Positions 1 to 42,204 of a stretch of 42,204 bases of DNA are shown here, in pieces. The notes under the pieces are model-generated. The model was given only the letters and a program-made list of their open reading frames with translations. It had not been told where the DNA came from and ran no database searches. The stretch is from a virus. The DNA lies in the IMG/VR virus record IMGVR_UViG_3300009414_001661, positions 1-42,204 of that record, one strand, 5' to 3'. Within the stretch, counting starts at the first letter, position 1; the number at the start of each line of letters is the position of its first letter. The position numbers were made by a program, and so were the translations under genes.

Positions 1-81
1 ACTCAGCTCTACGTTCACAAGAGGGCTTTCGGCGACGACGTGCCGAGCGAGATCGAGGTTGAGGTTCGTTACAGTGGTTAA
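1..81 (+). CDS. C-terminal fragment of a gene cut by the window edge
   Basis: Frame 1 is open from the first base and ends at TAA 79-81, giving 26 residues that finish EVEVRYSG. The next gene's likely GTG start at 74 overlaps this stop, in the same coupled style as the rest of this strand, which supports a real coding end. There is too little sequence to assign a family. The body of the gene lies outside the window, or at the other end if the molecule is circularly permuted. Confidence 0.55.
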   Translation, partial: TQLYVHKRAFGDDVPSEIEVEVRYSG

Positions 82-283
82 GCGTCCAACTAGCCACATC
101 GAAGCCGAGGTGGATAAGCTCGCAAAGAGCCTAGGCATCAAGAAAGCTGAGAAGGACAAACATCTAAGTTCTGCCCCAAAATCGGGCACCGATCTTGACC
201 TTCAAGAGTTAGATGATGGGCTACGAGCAGCGGGCTTGACGAACATCGTCTATCTTGGCTTTGATGAGGAGAACGAAGAATGA
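74..283 (+). CDS. Small hypothetical protein (69 aa)
   Basis: The frame is also open from a TTG at 59. GTG 74 is preferred because a GAGG element (61-64) lies at suitable distance and the start then just overlaps the previous stop. The product is charged, probably helical, with Lys-rich and Glu/Asp-rich stretches and an acidic end (DEENEE). No signal peptide, membrane segment or known domain is visible. It is followed by ATGA overlap with the next small gene, so it belongs to an early-region operon of small phage proteins. Function unknown. Confidence 0.5.
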   Translation: MVKRPTSHIEAEVDKLAKSLGIKKAEKDKHLSSAPKSGTDLDLQELDDGLRAAGLTNIVYLGFDEENEE

Positions 284-447
284 CAGTCGATCACAAAGCA
301 AATGCTAGGTACCTTCGGAAGGTTGCCGATAGCGCCTGGCTGATATTCGATAGCTTGCCCGAGGGGCGCGACAAAAACGCTGCGTACAAGACAGCGAGTA
401 AGTTGTCATACAGAGCCTGGAAAGCAGGGCAGCGAGACAAGCGATGA
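280..447 (+). CDS. Small basic hypothetical protein (55 aa)
   Basis: ATG 280 overlaps the stop of the preceding gene (ATGA), and its own stop TGA 445-447 overlaps the next ATG (444). This double 4-base overlap is the main support. The product is soluble and basic with several Arg/Lys and three Trp/Tyr-containing stretches (SAWLIFD, KLSYRAWKAG). I do not recognise a family. It is too short for a secure call by length, but its place in a tightly overlapped operon makes it likely to be translated. Confidence 0.55.
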   Translation: MTVDHKANARYLRKVADSAWLIFDSLPEGRDKNAAYKTASKLSYRAWKAGQRDKR

Positions 448-1064
448 CCCTTCCAAGATCACTACTCAGTGAGGAACGCGCCCGCGAGATCAAGGAACAA
501 CTCTGGGCTGGGCACATGACCCAAGCTGAGATCGCACATCAGCACTATGTGAGCCAGTCCACCATCTCTCGCATCTTCCGAGGGTATGATTGGGCACACT
601 TACCTTGGCCCGACGGCTCGCTCGGGCATATTCCGCAAGAGCGCAGGACCACCATTCACGCATCAAGGCACAGAAGCACGAGGTACAAACATGACACCCG
701 AACAGGAAAACAAGAGCTCAGTGACAAAGAAACAAGTGAGATCAATAGCGTGGTTGAGCAGTTACTCACGGGAGACGATGCTCAACTCCGTGACACTATT
801 ACGAAGAAGGCTACAGAAACTCGAAGGAGAGCTACTTCAAGCCAGGGCAAGAAGTTCACAGGAGATATGCTCCCTTGGCTCGACATTAAGGAGGCAGACC
901 CTGGGCATCCAATAGTTCAGGAGCTAATCACCCTTGATGATCCACCACTCAAGGTGGCGCTACGAATCGTCTGTGCGAAAGTGCCCCAGAGCGATTGGCA
1001 AAAACCCTCAGCGCTTGCGATGATCGATGCTGAAGCCGAGAAAATCAGGGCAAAAATTGCTTGA
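444..1064 (+). CDS. Helix-turn-helix DNA-binding protein (206 aa)
   Basis: Residues about 8-48 form a helix-turn-helix of the resolvase/Sigma70-r4-like type (SEERAREIKEQL, then TQAEIAHQHYVSQSTISRI), typical of phage regulators and of homing-endonuclease-associated DNA-binding domains. The remainder is hydrophilic with no catalytic motif that I can see, so it is more likely a regulator or a small-terminase-like DNA binder than an enzyme. The start ATG 444 overlaps the previous stop. A second open frame with its own good ribosome site lies inside it (691-915, see findings). The gene ends just after the -35 box of the promoter for the next gene begins. Confidence 0.7.
   Translation: MTLPRSLLSEERAREIKEQLWAGHMTQAEIAHQHYVSQSTISRIFRGYDWAHLPWPDGSLGHIPQERRTTIHASRHRSTRYKHDTRTGKQELSDKETSEINSVVEQLLTGDDAQLRDTITKKATETRRRATSSQGKKFTGDMLPWLDIKEADPGHPIVQELITLDDPPLKVALRIVCAKVPQSDWQKPSALAMIDAEAEKIRAKIA
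691..915 (+). CDS. Possible gene embedded in another frame (74 aa)
   Basis: ATG 691 has a GAGGT element 7 bases upstream, a better ribosome site than that of the surrounding gene, and starts MTPEQ. The product would be basic and helical with a coiled-coil-like stretch (LLRRRLQKLEGELLQ). It lies wholly inside the helix-turn-helix gene in the +1 frame, so one of the two readings of 691-915 may be incidental. Offered as a candidate only. Confidence 0.25.
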   Translation: MTPEQENKSSVTKKQVRSIAWLSSYSRETMLNSVTLLRRRLQKLEGELLQARARSSQEICSLGSTLRRQTLGIQ

Positions 1065-1089
1065 CCCGCCAGCCCTGACCTGTCATAAT
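1061..1089 (+). promoter_or_regulatory. Sigma70 promoter with extended -10
   Basis: TTGACC (1061-1066), a 17-base spacer and CATAAT (1084-1089) preceded by TGT, i.e. an extended -10. Transcription would begin near 1096, about 33 bases upstream of the ATG at 1129. The same TGTCATAAT box with a 17-base spacer recurs at 8293-8321, in front of the recombination block. Confidence 0.75.
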
Positions 1090-1128
1090 GCCGGGTCGAT
1101 CACATCTATGAAAAACAAGGAGCAGAAA

Positions 1129-1494
1129 ATGGCTAAAGAAGAAGTTAAGGCAAAAGCTAAAGACGAAAGGGGCAAAGATATCCCCATCGTATGTCAGTAC
1201 GACTTCGGTGGCAGCCTCGAGGGCTTTATCAAGAAGGCCAGCCAGAACGGCGGGGACGGAAAGGCCGTTGCTTATAGCAAGGTAAAGGCCAGTGACAAGA
1301 TCGACGTCCAGGATATAATGCGCCGGCTGGCAGTAGCAGGTAACTCCCAGGCTGACATTCAAAAAATTCTGGATGCTCACATTCCTGGCGTTAAAAAGCG
1401 TGGTAAGAGCAAGTCCGAAAAGATGAAGGACGACTTCGATGCTCTCAGCGCGGATGAACGTGCAAGGCTCATAGCCGAGCTTACTAGAGGTTAA
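1129..1494 (+). CDS. Hypothetical early protein, Lys-rich (121 aa)
   Basis: The start is ATG 1129, chosen over an upstream in-frame TTG/ATG because AAGGAG sits 7 bases before it and it follows the promoter at 1061-1089. The N-terminus is very Lys/Glu-rich, and the middle (DFGGSLEGFIKKASQNGGDG) and C-terminal half look like a compact alpha/beta domain ending in a helix with SADERARLIAELTRG. No enzyme motif is visible. Being the first gene after a strong promoter and followed by a strong terminator, it is probably a highly expressed early protein, perhaps nucleic-acid binding given its charge. Confidence 0.75.
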   Translation: MAKEEVKAKAKDERGKDIPIVCQYDFGGSLEGFIKKASQNGGDGKAVAYSKVKASDKIDVQDIMRRLAVAGNSQADIQKILDAHIPGVKKRGKSKSEKMKDDFDALSADERARLIAELTRG

Positions 1495-1509
1495 GAGGTT
1501 AAGAGGTTA
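1486..1509 (+). repeat. Tandem 8-mer, three copies of AGAGGTTA
   Basis: Three head-to-tail copies at 1486-1493, 1494-1501 and 1502-1509, followed by a partial copy (AAGAGGTAGG). The first copy spans the stop codon of the preceding gene. The AGAGG cores resemble ribosome sites but no start follows at suitable distance. They may arise by slippage, or take part in the leader folding upstream of the terminator at 1582-1630. Confidence 0.6.
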
Positions 1510-1581
1510 ATAAGAGGTAGGTTCCCCCTCCCAGGGACCCCTCCCTACCTTTCATGGACGTAAATCCTCCCTGAAAACTTA

Positions 1582-1630
1582 GCGAGAGGGTTCAGAATTT
1601 AGATTTCTCAGAACCCTCTCGCCTTTTTTT
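1582..1630 (+). terminator. Rho-independent terminator abutting a ribosome site
   Basis: A perfect 12-bp stem, GCGAGAGGGTTC (1582-1593) with GAACCCTCTCGC (1611-1622), a 17-base loop and a run of seven T (1624-1630). The GGAG ribosome site of the next gene starts at 1631, so terminator and translation signal are contiguous. A weaker hairpin upstream (GGTAGG near 1517 with CCTACC near 1553) could compete. The geometry fits either a simple terminator or an attenuator controlling entry into the sugar cassette. Confidence 0.9.
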
Positions 1631-1643
1631 GGAGAATAAGCCG

Positions 1644-2057
1644 TTGACGGAACGGACTCCAGTTGTTTATATAACTAATCTTGGCGCTCACGACTATGAA
1701 CCAGCCAAGGAGTTTGGTGAGCTACGCTTTCTTACGAGGGGCAAGATTAAGCGTTATGCCACTTCAACTATATATAGAGATTTCATTGACGGCATGAGCG
1801 ACGGCATTAAGGAAGACTTTTTGCTCGTATCCTCCCTGAGTATACTTAATAGCATAGCCGCGGCGATCATCGCCAGGAAGTTTGGCGTCGTCAACTTTTT
1901 GCTCTTTAGCGACGGAAAGTATATACTAAGAAGCGTCAACATAGACGCCCTTTTAGACACAAATGAAGGAGTGGGAAATGAAGAAGATCTGCGTCCTGAC
2001 GGGCAAGCGCGGGGGCTACGGCGCGATGAAGCCGATGCTCCGCCTGATAAGGGATGA
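1644..2057 (+). CDS. Conserved-looking phage protein, unknown function (137 aa)
   Basis: TTG 1644 is chosen because GGAG (1631-1634) lies 9 bases upstream. An in-frame TTG at 1629 falls in the terminator T-run. The protein begins TERTPVVYITNLGAHDYEPAK, resembling a small soluble family of phage proteins (VYVTN..HDY near the N-terminus) that I recognise from other phages but cannot name functionally. It ends with an Arg/Asp-rich tail that overlaps the neuC-like gene by 80 bases, an unusually long overlap. Bases 1644-1649 also read as a -35 (TTGACG) with TATATA at 1668-1673, an alternative use as an internal promoter for the cassette. Confidence 0.65.
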   Translation: MTERTPVVYITNLGAHDYEPAKEFGELRFLTRGKIKRYATSTIYRDFIDGMSDGIKEDFLLVSSLSILNSIAAAIIARKFGVVNFLLFSDGKYILRSVNIDALLDTNEGVGNEEDLRPDGQARGLRRDEADAPPDKG

Positions 2058-3087
2058 TCCCTATTTCGAGCTAGACTTCGTTGCCGGAGATATGCACCTC
2101 AGAGAGGACTTTGGCAACACGCTTGATGAGATACAAGATGAGTTTGATGTAACTCCATTAGAGTTAGCCTACAAGCTACCTGATACCAAATACCACAGAG
2201 CCTGTCAAATATCTTACCATACAGAGCTAGTAGCAAAACACCTGGAGAAGTCAGAGCCAGATCTCTTAATGCTCTATGGAGATAGAGGTGAGACTTTAGC
2301 TGCTGCAATAGCCGCACTTGAGTTCAATGTACCTATCGCACACTTGCAAGGTGGCGACACCAGTGGCACGATGGATGACCGTCGGCGCCGGGCTATAACA
2401 GCCCTAGCGGATCTCCACTTCGTGTCACACGACAAGGCAGCGGATAGTGTATCTGATCAGCTCAACCTCGCTGACGATAGGATCTTCGTCGTTGGCGACA
2501 GCCACCTTGATCCCATCTTCGACGGAGAGTTATACTCAATGGATAAGGTGATGAAAGAGCTGACGCTCATGCGTGACTTTCCTATCATCATCGTCCTGTT
2601 TCACCCTGATCCAACAGATCCACGCGATGATAATCTCACCTTCCACAACATCATGGATGCGATTGACGACATAGATAAGCAGTTCGTTATCATCTATCCT
2701 TGTAGCGATCCTGGCTGGAAGAAGATCGTCAAAGCAATACACTGGTTCGACGAGCATCCTAACATACAGATTTATAAGAACCTCCCTTCGCCATTGTTCC
2801 TCGGCTTGATGAACTGCGCCTCTGTGATAGTAGGTAACAGCAGCTGTGGCCTGATCGAAGCGCCGTATATGGATCTACCTTGTGTGAACGTAGGCAACAG
2901 GCAGAAGGGCCGACTCCAGAGCACGAACGTCATAAACGTGGGGCATACGTCACATGAGATAGATAGTGGCTTTCAGCTCGCGATGTACCTAAAACGGAAC
3001 CATATGCCATTCGAGAAGCCTTACGGCAACGGAGCTACAGGCAAGCGCATAGTGAATATACTTAAAAGGGAGTGGTTCAATGACTAA
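1978..3087 (+). CDS. neuC: UDP-GlcNAc 2-epimerase (hydrolysing), NeuC-like
   Basis: In this family UDP-N-acetylglucosamine is hydrolysed and epimerised to ManNAc (or a related 2-epimer) plus UDP, the first step of sialic/nonulosonic acid synthesis in the cytoplasm. The 369-aa product has the GT-B-like NeuC/WecB layout at normal length: start VLTGKRGGYGAMKPML, LYGDRGETLAAA (99-110), LQGGD (123-127), HP (209-210), GNSSCGLIEAP (286-296) and NVGNRQKGRL (304-313). ATG 1978 is preferred over 1963 because AAGGAG lies 6 bases upstream. It overlaps the following dehydrogenase by 8 bases. Substrate could be a derivative of GlcNAc, which sequence alone cannot settle. Confidence 0.9.
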   Translation: MKKICVLTGKRGGYGAMKPMLRLIRDDPYFELDFVAGDMHLREDFGNTLDEIQDEFDVTPLELAYKLPDTKYHRACQISYHTELVAKHLEKSEPDLLMLYGDRGETLAAAIAALEFNVPIAHLQGGDTSGTMDDRRRRAITALADLHFVSHDKAADSVSDQLNLADDRIFVVGDSHLDPIFDGELYSMDKVMKELTLMRDFPIIIVLFHPDPTDPRDDNLTFHNIMDAIDDIDKQFVIIYPCSDPGWKKIVKAIHWFDEHPNIQIYKNLPSPLFLGLMNCASVIVGNSSCGLIEAPYMDLPCVNVGNRQKGRLQSTNVINVGHTSHEIDSGFQLAMYLKRNHMPFEKPYGNGATGKRIVNILKREWFND

Positions 3088-4009
3088 GCCTAGCATCTTA
3101 TACTATGAGTGTCTCAACTATACGAAAGAGAACACCGACTTGCTAATTGATACATTCAATATGTATACACTCCCTGACCCGAAACATGATGAGCGTATCT
3201 TATCCCATGTAGCAGAGAGCATTGAAGCTATCTTCTTACCGCTCGGCTTCAAGTTCAGTGCCCGAAAATGGGGCAACTTCCCTAAACTCAAAGTAATAGC
3301 TAGCAACACAACGACCAGACCTGAGACAGACCCACCTGTTGACGGCCAGCTAGTATGGCTCAACGACCCTGAGTTTCTTGAGAACATCACGAGTACGGCA
3401 GAACACACTCTTGGCCTCATCATGGCAGTTCATCGGCGCTTACCTCACGCGCATTGGTCCACTTGGACAGAGTGGAACCGCTATGCGAGAAGCGCACCTA
3501 AGATGTTGTCACGCTCTAACTTGACGATCTGGGGTCCAGGGCGTGTTGGCACTCACCTGTTTGACCGCGCGGCGCCGCTGTTTAAGACCGTCTGGACGAT
3601 AGGGGAGAATGACCGAGATGAATACATCAACAAAACGCTTGAATATACCGACGTTCTTGCTCTCACGCTTAGTTGTGTTGGGAAACAGCCAGTTGTCACA
3701 AGAGATAAGCTGGAGAGATTGCCAAAGCAGGCTATCGTGGTCAACACGGCTAGGGGCGAAGTACTTGACCACGAAGCTCTCTTACACCTACTCAACACCG
3801 GTCATCTATGGGGAGCAGCGCTTGACGTACTCCCGAATGATCATCGTTTTCAGTATAAAGGCTACGATAGCCTCGCTAATAAGTACCTAGCTTACACGAA
3901 GAAAAGCAGCCATTTGATCCTCACTCCGCACATGGCCGGTTCAACTGAAGATGCCTGGAACATGACTCAGCGTTATATAATAGATAGGGTAAAGGAAATC
4001 CTTATATGA
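3080..4009 (+). CDS. D-isomer 2-hydroxyacid dehydrogenase
   Basis: A 309-aa member of the NAD-dependent 2-hydroxyacid dehydrogenase family (phosphoglycerate dehydrogenase-like). The dinucleotide motif is GPGRVG (152-157), the family signature TAEHTLGLIMA is at 106-116, the substrate-binding Arg is in NTARGEVLD (R225), and the catalytic His in LTPHMAGST (H284). The usual acidic residue falls in ALDVLPND, where Asp appears in place of Glu. It is locked in the cassette by overlaps on both sides (8 and 4 bases). This family is not part of the textbook sialic pathway, so it may oxidise or reduce a sugar-acid intermediate, supply a 2-oxoacid, or do something unrelated. Substrate unknown. Confidence 0.85.
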   Translation: MTKPSILYYECLNYTKENTDLLIDTFNMYTLPDPKHDERILSHVAESIEAIFLPLGFKFSARKWGNFPKLKVIASNTTTRPETDPPVDGQLVWLNDPEFLENITSTAEHTLGLIMAVHRRLPHAHWSTWTEWNRYARSAPKMLSRSNLTIWGPGRVGTHLFDRAAPLFKTVWTIGENDRDEYINKTLEYTDVLALTLSCVGKQPVVTRDKLERLPKQAIVVNTARGEVLDHEALLHLLNTGHLWGAALDVLPNDHRFQYKGYDSLANKYLAYTKKSSHLILTPHMAGSTEDAWNMTQRYIIDRVKEILI

Positions 4010-4701
4010 CTAGCCTAGCATTTATCCCAGCTCGCATCGGATCACAGAGCATTTCTAAAAAGAATCTCCATCTGCTCGGAGGCCGACCCCTCATCGAATG
4101 GTGCATGGATGCGGCGCTTCTCTCTCATGTTGATGAAATAGTATGTTCGACAGATGACGAAGAAATAGCCCGCATAGCAGATGCCATGAACATACAAGCT
4201 GTTGAACGCCCTCCGAATATGTGCGATGGCGAAACTTATCCAATACACGAAATAGTTATTGAATACCTCAACGAGCGAGGCAATGATCCTGACGTAGTTG
4301 TGCTAATTCAGCCGACTAGTCCCTTCATCCTACTTGAGACTATCGACCTGGCGTGTCGCCGCCTCGACGGTATGATACCCAGCCGCTGGGACAGCTTCCA
4401 AACGATAGCGAATATTCCTCATAACTTTCACGCTTGGAACCAGAGGTCGTGGAACCAGGAAACTGGTCAAGTCCAATGGTGCTTTCCTGATCTGCGCAAG
4501 ACGGGCTTTAACAAGGCTCATAAACCCAAGCTATGGAAGTTTGGTAATCTCGTAGCTACTAAGACCGCGGCGCTCAGGGAGAGTGGCTTCTTTGCTATGC
4601 CATCCCTCGGGCACCCGGTTCCATGGACTAGGGCACTTGACTTAGACACACTTGAAGACTTTACGCTAGCGGAGAGCCTACTCAAGGAAGGTGTCATATG
4701 A
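4006..4701 (+). CDS. neuA: CMP-sugar acid synthetase (cytidylyltransferase), NeuA-like
   Basis: Expected reaction: CTP plus a nonulosonic acid gives CMP-nonulosonate and pyrophosphate. The 231-aa product has the cytidylyltransferase layout: IPARIGSQSISKKNL (7-21) for nucleotide binding, CSTDDEEIA (47-55), LIQPTSPF (100-107), and the C-terminal DLDTLEDF metal/substrate signature. Length is normal for the single-domain form. Compared with the usual P-loop (GGSKG) the phage protein reads IGSQS, a mild divergence. Start ATG 4006 overlaps the preceding stop, and its end overlaps the SQD1-like gene (ATGA). KdsB-type or acylneuraminate specificity cannot be separated by eye; the neighbours favour nonulosonate. 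Confidence 0.9.
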   Translation: MTSLAFIPARIGSQSISKKNLHLLGGRPLIEWCMDAALLSHVDEIVCSTDDEEIARIADAMNIQAVERPPNMCDGETYPIHEIVIEYLNERGNDPDVVVLIQPTSPFILLETIDLACRRLDGMIPSRWDSFQTIANIPHNFHAWNQRSWNQETGQVQWCFPDLRKTGFNKAHKPKLWKFGNLVATKTAALRESGFFAMPSLGHPVPWTRALDLDTLEDFTLAESLLKEGVI

Positions 4702-5840
4702 AGATACTGATCCTCGGCGGCGACGGCTATCTTGGCTGGCCCACTGCGATGTATCTTGCAGCTCGAGGCCACGAAATAGCCGTGGTCGATGATCTGTCGA
4801 AAAGACAACTTGAAGCAGAAATAGGATACTCCCCACTATGGCCCATTCCCCCTTTCGCTCATCGCACACTTACGTGGAACAAACTAAAGCCCAGTTGCCC
4901 CATAAAGATGTGGATATGCAACATAGCGACGAACAGATCGCTCTTATACAAGATCATAGACGAGTTCTCGCCGGAAGCCGTTGTCCATTATGCAGAGCAG
5001 CCATCCGCGCCATACTCCATGATGACGGCAAAGGCGGCTGTGGATACTCAACTCAACAATGTGTCGGGCACTTTGAACCTCATAATGGCGATCCTGCATC
5101 ACAATGCAGATTGTCACATCGTAAAGCTCGGTACAATGGGCGAGTACGGGACGCCTAACATAGATATAGAGGAGGGCTGGCTTGATGTTACTCACGAGGA
5201 CCGAACAGACAGAGTTCTCTACCCTAAAAGACCCGGCAGCTGGTACCACCTGTCTAAAGTGCACGACTCCCATAACCTTGAGTTCGCCTGTCGAACCTGG
5301 GGACTACGAGTTACAGATCTCAATCAGGGGATCGTCTATGGAACTGACACAGACGAAACATGGCTTGACAGTAGCCTTAGTACCAGCTTCCACTACGACG
5401 CCATCTTCGGAACAGTTATCAATAGGTTCATTACGCAGGCAGTTGAAAACGCTCCTCTTACAGTATACGGCTCAGGCTCCCAAACTAGAGGATTCCTTGA
5501 TATACGAGACACAATCCGTTGCATTGAGCTTGCTTGCGAAACTCCGCCAGATGGAGGAACTTTCCGAGTAATGAACCAATTCACTGAAAGCTTTAGCATT
5601 AACCAACTTGCAGAGCTAGTCCAGCACATTACAGGCTGTGAGATCGTGCACCTTGAAAACCCGCGTGTGGAGCAAGAAGATCACTATTACAATGCAAAGC
5701 ATACGGCACTCACAGACCTGGGGCTAGAGCCTCACTATCTTACTGCTGACACCCTTGAAGATATGATCCGCCAGGTGCGTAAGCATAAGAAGCTAATCAA
5801 CCCCGAAGCGTTTAAGCCAACAGTTAAGTGGAGGAACTAA
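4698..5840 (+). CDS. sqdB: UDP-sulfoquinovose synthase-like (SQD1/SqdB) SDR enzyme
   Basis: SQD1/SqdB converts UDP-glucose and sulfite to UDP-sulfoquinovose, the head-group donor for sulfolipid and for some archaeal glycans. The 380-aa protein is an extended SDR of the usual length. The NAD motif is GGDGYLGWP (7-15). The family-specific stretches KLGTMGEYGTPNIDIEEG (143-160), YHLSKVHDSHN (183-193), TDLNQGIVYG and QTRGFLDIRDT are all present. The catalytic residues described for plant SQD1 (Thr145, Tyr182, Lys186) match T146, Y183 and K187 here. It is coupled upstream (ATGA) and downstream (TAATG). The match is much closer to SQD1 than to generic epimerases, but activity in a nonulosonate cassette is unproven. 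Confidence 0.88.
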   Translation: MKILILGGDGYLGWPTAMYLAARGHEIAVVDDLSKRQLEAEIGYSPLWPIPPFAHRTLTWNKLKPSCPIKMWICNIATNRSLLYKIIDEFSPEAVVHYAEQPSAPYSMMTAKAAVDTQLNNVSGTLNLIMAILHHNADCHIVKLGTMGEYGTPNIDIEEGWLDVTHEDRTDRVLYPKRPGSWYHLSKVHDSHNLEFACRTWGLRVTDLNQGIVYGTDTDETWLDSSLSTSFHYDAIFGTVINRFITQAVENAPLTVYGSGSQTRGFLDIRDTIRCIELACETPPDGGTFRVMNQFTESFSINQLAELVQHITGCEIVHLENPRVEQEDHYYNAKHTALTDLGLEPHYLTADTLEDMIRQVRKHKKLINPEAFKPTVKWRN

Positions 5841-6523
5841 TGGTCTATGTAATAGCCGAAGCGGGCGTGGATCATGAAGGTGAGTTGAAACGCGCCCTGC
5901 AGCTACTCTATCGAAGTGTTGAAGCCGGCGCCGACTGCTTTAAGATGCAATACTACATTGAGGGCTTCAAAGGGGAGCATCGCACCCTTCCGTGGTTGCG
6001 CCCTCACAATATGAGCCTGATCGAGAAGAAGTGCAAACAAATGGAGATCGACTTCATGCTCACGCCGCATGATGAGTGGGCTCTTGGATATATCGTACAG
6101 GATACTGACATCGATACGATTAAGATTGGTTCCGGTGACTGGGATTTGATACCTAAAGCTGTTGAGTCAGGTAAAGAACTTATAATAAGTTGCGGCGGCA
6201 AGAACAGAAACGACTTGGAACAGTTAAACATCGAGACGGCCAGCCATCCAACTAAGATACTCTATTGCATATCTGAGTATCCTGCTCTCCCCACTTCAGT
6301 TAATCTACTAGATGTGGCTGGTTACGACGGTTATAGCGACCACACTCGTGGGACTGCAATCGCACTCGCGGCTGTCGCCCTCGGCGCCGAGATAATCGAG
6401 AAGCATATTACGCTCGAACAAGATGTGACCGGCCGCAACGATACGTTCTGTTCACTCAGCCCGGATAAGTGGCCCCACTTCGTCGAGGATATTCGCAAGA
6501 TAGAACAGGCACTTGCCCAGTAA
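5840..6523 (+). CDS. neuB: NeuB-like nonulosonate synthase, catalytic barrel only
   Basis: NeuB condenses PEP with ManNAc (or a relative) to form the nine-carbon acid. Start ATG 5840 has GGAGG 5 bases upstream and overlaps the previous stop (TAATG). The 227-aa product matches the TIM-barrel part: IAEAGVDHEG (5-14), KMQYY (35-39), KIGSGD (95-100), SCGGKN (117-122), LYCISEYPALP (141-151), GYSDHTRG (164-171) and GAEIIEKHITLEQ (182-194). Typical NeuB has about 340 residues with a C-terminal antifreeze-like SAF domain; none is present here and the next gene follows immediately. D11 replaces the usual Asn of the NHNG motif. Family membership is clear; substrate and activity without the SAF domain are open. 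Confidence 0.87.
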   Translation: MVYVIAEAGVDHEGELKRALQLLYRSVEAGADCFKMQYYIEGFKGEHRTLPWLRPHNMSLIEKKCKQMEIDFMLTPHDEWALGYIVQDTDIDTIKIGSGDWDLIPKAVESGKELIISCGGKNRNDLEQLNIETASHPTKILYCISEYPALPTSVNLLDVAGYDGYSDHTRGTAIALAAVALGAEIIEKHITLEQDVTGRNDTFCSLSPDKWPHFVEDIRKIEQALAQ

Positions 6524-6536
6524 GAAGGGAAATGCT

Positions 6537-8291
6537 ATGATGCTTCTTTCCCCCGCCTTATCAGGAGCGACCCAAGTGTACGGACCCTCAACCCCCTACG
6601 CGGAGCACCTTCATGCTACAAAATACCGCGTCGATAGCGAGACTTTTGATGACTATTGTGTGCGCTATGCTCGTACTACCGCGGACGACGAGCTTCATTT
6701 TCGTCACCTGCTCGACGGGCTTCGGCATCAGAGGATTCTACCTGCGGGGCGCCAACAGTTGGCGGTGGGTAGACCTTATGACATAACTGCTATGAATTGT
6801 TATGTAGGAGATACGATACCCGACACAAGCGAAGGAATAATGGATGCACTCAAGTATAGTATGCTTACTCTCAGAAGTGGCGGTGGTTGTGGTTGGGATT
6901 TTAGCAGCCTCCGTCCTCATGGAGATCCCATACGCGGATTGGGAGTTAAAGCATATAGCACTGGCCCTGTCAGCTTTATGGGCTGTTGGGACGCTATGTG
7001 TTTTACTGTACTCTCTGCCGGACACCGACGTGGAGCAATGATGGCGGTCTTACGTATAGACCACCCAGATATAATGAGGTTCATAAATGCTAAAGCAGAT
7101 CAAAGCACACTTACGAACTTTAACATCAGCGTTGCTGTCACTGACAAGTTCATGGATGCTCTTGCTTGTGATGGCACTTACGATCTCACTTTTGGCGGCA
7201 GAACATATGACACGGTTAGATCAACCGACGTATGGTCCAGGATCATGGAACGAAACTGGGACTGGGCTGAGCCAGGCGTTCTTTTCATTGACAGAATCAA
7301 CGAGATGAACCCACTAGGGTATTGTGAAAAGATTGCGGCTACGAACCCCTGTGGAGAGCAACCACTTCCGCCGAACGGCGCTTGCCTGTTAGGAAGTATG
7401 AATCTTGTTAAGTACATTAGTGGTAAAGAACTTGACTATGATCTGTTAAAGCTAGATGTAGCCGTCGCCTGTCGTGCGTTCGACAACGTAATAGATAAGA
7501 CACGCTATCCCCTTGAGAGCCAACGCGAGGCTCAGCAGAATAAAAGGAGAATGGGAATTGGCGTCACTGGCATGGCGAACGCTCTCGAGATACTTGGTCT
7601 ACCGTACGCATCGGCGGCGTATATTAAGGAGCAGGAGAAAATCCTTGCCCTTATACGGGACACTGCATACCGAGCGAGCGTATCTGCGGCCAAGCGACTC
7701 GGATCCTTTCCTGAGTTTAATGCAAAGAAGTGGCTTGCATCGGGCTTCGCAAAGACGTTACCTAAGGAAATTAGGGCGCTTATTAAAAAGAACGGGTTAA
7801 GAAATGGCCTCTTACTTTCTATCGCTCCTACTGGCACCATTTCTCTCTGCGCTGATAATGTCAGTAGCGGTATTGAGCCTCCTTATGCACTTCATTCTCG
7901 AAGGCTTGTCTATATGCCTGAGGGTCAGGTGGAAGTTGATCTCACTGATTACGCCTTCCGCGAGCATGGAGTGCGAGGACGTACAGCTAATGAGGTCAGC
8001 GCAGTTGATCATATCAAGGTTCTCGTCTCTGCTCAAAAATATGTGGACTCGGCCGTTAGTAAGACCTGCAACGTCAACGGGGCGATCCACGGAGAGCGCA
8101 AGAAAGGCACCGTCAGCTTTGACGCCTTCAAAAAGCTCTACGCCAAAGCCTACGAGGGTGGCGCCAAAGGCTGCACAACCTTCAACAAGAATGGTAAACG
8201 GTTTGGTATTATCTCCCCCCTACCCGACGACACCAGCGAAGCCGGATGCACAATAGACCCGTTGACGGGTGCTCGCTCTTGTGAGATTTAG
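6537..8291 (+). CDS. nrdJ: Ribonucleotide reductase, class II (B12-dependent) type
   Basis: Reduces ribonucleotides to deoxyribonucleotides for phage DNA synthesis. ATG 6537 follows AAGAAGGGA at suitable distance; upstream in-frame TTG 6513 overlaps neuB and has no good ribosome site. The 584-aa product shows MNCYVGDTIPDTSEG, the glycine-rich LRSGGGCGWDFS, the active-site loop ATNPCGEQPLPPNGAC, IAPTGTIS, and a C-terminal Cys pair (AGCTID and RSCEI). The absence of a separate small subunit or activase nearby and the compact length favour the adenosylcobalamin class, so the host is expected to make or import B12. Class I alpha is less likely. Confidence 0.9.
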   Translation: MMLLSPALSGATQVYGPSTPYAEHLHATKYRVDSETFDDYCVRYARTTADDELHFRHLLDGLRHQRILPAGRQQLAVGRPYDITAMNCYVGDTIPDTSEGIMDALKYSMLTLRSGGGCGWDFSSLRPHGDPIRGLGVKAYSTGPVSFMGCWDAMCFTVLSAGHRRGAMMAVLRIDHPDIMRFINAKADQSTLTNFNISVAVTDKFMDALACDGTYDLTFGGRTYDTVRSTDVWSRIMERNWDWAEPGVLFIDRINEMNPLGYCEKIAATNPCGEQPLPPNGACLLGSMNLVKYISGKELDYDLLKLDVAVACRAFDNVIDKTRYPLESQREAQQNKRRMGIGVTGMANALEILGLPYASAAYIKEQEKILALIRDTAYRASVSAAKRLGSFPEFNAKKWLASGFAKTLPKEIRALIKKNGLRNGLLLSIAPTGTISLCADNVSSGIEPPYALHSRRLVYMPEGQVEVDLTDYAFREHGVRGRTANEVSAVDHIKVLVSAQKYVDSAVSKTCNVNGAIHGERKKGTVSFDAFKKLYAKAYEGGAKGCTTFNKNGKRFGIISPLPDDTSEAGCTIDPLTGARSCEI

Positions 8292-8292
8292 C

Positions 8293-8321
8293 TTGCAAAG
8301 TGGGTCAAAATATGTCATAAT
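8293..8321 (+). promoter_or_regulatory. Sigma70 promoter with extended -10
   Basis: TTGCAA (8293-8298), a 17-base spacer and CATAAT (8316-8321) with upstream TGT. The -10 block TGTCATAAT is identical to that of the promoter at 1061-1089. It lies in the short gap after the reductase gene and serves the nuclease at 8351 and the block downstream. Confidence 0.75.
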
Positions 8322-8350
8322 ATACATAGTCACAAACCGGAGGAAAAATC

Positions 8351-9349
8351 ATGTCAGACCGCTATTTCGACAACACGCGCGTCAGCGAGTTCAAGACTTG
8401 CCCGCGTAAGTTCTTCTACCGCCACGTTATGGATTGGGTTTCGGTCGGGTTTTCGCCCCCACTCCTCTTTGGCTCCGCCTATCACGCAGCTATGGATGCC
8501 ATCTGGGAACACATGGGCGATAGTGAAAATGCCCGACAATCGGGCACTCAAGATGTTGCGAACCTTGGCTTTGAGGCGTTCATGGCAGAGTGGATCGAGG
8601 GCGGCGGCCCTGAGTTGGACGACATAAACGAGGATTGGCAGTACAAGCTGGGCTTCCGCAATCCGATGGTCGCATTGGAGATGCTCTATGGATACGTTGA
8701 TGAGCGGCGTTCGCTATTCCAGAGAGATAGCTTTGAACTTATCTCCATCGAACAGCCCTTCGCTGTTCCCCTTGATCCAGAAGATGAAACCCTTTTCTAC
8801 GTCGGGCGGTTTGACAAGATATTTCGGATCAAAGAGGGTATCATTATCGGTGAGCATAAGACGACCAGTCTCTATGCCAAGGTCGGAGGTTTCCGGTCAA
8901 TGTTTCTGGACTCTTTCTCGCCAAATAGTCAGGTTGACGGATACCTTCACGCTGCGCGTATTTTGTTTGGGGATGAAGTTAAAGCCTGCTGGATCGACGC
9001 TTCACTCGTTCATAAAACAGTACATGATGAGTTCAAGTTCATCCCCATCGAACGACAATTCTCGCAATTAGACTCATGGCTATGGGAAACTCGGCATTGG
9101 ATCGAGGAGATCGAGGGGAACTGGAGTGCTGTTAATGACACAATGACAGAGCATCCTTACATGGCGGCCTTTCCTAAGAACACTGGCTCTTGTCAGGACT
9201 TTGCCAGGAATTGTCCCTACATCGACTTGTGCAAAATGTGGCCGAACCCCGTAGCAAAGGATCTTCCAGGTGGCTATGAGAAGGAGCATTGGTCCCCCTT
9301 TGAGCGCCTCGGCCTGGCTGAAATAGGATTGGAGAAACCAGATGCCTAG
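8351..9349 (+). CDS. PD-(D/E)XK exonuclease, RecB/Cas4-like, likely Fe-S
   Basis: A 332-aa nuclease of the PDDEXK_1 family used in phage recombination and replication to resect DNA ends. It starts with the RecB-type motif RVSEFKTCPRKFFYRH, followed by FGSAYHAAMDAI, then GRFDKI and the catalytic GEHKTT (Asp, Glu, Lys). The first Cys (about residue 18) plus SCQDFARNCPYIDLC near the C-terminus make a four-cysteine pattern like the iron-sulfur staple of AddB/Cas4. GGAGG precedes ATG 8351. It is followed by a lipoprotein gene and the Sak4-like ATPase, a common nuclease-plus-annealing arrangement. Confidence 0.85.
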   Translation: MSDRYFDNTRVSEFKTCPRKFFYRHVMDWVSVGFSPPLLFGSAYHAAMDAIWEHMGDSENARQSGTQDVANLGFEAFMAEWIEGGGPELDDINEDWQYKLGFRNPMVALEMLYGYVDERRSLFQRDSFELISIEQPFAVPLDPEDETLFYVGRFDKIFRIKEGIIIGEHKTTSLYAKVGGFRSMFLDSFSPNSQVDGYLHAARILFGDEVKACWIDASLVHKTVHDEFKFIPIERQFSQLDSWLWETRHWIEEIEGNWSAVNDTMTEHPYMAAFPKNTGSCQDFARNCPYIDLCKMWPNPVAKDLPGGYEKEHWSPFERLGLAEIGLEKPDA

Positions 9350-9671
9350 CATAGGAGTTATGCTTATCGTACTGACGGTTGTCCTCATACTGAACAGCTG
9401 TGCCTTCTTCTCGGATGGTGCGACTATCGACTATTCACGAATGTTCGCGCCGACGTTTCAGCTTTTCGGAGGTGGGGGCCATAGCGAGCCTTGGGAAGCC
9501 GACACAGGCTATAAGGCAAATCGCACAGAGAGCTACAGTGGCTTCCCCCCTTGGAGTTCCTATGACGTAGAGATCGAGGGAAGCCCGGCGCCGAAGATGG
9601 AGTTCCACCACATGAACGACGGCGGCACCGTTACTTGCCGCACTGTAGGAAAAGTGAGGTTCTGTAACTGA
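9342..9671 (+). CDS. Early-region lipoprotein (109 aa)
   Basis: The N-terminus is a hydrophobic segment (GVMLIVLTVVLIL) ending in a lipobox-like LNSC, with Cys at about residue 20 followed by Ala, so an acylated outer-membrane protein is likely. The mature part is polar with aromatic residues and two further Cys near the end (TVTCRTVGKVRFC), possibly a disulfide. The gene overlaps the nuclease stop and shares TGATG with the ATPase. An envelope lipoprotein among early replication genes is out of place for lysis and could block superinfection, as some phage lipoproteins do; that is inference. Confidence 0.65.
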   Translation: MPSIGVMLIVLTVVLILNSCAFFSDGATIDYSRMFAPTFQLFGGGGHSEPWEADTGYKANRTESYSGFPPWSSYDVEIEGSPAPKMEFHHMNDGGTVTCRTVGKVRFCN

Positions 9672-10474
9672 TGGTCACAAATGCTAAGAACACAACAACC
9701 ACTACATTCGAAAACATTCTTGTCGTAGGCGATGCAGGGGCGGGCAAATCTACTATGGTCCGCTCTCTGCCAGGTAAGAAGTTCGCCTATCTATTCGACC
9801 CCAACGCTCTCCGCGCTCACGAAGGAGCAGACATTGACTATGAAGAATGGCTCCCGGACACACTTGAACTTGACACCACGATTAAAAGGTTCGACAAAGC
9901 CGGAAAACCTGACGATAAGCCTTCATCTGCACGAGAACCTAGAGTCTACCTCGAGTGGTGTGCCGACATCGCTACAAAAGCTGAGGAAGGTTTTTTCGGT
10001 CCCTACGACTGGGTCATCTTCGACTCTATTACACTTCTCCAAAAGGCGTGTTTCGACAGACAGACTTATATTAACAATCGCTACGGACGGCCAGAGCAAC
10101 TCGCTGATTATCGAATTGTAGGTTCTAAGATGAGTGATCTTATAAGAGCCGCCACTAGCGAGAAGGTCAATACTTTCTTCACAGGCCATATCGATACGTG
10201 GCAAGACGAACTTACCAAGAAGGTAACAACCCAACTAGCCCTATCAGGAAGCGCAAAGAGACAGATACCCTTAGTAATGAGCAACATTTGGCTGGCAGAG
10301 TGCAAGAGTACTGAAACAGAGATCAAGTACACTATACAGACACGCCCAGCTGATCGAGGACTTCAAACTATCCGTTCCTCAATCCGAGGATTGGAGATGT
10401 TCGAAGAGGTCACAATCCGTGACTGGAACGACCCCGAGAAGTCGGGTTTGTCTAAAATACTCAATGGCAAGTAA
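9671..10474 (+). CDS. RecA-fold ATPase, Sak4-like (AAA_24)
   Basis: A 267-aa P-loop protein: Walker A GDAGAGKST (20-28), Walker B WVIFDSI (114-120), and a helical/beta core of RecA type with a later TRPADRG segment. In phages this family (Sak4, AAA_24) acts in single-strand annealing or recombination-dependent replication together with a partner SSB-like protein. The gene immediately downstream is DUF669-like, the usual partner, and the nuclease lies just upstream. Start ATG 9671 overlaps the previous stop (TGATG). Confidence 0.8.
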   Translation: MVTNAKNTTTTTFENILVVGDAGAGKSTMVRSLPGKKFAYLFDPNALRAHEGADIDYEEWLPDTLELDTTIKRFDKAGKPDDKPSSAREPRVYLEWCADIATKAEEGFFGPYDWVIFDSITLLQKACFDRQTYINNRYGRPEQLADYRIVGSKMSDLIRAATSEKVNTFFTGHIDTWQDELTKKVTTQLALSGSAKRQIPLVMSNIWLAECKSTETEIKYTIQTRPADRGLQTIRSSIRGLEMFEEVTIRDWNDPEKSGLSKILNGK

Positions 10475-10485
10475 GGAGCTAAAAA

Positions 10486-10887
10486 ATGTCATTTCTTGAA
10501 GTAAGCGGCCTCGGCGACGACTACGAAGATAAGCCAGTTCCCGAAGGGGAGTACACTGTGCGGGTAGACAACATCGAGGAAAAGACCGCCAAGGATGGTG
10601 AGTCCCCCCAGGTAATGTGTATGCTGAAAGTCCAGGATAACGACTATCCCGACGCGGCTACGATCTTTCACTACCTGACATTCCCCGGCCCGAATGACGA
10701 CGACGAAAAGCGCCGGACGAAAATGCGGATGAATACGCGCTTTCTCAAGGCGTTCCGTGTTCCCTTCGAGAAAAAGGGCTTCAACGCGGAGGACATCACT
10801 GGCTGTGAAGCCACCGTATTCCTGAAGCAGGAAGAATACGAAGGAGCGATCAAGAACTCTATCAATCTCCCCGCTATTGCTGAGTAA
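10486..10887 (+). CDS. DUF669-like, probable single-strand DNA-binding protein
   Basis: The 133-aa acidic protein contains the PVPEGEYTVRVDNIEEK pattern seen at the N-terminus of DUF669 proteins, then a beta-rich core and a C-terminal Glu-rich segment. DUF669 proteins sit next to Sak4-type ATPases in many phages and are thought to bind single-stranded DNA. Here the ATPase ends 12 bases upstream and AAGGAG precedes ATG 10486. OB-fold assignment is inferred from family and neighbours. Confidence 0.7.
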   Translation: MSFLEVSGLGDDYEDKPVPEGEYTVRVDNIEEKTAKDGESPQVMCMLKVQDNDYPDAATIFHYLTFPGPNDDDEKRRTKMRMNTRFLKAFRVPFEKKGFNAEDITGCEATVFLKQEEYEGAIKNSINLPAIAE

Positions 10888-10940
10888 TCACGCGGCGGCC
10901 TATGATGGACCAGGGCTGACCAACGGCTCCTTCGTCGTGT

Positions 10941-10986
10941 GACCCCCATCGCCTCTATCTGAGGGGTCAGTAGGATAGAGGCACCC
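10941..10986 (+). promoter_or_regulatory. Mutually exclusive hairpins in an intergenic leader
   Basis: Two stems share bases. GACCCC (10941-10946) can pair with GGGGTC (10963-10968), while GCCTCTATC (10951-10959) pairs with GATAGAGGC (10974-10982). GGGGT can also pair with ACCCC (10983-10987). No T-run follows, so this is not a standard terminator. It lies 16 bases before the small membrane protein gene and may control its translation or mark RNA processing. Confidence 0.45.
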
Positions 10987-11002
10987 CTTCCAGGAGATTA
11001 AC

Positions 11003-11164
11003 ATGGAAGCGCTGAAAGGCAAAAAGACTTATCTTGTGGCTCTCGCCGCAGGCTTGGTTGTCGTAGCTGTGCATTTAGGCTACATAACGAGCGATATGGG
11101 CAACACAATCTTGGGTCTGCTCGGCGCCACCGGACTTGCTACGCTTAGAGCTGGCGTCAGCTAA
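11003..11164 (+). CDS. Small two-helix membrane protein (53 aa), holin-like
   Basis: ATG 11003 has AGGAG 7 bases upstream. The product starts MEALKGKKTYLVAL, has a first hydrophobic helix (about 9-24), a short polar turn (GYITSDMG), and a second hydrophobic helix (about 32-48) ending TLRAGVS. Its layout resembles small phage membrane proteins often annotated as holin-like. Its location among replication genes rather than the lysis block argues for an early membrane role, or a holin expressed separately. Function unknown. Confidence 0.7.
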   Translation: MEALKGKKTYLVALAAGLVVVAVHLGYITSDMGNTILGLLGATGLATLRAGVS

Positions 11165-11192
11165 CCGCTTAAGAACATAGGAGAGTGGAACA

Positions 11193-11294
11193 ATGGGTTT
11201 AACACGAGTGTTATTAAGGCTAGATGCACCGCCACCCACCACTCTCCGCCTTCTTTGTGTAATGTTAGCCATGCATGATAACTCAGCAGGGTAG
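11193..11294 (+). CDS. Possible 33-aa peptide
   Basis: AGGAG lies 8 bases before ATG 11193, and the frame runs to TAG 11294. The product (MGLTRVLLRLDAPPP at its start) has no recognisable feature. It overlaps the first CCATGCATG repeat. The ribosome site is the only real support; the region may equally be non-coding. Confidence 0.25.
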   Translation: MGLTRVLLRLDAPPPTTLRLLCVMLAMHDNSAG

Positions 11295-11355
11295 TGGCGC
11301 ACATTGAATAACCGACCATGCATGAAATACAATTGTTTAATCCTTACCATGCATG
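11269..11355 (+). repeat. Three CCATGCATG repeats in an AT-rich gap (iteron-like)
   Basis: Exact CCATGCATG at 11269-11277, 11316-11324 and 11347-11355, spaced 47 and 31 bases apart. The core CATGCATG is palindromic. The third copy is followed by an AT-rich stretch (GAAAATATTATGG). The 11165-11425 gap has no other convincing feature. Iteron-like sites beside AT-rich DNA inside the replication block suggest an origin or operator. Confidence 0.5.
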
Positions 11356-11425
11356 GAAAATATTATGGTTATATGGTTAGTAACTGACGGATTTTGTGCC
11401 TACTGTATAGACGGGGAATAAAAGA

Positions 11426-11704
11426 ATGGCGGCATCCAGGTCTGACAAAAAAGATCGAGAGTGTAATGCTTGTAACAGAAAGTTTAAGCCTGAGAGAAGT
11501 TGGCAGAAATTCTGTTCGGGGAAATGTAGAGACGCTTATCATACCGGACGAAAGCGGGAAGCTAACAAACTCCTCGCAGGACAGCAGTATGAGAGGATAT
11601 GTGGAAAAGAAGATGACAAAGACTTGCAAGAAATGTGGAATGATTTTTGTCTCTTTATCAAAACACACAAAAGTGTATTGCTCAGACTCCTGCCGAAAGA
11701 ATAA
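11426..11704 (+). CDS. Zinc-ribbon protein (92 aa)
   Basis: The N-terminal third carries CNACNRKFKPERSWQKFC and then SGKCRDAY, a CxxC..C...C treble-clef/zinc-ribbon of the kind found in small phage DNA- or RNA-binding proteins. The rest is helical and charged. ATG 11426 is the first start in frame; a clear ribosome site is not seen. The last 92 bases overlap a second zinc-ribbon frame. Role unknown, probably nucleic-acid binding. Confidence 0.65.
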   Translation: MAASRSDKKDRECNACNRKFKPERSWQKFCSGKCRDAYHTGRKREANKLLAGQQYERICGKEDDKDLQEMWNDFCLFIKTHKSVLLRLLPKE

Positions 11705-11738
11705 AAACTATCCTGGAAGTTATATGGGTGAGGTTTAA
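11613..11738 (+). CDS. Second zinc-ribbon peptide in an overlapping frame (41 aa)
   Basis: ATG 11613 opens a 41-aa frame with CKKCGMIFVSLSKHTKVYC followed by SDSCRKN, again a four-cysteine ribbon with the same spacing style as the gene it overlaps. A purine-rich GGAAAAGAAG precedes the start. Finding the same motif type in two overlapping frames is unlikely by chance, which is why I keep it. The TAA at 11736-11738 overlaps the region of the next gene's ribosome site. Confidence 0.5.
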   Translation: MTKTCKKCGMIFVSLSKHTKVYCSDSCRKNKNYPGSYMGEV

Positions 11739-11742
11739 GAAC

Positions 11743-11937
11743 TTGGCTAAGCACCGATTATCCTTCTCCGTTCCGCCTGAGCTCTTTAGTTTAGCCCACG
11801 AAGTGCCTTGGGGCATCCGGGCGGCGCTTCTGCGTATCTTACTTCTTAAAGTCCTGGAGGCCGGCGGCAAGCACGGGAAGATGGTCTACGGTGCGGTGCT
11901 AGAAGGTGAGTGGGATATTGTCCCGAGGAGTAAGTAA
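11743..11937 (+). CDS. Small hypothetical protein (64 aa)
   Basis: TTG 11743 is chosen because GAGG lies 9 bases upstream; a GTG at 11728 in frame is the alternative. The product starts AKHRLSFSVPPELF and contains PWGIRAALLRILLLKVLEAGGKHGKM, a beta strand then two helices, reminiscent of ribbon-helix-helix-like small phage proteins. Its stop overlaps the next ATG (TAATG). Function unknown. Confidence 0.6.
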   Translation: MAKHRLSFSVPPELFSLAHEVPWGIRAALLRILLLKVLEAGGKHGKMVYGAVLEGEWDIVPRSK

Positions 11938-12167
11938 TGGAACGGCTCGAAGAACTCAAAAAATCCCTAGAGAGTATGACCTACGAGGAGCGCCTTACTA
12001 AGCTCCGTGAGATCCGTGAAGATCGCAAGATCAGCAAGCACGCTGTGACTGTACGCAAGAAGCGTGAGCAAGACAAGGGGGCTAAGCTAAAGTCAGCTAT
12101 TGCCGATATGACCCCAGAGGAAAAAGCACAATTTCTGGAGATGTTAAATGCGAGTCAAGCAGGTTAA
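11937..12167 (+). CDS. Charged helical protein (76 aa)
   Basis: ATG 11937 overlaps the previous stop (TAATG), with GAGG upstream. The product is nearly all helix with heptad-like charged repeats (LEELKKSLESM, LTKLREIRED) and a C-terminal TPEEKAQFLEML that resembles the end of the 121-aa early protein at 1129 (SADERARLIAEL). It overlaps the ParB-methyltransferase gene by 20 bases. It may be a DNA-binding or adaptor partner; no family assigned. Confidence 0.65.
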   Translation: MERLEELKKSLESMTYEERLTKLREIREDRKISKHAVTVRKKREQDKGAKLKSAIADMTPEEKAQFLEMLNASQAG

Positions 12168-13428
12168 GCTAGATGAGATAAAAGTAGGAGATAGGTTCCG
12201 TGAAGATATGGGGGACATTGAATCTCTGGTTGCTAGTGTCAAAGAGAAAGGTCTTATACAACCTATTTCGATTGACCACGAGGGTAACTTGCTGGCAGGC
12301 GGCCGGCGGTTCCAAGCTGCTACAGAAGCAGGTCTCAAGAGTATACCAGCTATTAGTATTGAAGTACACGGCGAGCTTGATAGCCGAGAGATCGAGCTTA
12401 TCGAAAATACGATTAGAAAAGACTTCACCTGGGTGGAGCGAGCGAACCTAGAAAAGCGTATATTCGATCTGCGCCGAGAGAAAGATCCGGAGTGGACTCA
12501 ACGAGATCAGGTCGAACTTATGGGCGGATCGAAGGGTCAGACAAATCGGCGCCTACAGCTGGCAGAGATCATCGACGCTATTCCCGAACTCGGTGAAGCG
12601 GCTACGGAGAAGGAAGCCTGGAAGAAGTACCAACGCTTGAAGGAGGATATAGTAACGCAATCCCTGATGGCTGAGGATGATCCCCGCTTTAAGGAAGTCT
12701 ACAAGAGTTGTCACAATGCTTATAAGATCGGCGATGCCATAGCCGGGATGAAAACCGTAGGCTTCTCAAGGGGCAATACGCTCTTTATTGAAGTCGATCC
12801 CCCGTATGGGGTACAACTCCACGCTAGAAAAGACCGCAACCAAGACCTAGCGAGGATGGATAACTACAACGAGGTCGATGCTAAGGATTATCCCTCATTC
12901 ATCGAAGAAGTAGCCATCGAGTGTTTCGATCTAATGGCTGAACATTCATTTATGATCTGGTGGTTCGGACCCCAGTGGTATCAGGAAGTAATAACTATAC
13001 TGCGTAAGGTCGGTTTCAAAGTGGGAGACATACCGGCAGTATGGACTAAGGGCTCGGCGGGACAAACGGCTAGCCCTGACACGATGCTAGGTAGTGCGTA
13101 TGAGCCTTTTTTAGTCTGCCGGAAGGGTATGCCAAAACTCCGCAGTCCGGGCCGAAGCAACGTGTTCCACTTTGAGCCAGTCTCGCCTCAACACAAGATC
13201 CATCCGACGGAACGGCCGATTGCGTTGATGAACGAGATAATGGAGACGTTCGTCTATCCTAAGAGCCGAGTATGTGTCCCGTTCCTTGGCTCAGGGGTAA
13301 CGCTAAGAGCTGCGTACATTAATCAGTGTATGGGGTTCGGATGGGACTTGGATGAACTATGCAAGAAGCGGTTCATCAATGCTGTTTATAAGGATATGAC
13401 AGAAGGAGAGGGTAATGAGACAGATTGA
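12148..13428 (+). CDS. ParB/Srx-domain DNA methyltransferase fusion
   Basis: A 426-aa two-domain protein. Residues 1-110 are a ParB/Sulfiredoxin-type domain (GNLLAGGRRFQA at 46-57, ENTIRKDFTWVERA near 86-99). Residues about 205-426 are an amino-methyltransferase with DPPY (217-220), HPTERP, and FLGSGVTLRAA near the end; catalytic motif before SAM-binding motif indicates the beta class (N6-adenine or N4-cytosine). No restriction gene accompanies it, so it is an orphan enzyme, probably for protecting phage DNA or controlling replication. Recognition site unknown. Confidence 0.85.
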   Translation: MRVKQVKLDEIKVGDRFREDMGDIESLVASVKEKGLIQPISIDHEGNLLAGGRRFQAATEAGLKSIPAISIEVHGELDSREIELIENTIRKDFTWVERANLEKRIFDLRREKDPEWTQRDQVELMGGSKGQTNRRLQLAEIIDAIPELGEAATEKEAWKKYQRLKEDIVTQSLMAEDDPRFKEVYKSCHNAYKIGDAIAGMKTVGFSRGNTLFIEVDPPYGVQLHARKDRNQDLARMDNYNEVDAKDYPSFIEEVAIECFDLMAEHSFMIWWFGPQWYQEVITILRKVGFKVGDIPAVWTKGSAGQTASPDTMLGSAYEPFLVCRKGMPKLRSPGRSNVFHFEPVSPQHKIHPTERPIALMNEIMETFVYPKSRVCVPFLGSGVTLRAAYINQCMGFGWDLDELCKKRFINAVYKDMTEGEGNETD

Positions 13429-13675
13429 GATAGAGGAAAAGGTAAATGACGATGATGCTGAGTATTTCCTGACTCATCCAGGTGAAGATAGCTTTGAACG
13501 TCCTTATATACCTGGAGAGATGCCAAAAGAGGCAGAAGATGAGGTTGGCAAGCTATTACAAAGCAAGGCTAAGGAAGCGGGTCGTCCAGGAACTGTATGG
13601 ATTAAAGTATTTAGAGTTGATCAAGCTACTAGAGCCAGAGTTCCATACATAGAACTAGATGCACCGGTGTGCTAA
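13415..13675 (+). CDS. Hypothetical acidic protein (86 aa)
   Basis: ATG 13415 lies inside the end of the methyltransferase gene with GGAG upstream, and the stop overlaps the polymerase start (TAATG). The N-terminal two thirds are rich in Asp/Glu (EEKVNDDDAEYFL, PKEAEDEVGK), the C-terminal part is a likely beta strand pair (GTVWIKVFRVDQ, RVPYIELDAPVC). No domain recognised. The tight coupling to the polymerase suggests a replication accessory role. Confidence 0.65.
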   Translation: MRQIEIEEKVNDDDAEYFLTHPGEDSFERPYIPGEMPKEAEDEVGKLLQSKAKEAGRPGTVWIKVFRVDQATRARVPYIELDAPVC

Positions 13676-15306
13676 TGACCACCCCCTATGAAGAAGGCGA
13701 CCCTGCGAGTAAGATCTGCATAGTCGCAGAGGCTCCCGGTCGCTCAGAGATGCGCCTCAACCGGCCGCTCGTCGGCCCCAGCGGACAGCTACTCGAAAGC
13801 TGTATGCACAGCGCCAAGATGGTGCGCCGAGAGTGTTATCTGTTGAATATCTTTCCCAAGATAGTCTACAAAGACAAAACCGGAAAGAATGTAAAAACTC
13901 CTGATGGAGACATACTATGGACGAGCAAGGACGGCCTGACCTTACTAGGCCAGGAGCTTGCGGCACCTTACTTGAAGCGTCTCTCGAGCTGCGATGCCAA
14001 TGTTGTAGTGCCACTTGGCGGAACGGCTCTTTCCTGCCTATTTGGGGACAGCCGAATAATGAAGTGGCGAGGATCTATCTTATACGCAAAGAAAGAGGCG
14101 AGCGGGAAGAAACTTGTACCGACTGTCCATCCAGCAGCTTGCTTACGGGGGCAGTATCTGTGGCGACATCTGCTGATAAGCGACCTCGACCGAGCGAAGA
14201 AAGAGAGCAAGAGCCCAAGCCTCAACCTGACCAAGAGGGATCTACAAGTGGGTCCAGACTTTCAGCAAGTGAGAAATTACTTGAGCGAGTGCGCCAAGCT
14301 CGGCGCCGTGGCGTTTGACATAGAAGTCACGAACCATCAGGTCCACTGTATTGCGTTTGCTAAGAGTGCTTATGACTGTATGAGCGTTCCAATCGTCAAA
14401 GGTAATGGAGCGGACTATTGGACTATAGAGCAGGAGGAACAGATATGGTTGTTGATAAGCGCTGTCCTAGGAAACTCAAAGATATTGAAGATTGGTCAGA
14501 ATCTAATATTCGACATCTCGTTCCTGTTACAGCAGATGAATATTCATACATCTGGTCAAGTTGGAGATACTATGATATTGCATCATATAATGTATCCCGA
14601 CTTCCCCAAGGGCTTAGACTTCTTATGCTCAATGCACACCCGCGAACCGTATTACAAGGATGAGGGAAAGATCTGGAAAAACCCTGGACGCGACGTTGAG
14701 AGCTTTTGGCTCTACAATGCTAAGGACGCCGCCACGACGTTTGAGATATGGGACGTGCTGAGTAAGGATGCCGAAAAGAGCGGTTTCATGAAAACGTATT
14801 GGGACACGGTAGAGATGTTCCCCTCCCTCCTGTATATGATGATACGCGGCTTCGGAATTGACACCGAGCGCTTGCAAGCCACAAAGATAGAGGTTGAGGC
14901 CAAAATCAAGGAGAAGCAAGATGAACTAGACAAGGTGGCCGATCATCCGTTCAATATCTCAAGTCCTAAACAGGTTCAAAACTACTTCTACCTCGAAAAA
15001 GGAATCAAGCCTTACATCTCGAGAACAACAGGTAGACCTACAACTGACGATAAGGCTATGTCTCGAATATACAGACGATATAACCTCCCTGAAGCCAAGC
15101 TGGTTCAAGAGATTAGGGCGCTCTCCAAGCTCCACGGTACATATCTCGAAGTCAAGTTTGATAAAGACGGTCGTATCCGATGCAGCTACAACCCCCGAGG
15201 GGCCACGACAGGAAGGCTCTCCAGTAGTAAGACAATCTTCGGAACAGGAATGAACTTACAGAATCTTCACCCCGACTTTAAGGGATTTTTGGTGGCAGAC
15301 TCATGA
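13675..15306 (+). CDS. polA: DNA polymerase I, N-terminal half: UDG-like, 3'-5' exonuclease, thumb
   Basis: Start ATG 13675 overlaps the preceding stop. Residues 1-160 resemble a family 4/5 uracil-DNA glycosylase (AEAPGRSEMRLNRPLVGPSG, later VPTVHPAACL). Residues about 200-360 are a DnaQ-type exonuclease with all three motifs: FDIEV (Exo I), GQNLIFDI (Exo II), YNAKDA (Exo III). Residues about 385-543 are the PolA thumb and start of palm (FNISSPKQVQNYF, GATTGRLSSS, MNLQNLHPD). The frame stops right after FLVADS, where family A polymerases continue into motif A. Motifs A, B and C are encoded separately at 15518-16399. The halves look intact, so this is a split gene rather than decay. Confidence 0.88.
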   Translation: MTTPYEEGDPASKICIVAEAPGRSEMRLNRPLVGPSGQLLESCMHSAKMVRRECYLLNIFPKIVYKDKTGKNVKTPDGDILWTSKDGLTLLGQELAAPYLKRLSSCDANVVVPLGGTALSCLFGDSRIMKWRGSILYAKKEASGKKLVPTVHPAACLRGQYLWRHLLISDLDRAKKESKSPSLNLTKRDLQVGPDFQQVRNYLSECAKLGAVAFDIEVTNHQVHCIAFAKSAYDCMSVPIVKGNGADYWTIEQEEQIWLLISAVLGNSKILKIGQNLIFDISFLLQQMNIHTSGQVGDTMILHHIMYPDFPKGLDFLCSMHTREPYYKDEGKIWKNPGRDVESFWLYNAKDAATTFEIWDVLSKDAEKSGFMKTYWDTVEMFPSLLYMMIRGFGIDTERLQATKIEVEAKIKEKQDELDKVADHPFNISSPKQVQNYFYLEKGIKPYISRTTGRPTTDDKAMSRIYRRYNLPEAKLVQEIRALSKLHGTYLEVKFDKDGRIRCSYNPRGATTGRLSSSKTIFGTGMNLQNLHPDFKGFLVADS

Positions 15307-15521
15307 GTGTAAATATAGCTAAATACAATCCGCCCAGGGAGCTAGTCAAGGCTCTGATGGAATTGATGGATACACTTGCTAGCGACGTACGCAAGCAGAC
15401 GGGTGCACCTGAAGGCGCTTGTTGTGTAGCAGCTATTACTGTTCTCAGAGGCTTTATTGACGCCATGGAAGCAGAGATTAAAGTCCTCGAATCGGCAAGT
15501 GATCCGGAGACAAAGCATTGA
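15303..15521 (+). CDS. Small gene inserted between the polymerase halves (72 aa)
   Basis: ATG 15303 overlaps the stop of the N-terminal polymerase half (ATGA), and its TGA 15519-15521 overlaps the TTG start of the C-terminal half. The product is mainly helical (PPRELVKALMELMDTLASDVRKQ, then a Cys-Cys-Val-Ala-Ala hydrophobic helix) without endonuclease motifs (no HNH, GIY-YIG or LAGLIDADG). It exactly fills the gap. It could be a linker or subunit that helps the halves assemble, an unrelated insertion, or an incidental frame in a very short intron. Confidence 0.6.
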   Translation: MSVNIAKYNPPRELVKALMELMDTLASDVRKQTGAPEGACCVAAITVLRGFIDAMEAEIKVLESASDPETKH

Positions 15522-16399
15522 ACCTCTTAGTTGAGCTAGACAAAGCCGGCGCCGAGTGGGTCATAGTAGCGTATCTTTCTTGCGACGGGGCGATGATAGC
15601 CGTCGTGGAGGGTGGCCTCTCACCGCACACGGCGACTGGCGTCTTAATAAGCCATAGCAATAAGGATTTCGTCGAGGCCGAGAGTAAGGCCGTCGGCATC
15701 CATACTGATCCGCTTAAGATTATCGAACTACGCGAGGGATTAGAGGCCGAGGCGGAGTGGTATCTGCCGCGCTCCATGTCGATACGTCAAGCAGCTAAGA
15801 AATCGAACCATGGGCTTAACTACGATATGAAGTATAAGCGATTCGCTCTTGAGCTCGAGATAGCCGAGATGGAAGCGAAGGAACTTGTAAGGCGCTATCA
15901 CAGCGCATATCCGGGGATAGCACAATGGCACAAACACGTTCAGGAGCAACTTCGCAAGGACAGGATGCTCACGAACTGCTTCGGCCGACAAAGAAGATTT
16001 ATGGACGGTTGGGGACCTCAATTGTTCGATGCCGCTTACTCGTTCATACCCCAAAGCACGGTTTTCGATATTACGCGGGAAGGTATGATTGGCTGGCAGA
16101 ACGACGACAGTATGGACCGCATAGAACTCCTGGCGCAGACTCACGACAGCTTAACCTTCCAATTCCTCGACGTTAAAGACGGAAAAGATCTTGCGCCCCA
16201 TGCAGTGAAAATTGGCCTAGACTATATGAACCCTACACTCAACTATAACCAAAGAGAATTTCAAATAGGCACAACCATGAAGATTGGCACAGACTGGGGC
16301 GGGGGCAGTATGCACGAGTGCTTGCTCTCCGATGACGTTGACGCGACCGCGGAGGCGGTAGACGGACTATTGGAGCGTATCCGTGGAGCGCAAGCTTAG
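15518..16399 (+). CDS. polA: DNA polymerase I, C-terminal half: palm and fingers
   Basis: TTG 15518 starts 8 bases after a GGAG element and overlaps the previous stop. The 293-aa product begins directly at motif A (LVELDKAGAEW, catalytic Asp 8), carries motif B (RQAAKKSNHGLNYDM) and motif C (QTHDSLTF, His-Asp about 209-210), so all catalytic residues of a family A polymerase are here. It lacks the exonuclease and thumb, which lie in the upstream half. The last 17 bases overlap the next gene. Reconstitution from two polypeptides, or RNA splicing of the 15303-15521 segment, would give a full enzyme. Confidence 0.88.
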   Translation: MNLLVELDKAGAEWVIVAYLSCDGAMIAVVEGGLSPHTATGVLISHSNKDFVEAESKAVGIHTDPLKIIELREGLEAEAEWYLPRSMSIRQAAKKSNHGLNYDMKYKRFALELEIAEMEAKELVRRYHSAYPGIAQWHKHVQEQLRKDRMLTNCFGRQRRFMDGWGPQLFDAAYSFIPQSTVFDITREGMIGWQNDDSMDRIELLAQTHDSLTFQFLDVKDGKDLAPHAVKIGLDYMNPTLNYNQREFQIGTTMKIGTDWGGGSMHECLLSDDVDATAEAVDGLLERIRGAQA

Positions 16400-17585
16400 T
16401 GATTGGCTGACCGGCCATTTAGAGTATACAGAGAACAGCGAAAGTCCCCTCTCATATCATACATGGGCAGGGGTAAGCTGTATCGCAGCGGCGCTTCAGC
16501 GTCGGGTATATATGAATTGGGAAACGCAGATTTTCCCTAATCACTATATTTTGTTGATCGGGCCGAGTGGCAGGAGTCGAAAAGGCCATGCCTTGCAGGT
16601 CGCTAGTGATTATCTAAGCGAGCTAAACGTAACACTGATGAGCGAAAACCCGACGCCCGAAGCGTTTATCAAGGATATGCACGGCGCCGAGATCCAGTTC
16701 CTGGATGAGACTACCGGGAACTTTGTTTATCAGTCCCCAGTTACCTCGATAGTTGAGGAGCTGGCAGTAATGTTAGGACAGCAGAATGTACAGTTCCTCA
16801 GTTTCCTCACTAACTGGTATGATAGTAGATATAAATGGACCCGACGAACAAAGCATCAAGGAACTGACATTGTTCTTGGAGTCTGCCTCAATATCCTCGG
16901 CAGCTCAGCTCCTGATTGGCTCCCAGGAATTCTTACAAGAGAAGCAGTCGGAGGGGGTTTTACCTCCCGATGCATCTTTGTTGTTGAAGAAAGAAAACGA
17001 AAGACTGTGCTTGACCCTACTCAGGGAAGACCAGACCCCCTACTCAGGGACTCATTAATCCACGATCTTGAAATGATGATGTGCCTCTCAGGAGAATACA
17101 CCTTCGAAGACGATGCCAAAGAGATGTATATGGACTGGTACGGGACGGAGGAGGAAAAGCTACAGAGTGGCAAGCTCAACTTGGGTGATCCTGCCCTCTT
17201 GGGCTATGCTGCCCGGCGGCCGACGCACATTCGCAAGATAGCCATGTGCATGGCGGCGAGCCAAAGTGACGAACTAGTGCTTACAGTGAATGACCTTGAA
17301 AGGGCCATCACGCTGTTGACGGCCGCAGAACAGAATATGCACATGGTATTCAGCGGGATAGGCCGGAACAAATGGGTGGCTGAGACCGAACTTGTTATGA
17401 GTTACATCAAGAAACAGGGCGTCTGCCTCCGGAGCGAACTCCTAGATCACCTTTATAGGGACATCAGCGAAGAAGCCCTCGAGAGTATCATTAACGTGAT
17501 GGTAGCCATGCGTCGCCTCAAGGTGGATATAATGGGCGAACAGGGGGATAGACGATTCACTTATAAGGAGAAGAAAGGTGGCTAA
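16383..17585 (+). CDS. DUF3987-like ATPase, putative replication helicase
   Basis: A 400-aa protein, GTG start with GGAG 8 bases before. The P-loop-like GPSGRSRKGHA (about 60-70) is the DUF3987 variant of Walker A, preceded by WETQIFPNHYILLIG. SIVEELAVML supplies the acidic Walker B residues, and SSAPDWLPGILTREAVGGGFTSR is the sensor/arginine-finger-like region. The C-terminal 70 residues look like a winged helix. In phages this family replaces or helps a DnaB-type helicase or primase, and I see no other helicase or primase here. Overlaps the deaminase by 8 bases. Confidence 0.7.
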   Translation: MERKLSDWLTGHLEYTENSESPLSYHTWAGVSCIAAALQRRVYMNWETQIFPNHYILLIGPSGRSRKGHALQVASDYLSELNVTLMSENPTPEAFIKDMHGAEIQFLDETTGNFVYQSPVTSIVEELAVMLGQQNVQFLSFLTNWYDSRYKWTRRTKHQGTDIVLGVCLNILGSSAPDWLPGILTREAVGGGFTSRCIFVVEERKRKTVLDPTQGRPDPLLRDSLIHDLEMMMCLSGEYTFEDDAKEMYMDWYGTEEEKLQSGKLNLGDPALLGYAARRPTHIRKIAMCMAASQSDELVLTVNDLERAITLLTAAEQNMHMVFSGIGRNKWVAETELVMSYIKKQGVCLRSELLDHLYRDISEEALESIINVMVAMRRLKVDIMGEQGDRRFTYKEKKGG

Positions 17586-18039
17586 TATATGGGACTTGCG
17601 CTTCTTAAATCTCGCAGAGCATATTGCAGGGTGGAGTAAAGATCCATCTACACAAACCGGCGCCGTGATCGTGGATCAAGATCGGCGAGTTGTGAGCGTC
17701 GGCTACAATGGGATGCCTAAAGGCATTAAAGATGAGAATCACTATCTGGATGATCGGGAAAAGAAATACGCCACTATTATCCACTGTGAGCATAATGCTC
17801 TGATCTTTGCGAAGCGCAGTATTGAGGGATGCACCCTGTATACTTGGCCTTTTGGCTCATGCGCTCACTGCACTTCGATGTTCATCCAAGCAGGGATTTA
17901 CCGCTTCGTCTTTCCTGATATGCCCGAGCGCTTGAAGGAACGCTGGACAAAGAACTTTGAGCTGGCTGAGAAGATGGCCTCCGAAGCACGTATTCCGCGC
18001 GTAGCGTTAGAGCGCTATAAGGCTGAGGCCGCCGATTAA
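17578..18039 (+). CDS. dCMP/cytidine deaminase family
   Basis: Deaminates dCMP to dUMP to feed thymidylate synthesis. The 153-aa product has the zinc site HCEHNA (His69, Glu71) and SCAHC (Cys95, Cys98), with GAVIVDQDRRVVSVGYNGMPKG upstream as in ComEB-type dCMP deaminases. Ser replaces the usual Pro before the first Cys. GTG start, AAGGAG 8 bases upstream. This is the last gene of the rightward arm, and its final 33 bases overlap the last gene of the opposing late operon, with no terminator in between. Confidence 0.88.
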   Translation: MANIWDLRFLNLAEHIAGWSKDPSTQTGAVIVDQDRRVVSVGYNGMPKGIKDENHYLDDREKKYATIIHCEHNALIFAKRSIEGCTLYTWPFGSCAHCTSMFIQAGIYRFVFPDMPERLKERWTKNFELAEKMASEARIPRVALERYKAEAAD

Positions 18040-18471
18040 GATAGCGCCCTGACCGAACTCGGCTAAGCCCTCTGGTAAATAGGAAGGCTTATACTGGGCG
18101 AGGTAATAAAACAGCGGCCCCATCAGCCATCCAGAAGCCATGTACGCAAGGCACCCGATAGGGACAATATCATAGATGGCTATAGTATATACTATATAAG
18201 GCAATCCCGTGATGAATGTCCCGACGAAGAACCTAAACCCATTATAGAGCATATCTTCCCACTTCGTATAGCCCATCACTATATTGGCCATAGCCGGAAG
18301 TGAGAGTAAGAGCCACCAGGAAAGGCCGAAGGCAATGTAGAGGGCGACTAAATAAACGACCATGCCCACAGCGTTCCTCACCGCCGTCCTACCCCACACC
18401 CGACCATCTATGTAGCGCCATATGCCAGCAAGGATTACGACTAAAGCTTCAGGCATCAGATCGAACCACAT
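18007..18471 (-). CDS. Polytopic membrane protein (154 aa)
   Basis: Several hydrophobic segments are visible (AVGMVVYLVALYIAFGLSWWLLLSL, FFVGTFITGLPYIVYTIAIY, LAYMASGWLMGPLFYYLA, GQGAILIGGLSLIAL), so four or more membrane passes. No signal peptide or enzyme motif. It ends the late operon in the lysis block, so a holin-like or other membrane role is possible, but it is larger and more hydrophobic than typical holins. It starts inside the o-spanin gene (16-base overlap). Its 3' end overlaps the dCMP deaminase gene on the other strand. Confidence 0.65.
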   Translation of the reverse strand: MWFDLMPEALVVILAGIWRYIDGRVWGRTAVRNAVGMVVYLVALYIAFGLSWWLLLSLPAMANIVMGYTKWEDMLYNGFRFFVGTFITGLPYIVYTIAIYDIVPIGCLAYMASGWLMGPLFYYLAQYKPSYLPEGLAEFGQGAILIGGLSLIAL

Positions 18472-18680
18472 AAGGAATCATAAGCTGCATTGTGCTCTCT
18501 AACTTGTTGTATAGTCTTAGGTGTATCTCTGTCGTGCCAGCTTATGACCTTAAAAGCGTCGCAAGACGTATCAATCACGACGGTTCGGGTCGTCCCGCAA
18601 GCTGTTAGGGCTAGCATCAACAGAGCGGCGAGCCCTAGAAGCAGCATCAATCTGAGACTTCCATGTGAGAAGAGATTCAT
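18456..18680 (-). CDS. Outer-membrane spanin (Rz1-like) lipoprotein
   Basis: A 74-aa lipoprotein: hydrophobic leader then lipobox LTAC (Cys about 28), a short mature chain with SCDAFKVISWHDRDTPKTIQQVREHNAAY and a terminal Cys. Its mature part matches the small conserved phage lipoprotein type with ISW..DT..TI..V..HN. AGGAG lies 7 bases before ATG 18680. It starts inside the neighbouring i-spanin gene in another frame, the overlapping Rz/Rz1 arrangement. Expected to link the inner-membrane spanin to the outer membrane for the last lysis step. Confidence 0.75.
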   Translation of the reverse strand: MNLFSHGSLRLMLLLGLAALLMLALTACGTTRTVVIDTSCDAFKVISWHDRDTPKTIQQVREHNAAYDSLCGSI

Positions 18681-18786
18681 TCACCTGCTCCTTTCGGCCC
18701 TGGCTAATGAGGCGGCGCTCGGCCATCCACTGGGTGATGAGACCGACAAGCTTTACGATCCCACTTATCAAGGAGAGTATGTTCAT
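18571..18786 (-). CDS. Inner-membrane spanin (Rz-like)
   Basis: A 71-aa product with an N-terminal hydrophobic helix (NILSLISGIVKLVGLITQWMA) then a charged helical stretch (RRLISQGRKEQVNESLLTWKSQID) and an Arg/Asp-rich tail. The layout of one membrane anchor plus periplasmic helix fits short i-spanins. The lipoprotein gene begins within it in a different frame and runs beyond it, which strongly supports the pair. Its ATG overlaps the endolysin stop region (ATG 18786, preceding stop at 18783). Confidence 0.7.
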   Translation of the reverse strand: MNILSLISGIVKLVGLITQWMAERRLISQGRKEQVNESLLTWKSQIDAASRARRSVDASPNSLRDDPNRRD

Positions 18787-19088
18787 TCTACCTTGGGCTG
18801 ATATTCGACGTGCATATGATCCTTCTCGAGAATTACATCAAAGTCAGCACCGATGCGCTCCTTGATCTTGTCACGAATAATCTCCCAGTGACGCTTATTC
18901 ACGTTATTAGTTCTCAGGTCTATAGCCCCACCTGAATAGTGTATCGAGCCACGCGAGTGTTTCCCTTCAAGCCCACCGGTCATAACCGCCTCAGCGCCGT
19001 ATTCCTTATATACTTCGTCGGCCGCATAGAAAGCGAACCAAGCCTCGCTGCGGAGGCCGCGAATCCTGACGCCAGGCTTAAGTCTCAT
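18783..19088 (-). CDS. Endolysin, M15-type peptidase
   Basis: A 101-aa zinc peptidase of the M15 (VanY/L-Ala-D-Glu peptidase) type that cleaves peptidoglycan stem peptides. The metal motif is SIHYSGGAID (His50, Asp57), with EKDHMHVEY near the end (catalytic Glu or Asp before His93). Length suits the minimal catalytic domain; no cell-wall-binding domain and no signal peptide, so it relies on a holin. The start overlaps the preceding stop (ATGA). Confidence 0.88.
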   Translation of the reverse strand: MRLKPGVRIRGLRSEAWFAFYAADEVYKEYGAEAVMTGGLEGKHSRGSIHYSGGAIDLRTNNVNKRHWEIIRDKIKERIGADFDVILEKDHMHVEYQPKVE

Positions 19089-19411
19089 GATCCGTTCTTT
19101 ATAGTGATCTTGATAAGCCGCTCGAGTTGCCGTTCGATAGCTTTCTGCGTTGCCTCTATACGGCCATTCGTAGTCGCTTGATCCGTGAGCTTCTCGTTGA
19201 TCTCTCGCTGGTTGCGACTCTGTTCCCGAGCTTGTTCTCTAACTGTCTCTTGGAGAGTCTTAATCTCAGTCGCGTGCGCCTGTAGAGTAAAATGATCCGT
19301 AACCAGCGCCCATACAACAACAATCAGGGGAGCAATGATATACCAGTTGTCCTTGAGCCGCCAAGCTATCTTATCTGCCATTCGAATCCTATGGCCGTTA
19401 TCAGATGGCAT
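19085..19411 (-). CDS. Membrane-anchored coiled-coil protein, holin- or spanin-like
   Basis: One membrane segment (WYIIAPLIVVVWALVTDHF) follows a short charged start, then a long amphipathic, Gln/Glu/Arg-rich coiled coil (TLQETVREQAREQSRNQREINEKL) to the C-terminus. An internal ATG at 19381 with AGGA 5 bases before is an equally good start. It lies directly before the endolysin, where a holin or XhlA-like protein is expected. It is not obviously an i-spanin because a spanin pair follows the endolysin. Confidence 0.6.
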   Translation of the reverse strand: MPSDNGHRIRMADKIAWRLKDNWYIIAPLIVVVWALVTDHFTLQAHATEIKTLQETVREQAREQSRNQREINEKLTDQATTNGRIEATQKAIERQLERLIKITIKNGS

Positions 19412-19703
19412 TATCCTTATCCCTACCTAAGTATTCCAACGATCTTCCTGATGCTGATAGACACGCCAAGCCATTCGGGTGGATGGTAACTACCGTAAAA
19501 GTGCTTTCTCCATTACCCTTAGACTGCCATATCTCTACAATTAGTATCGTCTTGTCAAAGTTGTTAGCAAGCCCTTGGTGAGTCTTACGCTCGTGATGCT
19601 GGGCCTTCAGCGACGCCGCAACTTTAACGTACTTACCACAAATAACCGGGTGAGCCTGGGCAACGCTTGGTATTATTAGCGCAAGAAGTAAAAGCCATTT
19701 CAT
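19401..19703 (-). CDS. Secreted hypothetical protein (100 aa)
   Basis: It begins with a classic signal peptide (MKWLLLLALIIPSVAQA, cleavage after AQA), so the mature protein is periplasmic. The mature chain is polar with two Cys (VICGKY, LACLSA) that could form a disulfide. Its end overlaps the next gene by 11 bases. Located between the virion proteins and the lysis genes; function unknown. A weak hairpin (TGCCC/GGGCA) lies between the preceding gene and its start. Confidence 0.65.
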   Translation of the reverse strand: MKWLLLLALIIPSVAQAHPVICGKYVKVAASLKAQHHERKTHQGLANNFDKTILIVEIWQSKGNGESTFTVVTIHPNGLACLSASGRSLEYLGRDKDNAI

Positions 19704-19733
19704 CTAAATCTGCCCAATTGTGGGGCAAGTTCT

Positions 19734-21284
19734 CTAGGAACCCGCTGGGATCTGAGTACGAGGAGTGATAGGAGGTCCTTGCGGCCTCTGAGGTTTCTGC
19801 CTCTGTGGATCCATCTGCTTAATGCCCTGTGCGGCGATTTGCCCCGCTACCTCCCACTGTTTCCAGCTTATCTTTCCTGATCCCAGATTAGCCGCCTTCT
19901 CCAAGAAGAACATAGCTCCTCGCGATGAGAATATCGCAGTAGCCATTTCAGGACTAGCTGCACCGGTAAGTGTACCTATTGTTGTCGCCCCAGGAATACC
20001 AGTCATGGCACCAAGAGCTCCTCCAACTGCGGCACCTTTGCCTCGGATAATCAGTGAAGCTACGCCACCAGGTGAACCATCACCGAACTTACTAAGTACC
20101 TTAAGCCGTTCGTGCATAGCCCCTACTTCATCTCCGAGCGACTTAGTCATGTTCTCATTATACTGTTTGTGCTTAGGATTAGTTACATCCTTAAACCACG
20201 TTCTGAGCTGCTTAATGTTTACTACTGTTATATTCTTTCCGGGGAGGAATGTAGTAAAGTTTGCAACTCCTCGCTCGAGATCCTTAACAGCGAAGTCAAG
20301 CTTGGCTCGCTTACCGGCGGCCTGAGCTATCTTGCCGACATTACCTGTCTTTCCACCTAAGCCAGCAAGGTGATCTATATCTTCCATGACCGCCTTAAAG
20401 AATTGCTTCCTTGCTCCTTTGATTTTGCTAGTCCTAGCTTTTACCTGACCAATGGCCTTTCCGATCATTTCCTTGGCTGAGAGCAGATCATCAAAAGAGA
20501 CGGTCGAGCCACCTAGGGTTTTTTCAACATCATCCAGGAGTCCCACAGCCTGTCGGACTTCAGGGATGGCCCTCATCTTTGCTAACTCTTTCCGCAGAAC
20601 ATCCATACCAGCTTTTGTAGATGAGAGCCTGAAAGCAGGGATTTGTACTTTAGCCGTCTCTGCTATCTTATATAGCTGTGAAGCACTCACCTTCATTAAG
20701 CCTACTTGCCTACCTATAATATCAGTAGCCAGGCTCTCGAACTCGCCGGCCGCATCTTTCATGGCCTTACGAGCTAGGGCAACTCGACTAGGTGGCATAA
20801 GTCCTGCCGCCCCGCCGACAACCTTACCTAGGCCTTTCTTAACCACAGCCCCGGCTCTACCTGCAACGGGGCCAGCCCCTGCCAGGGCAAGACCTGTGGA
20901 ACTCTTGGGAGATACGCCAAATTCTTGCATCATAGCCTCTGTCCCGACGCCCCCGGCAATCGCTCCAAGCGGACCAGCAAAGAGTGCTCCAAGAGCAGTA
21001 CCAAGGGCAGGAGGCAGCATTTCGACCAAGAAACCTACAACAGGCGGAAGGCTATCAACATAGGCTCGGGTCTTAGCTCTCCGTTCCTCGCTGACAAGGC
21101 CGATATCAATCCCTTGTGCGCTACTGCGAGTCGTGGTGCCGCGACCAGGAGCAACGCCTCGTCCCCCTCCGGTGGATAAATCGACCGAGCTACGCCTAGC
21201 ATCCTCTCGCGCTATTACAGCATCAAGATCATCTAAGTCTGCTCTGATCTCAGGCGTTATCTCATATGTCTGATTAACTGGCAT
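19734..21284 (-). CDS. Putative internal virion protein (516 aa)
   Basis: Large late protein with Gly/Ala-rich hydrophobic segments near 85-160 (PPALGTALGALFAGPLGAIA, LALAGAGPVAGRAG) and again near 415-460 (GAAVGGALGAMTGI), joined by a long helical charged middle. This is the pattern of podoviral core proteins that are ejected and form a conduit across the envelope. AGGAGG is 9 bases before ATG, which overlaps the preceding stop (TAATG). No enzymatic motif found. Assignment is by composition and position, not by family recognition. Confidence 0.6.
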   Translation of the reverse strand: MPVNQTYEITPEIRADLDDLDAVIAREDARRSSVDLSTGGGRGVAPGRGTTTRSSAQGIDIGLVSEERRAKTRAYVDSLPPVVGFLVEMLPPALGTALGALFAGPLGAIAGGVGTEAMMQEFGVSPKSSTGLALAGAGPVAGRAGAVVKKGLGKVVGGAAGLMPPSRVALARKAMKDAAGEFESLATDIIGRQVGLMKVSASQLYKIAETAKVQIPAFRLSSTKAGMDVLRKELAKMRAIPEVRQAVGLLDDVEKTLGGSTVSFDDLLSAKEMIGKAIGQVKARTSKIKGARKQFFKAVMEDIDHLAGLGGKTGNVGKIAQAAGKRAKLDFAVKDLERGVANFTTFLPGKNITVVNIKQLRTWFKDVTNPKHKQYNENMTKSLGDEVGAMHERLKVLSKFGDGSPGGVASLIIRGKGAAVGGALGAMTGIPGATTIGTLTGAASPEMATAIFSSRGAMFFLEKAANLGSGKISWKQWEVAGQIAAQGIKQMDPQRQKPQRPQGPPITPRTQIPAGS

Positions 21285-23251
21285 TAGAAGTTGCCTCCTG
21301 GATCATACCTCTTTTTTAACCGGGCTTCTGCATCCTTAAACTTATTATACGCATCCGTAGGTAGAAGTTCTACAAGAACGCCCTTCATTCCCTCGGTGTC
21401 TAAGTCTCCAAAGGGATCATCCTGATCTAAATTAGGTATGTTGATGCGCTTCTTTACACCTGTCCTGTTAAAGAACTCCTGTGCATAAGCCTCGTTCTGA
21501 GCAATCGCCATTGATCGAAGAACCGCTACCATGACCTTATCATTAGCAGTTCCTGCGGCAATCCGCTCGGCATTGACTTGATAGTCGAAATCACTAAATG
21601 CACGGCTTACTTGCCCTGACAGCGCACCAACTTGATAAGTTAGACCGATAACACTAGACTTGATGATAGCATTCTGCTTGGCTGTCTTACCTAAGTTATT
21701 CAGCCCAGGCATATTATCTAGTAGTCTTATAGCACTATCCGGGACAACAAAATCCCTAATCCCCGGAATCAAGTTCATAAGACCCACAGTCCCGCGTTGG
21801 ATACTTGTCAAGAAGCCAGCAATAGCACCAGCGGGAGACAGCCGTTCAGGCTTGCCTTCAACTCGCTTGATTATACTGCTTATAGTGCTGTGTGCCTTTC
21901 TTAAGGCATTTTCCTTTTGATTTAGCTCCTGAACTACCTTAGTATCTCTAGGCACGTTAACGCCGCGGGCTACCAAATCATGCTGGGTTAGGGGAGCAGT
22001 AGTGTTAAACCCGAGGAATCGCTTATCCTGGACTGGAACCTCTGAGGCCATGAATATAGCTTTTTTGCTTGCGGCCTCAGCCTTGAGCCTTCGCTCTATT
22101 CCCGCTGGGGACTTTTCAAAGGCGTTCCGAGCTGCTGTGTCAGCAAGACGCTGTTCTTTAATAGTTGCCTGTTCACGTTGGAGGATACGATGAACTTCTG
22201 CGAGTTCTGCTTCAAGTATATCTCTCTGAGCCTTGGCCGCCTTCCGAGATTCTTCATTCTCCGATCTAACGTCAAGTTCTTTATTCCGGCGATTTGTTAT
22301 TCCAGCCTGAAGCCGAGCCTCACTCTCCTTGAGAATCGTACGTGTCTCAGTGCGACGTTTCGCAGCATCCGCTTCATCCTCACGGCCAATGCGCCGAACC
22401 CGATCGCTTTCTTTAATCACCTGGTTACGGACGGCCCTAGCGCGTTCGATGATCTTATTAGCGTCCTCACGATCCTTCCGATTTTCGTCGCTCTCAGATA
22501 TACCGCGCGTACGCTCGAGTTCCTGTTCTTTGAGCTGTTGATTGCGGATAGCCCTGTTTTCTTGCGACTGACCAATATTGAGCGCCTGTCGGCTTTTGCT
22601 TATAGCTAAGAGGGCTTTTCCCGCATCCAGATTTCCAGCCGCTACTGCTCGCTCACTCGCCGCCCGTGGAATTTGTACACCCCTAGGTGGTTGACCGGGA
22701 CCTAGCTGCAAGGCTGTCTGTGCCCTACCTTGTCCCATAAACCCTTGGATAGCTTCTCTACCCCTAATCTGTTTATCCTCAGCTAAGGATTTCTTAATAT
22801 AAGCAGGGAGTGCCCCCGGCGGCTGGCCTTTGCGCCCCAGATTAACCATCGTCGTAACGTCGAATTGGCCTTTAAGGGCTTTATCCCTCCAAGCCTTAGC
22901 CATAACCTGTATCTGATCAGCGTCCTGCTGGACCCAGAAATCAACCATATGCTTAAGGCCGGGGCCAATAGACTCACCCCTATTAGCATTGACTAGCGTA
23001 GCCATCACGAGGGACTTACGGCTAGCTACATTCTCTTTTGAGTTGAACGGACTATCAGTGGCCTTGTACAGCATAGACTTGCTGAGATCTTTAGCCATCT
23101 GCATGATACGCTTCTTTTGCGCCTTGCGTTCAGCGAGTTGGGCCTTAGCCTTGTCACGCAGACCACGACGGTACCAGTCTAAACCCTCCTGAACCCCGGC
23201 GCTTACGCCTCGGCCGAGGCCCTCAGATAATGCGCGTCCTGCCGCGGTCAT
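21284..23251 (-). CDS. Putative internal virion protein, long coiled coil (655 aa)
   Basis: Residues about 200-400 are an extraordinarily charged coiled coil (for example NRKDREDANKIIERARAVRN and ILEAELAEVHRILQREQATI). The N-terminal part has GLGRGVSAGVQEGLDWYRRG, the C-terminal part returns to a globular helical domain with NRTGVKKRINIP. Start overlaps the preceding stop (ATGA). Together with its two neighbours it forms a three-gene internal-core set as in short-tailed phages. A tape-measure role is possible, but the length and surroundings favour an internal core protein. Confidence 0.6.
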   Translation of the reverse strand: MTAAGRALSEGLGRGVSAGVQEGLDWYRRGLRDKAKAQLAERKAQKKRIMQMAKDLSKSMLYKATDSPFNSKENVASRKSLVMATLVNANRGESIGPGLKHMVDFWVQQDADQIQVMAKAWRDKALKGQFDVTTMVNLGRKGQPPGALPAYIKKSLAEDKQIRGREAIQGFMGQGRAQTALQLGPGQPPRGVQIPRAASERAVAAGNLDAGKALLAISKSRQALNIGQSQENRAIRNQQLKEQELERTRGISESDENRKDREDANKIIERARAVRNQVIKESDRVRRIGREDEADAAKRRTETRTILKESEARLQAGITNRRNKELDVRSENEESRKAAKAQRDILEAELAEVHRILQREQATIKEQRLADTAARNAFEKSPAGIERRLKAEAASKKAIFMASEVPVQDKRFLGFNTTAPLTQHDLVARGVNVPRDTKVVQELNQKENALRKAHSTISSIIKRVEGKPERLSPAGAIAGFLTSIQRGTVGLMNLIPGIRDFVVPDSAIRLLDNMPGLNNLGKTAKQNAIIKSSVIGLTYQVGALSGQVSRAFSDFDYQVNAERIAAGTANDKVMVAVLRSMAIAQNEAYAQEFFNRTGVKKRINIPNLDQDDPFGDLDTEGMKGVLVELLPTDAYNKFKDAEARLKKRYDPGGNF

Positions 23252-23994
23252 CCGGTCTTTCCTGAAGCGGGTCCCATTAGCCCACTAGTTATAGCGGCGC
23301 TTACGCCCTGGCCCACGCCGGGTGCTAAGGCACTAATAAGCCCAGGATTAAACCCGGCAATATTAGCCTGTAACTTAAGCGCTTGTTCGTTCTGCGCAAG
23401 GGCCTGTGATTGCTGAAGCGCCGTAAGGGGATTACTCTTTACACCCATTCCTGCAAGGAGCCGTTGGATATTCTGGTTGCTGGTCTGTTCCCGTGCTGTT
23501 TGCCCTGCCAGGCGCAGGCCTTCTGTCTCACTGAGTTGACCGAACCTGATCCCTTCAAGCGTAGCGAGGCGCCCAGACTCAAAATCAGCAATGGCTTCAA
23601 ACCCAGGCGTTGAGGCGATAAAATCAGGTCCAAGGCTCTTACGTAGAGATTCCTCAAGCACCTGTTTGGATTCTGCAAACTGCCTGTTTACTTGCTCAGG
23701 GACTTTGCCCTCACCCTTTAAGAAACTAAGGCTTCGCTGAGCGAGTAGGTCTTGGATCTCTTCAGTTGCAAGTTCCCCAGCCGTCTCTGCTTTAGGCGTC
23801 AATCCCGTAATGTTTCCATTTTCATCAACTGTCACCTCAAAGTCCTTACCGAGGATAATCGGCAGGAGTAGATTTGAAAGATCAGCTTGATCCTGCAACA
23901 ACTGATTTTGTAAATTAAGGTTCTGCTGTTGTGCCGGAGTGAGCGCCGGAACCTCAGGATCATCGTCACCGAAGAAGAAATCTGCTATAGACAT
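23248..23994 (-). CDS. Putative virion-associated protein (248 aa)
   Basis: ATG 23994 is chosen since GGAGG lies 6 bases upstream; the open frame extends further, to 24066, without a ribosome site. The product starts MSIADFFFGDDDPEVPALTPAQQQ, is Gln/Leu-rich and helical, with a Gly/Ala/Ser-rich hydrophobic C-terminus (FNPGLISALAPGVGQGVSAAI). It resembles small internal virion or tail-assembly proteins. Coupled by overlap to the coiled-coil protein. No domain assigned. Confidence 0.65.
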   Translation of the reverse strand: MSIADFFFGDDDPEVPALTPAQQQNLNLQNQLLQDQADLSNLLLPIILGKDFEVTVDENGNITGLTPKAETAGELATEEIQDLLAQRSLSFLKGEGKVPEQVNRQFAESKQVLEESLRKSLGPDFIASTPGFEAIADFESGRLATLEGIRFGQLSETEGLRLAGQTAREQTSNQNIQRLLAGMGVKSNPLTALQQSQALAQNEQALKLQANIAGFNPGLISALAPGVGQGVSAAITSGLMGPASGKTG

Positions 23995-24004
23995 ACTAAT
24001 CCTC

Positions 24005-24790
24005 CTACCAACTTGCCGAAACTCCAGTCGCTTGCACTGATGATCCTGAAGGAGTGGCCGTAACAACTAGGGGAGTACTTGCGCTGGCGGTTTCCGCAAA
24101 CGCAGAGGTTATAATGACGGTAACGTCGTCTGTATCTCTGGCCTCCGTCAGCCCTACCCAGGTAGTTGTGACGCTATTGAAAAACTGGCCGCAACTAACC
24201 GCGCCCCCACCTGCAATCGTGTTTAGACTCAGCGTTAGGGCACCTGTGCTAGTCGCGGTATCCGTGTTTGTTGCGTTTGCGGTGACTGCGGCGCGGCCAA
24301 CCATGCGGAAAACGCTGACACCGAGAGCGCGGTTAGCACCTAGAGCGTCGCTTAGAGTTACAACAACATCACCTGTGGTACCCGCCTCCAACTGCACAGC
24401 GAAGATGCCGGAACCGAAGCCATCGCCAGGATTTGCATAAACAGTGGTGATTGAAGTACAAGTATTGCCCCCCACCGTCACACTACCAATCGTTCTATTG
24501 ACAGCATTAGTGACGAAATTGACAGTGACGATGATGATGCGGGACGCCCCGGCGGCACCGAGAGATGCACCCGAGAATGTAAATTCTGTTGCGTTGCTGG
24601 TGCTAGCCGCCGGGTTGGCCGTGTTAGTTAGGCCAAATGCAGGGAGTCCCGCTGTGGTATCAATATCATCTATCCTGCCCTGACGCCGTCCACTAAACAT
24701 ACGGGGGGTTAGATTATTTGAAAACGTAAAGCCTGGGGCTCCCCTAGTGGCGATTCTTCTACTGACTCTATGTGGTACACGAAGAGGCAT
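24005..24790 (-). CDS. Beta-rich fibre/appendage protein (261 aa)
   Basis: Thr/Ala/Ser/Gly-rich sequence with alternating hydrophobics (SRIIIVTVNFVTNAVNRTIGSV, TVGGNTCTSITTVY, GTTGDVVVTLSDALG), typical of Ig-like or adhesin-like beta domains in phage structural proteins. The basic N-terminus (PLRVPHRVSRRIATRG) may attach to the virion. TAATG overlap with the gene before it. A receptor-binding or decorating role is likely; this low-charge surface also makes it a candidate target if virions are glycosylated. Confidence 0.6.
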   Translation of the reverse strand: MPLRVPHRVSRRIATRGAPGFTFSNNLTPRMFSGRRQGRIDDIDTTAGLPAFGLTNTANPAASTSNATEFTFSGASLGAAGASRIIIVTVNFVTNAVNRTIGSVTVGGNTCTSITTVYANPGDGFGSGIFAVQLEAGTTGDVVVTLSDALGANRALGVSVFRMVGRAAVTANATNTDTATSTGALTLSLNTIAGGGAVSCGQFFNSVTTTWVGLTEARDTDDVTVIITSAFAETASASTPLVVTATPSGSSVQATGVSASW

Positions 24791-25155
24791 TACGTTGCAT
24801 ACCTATTTACATAGCCAAACAGATTGACTAGATCCGTCGTAGTGATCCAGGTTTTCCACTCCTTGGCGTTACGTCCAACAAGACCGGGGACAATAAGGAT
24901 CTGACCCTTTTTGTCGTCGGCAGTGATAGTGTGCTTCACTCTTGAACCAGTTGCTGTCGTCGGGCCGAGTGAATAGTTAAGCTCGATTGCTGTCGTAACT
25001 GTGGAATAGGCATAAAGCCAAAGTTCGTCGATACTCTGTGCCGCGCCGGTTACACAAGTGTGAACGACCAAACCAGTAGAGGGTGCTGTCACAGTAAGTC
25101 TCAACCCTTCCCCGTCAGTCGAGCCACTCATGATGATCTTCGAGTAAGTTCCCAT
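24790..25155 (-). CDS. Small beta-structured virion protein (121 aa)
   Basis: Starts MGTYSKIIMSGSTDGEGL and continues as an all-beta domain (VTAPSTGLVVHTCVTG, IDELWLYAYSTVTTAIEL), a type I recognise from phage tail regions next to fibre genes. One Cys, no signal peptide. It overlaps both neighbours by TAATG. Likely a tail-tip, head-fibre or appendage component; exact role unknown. Confidence 0.6.
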   Translation of the reverse strand: MGTYSKIIMSGSTDGEGLRLTVTAPSTGLVVHTCVTGAAQSIDELWLYAYSTVTTAIELNYSLGPTTATGSRVKHTITADDKKGQILIVPGLVGRNAKEWKTWITTTDLVNLFGYVNRYAT

Positions 25156-25475
25156 TATGTAAACATCCTTGTAAAGACGACGATCTCGCCAGATAAGTTA
25201 ATATTAGGATCATGATACCACTGAGCGCCGCCAACACATTGGTATAGCTGAAACCTAAGCCGTTCGAGTTCACCCGCTAGAGAAGTTGCCTGACTCTCAC
25301 TATCACTGGCATAAGGATCAGTCATTGTTTTCATCTCAGCTATGCTACTCGAGTAGTCGTCGATCTGCGTAGTGTTGTGATTGTTGATGTGGTTCTGGTG
25401 GTCGGTATTGTAGATATTAGCGGTCAATGTGAGACCACTAGCCCGAGTAGTGTGTGAGTAAAGTCCAGCGCCCAT
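25155..25475 (-). CDS. Small tail-appendage protein (106 aa)
   Basis: A polar N-terminal part with NIYNTDHQNHINNHNTTQIDDYS and a helical middle (SQATSLAGELERLRFQLYQC), then AQWYHDPN. The YNTDHQNHINNH pattern with following helix is familiar from proteins next to phage tail fibres. TAATG overlap with the preceding gene. Probably a fibre attachment or trimerisation component; this is inference from pattern and position. Confidence 0.6.
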   Translation of the reverse strand: MGAGLYSHTTRASGLTLTANIYNTDHQNHINNHNTTQIDDYSSSIAEMKTMTDPYASDSESQATSLAGELERLRFQLYQCVGGAQWYHDPNINLSGEIVVFTRMFT

Positions 25476-25972
25476 TATTCTCTAAACCTTTCCTCTGCCG
25501 GAATCTCTTTCCAAGACGCCGCCAGGCGATCCGCATTAAGTTCCCAACGAACCTTGCCCAAGCCGCGCGTTTCCTCTTTATCCCATCGGTCCATATCAGC
25601 GGCGTACATTACGTCAAGTGTGGCGAGATCAAAGCCTCTTGCTACACAGTCCTTACAAGAGGGGGTAACGTGTTTAGACCCATCAGCAAAGGTTATCACT
25701 ACCTCAGTGTAAGCCGCGTTGGTAAACATCGCAACACGCTCTCGTATTATAGTGGCACCCTTAACACGTTCTGTTTCCTGCATCTCAGGGATAGGACGAA
25801 GCTCCTGGAGGGTCTGGCCACACTTACACTTGACCTTTGAGACACCGAAGCGCCCCTTCTCTTCCATGTAATCAAAGTGCTTTAGGCAACCATCCTCACG
25901 AGCTTCCTTAGCCCGCTTACGCGCCCGCTTACGTGCTTCCTTAACAGGGTCAGTTTTAGGTGATCTAGCCAC
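25475..25972 (-). CDS. Zinc-binding-like hypothetical protein (165 aa)
   Basis: GTG 25972 is chosen: GGGGAG lies 8 bases upstream and it just overlaps the preceding stop (25965-25967); the frame extends upstream without a ribosome site. The N-terminus is very basic (KEARKRARKRAKEAR). Cys residues in KCKCGQ and SCKDC, with others nearby (GCLKHF), could bind zinc. The C-terminal half is helical and acidic. Located in the late operon between tubular protein and fibre genes, role unknown. Confidence 0.65.
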   Translation of the reverse strand: MARSPKTDPVKEARKRARKRAKEAREDGCLKHFDYMEEKGRFGVSKVKCKCGQTLQELRPIPEMQETERVKGATIIRERVAMFTNAAYTEVVITFADGSKHVTPSCKDCVARGFDLATLDVMYAADMDRWDKEETRGLGKVRWELNADRLAASWKEIPAEERFRE

Positions 25973-27545
25973 TTGGATCTGCTCCCCTTGTAAATAGCAT
26001 ATAGAACTTAGCAATCGAGAAGTCTTGACCATCCCCGCTGTTACGGCCGATAATAGAGAGGCGGCGACCCGACCCGTGGATGCGCCTCCGCTTGTTTACC
26101 AAATTCGACCCGGCGAGTTTATCCGTTCCTAGGACGAAGCTACCAAGCGTTGAACCACTCGTCCCCATGTTGAAGGTAATTGTCTCTTCGATCTTATCAT
26201 CCCAGAGAACGTCAACGCTCAGGTCCCAGTTGCCTGTGGGCTCGACGACAAGTTCCAGAAATTTGCCATTCTTATCTCGGATACCAAGCGCCGGCTCAAG
26301 ATGCGACAGATCGAGATGGGGTGTCTGGAACTTACCATTGTAACCTGAGCCATCTTTGCTTCTAGAAGATTGATCAAGGTTCCACACAAAGCCGCTACTA
26401 TCGCCAGTTGTGGGCCTCGCAATCCCGTTGGCATCCTCTTTAAGCCAGATACTTCTATTTGTGTCTTTGGTAGAGACAGCAAAGCGAGGAATATCTGGCC
26501 GGTTGAAGTCTATGATATACTTGCGATCATACGCCGTGCCGCTTGACGATGCAGCGAACATAGCTTGCCGCTTAGCGACATAATAGATAGCTTGTGTGCG
26601 TGAGAGCTCTGCAAGGTTGCAATCATCTCGCATGAATACGTCAAACTGAGCTATATCACTCAGATTACGTGACCCAATATTCCCGAATTGCTCAATGGCA
26701 CTGATTAGGTGGAACGAGCCGGTATGGTCAATGAACAAGATGTCGTCGTCAATCTGTACGGCGCCGAGTGGACTGACGCCACCGATCGAGGTTGAGTGCT
26801 TAATCACTCGCCATTTCGATGTATCACTGTCACTGGTGTCAACAAGATAGATACCGTTAGGAAACTTAAATACAATTAAAAGACCTTTGAAGCTAAGAAT
26901 CTGAACGATCTTCTTCCCCTCGCCAGGATAGATCGCAAGGCTGAGAGCTGTAGTAGTGAAATCTTCATGATTCGTTGGTAAGCTTGCATATACGCGGTGA
27001 GGGTCATTAGCGTTTCCTGCGCCCCACAAGCGATTTTCATGGATCGCCCCGGTTGTGGGCTGATTAGAGCCACTCCAATCCGTCGGCGGCGAGGTTATAC
27101 CTCCCGTGGTGGCTCCATCCGCGCTCAGGACTTGCACTACGTTCTTGCCTGTAAACAAAAACAGCTTACGATTATTAGCCGCAGCTTCCTTGCCGCCGGC
27201 CACGAATACACCAACCACGTCGCTGACGGTCATACCTGTCTTCAGATCGACCGTGAAATCCCCGCCGCCAGTGTCTTTCTTGAGGTCGCCATCCGAGAGA
27301 AGAACAATCATCCTCTGCGTGCCATCCGTCGGGTGCCAATCGAAGCCCCCCTGAATGGTAGGCCCACCGCTGATGGCAGACGAATTATACTTGCTGGAAC
27401 CCCCCTCTTTCTGGAGAGTTCCATTTTCATAGGTTATGTTTTCCGCCACGAGAAGTTGCGACGGTGTAACTATGGCGTGGTTCTTAGTACCGGTAAAGCC
27501 ATCTGTCCCTATGACAAGCTCTGCAGTTTCACCACTAAATGCCAC
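25965..27545 (-). CDS. Tail tubular / stabilisation protein, beta-propeller-like (526 aa)
   Basis: GTG 27545, one base after the stop of the small Lys-rich gene. The sequence alternates beta strands and turns with repeated aromatic/Gly signatures (QGGFDWHPTDGTQRMIVLLSDG, IHENRLWGAGN, GLLIVFKFPNGIYLVDT), as in the T7 gp12-like tubular B proteins that form the end of the podoviral tail. Normal length for that class (500-800). It follows the adaptor gene, the usual order in short-tailed phages. Confidence 0.7.
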   Translation of the reverse strand: MAFSGETAELVIGTDGFTGTKNHAIVTPSQLLVAENITYENGTLQKEGGSSKYNSSAISGGPTIQGGFDWHPTDGTQRMIVLLSDGDLKKDTGGGDFTVDLKTGMTVSDVVGVFVAGGKEAAANNRKLFLFTGKNVVQVLSADGATTGGITSPPTDWSGSNQPTTGAIHENRLWGAGNANDPHRVYASLPTNHEDFTTTALSLAIYPGEGKKIVQILSFKGLLIVFKFPNGIYLVDTSDSDTSKWRVIKHSTSIGGVSPLGAVQIDDDILFIDHTGSFHLISAIEQFGNIGSRNLSDIAQFDVFMRDDCNLAELSRTQAIYYVAKRQAMFAASSSGTAYDRKYIIDFNRPDIPRFAVSTKDTNRSIWLKEDANGIARPTTGDSSGFVWNLDQSSRSKDGSGYNGKFQTPHLDLSHLEPALGIRDKNGKFLELVVEPTGNWDLSVDVLWDDKIEETITFNMGTSGSTLGSFVLGTDKLAGSNLVNKRRRIHGSGRRLSIIGRNSGDGQDFSIAKFYMLFTRGADPSG

Positions 27546-27546
27546 T

Positions 27547-27675
27547 CTAGGCTATCCTTTTTCCACTTACCTTTTTATTCCCCTTTTTGTTCCCCTTTTT
27601 GTTCTTTACCGCTACTTTCCTCTTTCCGGGGGGCCTGCCTCTCGTTGTTCCATATGTTCCTTTACCATAAGGCAT
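27547..27675 (-). CDS. Small Lys-rich virion-operon protein (42 aa)
   Basis: ATG 27675 is preceded by AGGAGA 7 bases upstream; the frame ends TAG 27547-27549, one base before the next GTG start. The product begins MPYGKGTYGTTRGRPPGKRK and continues with a KNKKGNKKGNKK repeat, so it is extremely basic. Many phages carry such a short MPYGKGTYG..GRP protein between structural genes. It may bind DNA or a head protein; function is not established. Confidence 0.7.
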   Translation of the reverse strand: MPYGKGTYGTTRGRPPGKRKVAVKNKKGNKKGNKKVSGKRIA

Positions 27676-27685
27676 TATCAGTCTC

Positions 27686-28654
27686 CTATCCACTAATTAT
27701 AAGGCCGCTCTCAGTCCTAAGAGGTCTCATCATCCTTTCCATCTGATTAAGACGAGGAAAGATTTTACCAAATGCACCGCCACTTTGACGCACCATTCTG
27801 CGCCTGTTCTCTTTTGCCATAGCTCGTATGCCCCTTTGCGCGAGCGCGGCTACGTCACCAGCCTTTGTGTCGTCCTTAGCAGCATAGAGAAATGCCAAGG
27901 CCCAGTCGGCTAGTATATAGCGATACTCGCGAGGCACGATGGGATTGTTCGTATCATCTGCCAAGTCACTCGGAAGCTTCATATATTCATAATCAATCTT
28001 TATTAAGTCTGTACTCGATGTACCGCCATAATGCGAGAAGCGTACAGCCTGATCCGTTATCATGGCGAAGTTCTTAGGGACACCTGAGCCCGTTTCATTA
28101 CGCGGCCACCGCTCGGTCAACGCCTCAAGTTGGAGACCTGTAATCTTATGCTGGCTATCCTGGAAGGCTGTCATTGCCTGAGAGAGGTGCAAGACATCAC
28201 TGGCGAGGGTATAATCAAGTTGATAAACGCGAAAGCTAGCCGTCCCGTCAGTTGGGCCGGTGTATACACTTTCGAGCGTCGCCCCAGTCTGCGTTGCAGT
28301 ATGTGAAGAAATTATAAACACATCTGCATGGTCGTCCACTTTGAAATGCCTCCCCGCCACACTCGGCGTCGGAGCACTGCTGAAAGTAATAGTAGTCGAA
28401 TTGTTCGTCACAGATATGGTACCTGTGTCTATCACTGGATTCAGCGTTATCACCCCCTGGTCGTCCGCTCGGAGCCACCACCATGCTTCATCTACCTCGG
28501 GATCTAATTCCGATCCGCCACGAATTAAACCTAAGTACGCTCGATTTAAGTACGTTACCACATCGCTGTCAAAATCGCTAGTCCCATCTGCGAGTTCATG
28601 CCCGCGAGTCAGGATATCATTAACAAGATCTTGTGAGGTAGTGTAGTTAGCCAT
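27686..28654 (-). CDS. Head-tail adaptor (gp6/tubular A-like), 322 aa
   Basis: N-terminal helices (TTSQDLVNDILTRGHEL, VVTYLNRAYLGLIRGG) then a beta-rich middle (ISVTNNSTTITFSSAP, GTASFRVYQLDYTL) and a helical C-terminus (YRYILADWALAFLYAAKDDTKA): the layout of phage adaptors that sit under the portal (tubular A/gp6-like). Starts by TAATG overlap and is followed by the tubular protein. Family-level certainty is moderate. Confidence 0.7.
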   Translation of the reverse strand: MANYTTSQDLVNDILTRGHELADGTSDFDSDVVTYLNRAYLGLIRGGSELDPEVDEAWWWLRADDQGVITLNPVIDTGTISVTNNSTTITFSSAPTPSVAGRHFKVDDHADVFIISSHTATQTGATLESVYTGPTDGTASFRVYQLDYTLASDVLHLSQAMTAFQDSQHKITGLQLEALTERWPRNETGSGVPKNFAMITDQAVRFSHYGGTSSTDLIKIDYEYMKLPSDLADDTNNPIVPREYRYILADWALAFLYAAKDDTKAGDVAALAQRGIRAMAKENRRRMVRQSGGAFGKIFPRLNQMERMMRPLRTESGLIISG

Positions 28655-28899
28655 TATCCCACCGCTATGCGTGTACGAGCTTCGAGCTCAATGCGCTCCA
28701 TCTGAGGGTTAGGCTCCTCTGCATACTCTTGTAGCAAGCGCTGTTCAAAGTCGGCGCCGCGGCCCCACCATAGATAGGGTTCGATGCCGATAACCTTGCC
28801 TTCGTCGTCATGCGCGTGCAAAGGAACAACCACTGACTCCTTGGCCGCACCACCGCCCCGACGCCTCCGCCTAGTGCGTAATCGAAGTCTCCGTCTCAC
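28654..28899 (-). CDS. Small Arg-rich hypothetical protein (81 aa)
   Basis: GTG 28899, GAGG 6 bases upstream. The N-terminus is an Arg block (MRRRLRLRTRRRRRGGG), able to bind nucleic acid or a negatively charged partner, followed by PYLWWGRGADFEQRLLQEYAEEPN. Coupled to the adaptor (TAATG). A head-completion or DNA-binding virion role is plausible. No family recognised. Confidence 0.55.
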   Translation of the reverse strand: MRRRLRLRTRRRRRGGGAAKESVVVPLHAHDDEGKVIGIEPYLWWGRGADFEQRLLQEYAEEPNPQMERIELEARTRIAVG

Positions 28900-28901
28900 T
28901 G

Positions 28902-29285
28902 TTACCTCGATATGACAATAACATTGAGCGTTGAGCCTGTAGTCACTACTTGAAAGAACGGCCTGATATAGCGAGGATTCTCTCGTATGGCTCGAACAAA
29001 ACCGGTTGTGGGTAGGCTAGTAAAGTCTAAGTCCCCATCAGTAGGGCTAGTCAGCGTACTCCAAACCGTCGTCGCAACGATCGTCGCATCATTCGTACCT
29101 TCGAGGCTGACCCTAGAAGTACCAGCGGCAGTCGTAGCTCCGTTGAGTGTAAAAGTCTTATCCGGTAAGTGCGCTCCAGACAGGGGATTACCCCGGCCTG
29201 ATACGGTAGCACTCCAGGTATGTTGGTGAACACCTCGGGCGATGTAATCTCCGCTCCCGAGAAGTGCGGTTAAAGCTGTTGGCAT
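28902..29285 (-). CDS. Small beta-rich virion protein (127 aa)
   Basis: AAAGGAGG precedes ATG 29285. The sequence alternates hydrophobic and Thr/Ser residues (TWSATVSGRGNPLSGAHL, KTFTLNGATTAAGTSRVSL, FFQVVTTGSTLNVIV), typical of phage decoration or tail-completion proteins. No Cys, no signal peptide. Located between capsid and adaptor genes. Role inferred from position only. Confidence 0.6.
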   Translation of the reverse strand: MPTALTALLGSGDYIARGVHQHTWSATVSGRGNPLSGAHLPDKTFTLNGATTAAGTSRVSLEGTNDATIVATTVWSTLTSPTDGDLDFTSLPTTGFVRAIRENPRYIRPFFQVVTTGSTLNVIVISR

Positions 29286-29783
29286 TTAAGCCTCCTTTCT
29301 ACGATACCCGGGGCAGGTGGCCTCAACCTCTCCACGAGACACATACTTACCTACGAGTTCTTTAACTGCGTTTAGATCAGGTAAACCAGTTTTTGTCCAA
29401 TGAGCATCTACGGAATGATCAAGCTCGTAGACATAATCAACAAGACTTTTCTCAGGTTCACTTGGTTCGCCCGATTGTTGGGCAGAATCCTCTACAGCCT
29501 CCTCAATCGGTGGAAGTTCCTTAATCTCGTTCATGTCCTTAGGTAAGCCGACGTTAGCACGACCCGCTGGGGTCATAGCCTTAACAGCTTTCCACACCCA
29601 ATCCGGTACATCCTTGAACGGAATAACTGGTTGGTTGGAGCCATCTGAGTAGAAGCGGCCACCCTGGACAGCCATTGCTCCATTAGGCGAAACGAAGCGG
29701 GCATAGGGGTTAGACTTGACGAGCGAGTCCCGACCAGTTGCGTCCCGCTCCATTACATGGACCCGTTCTATATTGAGGGGCAT
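29286..29783 (-). CDS. Hypothetical structural-operon protein (165 aa)
   Basis: AAGGAG precedes ATG 29783. N-terminal beta portion (NIERVHVMERDATGRDSLVKSNPYARFVSPNG), then a Pro/Glu-rich linker (ELPPIEEAVEDSAQQSGEPSEPEKS) and a helical end with a Tyr-Val-rich segment and ATCPGYRRKEA. Lies between the sialyltransferase-like gene and the decoration-like gene, with no gap. No domain recognised; a head-completion or minor head protein fits the context. Confidence 0.6.
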   Translation of the reverse strand: MPLNIERVHVMERDATGRDSLVKSNPYARFVSPNGAMAVQGGRFYSDGSNQPVIPFKDVPDWVWKAVKAMTPAGRANVGLPKDMNEIKELPPIEEAVEDSAQQSGEPSEPEKSLVDYVYELDHSVDAHWTKTGLPDLNAVKELVGKYVSRGEVEATCPGYRRKEA

Positions 29784-29784
29784 A

Positions 29785-30558
29785 TTAGACTCCTTCCACT
29801 GTACGTGCCGCGGCCTGTTGCATCTTCTTCATATCCTTAGCTGACTGTTTCTGCTGGTCTGATCGCATCTTCTCATTAGCATCCATTTCCTGCATCTCTT
29901 TGACGCGATGATACCCATAGGGATCGCGGCCAATCGAACCATCTTCACGTTGTTTACACTGGTTGGCATAAAGCATCGTTGTGTCATTTGTCAGCGTGTG
30001 GATGCAGTCATGGCTCTTACAGCGCCCAAGCATATAGGCGACAGCAAGACCACCTTCTTCAACGATAGTCCCGTTTTTATAAACGAAATCAGCACCATAG
30101 AGAGCGATCTCTTTAACTCCTATATACAAGGCGTACGCGATCATATAACTGACCGTGTTAACGGCGAATAGATCGTCGTCATGAAACTGGATGCACTCAT
30201 ACAGCGGAAAGGGCACAGACGTAGGGAACTCAGGATAAGGCGTACTTGTGATAATCGGCCTATCGTGGTTCTTGAGAAACGCTGCATATGCCTTGTTCCG
30301 GTGCTTGTCAATCCAACGAAGATCGTCCATACAGAATAGCTTGTCATGCTGAAATCCTGCAAAGCCTCGGTTAAGTGTCCAAACTTCATCGTATGGATCT
30401 TGAACACCTTGGTTACTCATCGAGCGACGCATGAAGGTCTGGGCGCTTGGGCCTAGTGCTACAATCGCCACTCTTTGTGGGCGGGTTAATAGTGCCGAAT
30501 AGTCTAACCCACCCGGGTTAATGTTAGGGTTCTTACCCTGCGTCAGGTCTTTTTTCAT
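29785..30558 (-). CDS. Rossmann-type DUF115/sialyltransferase-like protein (257 aa)
   Basis: The N-terminal half reads RVAIVALGPSAQTFMRR, then EVWTLNRGF, KLFCMDDLRW, and later YMIAYALYIGVKEIALYGADF. That order (GPS loop, fixed Asn/Arg, Asp, G..I.L.G.D) is shared by DUF115/MptE-like proteins, Maf flagellin glycosyltransferases and the GT29/GT42 sialyltransferase fold. The C-terminus is a basic coiled coil. It lies in the virion operon between capsid and adaptor genes, while the NulO cassette is on the other arm. I infer a possible CMP-sugar transferase; a non-catalytic structural role cannot be excluded. AGGAG precedes ATG 30558. Confidence 0.55.
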   Translation of the reverse strand: MKKDLTQGKNPNINPGGLDYSALLTRPQRVAIVALGPSAQTFMRRSMSNQGVQDPYDEVWTLNRGFAGFQHDKLFCMDDLRWIDKHRNKAYAAFLKNHDRPIITSTPYPEFPTSVPFPLYECIQFHDDDLFAVNTVSYMIAYALYIGVKEIALYGADFVYKNGTIVEEGGLAVAYMLGRCKSHDCIHTLTNDTTMLYANQCKQREDGSIGRDPYGYHRVKEMQEMDANEKMRSDQQKQSAKDMKKMQQAAARTVEGV

Positions 30559-30563
30559 TTTAT

Positions 30564-30587
30564 TTCTCCTAAGAGGTTCTTAGAGAA
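30564..30587 (-). promoter_or_regulatory. Hairpin that could mask the ribosome site of the DUF115-like gene
   Basis: On the coding strand, TTCTCTAAG pairs with CTTAGGAGAA (one bulged base, 5-base loop); the second arm contains the AGGAG ribosome site of the gene starting at 30558. A stable stem would limit translation of that gene relative to its neighbours. Seen directly; regulation is inferred. Confidence 0.5.
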
Positions 30588-30595
30588 GTTAAGTC

Positions 30596-31000
30596 TTACC
30601 AGCCAACTACCTCGATGTACATGGCAGGGATTGCGGCTCCGTACACAGTGCTCACGATAAAAGTAGTAGGTACTTCACGGAAACCTACGGACGGGTCAGC
30701 AGTAGATACAAGCGGCTCATACAAGTGAACAGAATGAAGTGCTTGGTTGTAATGGTGAAGATAGCTATTAACAGCTCCAGCCTCTACAGTCGAAGGCGTA
30801 AGAGGTTGAGTGATAATAACGTAGTCGATGTTTCGAGTCATACCTAGATCAGTAGGTAGAGGAATACCACCCGAGGAGGGGTAAGTATTTGCGCCAGTAA
30901 CAGCGAGAGTCAGCTTAACACGATTACGCTTGTGCTTTCCCTCGATAACTCTGGACTCAACAACCTGCGTCCAGGAAGTAGCTGTCATAATGACTGCCAT
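30596..31000 (-). CDS. Small virion protein (134 aa)
   Basis: GGAGG precedes ATG 31000. Compact beta-rich protein (IEGKHKRNRVKLTLAVTGANTYPSSGGIPLP, TFIVSTVYGAAIPAMYIEVVGW), with no Cys or signal peptide, directly after the head decoration-like gene. Size and composition match head decoration or head-completion proteins near the capsid gene in many phages. No specific family is assigned. Confidence 0.65.
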   Translation of the reverse strand: MAVIMTATSWTQVVESRVIEGKHKRNRVKLTLAVTGANTYPSSGGIPLPTDLGMTRNIDYVIITQPLTPSTVEAGAVNSYLHHYNQALHSVHLYEPLVSTADPSVGFREVPTTFIVSTVYGAAIPAMYIEVVGW

Positions 31001-31014
31001 TTCATTCCTCCTTT

Positions 31015-31073
31015 ACCCCCCTATTAGCCCTCCACCTTTCGGTATTCCAGGGGTTACTAATCGCTAGGGGGGT
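31015..31073 (-). terminator. GC-rich long-range inverted repeat between virion genes
   Basis: TAGGGGGGT (31065-31073) and ACCCCCCTA (31015-31023) form a 9-bp stem with a 41-base insert that contains a second GC-rich pairing. No T-run follows, so this is a weak terminator, attenuator or mRNA-stability element, in the short gap before the 134-aa gene and after the decoration gene. Confidence 0.4.
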
Positions 31074-31083
31074 CGGTTAAGGG

Positions 31084-31554
31084 TTACGTAGTAGCGATCA
31101 TCCCAGTGATATTACCAGGCTCTTCCCAACGCGGTTCAACGTAAAGGATGGCCCGAGCCCGAACACCGGCAGTACCAGCAGTCGTGCAACGGAACTGAAC
31201 CTTAGTACCAGGCTCAATCTCGATAACATAAGTAGGAATGTAGTACCGTGAAGTATTAGCAAAGCCCGTGCTAGGCGCACCAATCGTAAACATCTTCGTC
31301 ACAGTACCAGGAGTGGAAATGTCCGCCTCAAAGCTACACTCAACGGCGGCGCCGGTAAAGGCACCAACATCTGAGCCAGACATAACAACTGCTGCGGCCC
31401 GAATACGGTGCGGAACGATACCCGGACCCCATTCAGCGGCGACAGTAGTGATCAGAGCAACACCGCCCTGACCTAATGCAGTGGCACCGCCCACGGCGCT
31501 GATGTGGTCGACCCTCTGCATTTCGACTTCGTATCGGCTATGTGTATAAGCCAT
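31084..31554 (-). CDS. Head decoration-like protein (156 aa)
   Basis: GAGAGGA precedes ATG 31554. Beta-rich, Gly/Ala/Thr-rich protein (GGATALGQGGVALITTVAAEW, IRAAAVVMSGSDVGAFTGAAV, TKVQFRCTTAGTAGVRARAIL) immediately downstream of the capsid gene, the usual place for a capsid decoration or cement protein. One Cys pair at distance. Inferred from position and composition. Confidence 0.6.
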   Translation of the reverse strand: MAYTHSRYEVEMQRVDHISAVGGATALGQGGVALITTVAAEWGPGIVPHRIRAAAVVMSGSDVGAFTGAAVECSFEADISTPGTVTKMFTIGAPSTGFANTSRYYIPTYVIEIEPGTKVQFRCTTAGTAGVRARAILYVEPRWEEPGNITGMIATT

Positions 31555-31574
31555 ATCTTCCTCTCAAAAGACTC

Positions 31575-31607
31575 GCCCTCAAGCCACTGTTTCAGACTGT
31601 CTTGGGC
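31575..31607 (-). terminator. Weak hairpin after the capsid gene
   Basis: GCCCAAG pairs imperfectly with CTTGAGGGC across a 17-base loop in the 59-base gap between the capsid and decoration genes, followed only by a TCTTTT run. It could be an attenuator that lowers downstream genes relative to capsid. Confidence 0.3.
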
Positions 31608-31613
31608 GCCAGA

Positions 31614-32558
31614 TTAACTGGAGGTAACGTGAACGATCCGAGCCTGCCCTGCATTGGAAGTATCCCAGATGATTCCGAATTCCAGGATACCATACCAAGC
31701 AACTGCACGGGCACGACCAAAGTCACCCTTGATCTCAGCCCTAAGCTCAGGCGTAAGAACCTCGGCCATAACAACGGAGTCGGCACCAAACACTACACCT
31801 TCGCCAAGCACCGAGTTGGTGCCTACCTTGGCAAGAGCATTAGCATGATTGGTCTCAACATGGCGGATGTTCTCAATCCGGCCAATCTCGTTGTTGAACT
31901 TCGCCTGAGGATCGGTGTACTTATGCCACTCCTCCCAAGCTGGGTCCCTCTTGATACCCCTTAATCCCAAGGTGCGGAAGATAGCAACATAGTCGTCACC
32001 TTCCCACGTCGGGGTTTGCAGAGTGTCAAAGAGATAGTCGCGAACTTCCTCAACATGGAACACATTCCAGTTGGCTGTCGCGGCAGTAGATGCCGTCCCA
32101 TCCGTGTCGAATGTGCCAGCCGCCAGGCCGGTCGGAATGTACTTGACTTGCGCCGTTTGGAACGCGGTCGCCGCCTTAGTATCCATGACAAGCCCCATCT
32201 GATCGCGCAGACGGCGTTGGATGCCATTTTCCAGGTCAAAGAAGGTCAGGTCTTCCGCGAAACTTGTAAAGGGCACAGAACGACCAATCTCAACCACCGT
32301 CACAGACGTAGTGCTGATCGAATAGGTGTCTTCGGGAATCCTGTTACCTTCGGTAAGGTTCGCGGAGGTTGGCTCAGCAATAGTAGCGATGCGAGTCAAG
32401 GTGACAGTATCACCCATCTTCCTACCGTAGCCATCCACGGGCTTCACGAAGTCCATGAATACGGTATTCTCTAAGGCGGCCATATAGAGCCTCTTGCTCA
32501 TCGCGTGGCTCTTAAAGACGCCCGAGGGAGCATCAAATTCCCACGTAAATTGGGCCAT
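31614..32558 (-). CDS. Major capsid protein, N4-gp56 family
   Basis: A 314-aa capsid protein with the N4-gp56-type layout: YGRKMGDTVTLTR, a beta-rich segment ISTTSVTVVEIGRSVPFTSFAEDL, then IRHVETNHANAL and VVFGADSVVMAEVLTPELRAEIKGDFGRARAVAWYG near the C-terminus. This family is seen in N4 and several marine short-tailed phages. GGAGAG precedes ATG 32558, and the scaffold-like gene lies directly upstream. No delta domain for scaffold fusion is apparent. This is the most abundant virion protein expected. Confidence 0.85.
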   Translation of the reverse strand: MAQFTWEFDAPSGVFKSHAMSKRLYMAALENTVFMDFVKPVDGYGRKMGDTVTLTRIATIAEPTSANLTEGNRIPEDTYSISTTSVTVVEIGRSVPFTSFAEDLTFFDLENGIQRRLRDQMGLVMDTKAATAFQTAQVKYIPTGLAAGTFDTDGTASTAATANWNVFHVEEVRDYLFDTLQTPTWEGDDYVAIFRTLGLRGIKRDPAWEEWHKYTDPQAKFNNEIGRIENIRHVETNHANALAKVGTNSVLGEGVVFGADSVVMAEVLTPELRAEIKGDFGRARAVAWYGILEFGIIWDTSNAGQARIVHVTSS

Positions 32559-32573
32559 TTTTACTCTCCGTAG

Positions 32574-33365
32574 TTACGACAGTTGAGTTTCCCCACGGCG
32601 GGCACGATCTCGGTTAAGTTTACGCCCTTTAAGGGCGTCGCCGATGGAGGGTGGTCTGTGCGCCGGGGCGTTAGCTGCAAGTGCATCTGACTCCTCTGCT
32701 GTTATTGGCACAGTTACGGTTCCGCCTTCCAGATTCGTAGTGGCATCTGGTTGCTTATTACGGCCCCGTTGCTTATTTGAGATTCTTAGAATTTGTTCCT
32801 CAACTAGCCCTGCCAGCTTATCTCGGCCGGTCTTGCCATCAAGGTTGCGAAGGTTCTTCATGTTTTGGGCGAGGGTCATCTTGACGAGCATAGGCTCATC
32901 TTCGAGTAGGGGATTCTCTTTATAGAAGGCTGCCCAGAACTCTTGCTGTGCCTGATCTGCGGCATAGTTCCTACGGATCTGGGTAGTTGCCTCCTGGACG
33001 GCCTCGGCTTTCATCTTGCGAAGAGCGCCTTCAGGATCTTCATAGAACTCAGATATGTCTTGTTCCGACTCAGGTTCTGGTTCAAGCGCTGGTGCGGCCG
33101 CCGCCTGTGAGGCTCTCTCAGCCATTACTGCATCATAGGTGGCTTGATTAACCTCACGCTCGATGCCGGCTATCTCTACCCGATACATCGGCTCTGGGTT
33201 GCTACCGTCATCGAGGTTAAGCTCTGGCTCTGGATTTTCTATCGGGAGGTTGCCATGACTACCCTTGACATGGCTATCGTCAGGTGGTGCTGTCTCACCC
33301 GGCTCACGGTCGCCCGCCAGGTATTCGGTCACTCGCGTCACTATGCCTTTCTTATCTTCGGCCAT
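32574..33365 (-). CDS. Scaffolding-like protein (263 aa)
   Basis: Acidic, Pro/Glu-rich start (GDREPGETAPPDDSHVKGS), a long helical middle (PEGALRKMKAEAVQEATTQIRRNYAADQAQQEFWAAFYKENP), and a helical basic C-terminus rich in Arg (GRKLNRDRARRGETQLS) as in phage scaffolds. Immediately upstream of the capsid gene, the canonical place. TAATG overlap and AGGAG for the start. No protease motif visible. Confidence 0.75.
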   Translation of the reverse strand: MAEDKKGIVTRVTEYLAGDREPGETAPPDDSHVKGSHGNLPIENPEPELNLDDGSNPEPMYRVEIAGIEREVNQATYDAVMAERASQAAAAPALEPEPESEQDISEFYEDPEGALRKMKAEAVQEATTQIRRNYAADQAQQEFWAAFYKENPLLEDEPMLVKMTLAQNMKNLRNLDGKTGRDKLAGLVEEQILRISNKQRGRNKQPDATTNLEGGTVTVPITAEESDALAANAPAHRPPSIGDALKGRKLNRDRARRGETQLS

Positions 33366-33646
33366 TAACTGTCTCCTATCTCGGCTTCGGCAACCATAGT
33401 CGCCTTACGAATTTTGCTCTGTAAGTCCTCCTTGAAAGCTCGAAGGCCCGACAGCTCAGCGATGATACGTCCTGCATCTGTGTCGGTCAATGTTCCGCCC
33501 CGATAACTTGTGATGGCACGGAGCAAGACATCTTCCTCATGCGTCAAGACCCAATCCTCAGTGTAGTTTCGGATGAGCCTAGCTTGCTGTCCGTCGTGGA
33601 CAGTTTTGAGACTGTCGTCTAGCTTTAGGTTCACGTTCTCAGCCAT
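33365..33646 (-). CDS. Small helical protein (93 aa)
   Basis: ATG 33646 is chosen: AAGGAG 8 bases before it, and the frame further upstream has no ribosome site. The protein begins MAENVNLKLDDSLKTVHDGQQARL, continues with VLTHEEDVLLRAITSYRGG and a charged helical end. Lies between the methyltransferase-containing protein and the scaffold. Unknown function, probably a minor head or assembly protein. Confidence 0.65.
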   Translation of the reverse strand: MAENVNLKLDDSLKTVHDGQQARLIRNYTEDWVLTHEEDVLLRAITSYRGGTLTDTDAGRIIAELSGLRAFKEDLQSKIRKATMVAEAEIGDS

Positions 33647-33650
33647 CTTA

Positions 33651-35585
33651 TTACTCCTTCTTAAATGGTAGCACATCACCAGTCGTCTTCTTATACACGA
33701 GCCATTCTACTGGTTTAATTCCTTTACCCCTAGATTTAACTGATTGCCTCCCGATTAGTTTCATACCTTGTCCCTCAGCTACATCCATGATAACCTGAGT
33801 AGAGGGAATAAAGATTTTACGCCCTAACCCAGATACTGGCCTTACATCCTGAGTCTTAAATAAGGCTACGCCGCCAGGTTCTAGTATTCTAATAGCTTCC
33901 ATAGCTCCAGTGATCTGAATAAGCTTGAGTTCGCCCTTAGTGTTTACGGCAAATGAACCTTGAATAGCACCGAGCTTCTTAGTACTAGAAGAACTAGAAC
34001 CTAAATACTTATTAACTAGGAACGGGAAATCAGCTATTACGCTACCCACAGAGCCGTCGGCCAAGTCAGTTCTTGCCTTTGTAAGATCGACTGAAGGAAA
34101 GCCTTCCTGCTTGGGAAACTTAAACATAGTCTTGGCTTGCTCTCGGCCAGCCTCTTTGAATATTCCCCCGGCGCCGCCGAAAAGATCTACGTCAAACTGA
34201 TCAGGTATTAGACCTTGTGCACTGAACTTGTTGAGAACTGCCTTGGGGAGAGAATCTTTGAGATCGACAGAGCGAAATGAGACGATGTTTTCCTTATCAG
34301 GGAACGCCTCGTCGATAGTGGGAATAATCTTCTTCGCCATTGGAGGTATCATAAAAGCTTCTCCAACAGTCTTACCCTTTATTAATTCATCAACACTAAT
34401 GTCCTTACTCTCACCGCTTATTGCCGTAAGTGAGCCGTCTTTATTCAAGTAAATAAAACCCATATCTGATCCGGATACAGGAAGCTTGGATAAGCCACCC
34501 TTCTCTTCTGAATTAAGATCACTATGTACGGCCTTGTTAGCGTCCCAAATATAAAGTTCCCTCGTGTCTGCGTGTATAGCGTACCTGAGCGTGGGAACCG
34601 TGTGAGACTCAATTTGATCTGGCCCATCAATATCCCGCTTTTGATCTGCAAATAACCTACGAATATCATTCTTAGATGGACTTACTCTAATGGGGATATT
34701 TCGTATACGGGAAGAAAAAGGCTCACCCAACTGTACGTCAATAGTCCTAGCTTTGCCTATTTCCGGCTCCTCAGGGGGTGCGTTGAATGTCTGGCCGATG
34801 GTCACTGGATCTTTTGGAAGCGCTCTCTTTGTCCTTCGCCCTTGAGGTATAACCTGATCCAAGGTAAGAGCCTTCCGCATCTCGGGTGTAACCCGATCCT
34901 CGGTTATACGGTTACCTACTTTATTCTTTAAAAATAGATCTATTGGAATAGGGTCGTCGCCGCGCTCTAATAGCGAAGCTATGCTCCGTGTTCTACCCTC
35001 ATGCCCAGATACGCGCCATTTCTTAACTTCCTCATCCCATTTCAGCTTTAACCAAGGAGGAGCTATTGTTGAAGTTCCCTTCTCGTTAGTCGCCTCTCCT
35101 CGTATAACCTTACGAAGAAATGGAACATTAGCGCCCTTTTCTTGTGTAAAGGCTCTGGGTAAAGCTAACCTTAGTATATTCCTGGGTGATGCCTCTATTC
35201 TTATTCTGCTGCTGTCATGCTCTATCTGATTAGGTACTTGGCCTATGCTCTCATCACCCTTACCTAGTGGAACTACTTTGAATATATCATTGAGTGCTTT
35301 AGCTCCTTCAATAATAAGTCCAGCCTTTGAGGTCGCTCCAACTACATCTTCGACTGTCTTTATTGCCTGCTCAAAGCCGCTCTTAGCCGCCTCTGCTTTG
35401 GTCATTCCCGCTTGAGGATTGAAAAACGGCAGCCGACCTTGGCGCGTCTCTTTTAACTTCGCATCTATCTTCTTGCGCAGATCATCGTCGCCGCCCGCAC
35501 CTATAAGATCTCCACCGATGCCACCCATAAGGGTAGCGGCGTCAATCTCCTGGCGGCCTTGCGCCGTTTCTAAGAAGATAGCCAC
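33651..35585 (-). CDS. Polyvalent virion-operon protein with C-terminal methyltransferase-like domain (644 aa)
   Basis: GTG 35585, with GAGG 10 bases upstream, overlapping the previous stop. Residues about 1-110 are helical and charged. Residues about 176-222 hold a WLKLKWDEEVKKWRVSGHEG and RTRSIASLLERG motif known from large phage multi-domain proteins. Residues about 470-644 look like a Rossmann methyltransferase: VDLFGGAGGIF, a catalytic-like ADFPFLVNKYL (in place of DPPF), EPGGVALFKTQ and PVEWLVYKK. It sits with scaffold and portal genes, so it may be packaged and delivered with DNA. DNA substrate and whether the DFPF variant is active are unknown. Confidence 0.65.
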   Translation of the reverse strand: MAIFLETAQGRQEIDAATLMGGIGGDLIGAGGDDDLRKKIDAKLKETRQGRLPFFNPQAGMTKAEAAKSGFEQAIKTVEDVVGATSKAGLIIEGAKALNDIFKVVPLGKGDESIGQVPNQIEHDSSRIRIEASPRNILRLALPRAFTQEKGANVPFLRKVIRGEATNEKGTSTIAPPWLKLKWDEEVKKWRVSGHEGRTRSIASLLERGDDPIPIDLFLKNKVGNRITEDRVTPEMRKALTLDQVIPQGRRTKRALPKDPVTIGQTFNAPPEEPEIGKARTIDVQLGEPFSSRIRNIPIRVSPSKNDIRRLFADQKRDIDGPDQIESHTVPTLRYAIHADTRELYIWDANKAVHSDLNSEEKGGLSKLPVSGSDMGFIYLNKDGSLTAISGESKDISVDELIKGKTVGEAFMIPPMAKKIIPTIDEAFPDKENIVSFRSVDLKDSLPKAVLNKFSAQGLIPDQFDVDLFGGAGGIFKEAGREQAKTMFKFPKQEGFPSVDLTKARTDLADGSVGSVIADFPFLVNKYLGSSSSSTKKLGAIQGSFAVNTKGELKLIQITGAMEAIRILEPGGVALFKTQDVRPVSGLGRKIFIPSTQVIMDVAEGQGMKLIGRQSVKSRGKGIKPVEWLVYKKTTGDVLPFKKE

Positions 35586-35881
35586 TAGCGATAAACCTCA
35601 CCAGTCTCATTATTCTTAATGCCAGCTGGGAGCCACAACGGACTGCCGCGCCGACCCTCAGCCAGTTCTATCCTCTGCACAAGGAGAGCCACAAGCTCGA
35701 GGTGTATGTCTAGGCTCTTTGTTAGGAAGTCACACTTAGCCTCGACATTATTCCTAGGGATGCGATCCTTATTTTTGTGAAACCAAACAGCCATATCGAC
35801 AAGGCGCTTCTCGAGTGGCTGAGCAGTCTCTGTGCTCATCGCGTTAAGGCGGTCGAGTAACTCTGTAGTCATTTCACTCAT
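35585..35881 (-). CDS. Helical hypothetical protein (98 aa)
   Basis: GGAG lies 8 bases before ATG 35881; another ATG at 35872 is possible. All-helical small protein (TELLDRLNAMSTETAQPLEKRLVDMAVWFHKN, HLELVALLVQRIELAEGRR). It is followed without gap by the 644-aa protein. Assembly chaperone or small head protein is possible; no family recognised. The 88-base gap behind it (35882-35969) holds a GC palindrome (CCGCTAGCGG) and only a very short open frame (35902-35973) lacking a ribosome site. Confidence 0.6.
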   Translation of the reverse strand: MSEMTTELLDRLNAMSTETAQPLEKRLVDMAVWFHKNKDRIPRNNVEAKCDFLTKSLDIHLELVALLVQRIELAEGRRGSPLWLPAGIKNNETGEVYR

Positions 35882-35969
35882 CTCTACAACTCCATCATGT
35901 ATTATTTAATGACGGTTGGAGGCTCAGGGCTTTTAAGCCACTTGCCGCTAGCGGTTGCGGTCACCGTTG

Positions 35970-36293
35970 TCACTGGACATAGTTAGTCTCTTTTTGCGGG
36001 GGTTCATTAGCCATGCGAAAATTTACTCCAGACGCTATGATGCAGGGGACGGTCCCGCGCTTGTCTTTATACCGGAATGACAAAGTCCACGTTCGCCTCT
36101 CCGACACGTAGAGGCGAAAACGTACATATGCATTTTCGGCGGTGGCGCGTACAGTCTCACCATAAAGACCAACCAAAATCTCTTCTAGTGGAGGCACTCC
36201 CGGCTTAGTCGGGTAACACACATAATTTGCCACCGCCTGCACCGGGGTAGTCAAACTGAATAGCAATACGGTAATGAAAACTCTTAAATTCAT
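35970..36293 (-). CDS. Secreted hypothetical protein (107 aa)
   Basis: A signal peptide (MNLRVFITVLLFSLTTPVQA, cleavage after VQA), then a mature periplasmic chain with two Cys (VCYPTK, VPCIIA) likely to form a disulfide, and Arg/Tyr-rich beta stretches (YVRFRLYVSERRTWTLSFRYKD). ATGA overlap with the coiled-coil gene. It is the third member of a secreted/coiled-coil/lipoprotein trio set within the head genes. Function unknown; an envelope-acting role is likely. Confidence 0.6.
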   Translation of the reverse strand: MNLRVFITVLLFSLTTPVQAVANYVCYPTKPGVPPLEEILVGLYGETVRATAENAYVRFRLYVSERRTWTLSFRYKDKRGTVPCIIASGVNFRMANEPPQKETNYVQ

Positions 36294-36631
36294 GGCTTTG
36301 GTGGCGGATGTGTTCCATCGTGAATGTGAGATAAATGTTCTACCCGTTGTTGTAGCTGTTCTATCTGCGCCTGTACTCTTGCTATCTCTCTATTCCGTTT
36401 CTCTAGTGCTGATGGACTGCTGATCTCTGCAAGTACCTTAGTTTGCATCTGTAGAACAGATACCGCTGAGTCAGCTTTGTCGATTCGCCGCCCACTGTCA
36501 GTTACCTCCCTAGATAGCTTGATGAGGTCCACAACCACCCGTTGTAATTGTTGGCGGATGATCGCGTAACTGGCCGCCAACGTTGCCACCAGGGAACCTA
36601 GTTGAACGACCTCCCGCAGACCTAATTCCAT
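36290..36631 (-). CDS. Membrane-anchored coiled-coil protein, i-spanin-like (113 aa)
   Basis: One short hydrophobic segment near the N-terminus (LGSLVATLAASYAII) then a long coiled coil (RVVVDLIKLSREVTDSGRRIDKADSAV, REIARVQAQIEQLQQRVEHL) ending in HIHDGTHPPPKP. This is the shape of an inner-membrane spanin or a phage head/tail-associated membrane protein. A lipoprotein gene lies next to it, as with spanin pairs. A second spanin-like pair is in the lysis block, so one of the two probably has another job. Confidence 0.55.
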   Translation of the reverse strand: MELGLREVVQLGSLVATLAASYAIIRQQLQRVVVDLIKLSREVTDSGRRIDKADSAVSVLQMQTKVLAEISSPSALEKRNREIARVQAQIEQLQQRVEHLSHIHDGTHPPPKP

Positions 36632-36637
36632 CTAACA

Positions 36638-36844
36638 TCACCGCCTGCACGGCTTACGTTTTTCAATGATACGCCACATGGCACAGTCACGTTTAGTAAC
36701 AGAAGATAAGACGTGATCACTGATTGTCTTCTTAGTGGTCACAAATGATCCGCCGTCCGCAACTAGCGTAGCTATTCGTAAACCCAGTGGCATGGTGCAT
36801 GCACTCAGCAACAGGCAGATTAATGCGGTGCTTAGAAATCTCAC
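36638..36844 (-). CDS. Lipoprotein, o-spanin-like (68 aa)
   Basis: A signal with a perfect lipobox LSAC at about residues 13-16, then TMPLGLRIATLVADGG, TKKTISDHVLSSVTKRDCAMWRIIEKRKPC at the end, a Cys-flanked motif seen in small phage lipoproteins (ISDH...DC...I). GTG start, weak ribosome site. Lies between the head protein and the coiled-coil gene. Likely acylated in the outer membrane. Confidence 0.6.
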   Translation of the reverse strand: MRFLSTALICLLLSACTMPLGLRIATLVADGGSFVTTKKTISDHVLSSVTKRDCAMWRIIEKRKPCRR

Positions 36845-36847
36845 GGC

Positions 36848-36904
36848 TTACTTGCCCGATATGTCCATAATGGCCGCCGCTTCTGTGAGGGTACGTTCAC
36901 TCAT
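36848..36904 (-). CDS. Possible 18-aa leader-type peptide
   Basis: ATG 36904 overlaps the stop of the acidic virion gene (ATGA), and TAA at 36848-36850 lies a few bases before the lipoprotein GTG. The peptide (MSERTLTEAAAIMDISGK) has no domain. Its only support is perfect end-to-end coupling; it may serve to carry ribosomes to the lipoprotein gene. Confidence 0.3.
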   Translation of the reverse strand: MSERTLTEAAAIMDISGK

Positions 36905-38037
36905 TCAACGTCTCCTGCGTCCCAACCATTAGTGTCTGTCTCATCAAAGCCACTTTCATCGTCATCGTCGTCACGGTCGAAGTCTACGCCCTCAAAGTCA
37001 CCAGCGGAGCCACCGAGAGTTGTATCATCTAACGTATCGTCGCCGCCACCAAAGAAATCATCAAAGCTTATATCTGGCACGCCGGTGTCAGCTTCTGCTT
37101 CGTCACGGGCTGAAGCGAATGAGCCAAAGCCACTTACCCCAGCGCCTATATCAGTTCCAGTAGGCTCACCACCTGGGCCTTCACCCTCAATAGTTGCGTT
37201 GGGATCAAATGGCTGAGTTGAGTCGCCCAAGGCGCCGCCGAATAAACCAAACTCTTCTATGTGGTCCAACCAAGCTTTAACGCTGGGATAAGCGCCAGGG
37301 TCACCGATAGGAGAGGGTTCACCAAAGTGCGCTGGTTTTAAGGTCTGTGGAGCGGCAGGATCAAAGCCGAACGGATCGAATATCGCTTCAATAGCTGACA
37401 GCCCGAAGCCAAGGGGCGGCGCCGCGCCGCTTAGCATACCGAGAAGGGCCTGAACGCCGGCTTCGCTATATGACCCATCAGCCGCTAATGTTCCAAGTGC
37501 ACCGCCTAAGCCACCAAGTGCCGGAGTACCTAGCACATTGCCGAGGAAAGCACCTGCACTGCCGGCCTGAGCAGAGGTAATGCCAAAGTTCTTTTTATCG
37601 CGGCTAATCCCGAAGGTAGGATCAAAGTTCTTAAATATCTCACCTAAGGTGGTTTTCCCTAAGCCACCGAAAGAAGCACCCCCAGCAAGACCTGTTAATC
37701 CACGATCATCTTCCCCACCGTGGAGGGCGCTCTCAAGGGCAAAATTCGGCCTTGCACTCCCAGCAGTTCCAAACGGGGCAATAGGATCTTGTTGAGTGTC
37801 AGTAGCACGACGTAGGAGGCCAGCATCTAGGAGCGACTGGAAAAACGTCGGGTCGTTCTGGTTAACTGCCTGGGCCGCATTAAACGCTTGCTCAGAAAGA
37901 GTAGCGCCGCCAGGCCCTCCCTTGGGCTTAGAACCAAGGCTAAAGGGATCAAACTCCGGCTGTATGTTGAAACTCTCAAAGAACTCAGGAAAGTTAAACT
38001 TTGGGTCGGTGAAATCAAATTCTAGGGGCTCAGCCAT
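36901..38037 (-). CDS. Acidic, Gly-rich virion-operon protein (378 aa)
   Basis: Low-complexity protein with Phe-Asp-Pro repeats (FDPFSLG, FDPTFGISRD, FDPFGFDPAAP), a Gly/Ala/Leu-rich hydrophobic centre (GAFLGNVLGTPALGGLGGALGTLAA), and a very acidic C-terminal tail (FDRDDDDDESGFDETDTN). AGGAGG precedes ATG, which overlaps the portal stop. The composition suggests a disordered, virion-associated or ejected protein. No enzyme motif seen. Confidence 0.6.
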   Translation of the reverse strand: MAEPLEFDFTDPKFNFPEFFESFNIQPEFDPFSLGSKPKGGPGGATLSEQAFNAAQAVNQNDPTFFQSLLDAGLLRRATDTQQDPIAPFGTAGSARPNFALESALHGGEDDRGLTGLAGGASFGGLGKTTLGEIFKNFDPTFGISRDKKNFGITSAQAGSAGAFLGNVLGTPALGGLGGALGTLAADGSYSEAGVQALLGMLSGAAPPLGFGLSAIEAIFDPFGFDPAAPQTLKPAHFGEPSPIGDPGAYPSVKAWLDHIEEFGLFGGALGDSTQPFDPNATIEGEGPGGEPTGTDIGAGVSGFGSFASARDEAEADTGVPDISFDDFFGGGDDTLDDTTLGGSAGDFEGVDFDRDDDDDESGFDETDTNGWDAGDVE

Positions 38038-39995
38038 TACGTCCCTCCTACCCCGGCCAAGCCGGCGGTCGGGTTACCTACCGAAGCGATCTCCGCAGTC
38101 GTCGGGTCGCCACCGCCACTTACACCCGAACCGCCAGCCTGTGCCGCCGCCTGGCCGCCGCCTTGCGGGCCTTGGACGAATTGCGAAAGCTGTTGCAGTT
38201 CCATCAGATCTGCGTCAAGGCGCTGAAGCTCCATGTTGTCCTTCTCGATGCGTTCCGGGTTAATCCCAAGCATTTTCATCATATGGTTGAGGACCTTGTC
38301 CGGACTGTACTTCTTAAAGAAAGCCTGGAACAACAGCGGGTTAGTAGTGACGGCTTGCAAGAGAGCCATGAACTTCTGGAAGTCGCGCGTCCTCGCTAGC
38401 ATGGCACTAAGCCCGTGCACCTTAAAAGCACAGGGGTTGTTGGCATACGTCGCGAAGCGTTGCTCTGGCGTCATGGAGCCGAGTGCAAAGGCGGCGCGTG
38501 GGCCAATCGCTGAGAGGATCGCATGACCGGAGAAGTCGTCAATGTTCTGCAAGACAGTGAGCCAGATTAGTTCCAGCACCGTCTCAACATTCTGCTCAAT
38601 ATCGGCGATGATGCCGTCCAGAGTTATGGCCTGACTCTGGCTGAGTTCCACGATCTCAGTGGCTCGAACCTGCTTGGCGGGGAGCGCACCCAGTTTGAGT
38701 TCAGAGCTAAGTGCCGAAGCCGCAAATTCCCTGGACAGCATTTCGAGAACTGCCATCGAGTCCCCCGGTACTTCGCCTTCCGCTACTTTCTCAAGCACCT
38801 TCTGGCCATGCGGCAATGTATTCTTTACTGCAATTGTCTCACCTTGGGGGAAGCCACCAGATGCCTGGCTCGGATCTTCCATATCGTCGATGCGAACTTG
38901 TTTGATGCCCCAAACAGCGCTGATGCCACCATCAATGATGAGGTTAAAGATCTCGTTCATCGCAAAGTTAAGCTGGGCGGCGTCATCGAAAAGGGCCTTA
39001 TGCCACTCGCTGAATGGCACTCTGATGAGCGGAATTGCTACGAACGGAGAGCGTCCGTGCCAAAACGGATTAGGCGTAGGCTTCCTGATGATATACTTAT
39101 CATTAGCCATAGCACAGAACACGTTCCGGTGCTTCATCTTGCCGCTGTTGTCGATAATCGAGCACCAGAACTCTGTAATCACTACCTTCTTGCGAAAGCC
39201 GGGCTTCTGCGTATCGTCTTGGCCCGTCTGATCCCGTTGGCGCTTGTCCTCCTCTTTCATTTTGAAATCTTCTTCGATGCGCGCAACCGCAGCTTTGTCA
39301 TAAATGCCTTGATCAGCCATCTCGATTACGCGGTGGAGATCCTTCTCTATGGTGTGATATTCATAAAGGCCCGCGCCAGTGGGGTCTCTGCCGTAATTTT
39401 TCGGGTCTACTAAGTCGATGCGAAGCTTCCATGTCTCTGCCTCGTCTTGCTTGAGGGTCAGTTCCTCGTCGCCCGGCTCCAGGCGGAAGGTCGGCGCTTT
39501 GTGCATATTGCCATGGATCTTGAAGATGCACAGGGATTCGAGGGCGCCGGTTTTAATGCCGTCGCTCAACTGGAGCGGAAACGTGCTGCGTTTGTTGTCA
39601 CCCACGAGAACGTCGTCGAGAGAACAGTTCATCAGGTTCCTGATCGTCGCCCCGCTCACTGGACTCTGGGAGCCAATTGGCAGCTCGATGTCGTAATAAG
39701 CGCCGAACTGGGTAAGTGCCCGTTTGACGAAGCCGACAAGCTGCTCGGTTGCGACACTCGTCTTGGGCAGGAACTCTCTCGACTGGCCTTCGTTCTTATG
39801 GCTCCAGTCTTGCAAGGAAAGATAGGCATTGACGTTCTCTCGGTTCTTCTGCATCCTAGTGCGTTTGGACTCATCCCCTTCGAGTTTGTATGCACGTAGG
39901 GCTGTGAGGAGCGTAAGCTGGCCCTCCGCTCCGCCGATCATTACGTCATCACCGGCGACGCGGGAAACAGGGGTATTAGGAGTGGTTTCTGCCAT
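38037..39995 (-). CDS. Portal protein (652 aa)
   Basis: GGAG before ATG 39995. Extended N-terminal region with EGQSREFLPKTSVATEQLVGF, the conserved portal core (EFWCSIIDNSGKMKHRNVF, PFWHGRSPFVAIPLIRVPFSEW, LNFAMNEIFNLIIDGG), and a C-terminal helical domain with Gln/Gly-rich end. Size and motifs match the large portals of podoviruses of the N4/related type. It forms the dodecameric DNA channel at one capsid vertex. Gene order terminase, portal, capsid supports it. Confidence 0.85.
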   Translation of the reverse strand: MAETTPNTPVSRVAGDDVMIGGAEGQLTLLTALRAYKLEGDESKRTRMQKNRENVNAYLSLQDWSHKNEGQSREFLPKTSVATEQLVGFVKRALTQFGAYYDIELPIGSQSPVSGATIRNLMNCSLDDVLVGDNKRSTFPLQLSDGIKTGALESLCIFKIHGNMHKAPTFRLEPGDEELTLKQDEAETWKLRIDLVDPKNYGRDPTGAGLYEYHTIEKDLHRVIEMADQGIYDKAAVARIEEDFKMKEEDKRQRDQTGQDDTQKPGFRKKVVITEFWCSIIDNSGKMKHRNVFCAMANDKYIIRKPTPNPFWHGRSPFVAIPLIRVPFSEWHKALFDDAAQLNFAMNEIFNLIIDGGISAVWGIKQVRIDDMEDPSQASGGFPQGETIAVKNTLPHGQKVLEKVAEGEVPGDSMAVLEMLSREFAASALSSELKLGALPAKQVRATEIVELSQSQAITLDGIIADIEQNVETVLELIWLTVLQNIDDFSGHAILSAIGPRAAFALGSMTPEQRFATYANNPCAFKVHGLSAMLARTRDFQKFMALLQAVTTNPLLFQAFFKKYSPDKVLNHMMKMLGINPERIEKDNMELQRLDADLMELQQLSQFVQGPQGGGQAAAQAGGSGVSGGGDPTTAEIASVGNPTAGLAGVGGT

Positions 39996-40137
39996 ATCGT
40001 ACTCCAGGAATGGTACGCTTATCTTGCTGCTCCGAGCGTATGCACTCAGCGCAGAGCTTAATCAGCCGTGTGTCGGGAATATCTCTCCCGCATAGTCTAC
40101 AGATGGAAGGCTCGTCCTCGTCATAAGGGTACGGCAT
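39976..40137 (-). CDS. Small zinc-ribbon peptide (53 aa)
   Basis: ATG 40137 shares a base with the terminase stop (TAATG), so it is translationally coupled, and the frame ends TAA 39976-39978, inside the start of the portal gene. The product begins MPYPYDEDEPSICRLCGRD and ends with CAECIRSEQQDKR, a CxxC-x14-CxxC zinc ribbon. Possibly a packaging accessory or a DNA-binding regulator of late genes. No specific family assigned. Confidence 0.7.
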   Translation of the reverse strand: MPYPYDEDEPSICRLCGRDIPDTRLIKLCAECIRSEQQDKRTIPGVRYGRNHS

Positions 40138-41756
40138 TAGGCTTTTATCTTCAATGTGGCAGGTTCTTTAGGGCTGGCATAGCCTGGACGCTTTATATTT
40201 ATCGTCCGCGCGGGGCGGTCATCCGGGGAGAAGGAAGTGATCGGCGCCTCGAGGTAGACCCAATACCCGAGGGCGTCGCTCATATGGGTGCGCCTGTAGT
40301 AAGGGTCTTTCTTGTTGAAGGTCTTCTTGATGCCCTGCTTCCCATCTGTGACTACTTGCTCGAGATCGTCGATCAACTCGCCGCAGGAAGGATCTAGCTC
40401 TAGGTTGATCGCCCCGCCGACCCCTCGACAGGCTACATTGACGCTATTAATCCTATCCGTAATAGAGGGGTTTTTCTCAAGAACCTTCATGCGGATCGGC
40501 GCCGGGTAGTCTTTCATCTCTTGCAGTATGATCTGATAGCTGGACATACGTGTCTGAGCCGAGCGAGCCTTTCCTGATGCGTCCCCGTAAAGCCAGATCT
40601 CTGCCCGGTGCTTGGGATGCGTCCGCTTAAAGAGATCACACATCTCACTGATGTTGCCTTCCTCGAGGATCAGTTCGTGATGGACCTTAAAGACTCCCTT
40701 TGTACGCTGGCCTATCAAACTGACCATAGGCTCCACATTGAAGTCCCAGGTCCAACAGAGTGGCCGGCGCTCATCTATATCGTGTTGATCGTAGACATTA
40801 AGTTGTGGACTAAAGCTGCTGTAACAGCGCGCACCGCCGATACCCCCTATCAAGGCTCCTTCGAGCCGAATCATCCGTTGGGCGCTACCCTCTGGGAACT
40901 TGACCTCAAGGAACTCGATCTCTTTCTCAGGTATGTGGGGATTATCGTAGATCGAGGCGTTATAAATCTCAGCATTTTCCAGGACGCCGAGCTTCCACTG
41001 CTTAACAATTTTGTTGTAAATCCACGTGACGCCGCCTACTTGGCCCTCAGGGGGCAAAAGCGTACAGGTGGTGAATATATGCAGAGGGTTCGCTCCCACA
41101 CGGATAATGCTTTCCTCATAGATGCCTTCTGGATGCTCCTCGTCGAAATGTATCCAATCTTTCTCGGCGCCCTGATACTTCGTCCGGCCTGAGTCAGCGC
41201 TCTTGAACCCAATGATCGAGCCGTTTTTCAATTTCAAGATCTGGTCGCTGATGCGCCAGTCGGCTATTTCTCTCGCGGGGATAAAAGGCTCATGAGTTGC
41301 TCCAGGAGGTGTGAAGCCGTTGTCGAAGTATTTCGGTTGGATCGTATCACGCCCAGTAGGAAAGTCAATCGCGCTAACCCATCCGCTCGTCGCGCGGACC
41401 TTCGATGAGATGTCTGAGCCTTCCCGTCCGGGTTTGTAATCATAGCCGAACCGCGCCAAGTAAGAGCCCGCCGCCGCGCCTGCATCACTCTTGCCGCTAC
41501 GGTTTGCACCAATGTAGTAATACTCCTTATACCGCCGGGCAAGGATATCAGCGACGAACTCCCTCTGCGGAGAGAACAGCTCAAAATTAGTGAGGGGATC
41601 CCCCTCGCGGCGCCGCAAAAGTTCTTGTTGCAAAATCGCACTTTGCTCGAGAACCTTGCGCTTGGCGTATGAAACTCTCATAAGGCTTTGTACCAGCTTG
41701 ACGCCCATGTGTAAAGTGCGCCTGCCCGATAATGGGGCGCAATTCTCTAAAAGCAT
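40137..41756 (-). CDS. Terminase large subunit (539 aa)
   Basis: The packaging motor and nuclease. ATPase: Walker A GANRSGKS (83-90), Walker B WIHFDEE (201-207), with coupling motif region FTTCTL. Nuclease: CWTWDFNVEP (Asp338), WLYGDASGKARS (Asp392) and a C-terminal DALGYWVYLEA, the RNase H-type triad. The start is uncertain: ATG 41756 has no ribosome site, and in-frame ATGs at 41708 and 41681 are alternatives; the conserved part begins after about residue 40. First gene of the late operon, about 100 bases downstream of an extended -10 promoter. Confidence 0.88.
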   Translation of the reverse strand: MLLENCAPLSGRRTLHMGVKLVQSLMRVSYAKRKVLEQSAILQQELLRRREGDPLTNFELFSPQREFVADILARRYKEYYYIGANRSGKSDAGAAAGSYLARFGYDYKPGREGSDISSKVRATSGWVSAIDFPTGRDTIQPKYFDNGFTPPGATHEPFIPAREIADWRISDQILKLKNGSIIGFKSADSGRTKYQGAEKDWIHFDEEHPEGIYEESIIRVGANPLHIFTTCTLLPPEGQVGGVTWIYNKIVKQWKLGVLENAEIYNASIYDNPHIPEKEIEFLEVKFPEGSAQRMIRLEGALIGGIGGARCYSSFSPQLNVYDQHDIDERRPLCWTWDFNVEPMVSLIGQRTKGVFKVHHELILEEGNISEMCDLFKRTHPKHRAEIWLYGDASGKARSAQTRMSSYQIILQEMKDYPAPIRMKVLEKNPSITDRINSVNVACRGVGGAINLELDPSCGELIDDLEQVVTDGKQGIKKTFNKKDPYYRRTHMSDALGYWVYLEAPITSFSPDDRPARTINIKRPGYASPKEPATLKIKA

Positions 41757-41855
41757 AGGGCTAGAGGGGCATCCTAAAAAAGCTTCAAATTAGCGAGAGT
41801 GAAGCCCCACAGACCCCTACACCTATACATACCCCACCCCCCCGAGCCGGCCGCT

Positions 41856-41878
41856 TTGTACATTTTAACAGTGTACAA
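41856..41878 (-). promoter_or_regulatory. Extended -10 promoter inside a 7-bp palindrome (operator)
   Basis: TTGTACA (41856-41862) and TGTACAA (41872-41878) are perfect inverted repeats spaced 9 bases. On the minus strand the spacer carries TGTTAAAAT, an extended -10 (TAAAAT at 41867-41862 preceded by TG). No good -35 is seen, as expected for extended -10 promoters. Transcripts would run into the terminase operon. A dimeric regulator bound to the palindrome would cover the -10, so I infer a repressor or activator site for late genes. Confidence 0.55.
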
Positions 41879-41887
41879 CCTAACCAA

Positions 41888-42021
41888 CTCGCAAGTGCAG
41901 CATTCAGCTCGCAAGCGCAACATAGCTAGTGTGCAAGTGCGAGCATGGGACCCGGCGCGCCGCCGAGTGTGCAAGTGCGAGATGTTTAGGTGCATTGCAC
42001 TATAGATGTTGCATTGCACTA
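41888..42021. repeat. Cluster of iteron-like repeats
   Basis: CTCGCAAGTGCA at 41888 and CTCGCAAGCGCA at 41908 (20 bases apart), then AGTGTGCAAGTGCGAG twice exactly (41928-41943, 41966-41981), and TGCATTGCACTA twice (41991-42002, 42010-42021). The shared core is GCAAGTGC or GCAAGCGC. Such clustered direct repeats in a non-coding gap usually bind an initiator, a terminase small subunit or a regulator. Confidence 0.65.
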
Positions 42022-42204
42022 AGAACAAACCATGTACTATGGGAGAACAATCGAGCAATCAAGCATTGTCCCTACCTACCCTACCCGCCGGAGGCCAGCG
42101 CCGCCCCACGAGCCTGTGAGGGCACTACAGGGGCCATACTAGATATGGTATGTTTGGCGCTTGTTGGATGCCCTTAGGCACAACATGTAGGGGACTATGA
42201 TGGG

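Follow-up and report, generated by a model that had tools for sequence, protein, structure and literature searches.

In the window, the 42,204-nucleotide stretch of viral DNA analysed here (IMG/VR record IMGVR_UViG_3300009414_001661), a family A DNA polymerase is encoded by two genes, and the break between them falls just before catalytic motif A. Family A polymerases are textbook single-chain enzymes. The two-gene structure is conserved among relatives of the virus, the halves have independent starts, each part is under selection, and the break lies in a turn in the predicted model of a related polymerase. In our judgement, the polymerase is very likely made as two co-translated polypeptides that form one enzyme; physical assembly and activity are inferred, and no family A example is backed by protein, RNA, or biochemical data.

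Organization of the split locus

The N-terminal half (positions 13675–15306, plus strand; start ATG 13675, stop TGA 15304–15306) contains a UDG-superfamily domain, a 3'-5' exonuclease, the thumb, and the first part of the palm with the TGRLSSS (R668-equivalent) motif. It matches PF03167 (E 9e-16), PF01612 (E 5e-11), PF00476 (E 7e-18), and phrog_17, and the protein ends in ...HPDFKGFLVADS, its C-terminal residues also being given as ...GMNLQNLHPDFKGFLVADS. The C-terminal half (positions 15518–16399, plus strand; start TTG 15518, stop TAG 16397–16399) begins with (M)NLLVELDKAGAEW and supplies the rest of the palm and the fingers, as judged from PF00476 (E 1e-18), alignment, and matches to Taq, Klenow, and Bst. 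PF00476 scores above its curated cut-off in both halves and covers positions 2–126 of its 381 in the first and 206–379 in the second. Motif A (LDKAGAEW), motif B (RQAAKKSNHGLNY, R..K...H...Y), and motif C (THDS, with HDS) all reside in the C-terminal half. Across an alignment of 12 sequences, residues D8, E13, K94, Y102, H209, and D210 are invariant and R90 is nearly so.

The two halves are separated by a 72-residue spacer ORF (positions 15303–15521, plus strand), predicted to encode a two-helix hairpin, that overlaps each half by 4 nt. The junctions read ATGA at 15303–15306 and TTGA at 15518–15521, and a ribosome-binding-like sequence with GGAG (15506–15513, plus strand) lies upstream of the TTG start. 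The C-half is in turn overlapped by the next gene of the operon, a primase-like gene at 16383–17585 on the plus strand (phrog_14296 DNA primase; DUF3987). The N-half, the spacer ORF, and the C-half occupy three different frames of the plus strand, so no single-base error could join all of them.

The initial annotation, made from the letters alone, had described a family A polymerase split just before motif A, with the three catalytic motifs intact in the second half and reading frames coupled on both sides. ORF calls, Pfam, and the motif alignment bear out the split; the ends of the two halves are as it wrote them, the motifs are invariant or near-invariant among relatives, and both couplings, including the GGAG, are confirmed. 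An assembly artefact or a single uninterrupted frame would have refuted that description, and neither was found: a second contig (L002) has an identical arrangement, an equal break recurs in many independent samples, and the locus runs in three frames. We therefore rule out an assembly or sequencing artefact. The usual expectation that a family A polymerase is a single polypeptide is not met by two ORFs with separate starts; a single chain is no catalytic requirement.

No further PF00476 protein was found in the window besides the two halves. A second polymerase is not fully excluded, because the linear record may be incomplete and only PF00476, along with Pfam on part of the ORFs, was searched. 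Close upstream of the polymerase, positions 12148–13428 encode a ParB N-terminal domain fused to an N6/N4 DNA methyltransferase. Further away, at 1963–6523, the phage carries a nonulosonic (sialic-like) acid gene set comprising UDP-GlcNAc 2-epimerase, 2-hydroxyacid dehydrogenase, cytidylyltransferase, NAD epimerase, and NeuB.

Conservation of the break in two lineages

About 100 loci were gathered from IMG/VR using the C-half and alignments of each half as queries, and a joined-protein profile was run against every forward ORF of each locus. Twenty-three sequence-distinct viruses, the window included, are split at profile position 539–556, with F(L/I)(V/I)xx on one side and the motif A strand on the other. 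All 23 belong to one clade in a tree of 70 polymerases (SH-aLRT 99). A search of related phages for intact versions, proposed by the initial annotation as a check, recovered them, and the closest relatives of the split clade (L013, L104, and L093) are uninterrupted at motif A. Inside the clade, C-half identity to the window falls to ~45%, which indicates that the split state is old. Nonsynonymous change is far below synonymous change in the N-half, the C-half, and the spacer ORF (window versus L003; L007 versus L008), evidence of purifying selection. Outside this set, a Bacteroidetes MAG contig (L116) recovered in a GTDB scan is one additional split case, with evidence too weak for host assignment, and two further split loci of unsure placement (L083 and L095) each have a MazG ORF preceding the C-half.

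Every one of the 23 C-halves has its own ATG, GTG, or TTG, located 5–11 codons ahead of the motif A Asp, and the start overlaps the stop of the preceding ORF in 20 of them; a start codon occurs at that place in just 4 of the 29 intact relatives. In most intact relatives, the motif A strand is preceded by F-L-x-x-D-(P/E)-G-(Y/F). The D-(P/E)-G turn is absent from the split versions and is encoded on neither side of the break.

The intervening DNA ranges within the clade from 164 nt (L010) to 3132 nt (L055). In the short-spacer branch, a homologous small ORF sits at the break, and homologues of about 70 residues occupy the equal position in eight loci (L003, L005, L006, L007, L008, L010, L011, and L033). 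For this ORF, dN is ~0.46 versus a dS of ~2.3, and AF2 predicts the two-helix hairpin with a pLDDT of 90. The protein has no Pfam, PHROG, or PDB match, and a fold search returned nothing below E 0.001 (best E 1.7), a search that is uninformative for a two-helix hairpin. Elsewhere in the clade, the spacers encode GH25 lysozyme (endolysin), M15 peptidases, ThyX, and MazG-like, HTH, and methyltransferase-like proteins. An indispensable third subunit encoded at the break was considered and rejected as a general role for the spacer protein, given the other genes found in L009, L012, and the long-spacer branch and the relatives in a second lineage that lack any spacer. A fragment of an HNH endonuclease (phrog_826, E 6e-11 and 7e-9) is present in two spacers (L036 and L040). 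It is plausible, on evidence that is only suggestive, that the split began by insertion at a conserved catalytic site, possibly of a homing endonuclease; this origin is inferred, and the HNH fragment could instead be a later arrival.

That second lineage includes MEP401 and MEP402, cultured OM43 phages whose polymerase consists of gp13 and gp15 with a 77-residue ORF between them; the C-half begins MILNADAKALEW, the equal site before motif A. The split was described by the MEP401 authors, who suggested an intron (PMC10580990). Among 80 related IMG/VR contigs of this lineage, all 72 that carry both halves in order are split, with spacers from none to 635 nt. In ten contigs without a spacer, the N-half stop and the C-half ATG share one base; in L162 the sequence is TAATG. 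An equal break with the same TAATG overlap is present in QDWS535, a cultured Alcaligenes phage for which no relatives were matched in IMG/VR. Other genes lie within the 3.6 kb that separates the two halves in the circular genome MW202796. The sisters of the MEP lineage, HMO-2011 and HTVC033P, are intact. Constraining the window clade and the MEP clade together was rejected (AU test, p-AU 0.0004); intact relatives lie between them, and the tree needs a minimum of four changes. Judged from these sequences, the split of the MEP lineage arose separately from that of the window clade. An apparent extra A in a homopolymer of the MW202697 C-half (L108, ~2505) breaks the frame in motif A and is probably a sequence error.

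Several related polymerases are interrupted at other sites. A separate break, which falls within the exonuclease domain immediately ahead of the Exo III motif, occurs in L013 (2953–3305), L018 (5086–5702; the cultured Caulobacter phage Kuura), L093 (5029–5713), and L104 (4960–5199); where the intervening DNA was read, it contains small ORFs. A further break follows NLQNIP, ~30 residues ahead of motif A (L084, L101, L102, and L103; L115 at 2732–3264). It is found in another clade and in Vibrio phage VS-ABTNL-3, where there are three overlapping ORFs; only ~44 nt lie between the ORFs in L101. Long in-frame insertions, intein-like by size, are located near motif B in L061, L086, and L092 and just before motif A in L071. 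At position 762 (E. coli Pol I numbering; window 15785–15823), His is found in all 59 of the 70 polymerases that have the motif pattern; Tyr, Phe, and Leu types have been described at this position (Nasko et al. 2018, PMC6302109).

Two polypeptides or one

Where the break falls in three dimensions was read from a predicted model of the polymerase region of L013 (pLDDT 90.7), a close relative, and not from the window halves. The model matches Taq, Bst, and Klenow (E down to 9e-24, query TM about 0.65–0.72), so that the criterion of a polymerase fold is met by way of this predicted relative. In it, the break falls in the turn A228-D229-P230-G231, flanked by strands 226–227 and 232–238, the latter being the motif A strand. 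Because the break falls in a short turn, the halves could fold together with no covalent bond between them.

The mechanism that we propose begins with two polypeptides made from neighbouring, translationally coupled genes of one operon. The N-half would contribute the UDG-like domain, the proofreading exonuclease, the thumb, and the palm edge with the conserved arginine of TGRLSSS, while the C-half would contribute the motif A strand, the fingers, and motif C, holding motifs A, B, and C together. The interruption would lie in the short turn between two palm strands, the cut turn becoming a new pair of ends, and the active site would be assembled from both chains, neither of which holds the whole site. 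The DNA once inserted may later have been replaced by other small genes.

Other readings keep a single chain. According to one, a short self-splicing intron or intron-like element is removed from the polymerase mRNA. Phage polymerase genes are favoured intron sites, that of SPO1 carries one together with a homing endonuclease, and both the MEP401 authors and the initial annotation raised the possibility, the latter as its alternative to two subunits. The SPO1 site, however, lies ~30 residues upstream. Rfam gave no intron family match for the window segment or for 23 related loci (the segment searched at E up to 10, 15 split loci at the gathering threshold), a negative that is weak alone because Rfam is blank too at the intron-like breaks of other sites. 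RNA folding stays at the level of shuffled sequence (z -0.21 and -0.28); what lies between the halves is either a conserved ORF or a set of ordinary genes spanning up to 3.1 kb, and no splicing event could bring back the missing D-P-G turn. Ten contigs and QDWS535 have the break with 0 nt between the halves, and elsewhere 3.6 kb of genes intervene. Conservation, variable gene-bearing spacers, own starts, the lost turn, and the spacer-free cases together leave the short intron without support and very unlikely. Translational bypassing or frameshifting could also join the halves into one chain, and the overlaps of a few bases between ORFs are compatible with it; in the spacer-free relatives, shifting frame at TAATG might in principle fuse the halves. 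Spacers of 164–3132 nt, the several genes across 3.6 kb in the other lineage, and a start codon belonging to each C-half make this very improbable. A split intein was rejected, since the termini extend only a few residues beyond conserved sequence and leave no room for intein halves.

The halves might instead have parted functionally, the N-half working by itself as a UDG/exonuclease and the C-half having taken on another role. The several kilobases between them in L055 and MW202796 would fit such a parting, but polymerase-core residues are kept on each side (TGRLSSS and the thumb in one, motifs A, B, and C in the other), neither half alone has a complete polymerase active site, and both are present wherever contigs are long enough; we consider this very improbable. 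A further reading has the locus decaying or misassembled and a host polymerase doing the replication; no expression data counter it, and the record may be incomplete. This reading is nonetheless extremely improbable in view of the identical second contig, a state kept through a deep clade, invariant catalytic residues, and strong purifying selection. The same cut, kept in many relatives and recurring in unrelated phages, looks like a working two-part enzyme and not like an intron or a sequencing error. The two-subunit polymerase put forward in the initial annotation is thus strongly supported by the conserved break, variable gene-bearing spacers, independent starts, loss of the turn, purifying selection, and spacer-free cases, its assembly being inferred. 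A more far-reaching version, which we regard as doubtful, holds that family A polymerases are repeatedly split at the turn before motif A: at least three phage lineages would have moved, independently and stably, to an obligate two-chain replicase whose active site is shared between the chains, and the conserved small helical protein of the window's branch would be a third subunit or assembly factor.

Significance and comparison with known systems

Split phage polymerases of the T4-type PolB class are already known, as is one family A example, MEP401. What is new is that the split is deeply conserved, that it recurs independently at one turn, and that the evidence speaks against an intron; in the literature searched, which left subscription journals largely uncovered, a conserved two-gene family A polymerase is undescribed apart from MEP401 and MEP402. 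A palm break beside the catalytic aspartate that persists deeply and recurs suggests that two chains can assemble into this fold when the cut lies at one particular turn. Such an enzyme would provide a natural model for designing split polymerases, and annotations that assume an intron or list two 'DNA polymerases' would be corrected. The states from intact, through no spacer and a small ORF, to several genes would form a clear series in which the fission of a gene for an essential enzyme could be studied.

The polymerase of Desulfofustis phage LS06-2018-MD01 (OP947158) has an equal domain order with 33–35% identity and a similar neighbourhood of ParB-like gene, polymerase, and primase, but it is one intact gene. 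SPO1 gene 31 shares the combination of UDG-like domain, exonuclease, and family A polymerase in an interrupted gene, with an endonuclease ORF in SPO1; in contrast, its interruption (GRLSSNEP|NAQQFP) falls upstream, at the NLQN-equivalent motif, and the annotation there gives an intron that restores one chain. The split gp43 (43A/43B) of the T4-related Aeromonas phages 25 and 44RR is, like the window's enzyme, a replicative polymerase in two polypeptides; it differs in being family B and in its association with a Seg endonuclease or an untranslated spacer. The phage 25 gp43 halves co-purify and are active (PMC2988022, citing Petrov et al. 2010), which makes them the precedent for the association and activity inferred here. 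The closest parallel in layout is the gp13/gp14/gp15 arrangement of MEP401 and MEP402 (PMC10580990), where two ORFs that flank a small uncharacterized one encode a family A polymerase, with the break immediately before motif A and an independent start for the C-half; unlike the window, it belongs to a separate lineage, lacks the UDG domain, and has an unrelated-looking spacer ORF.
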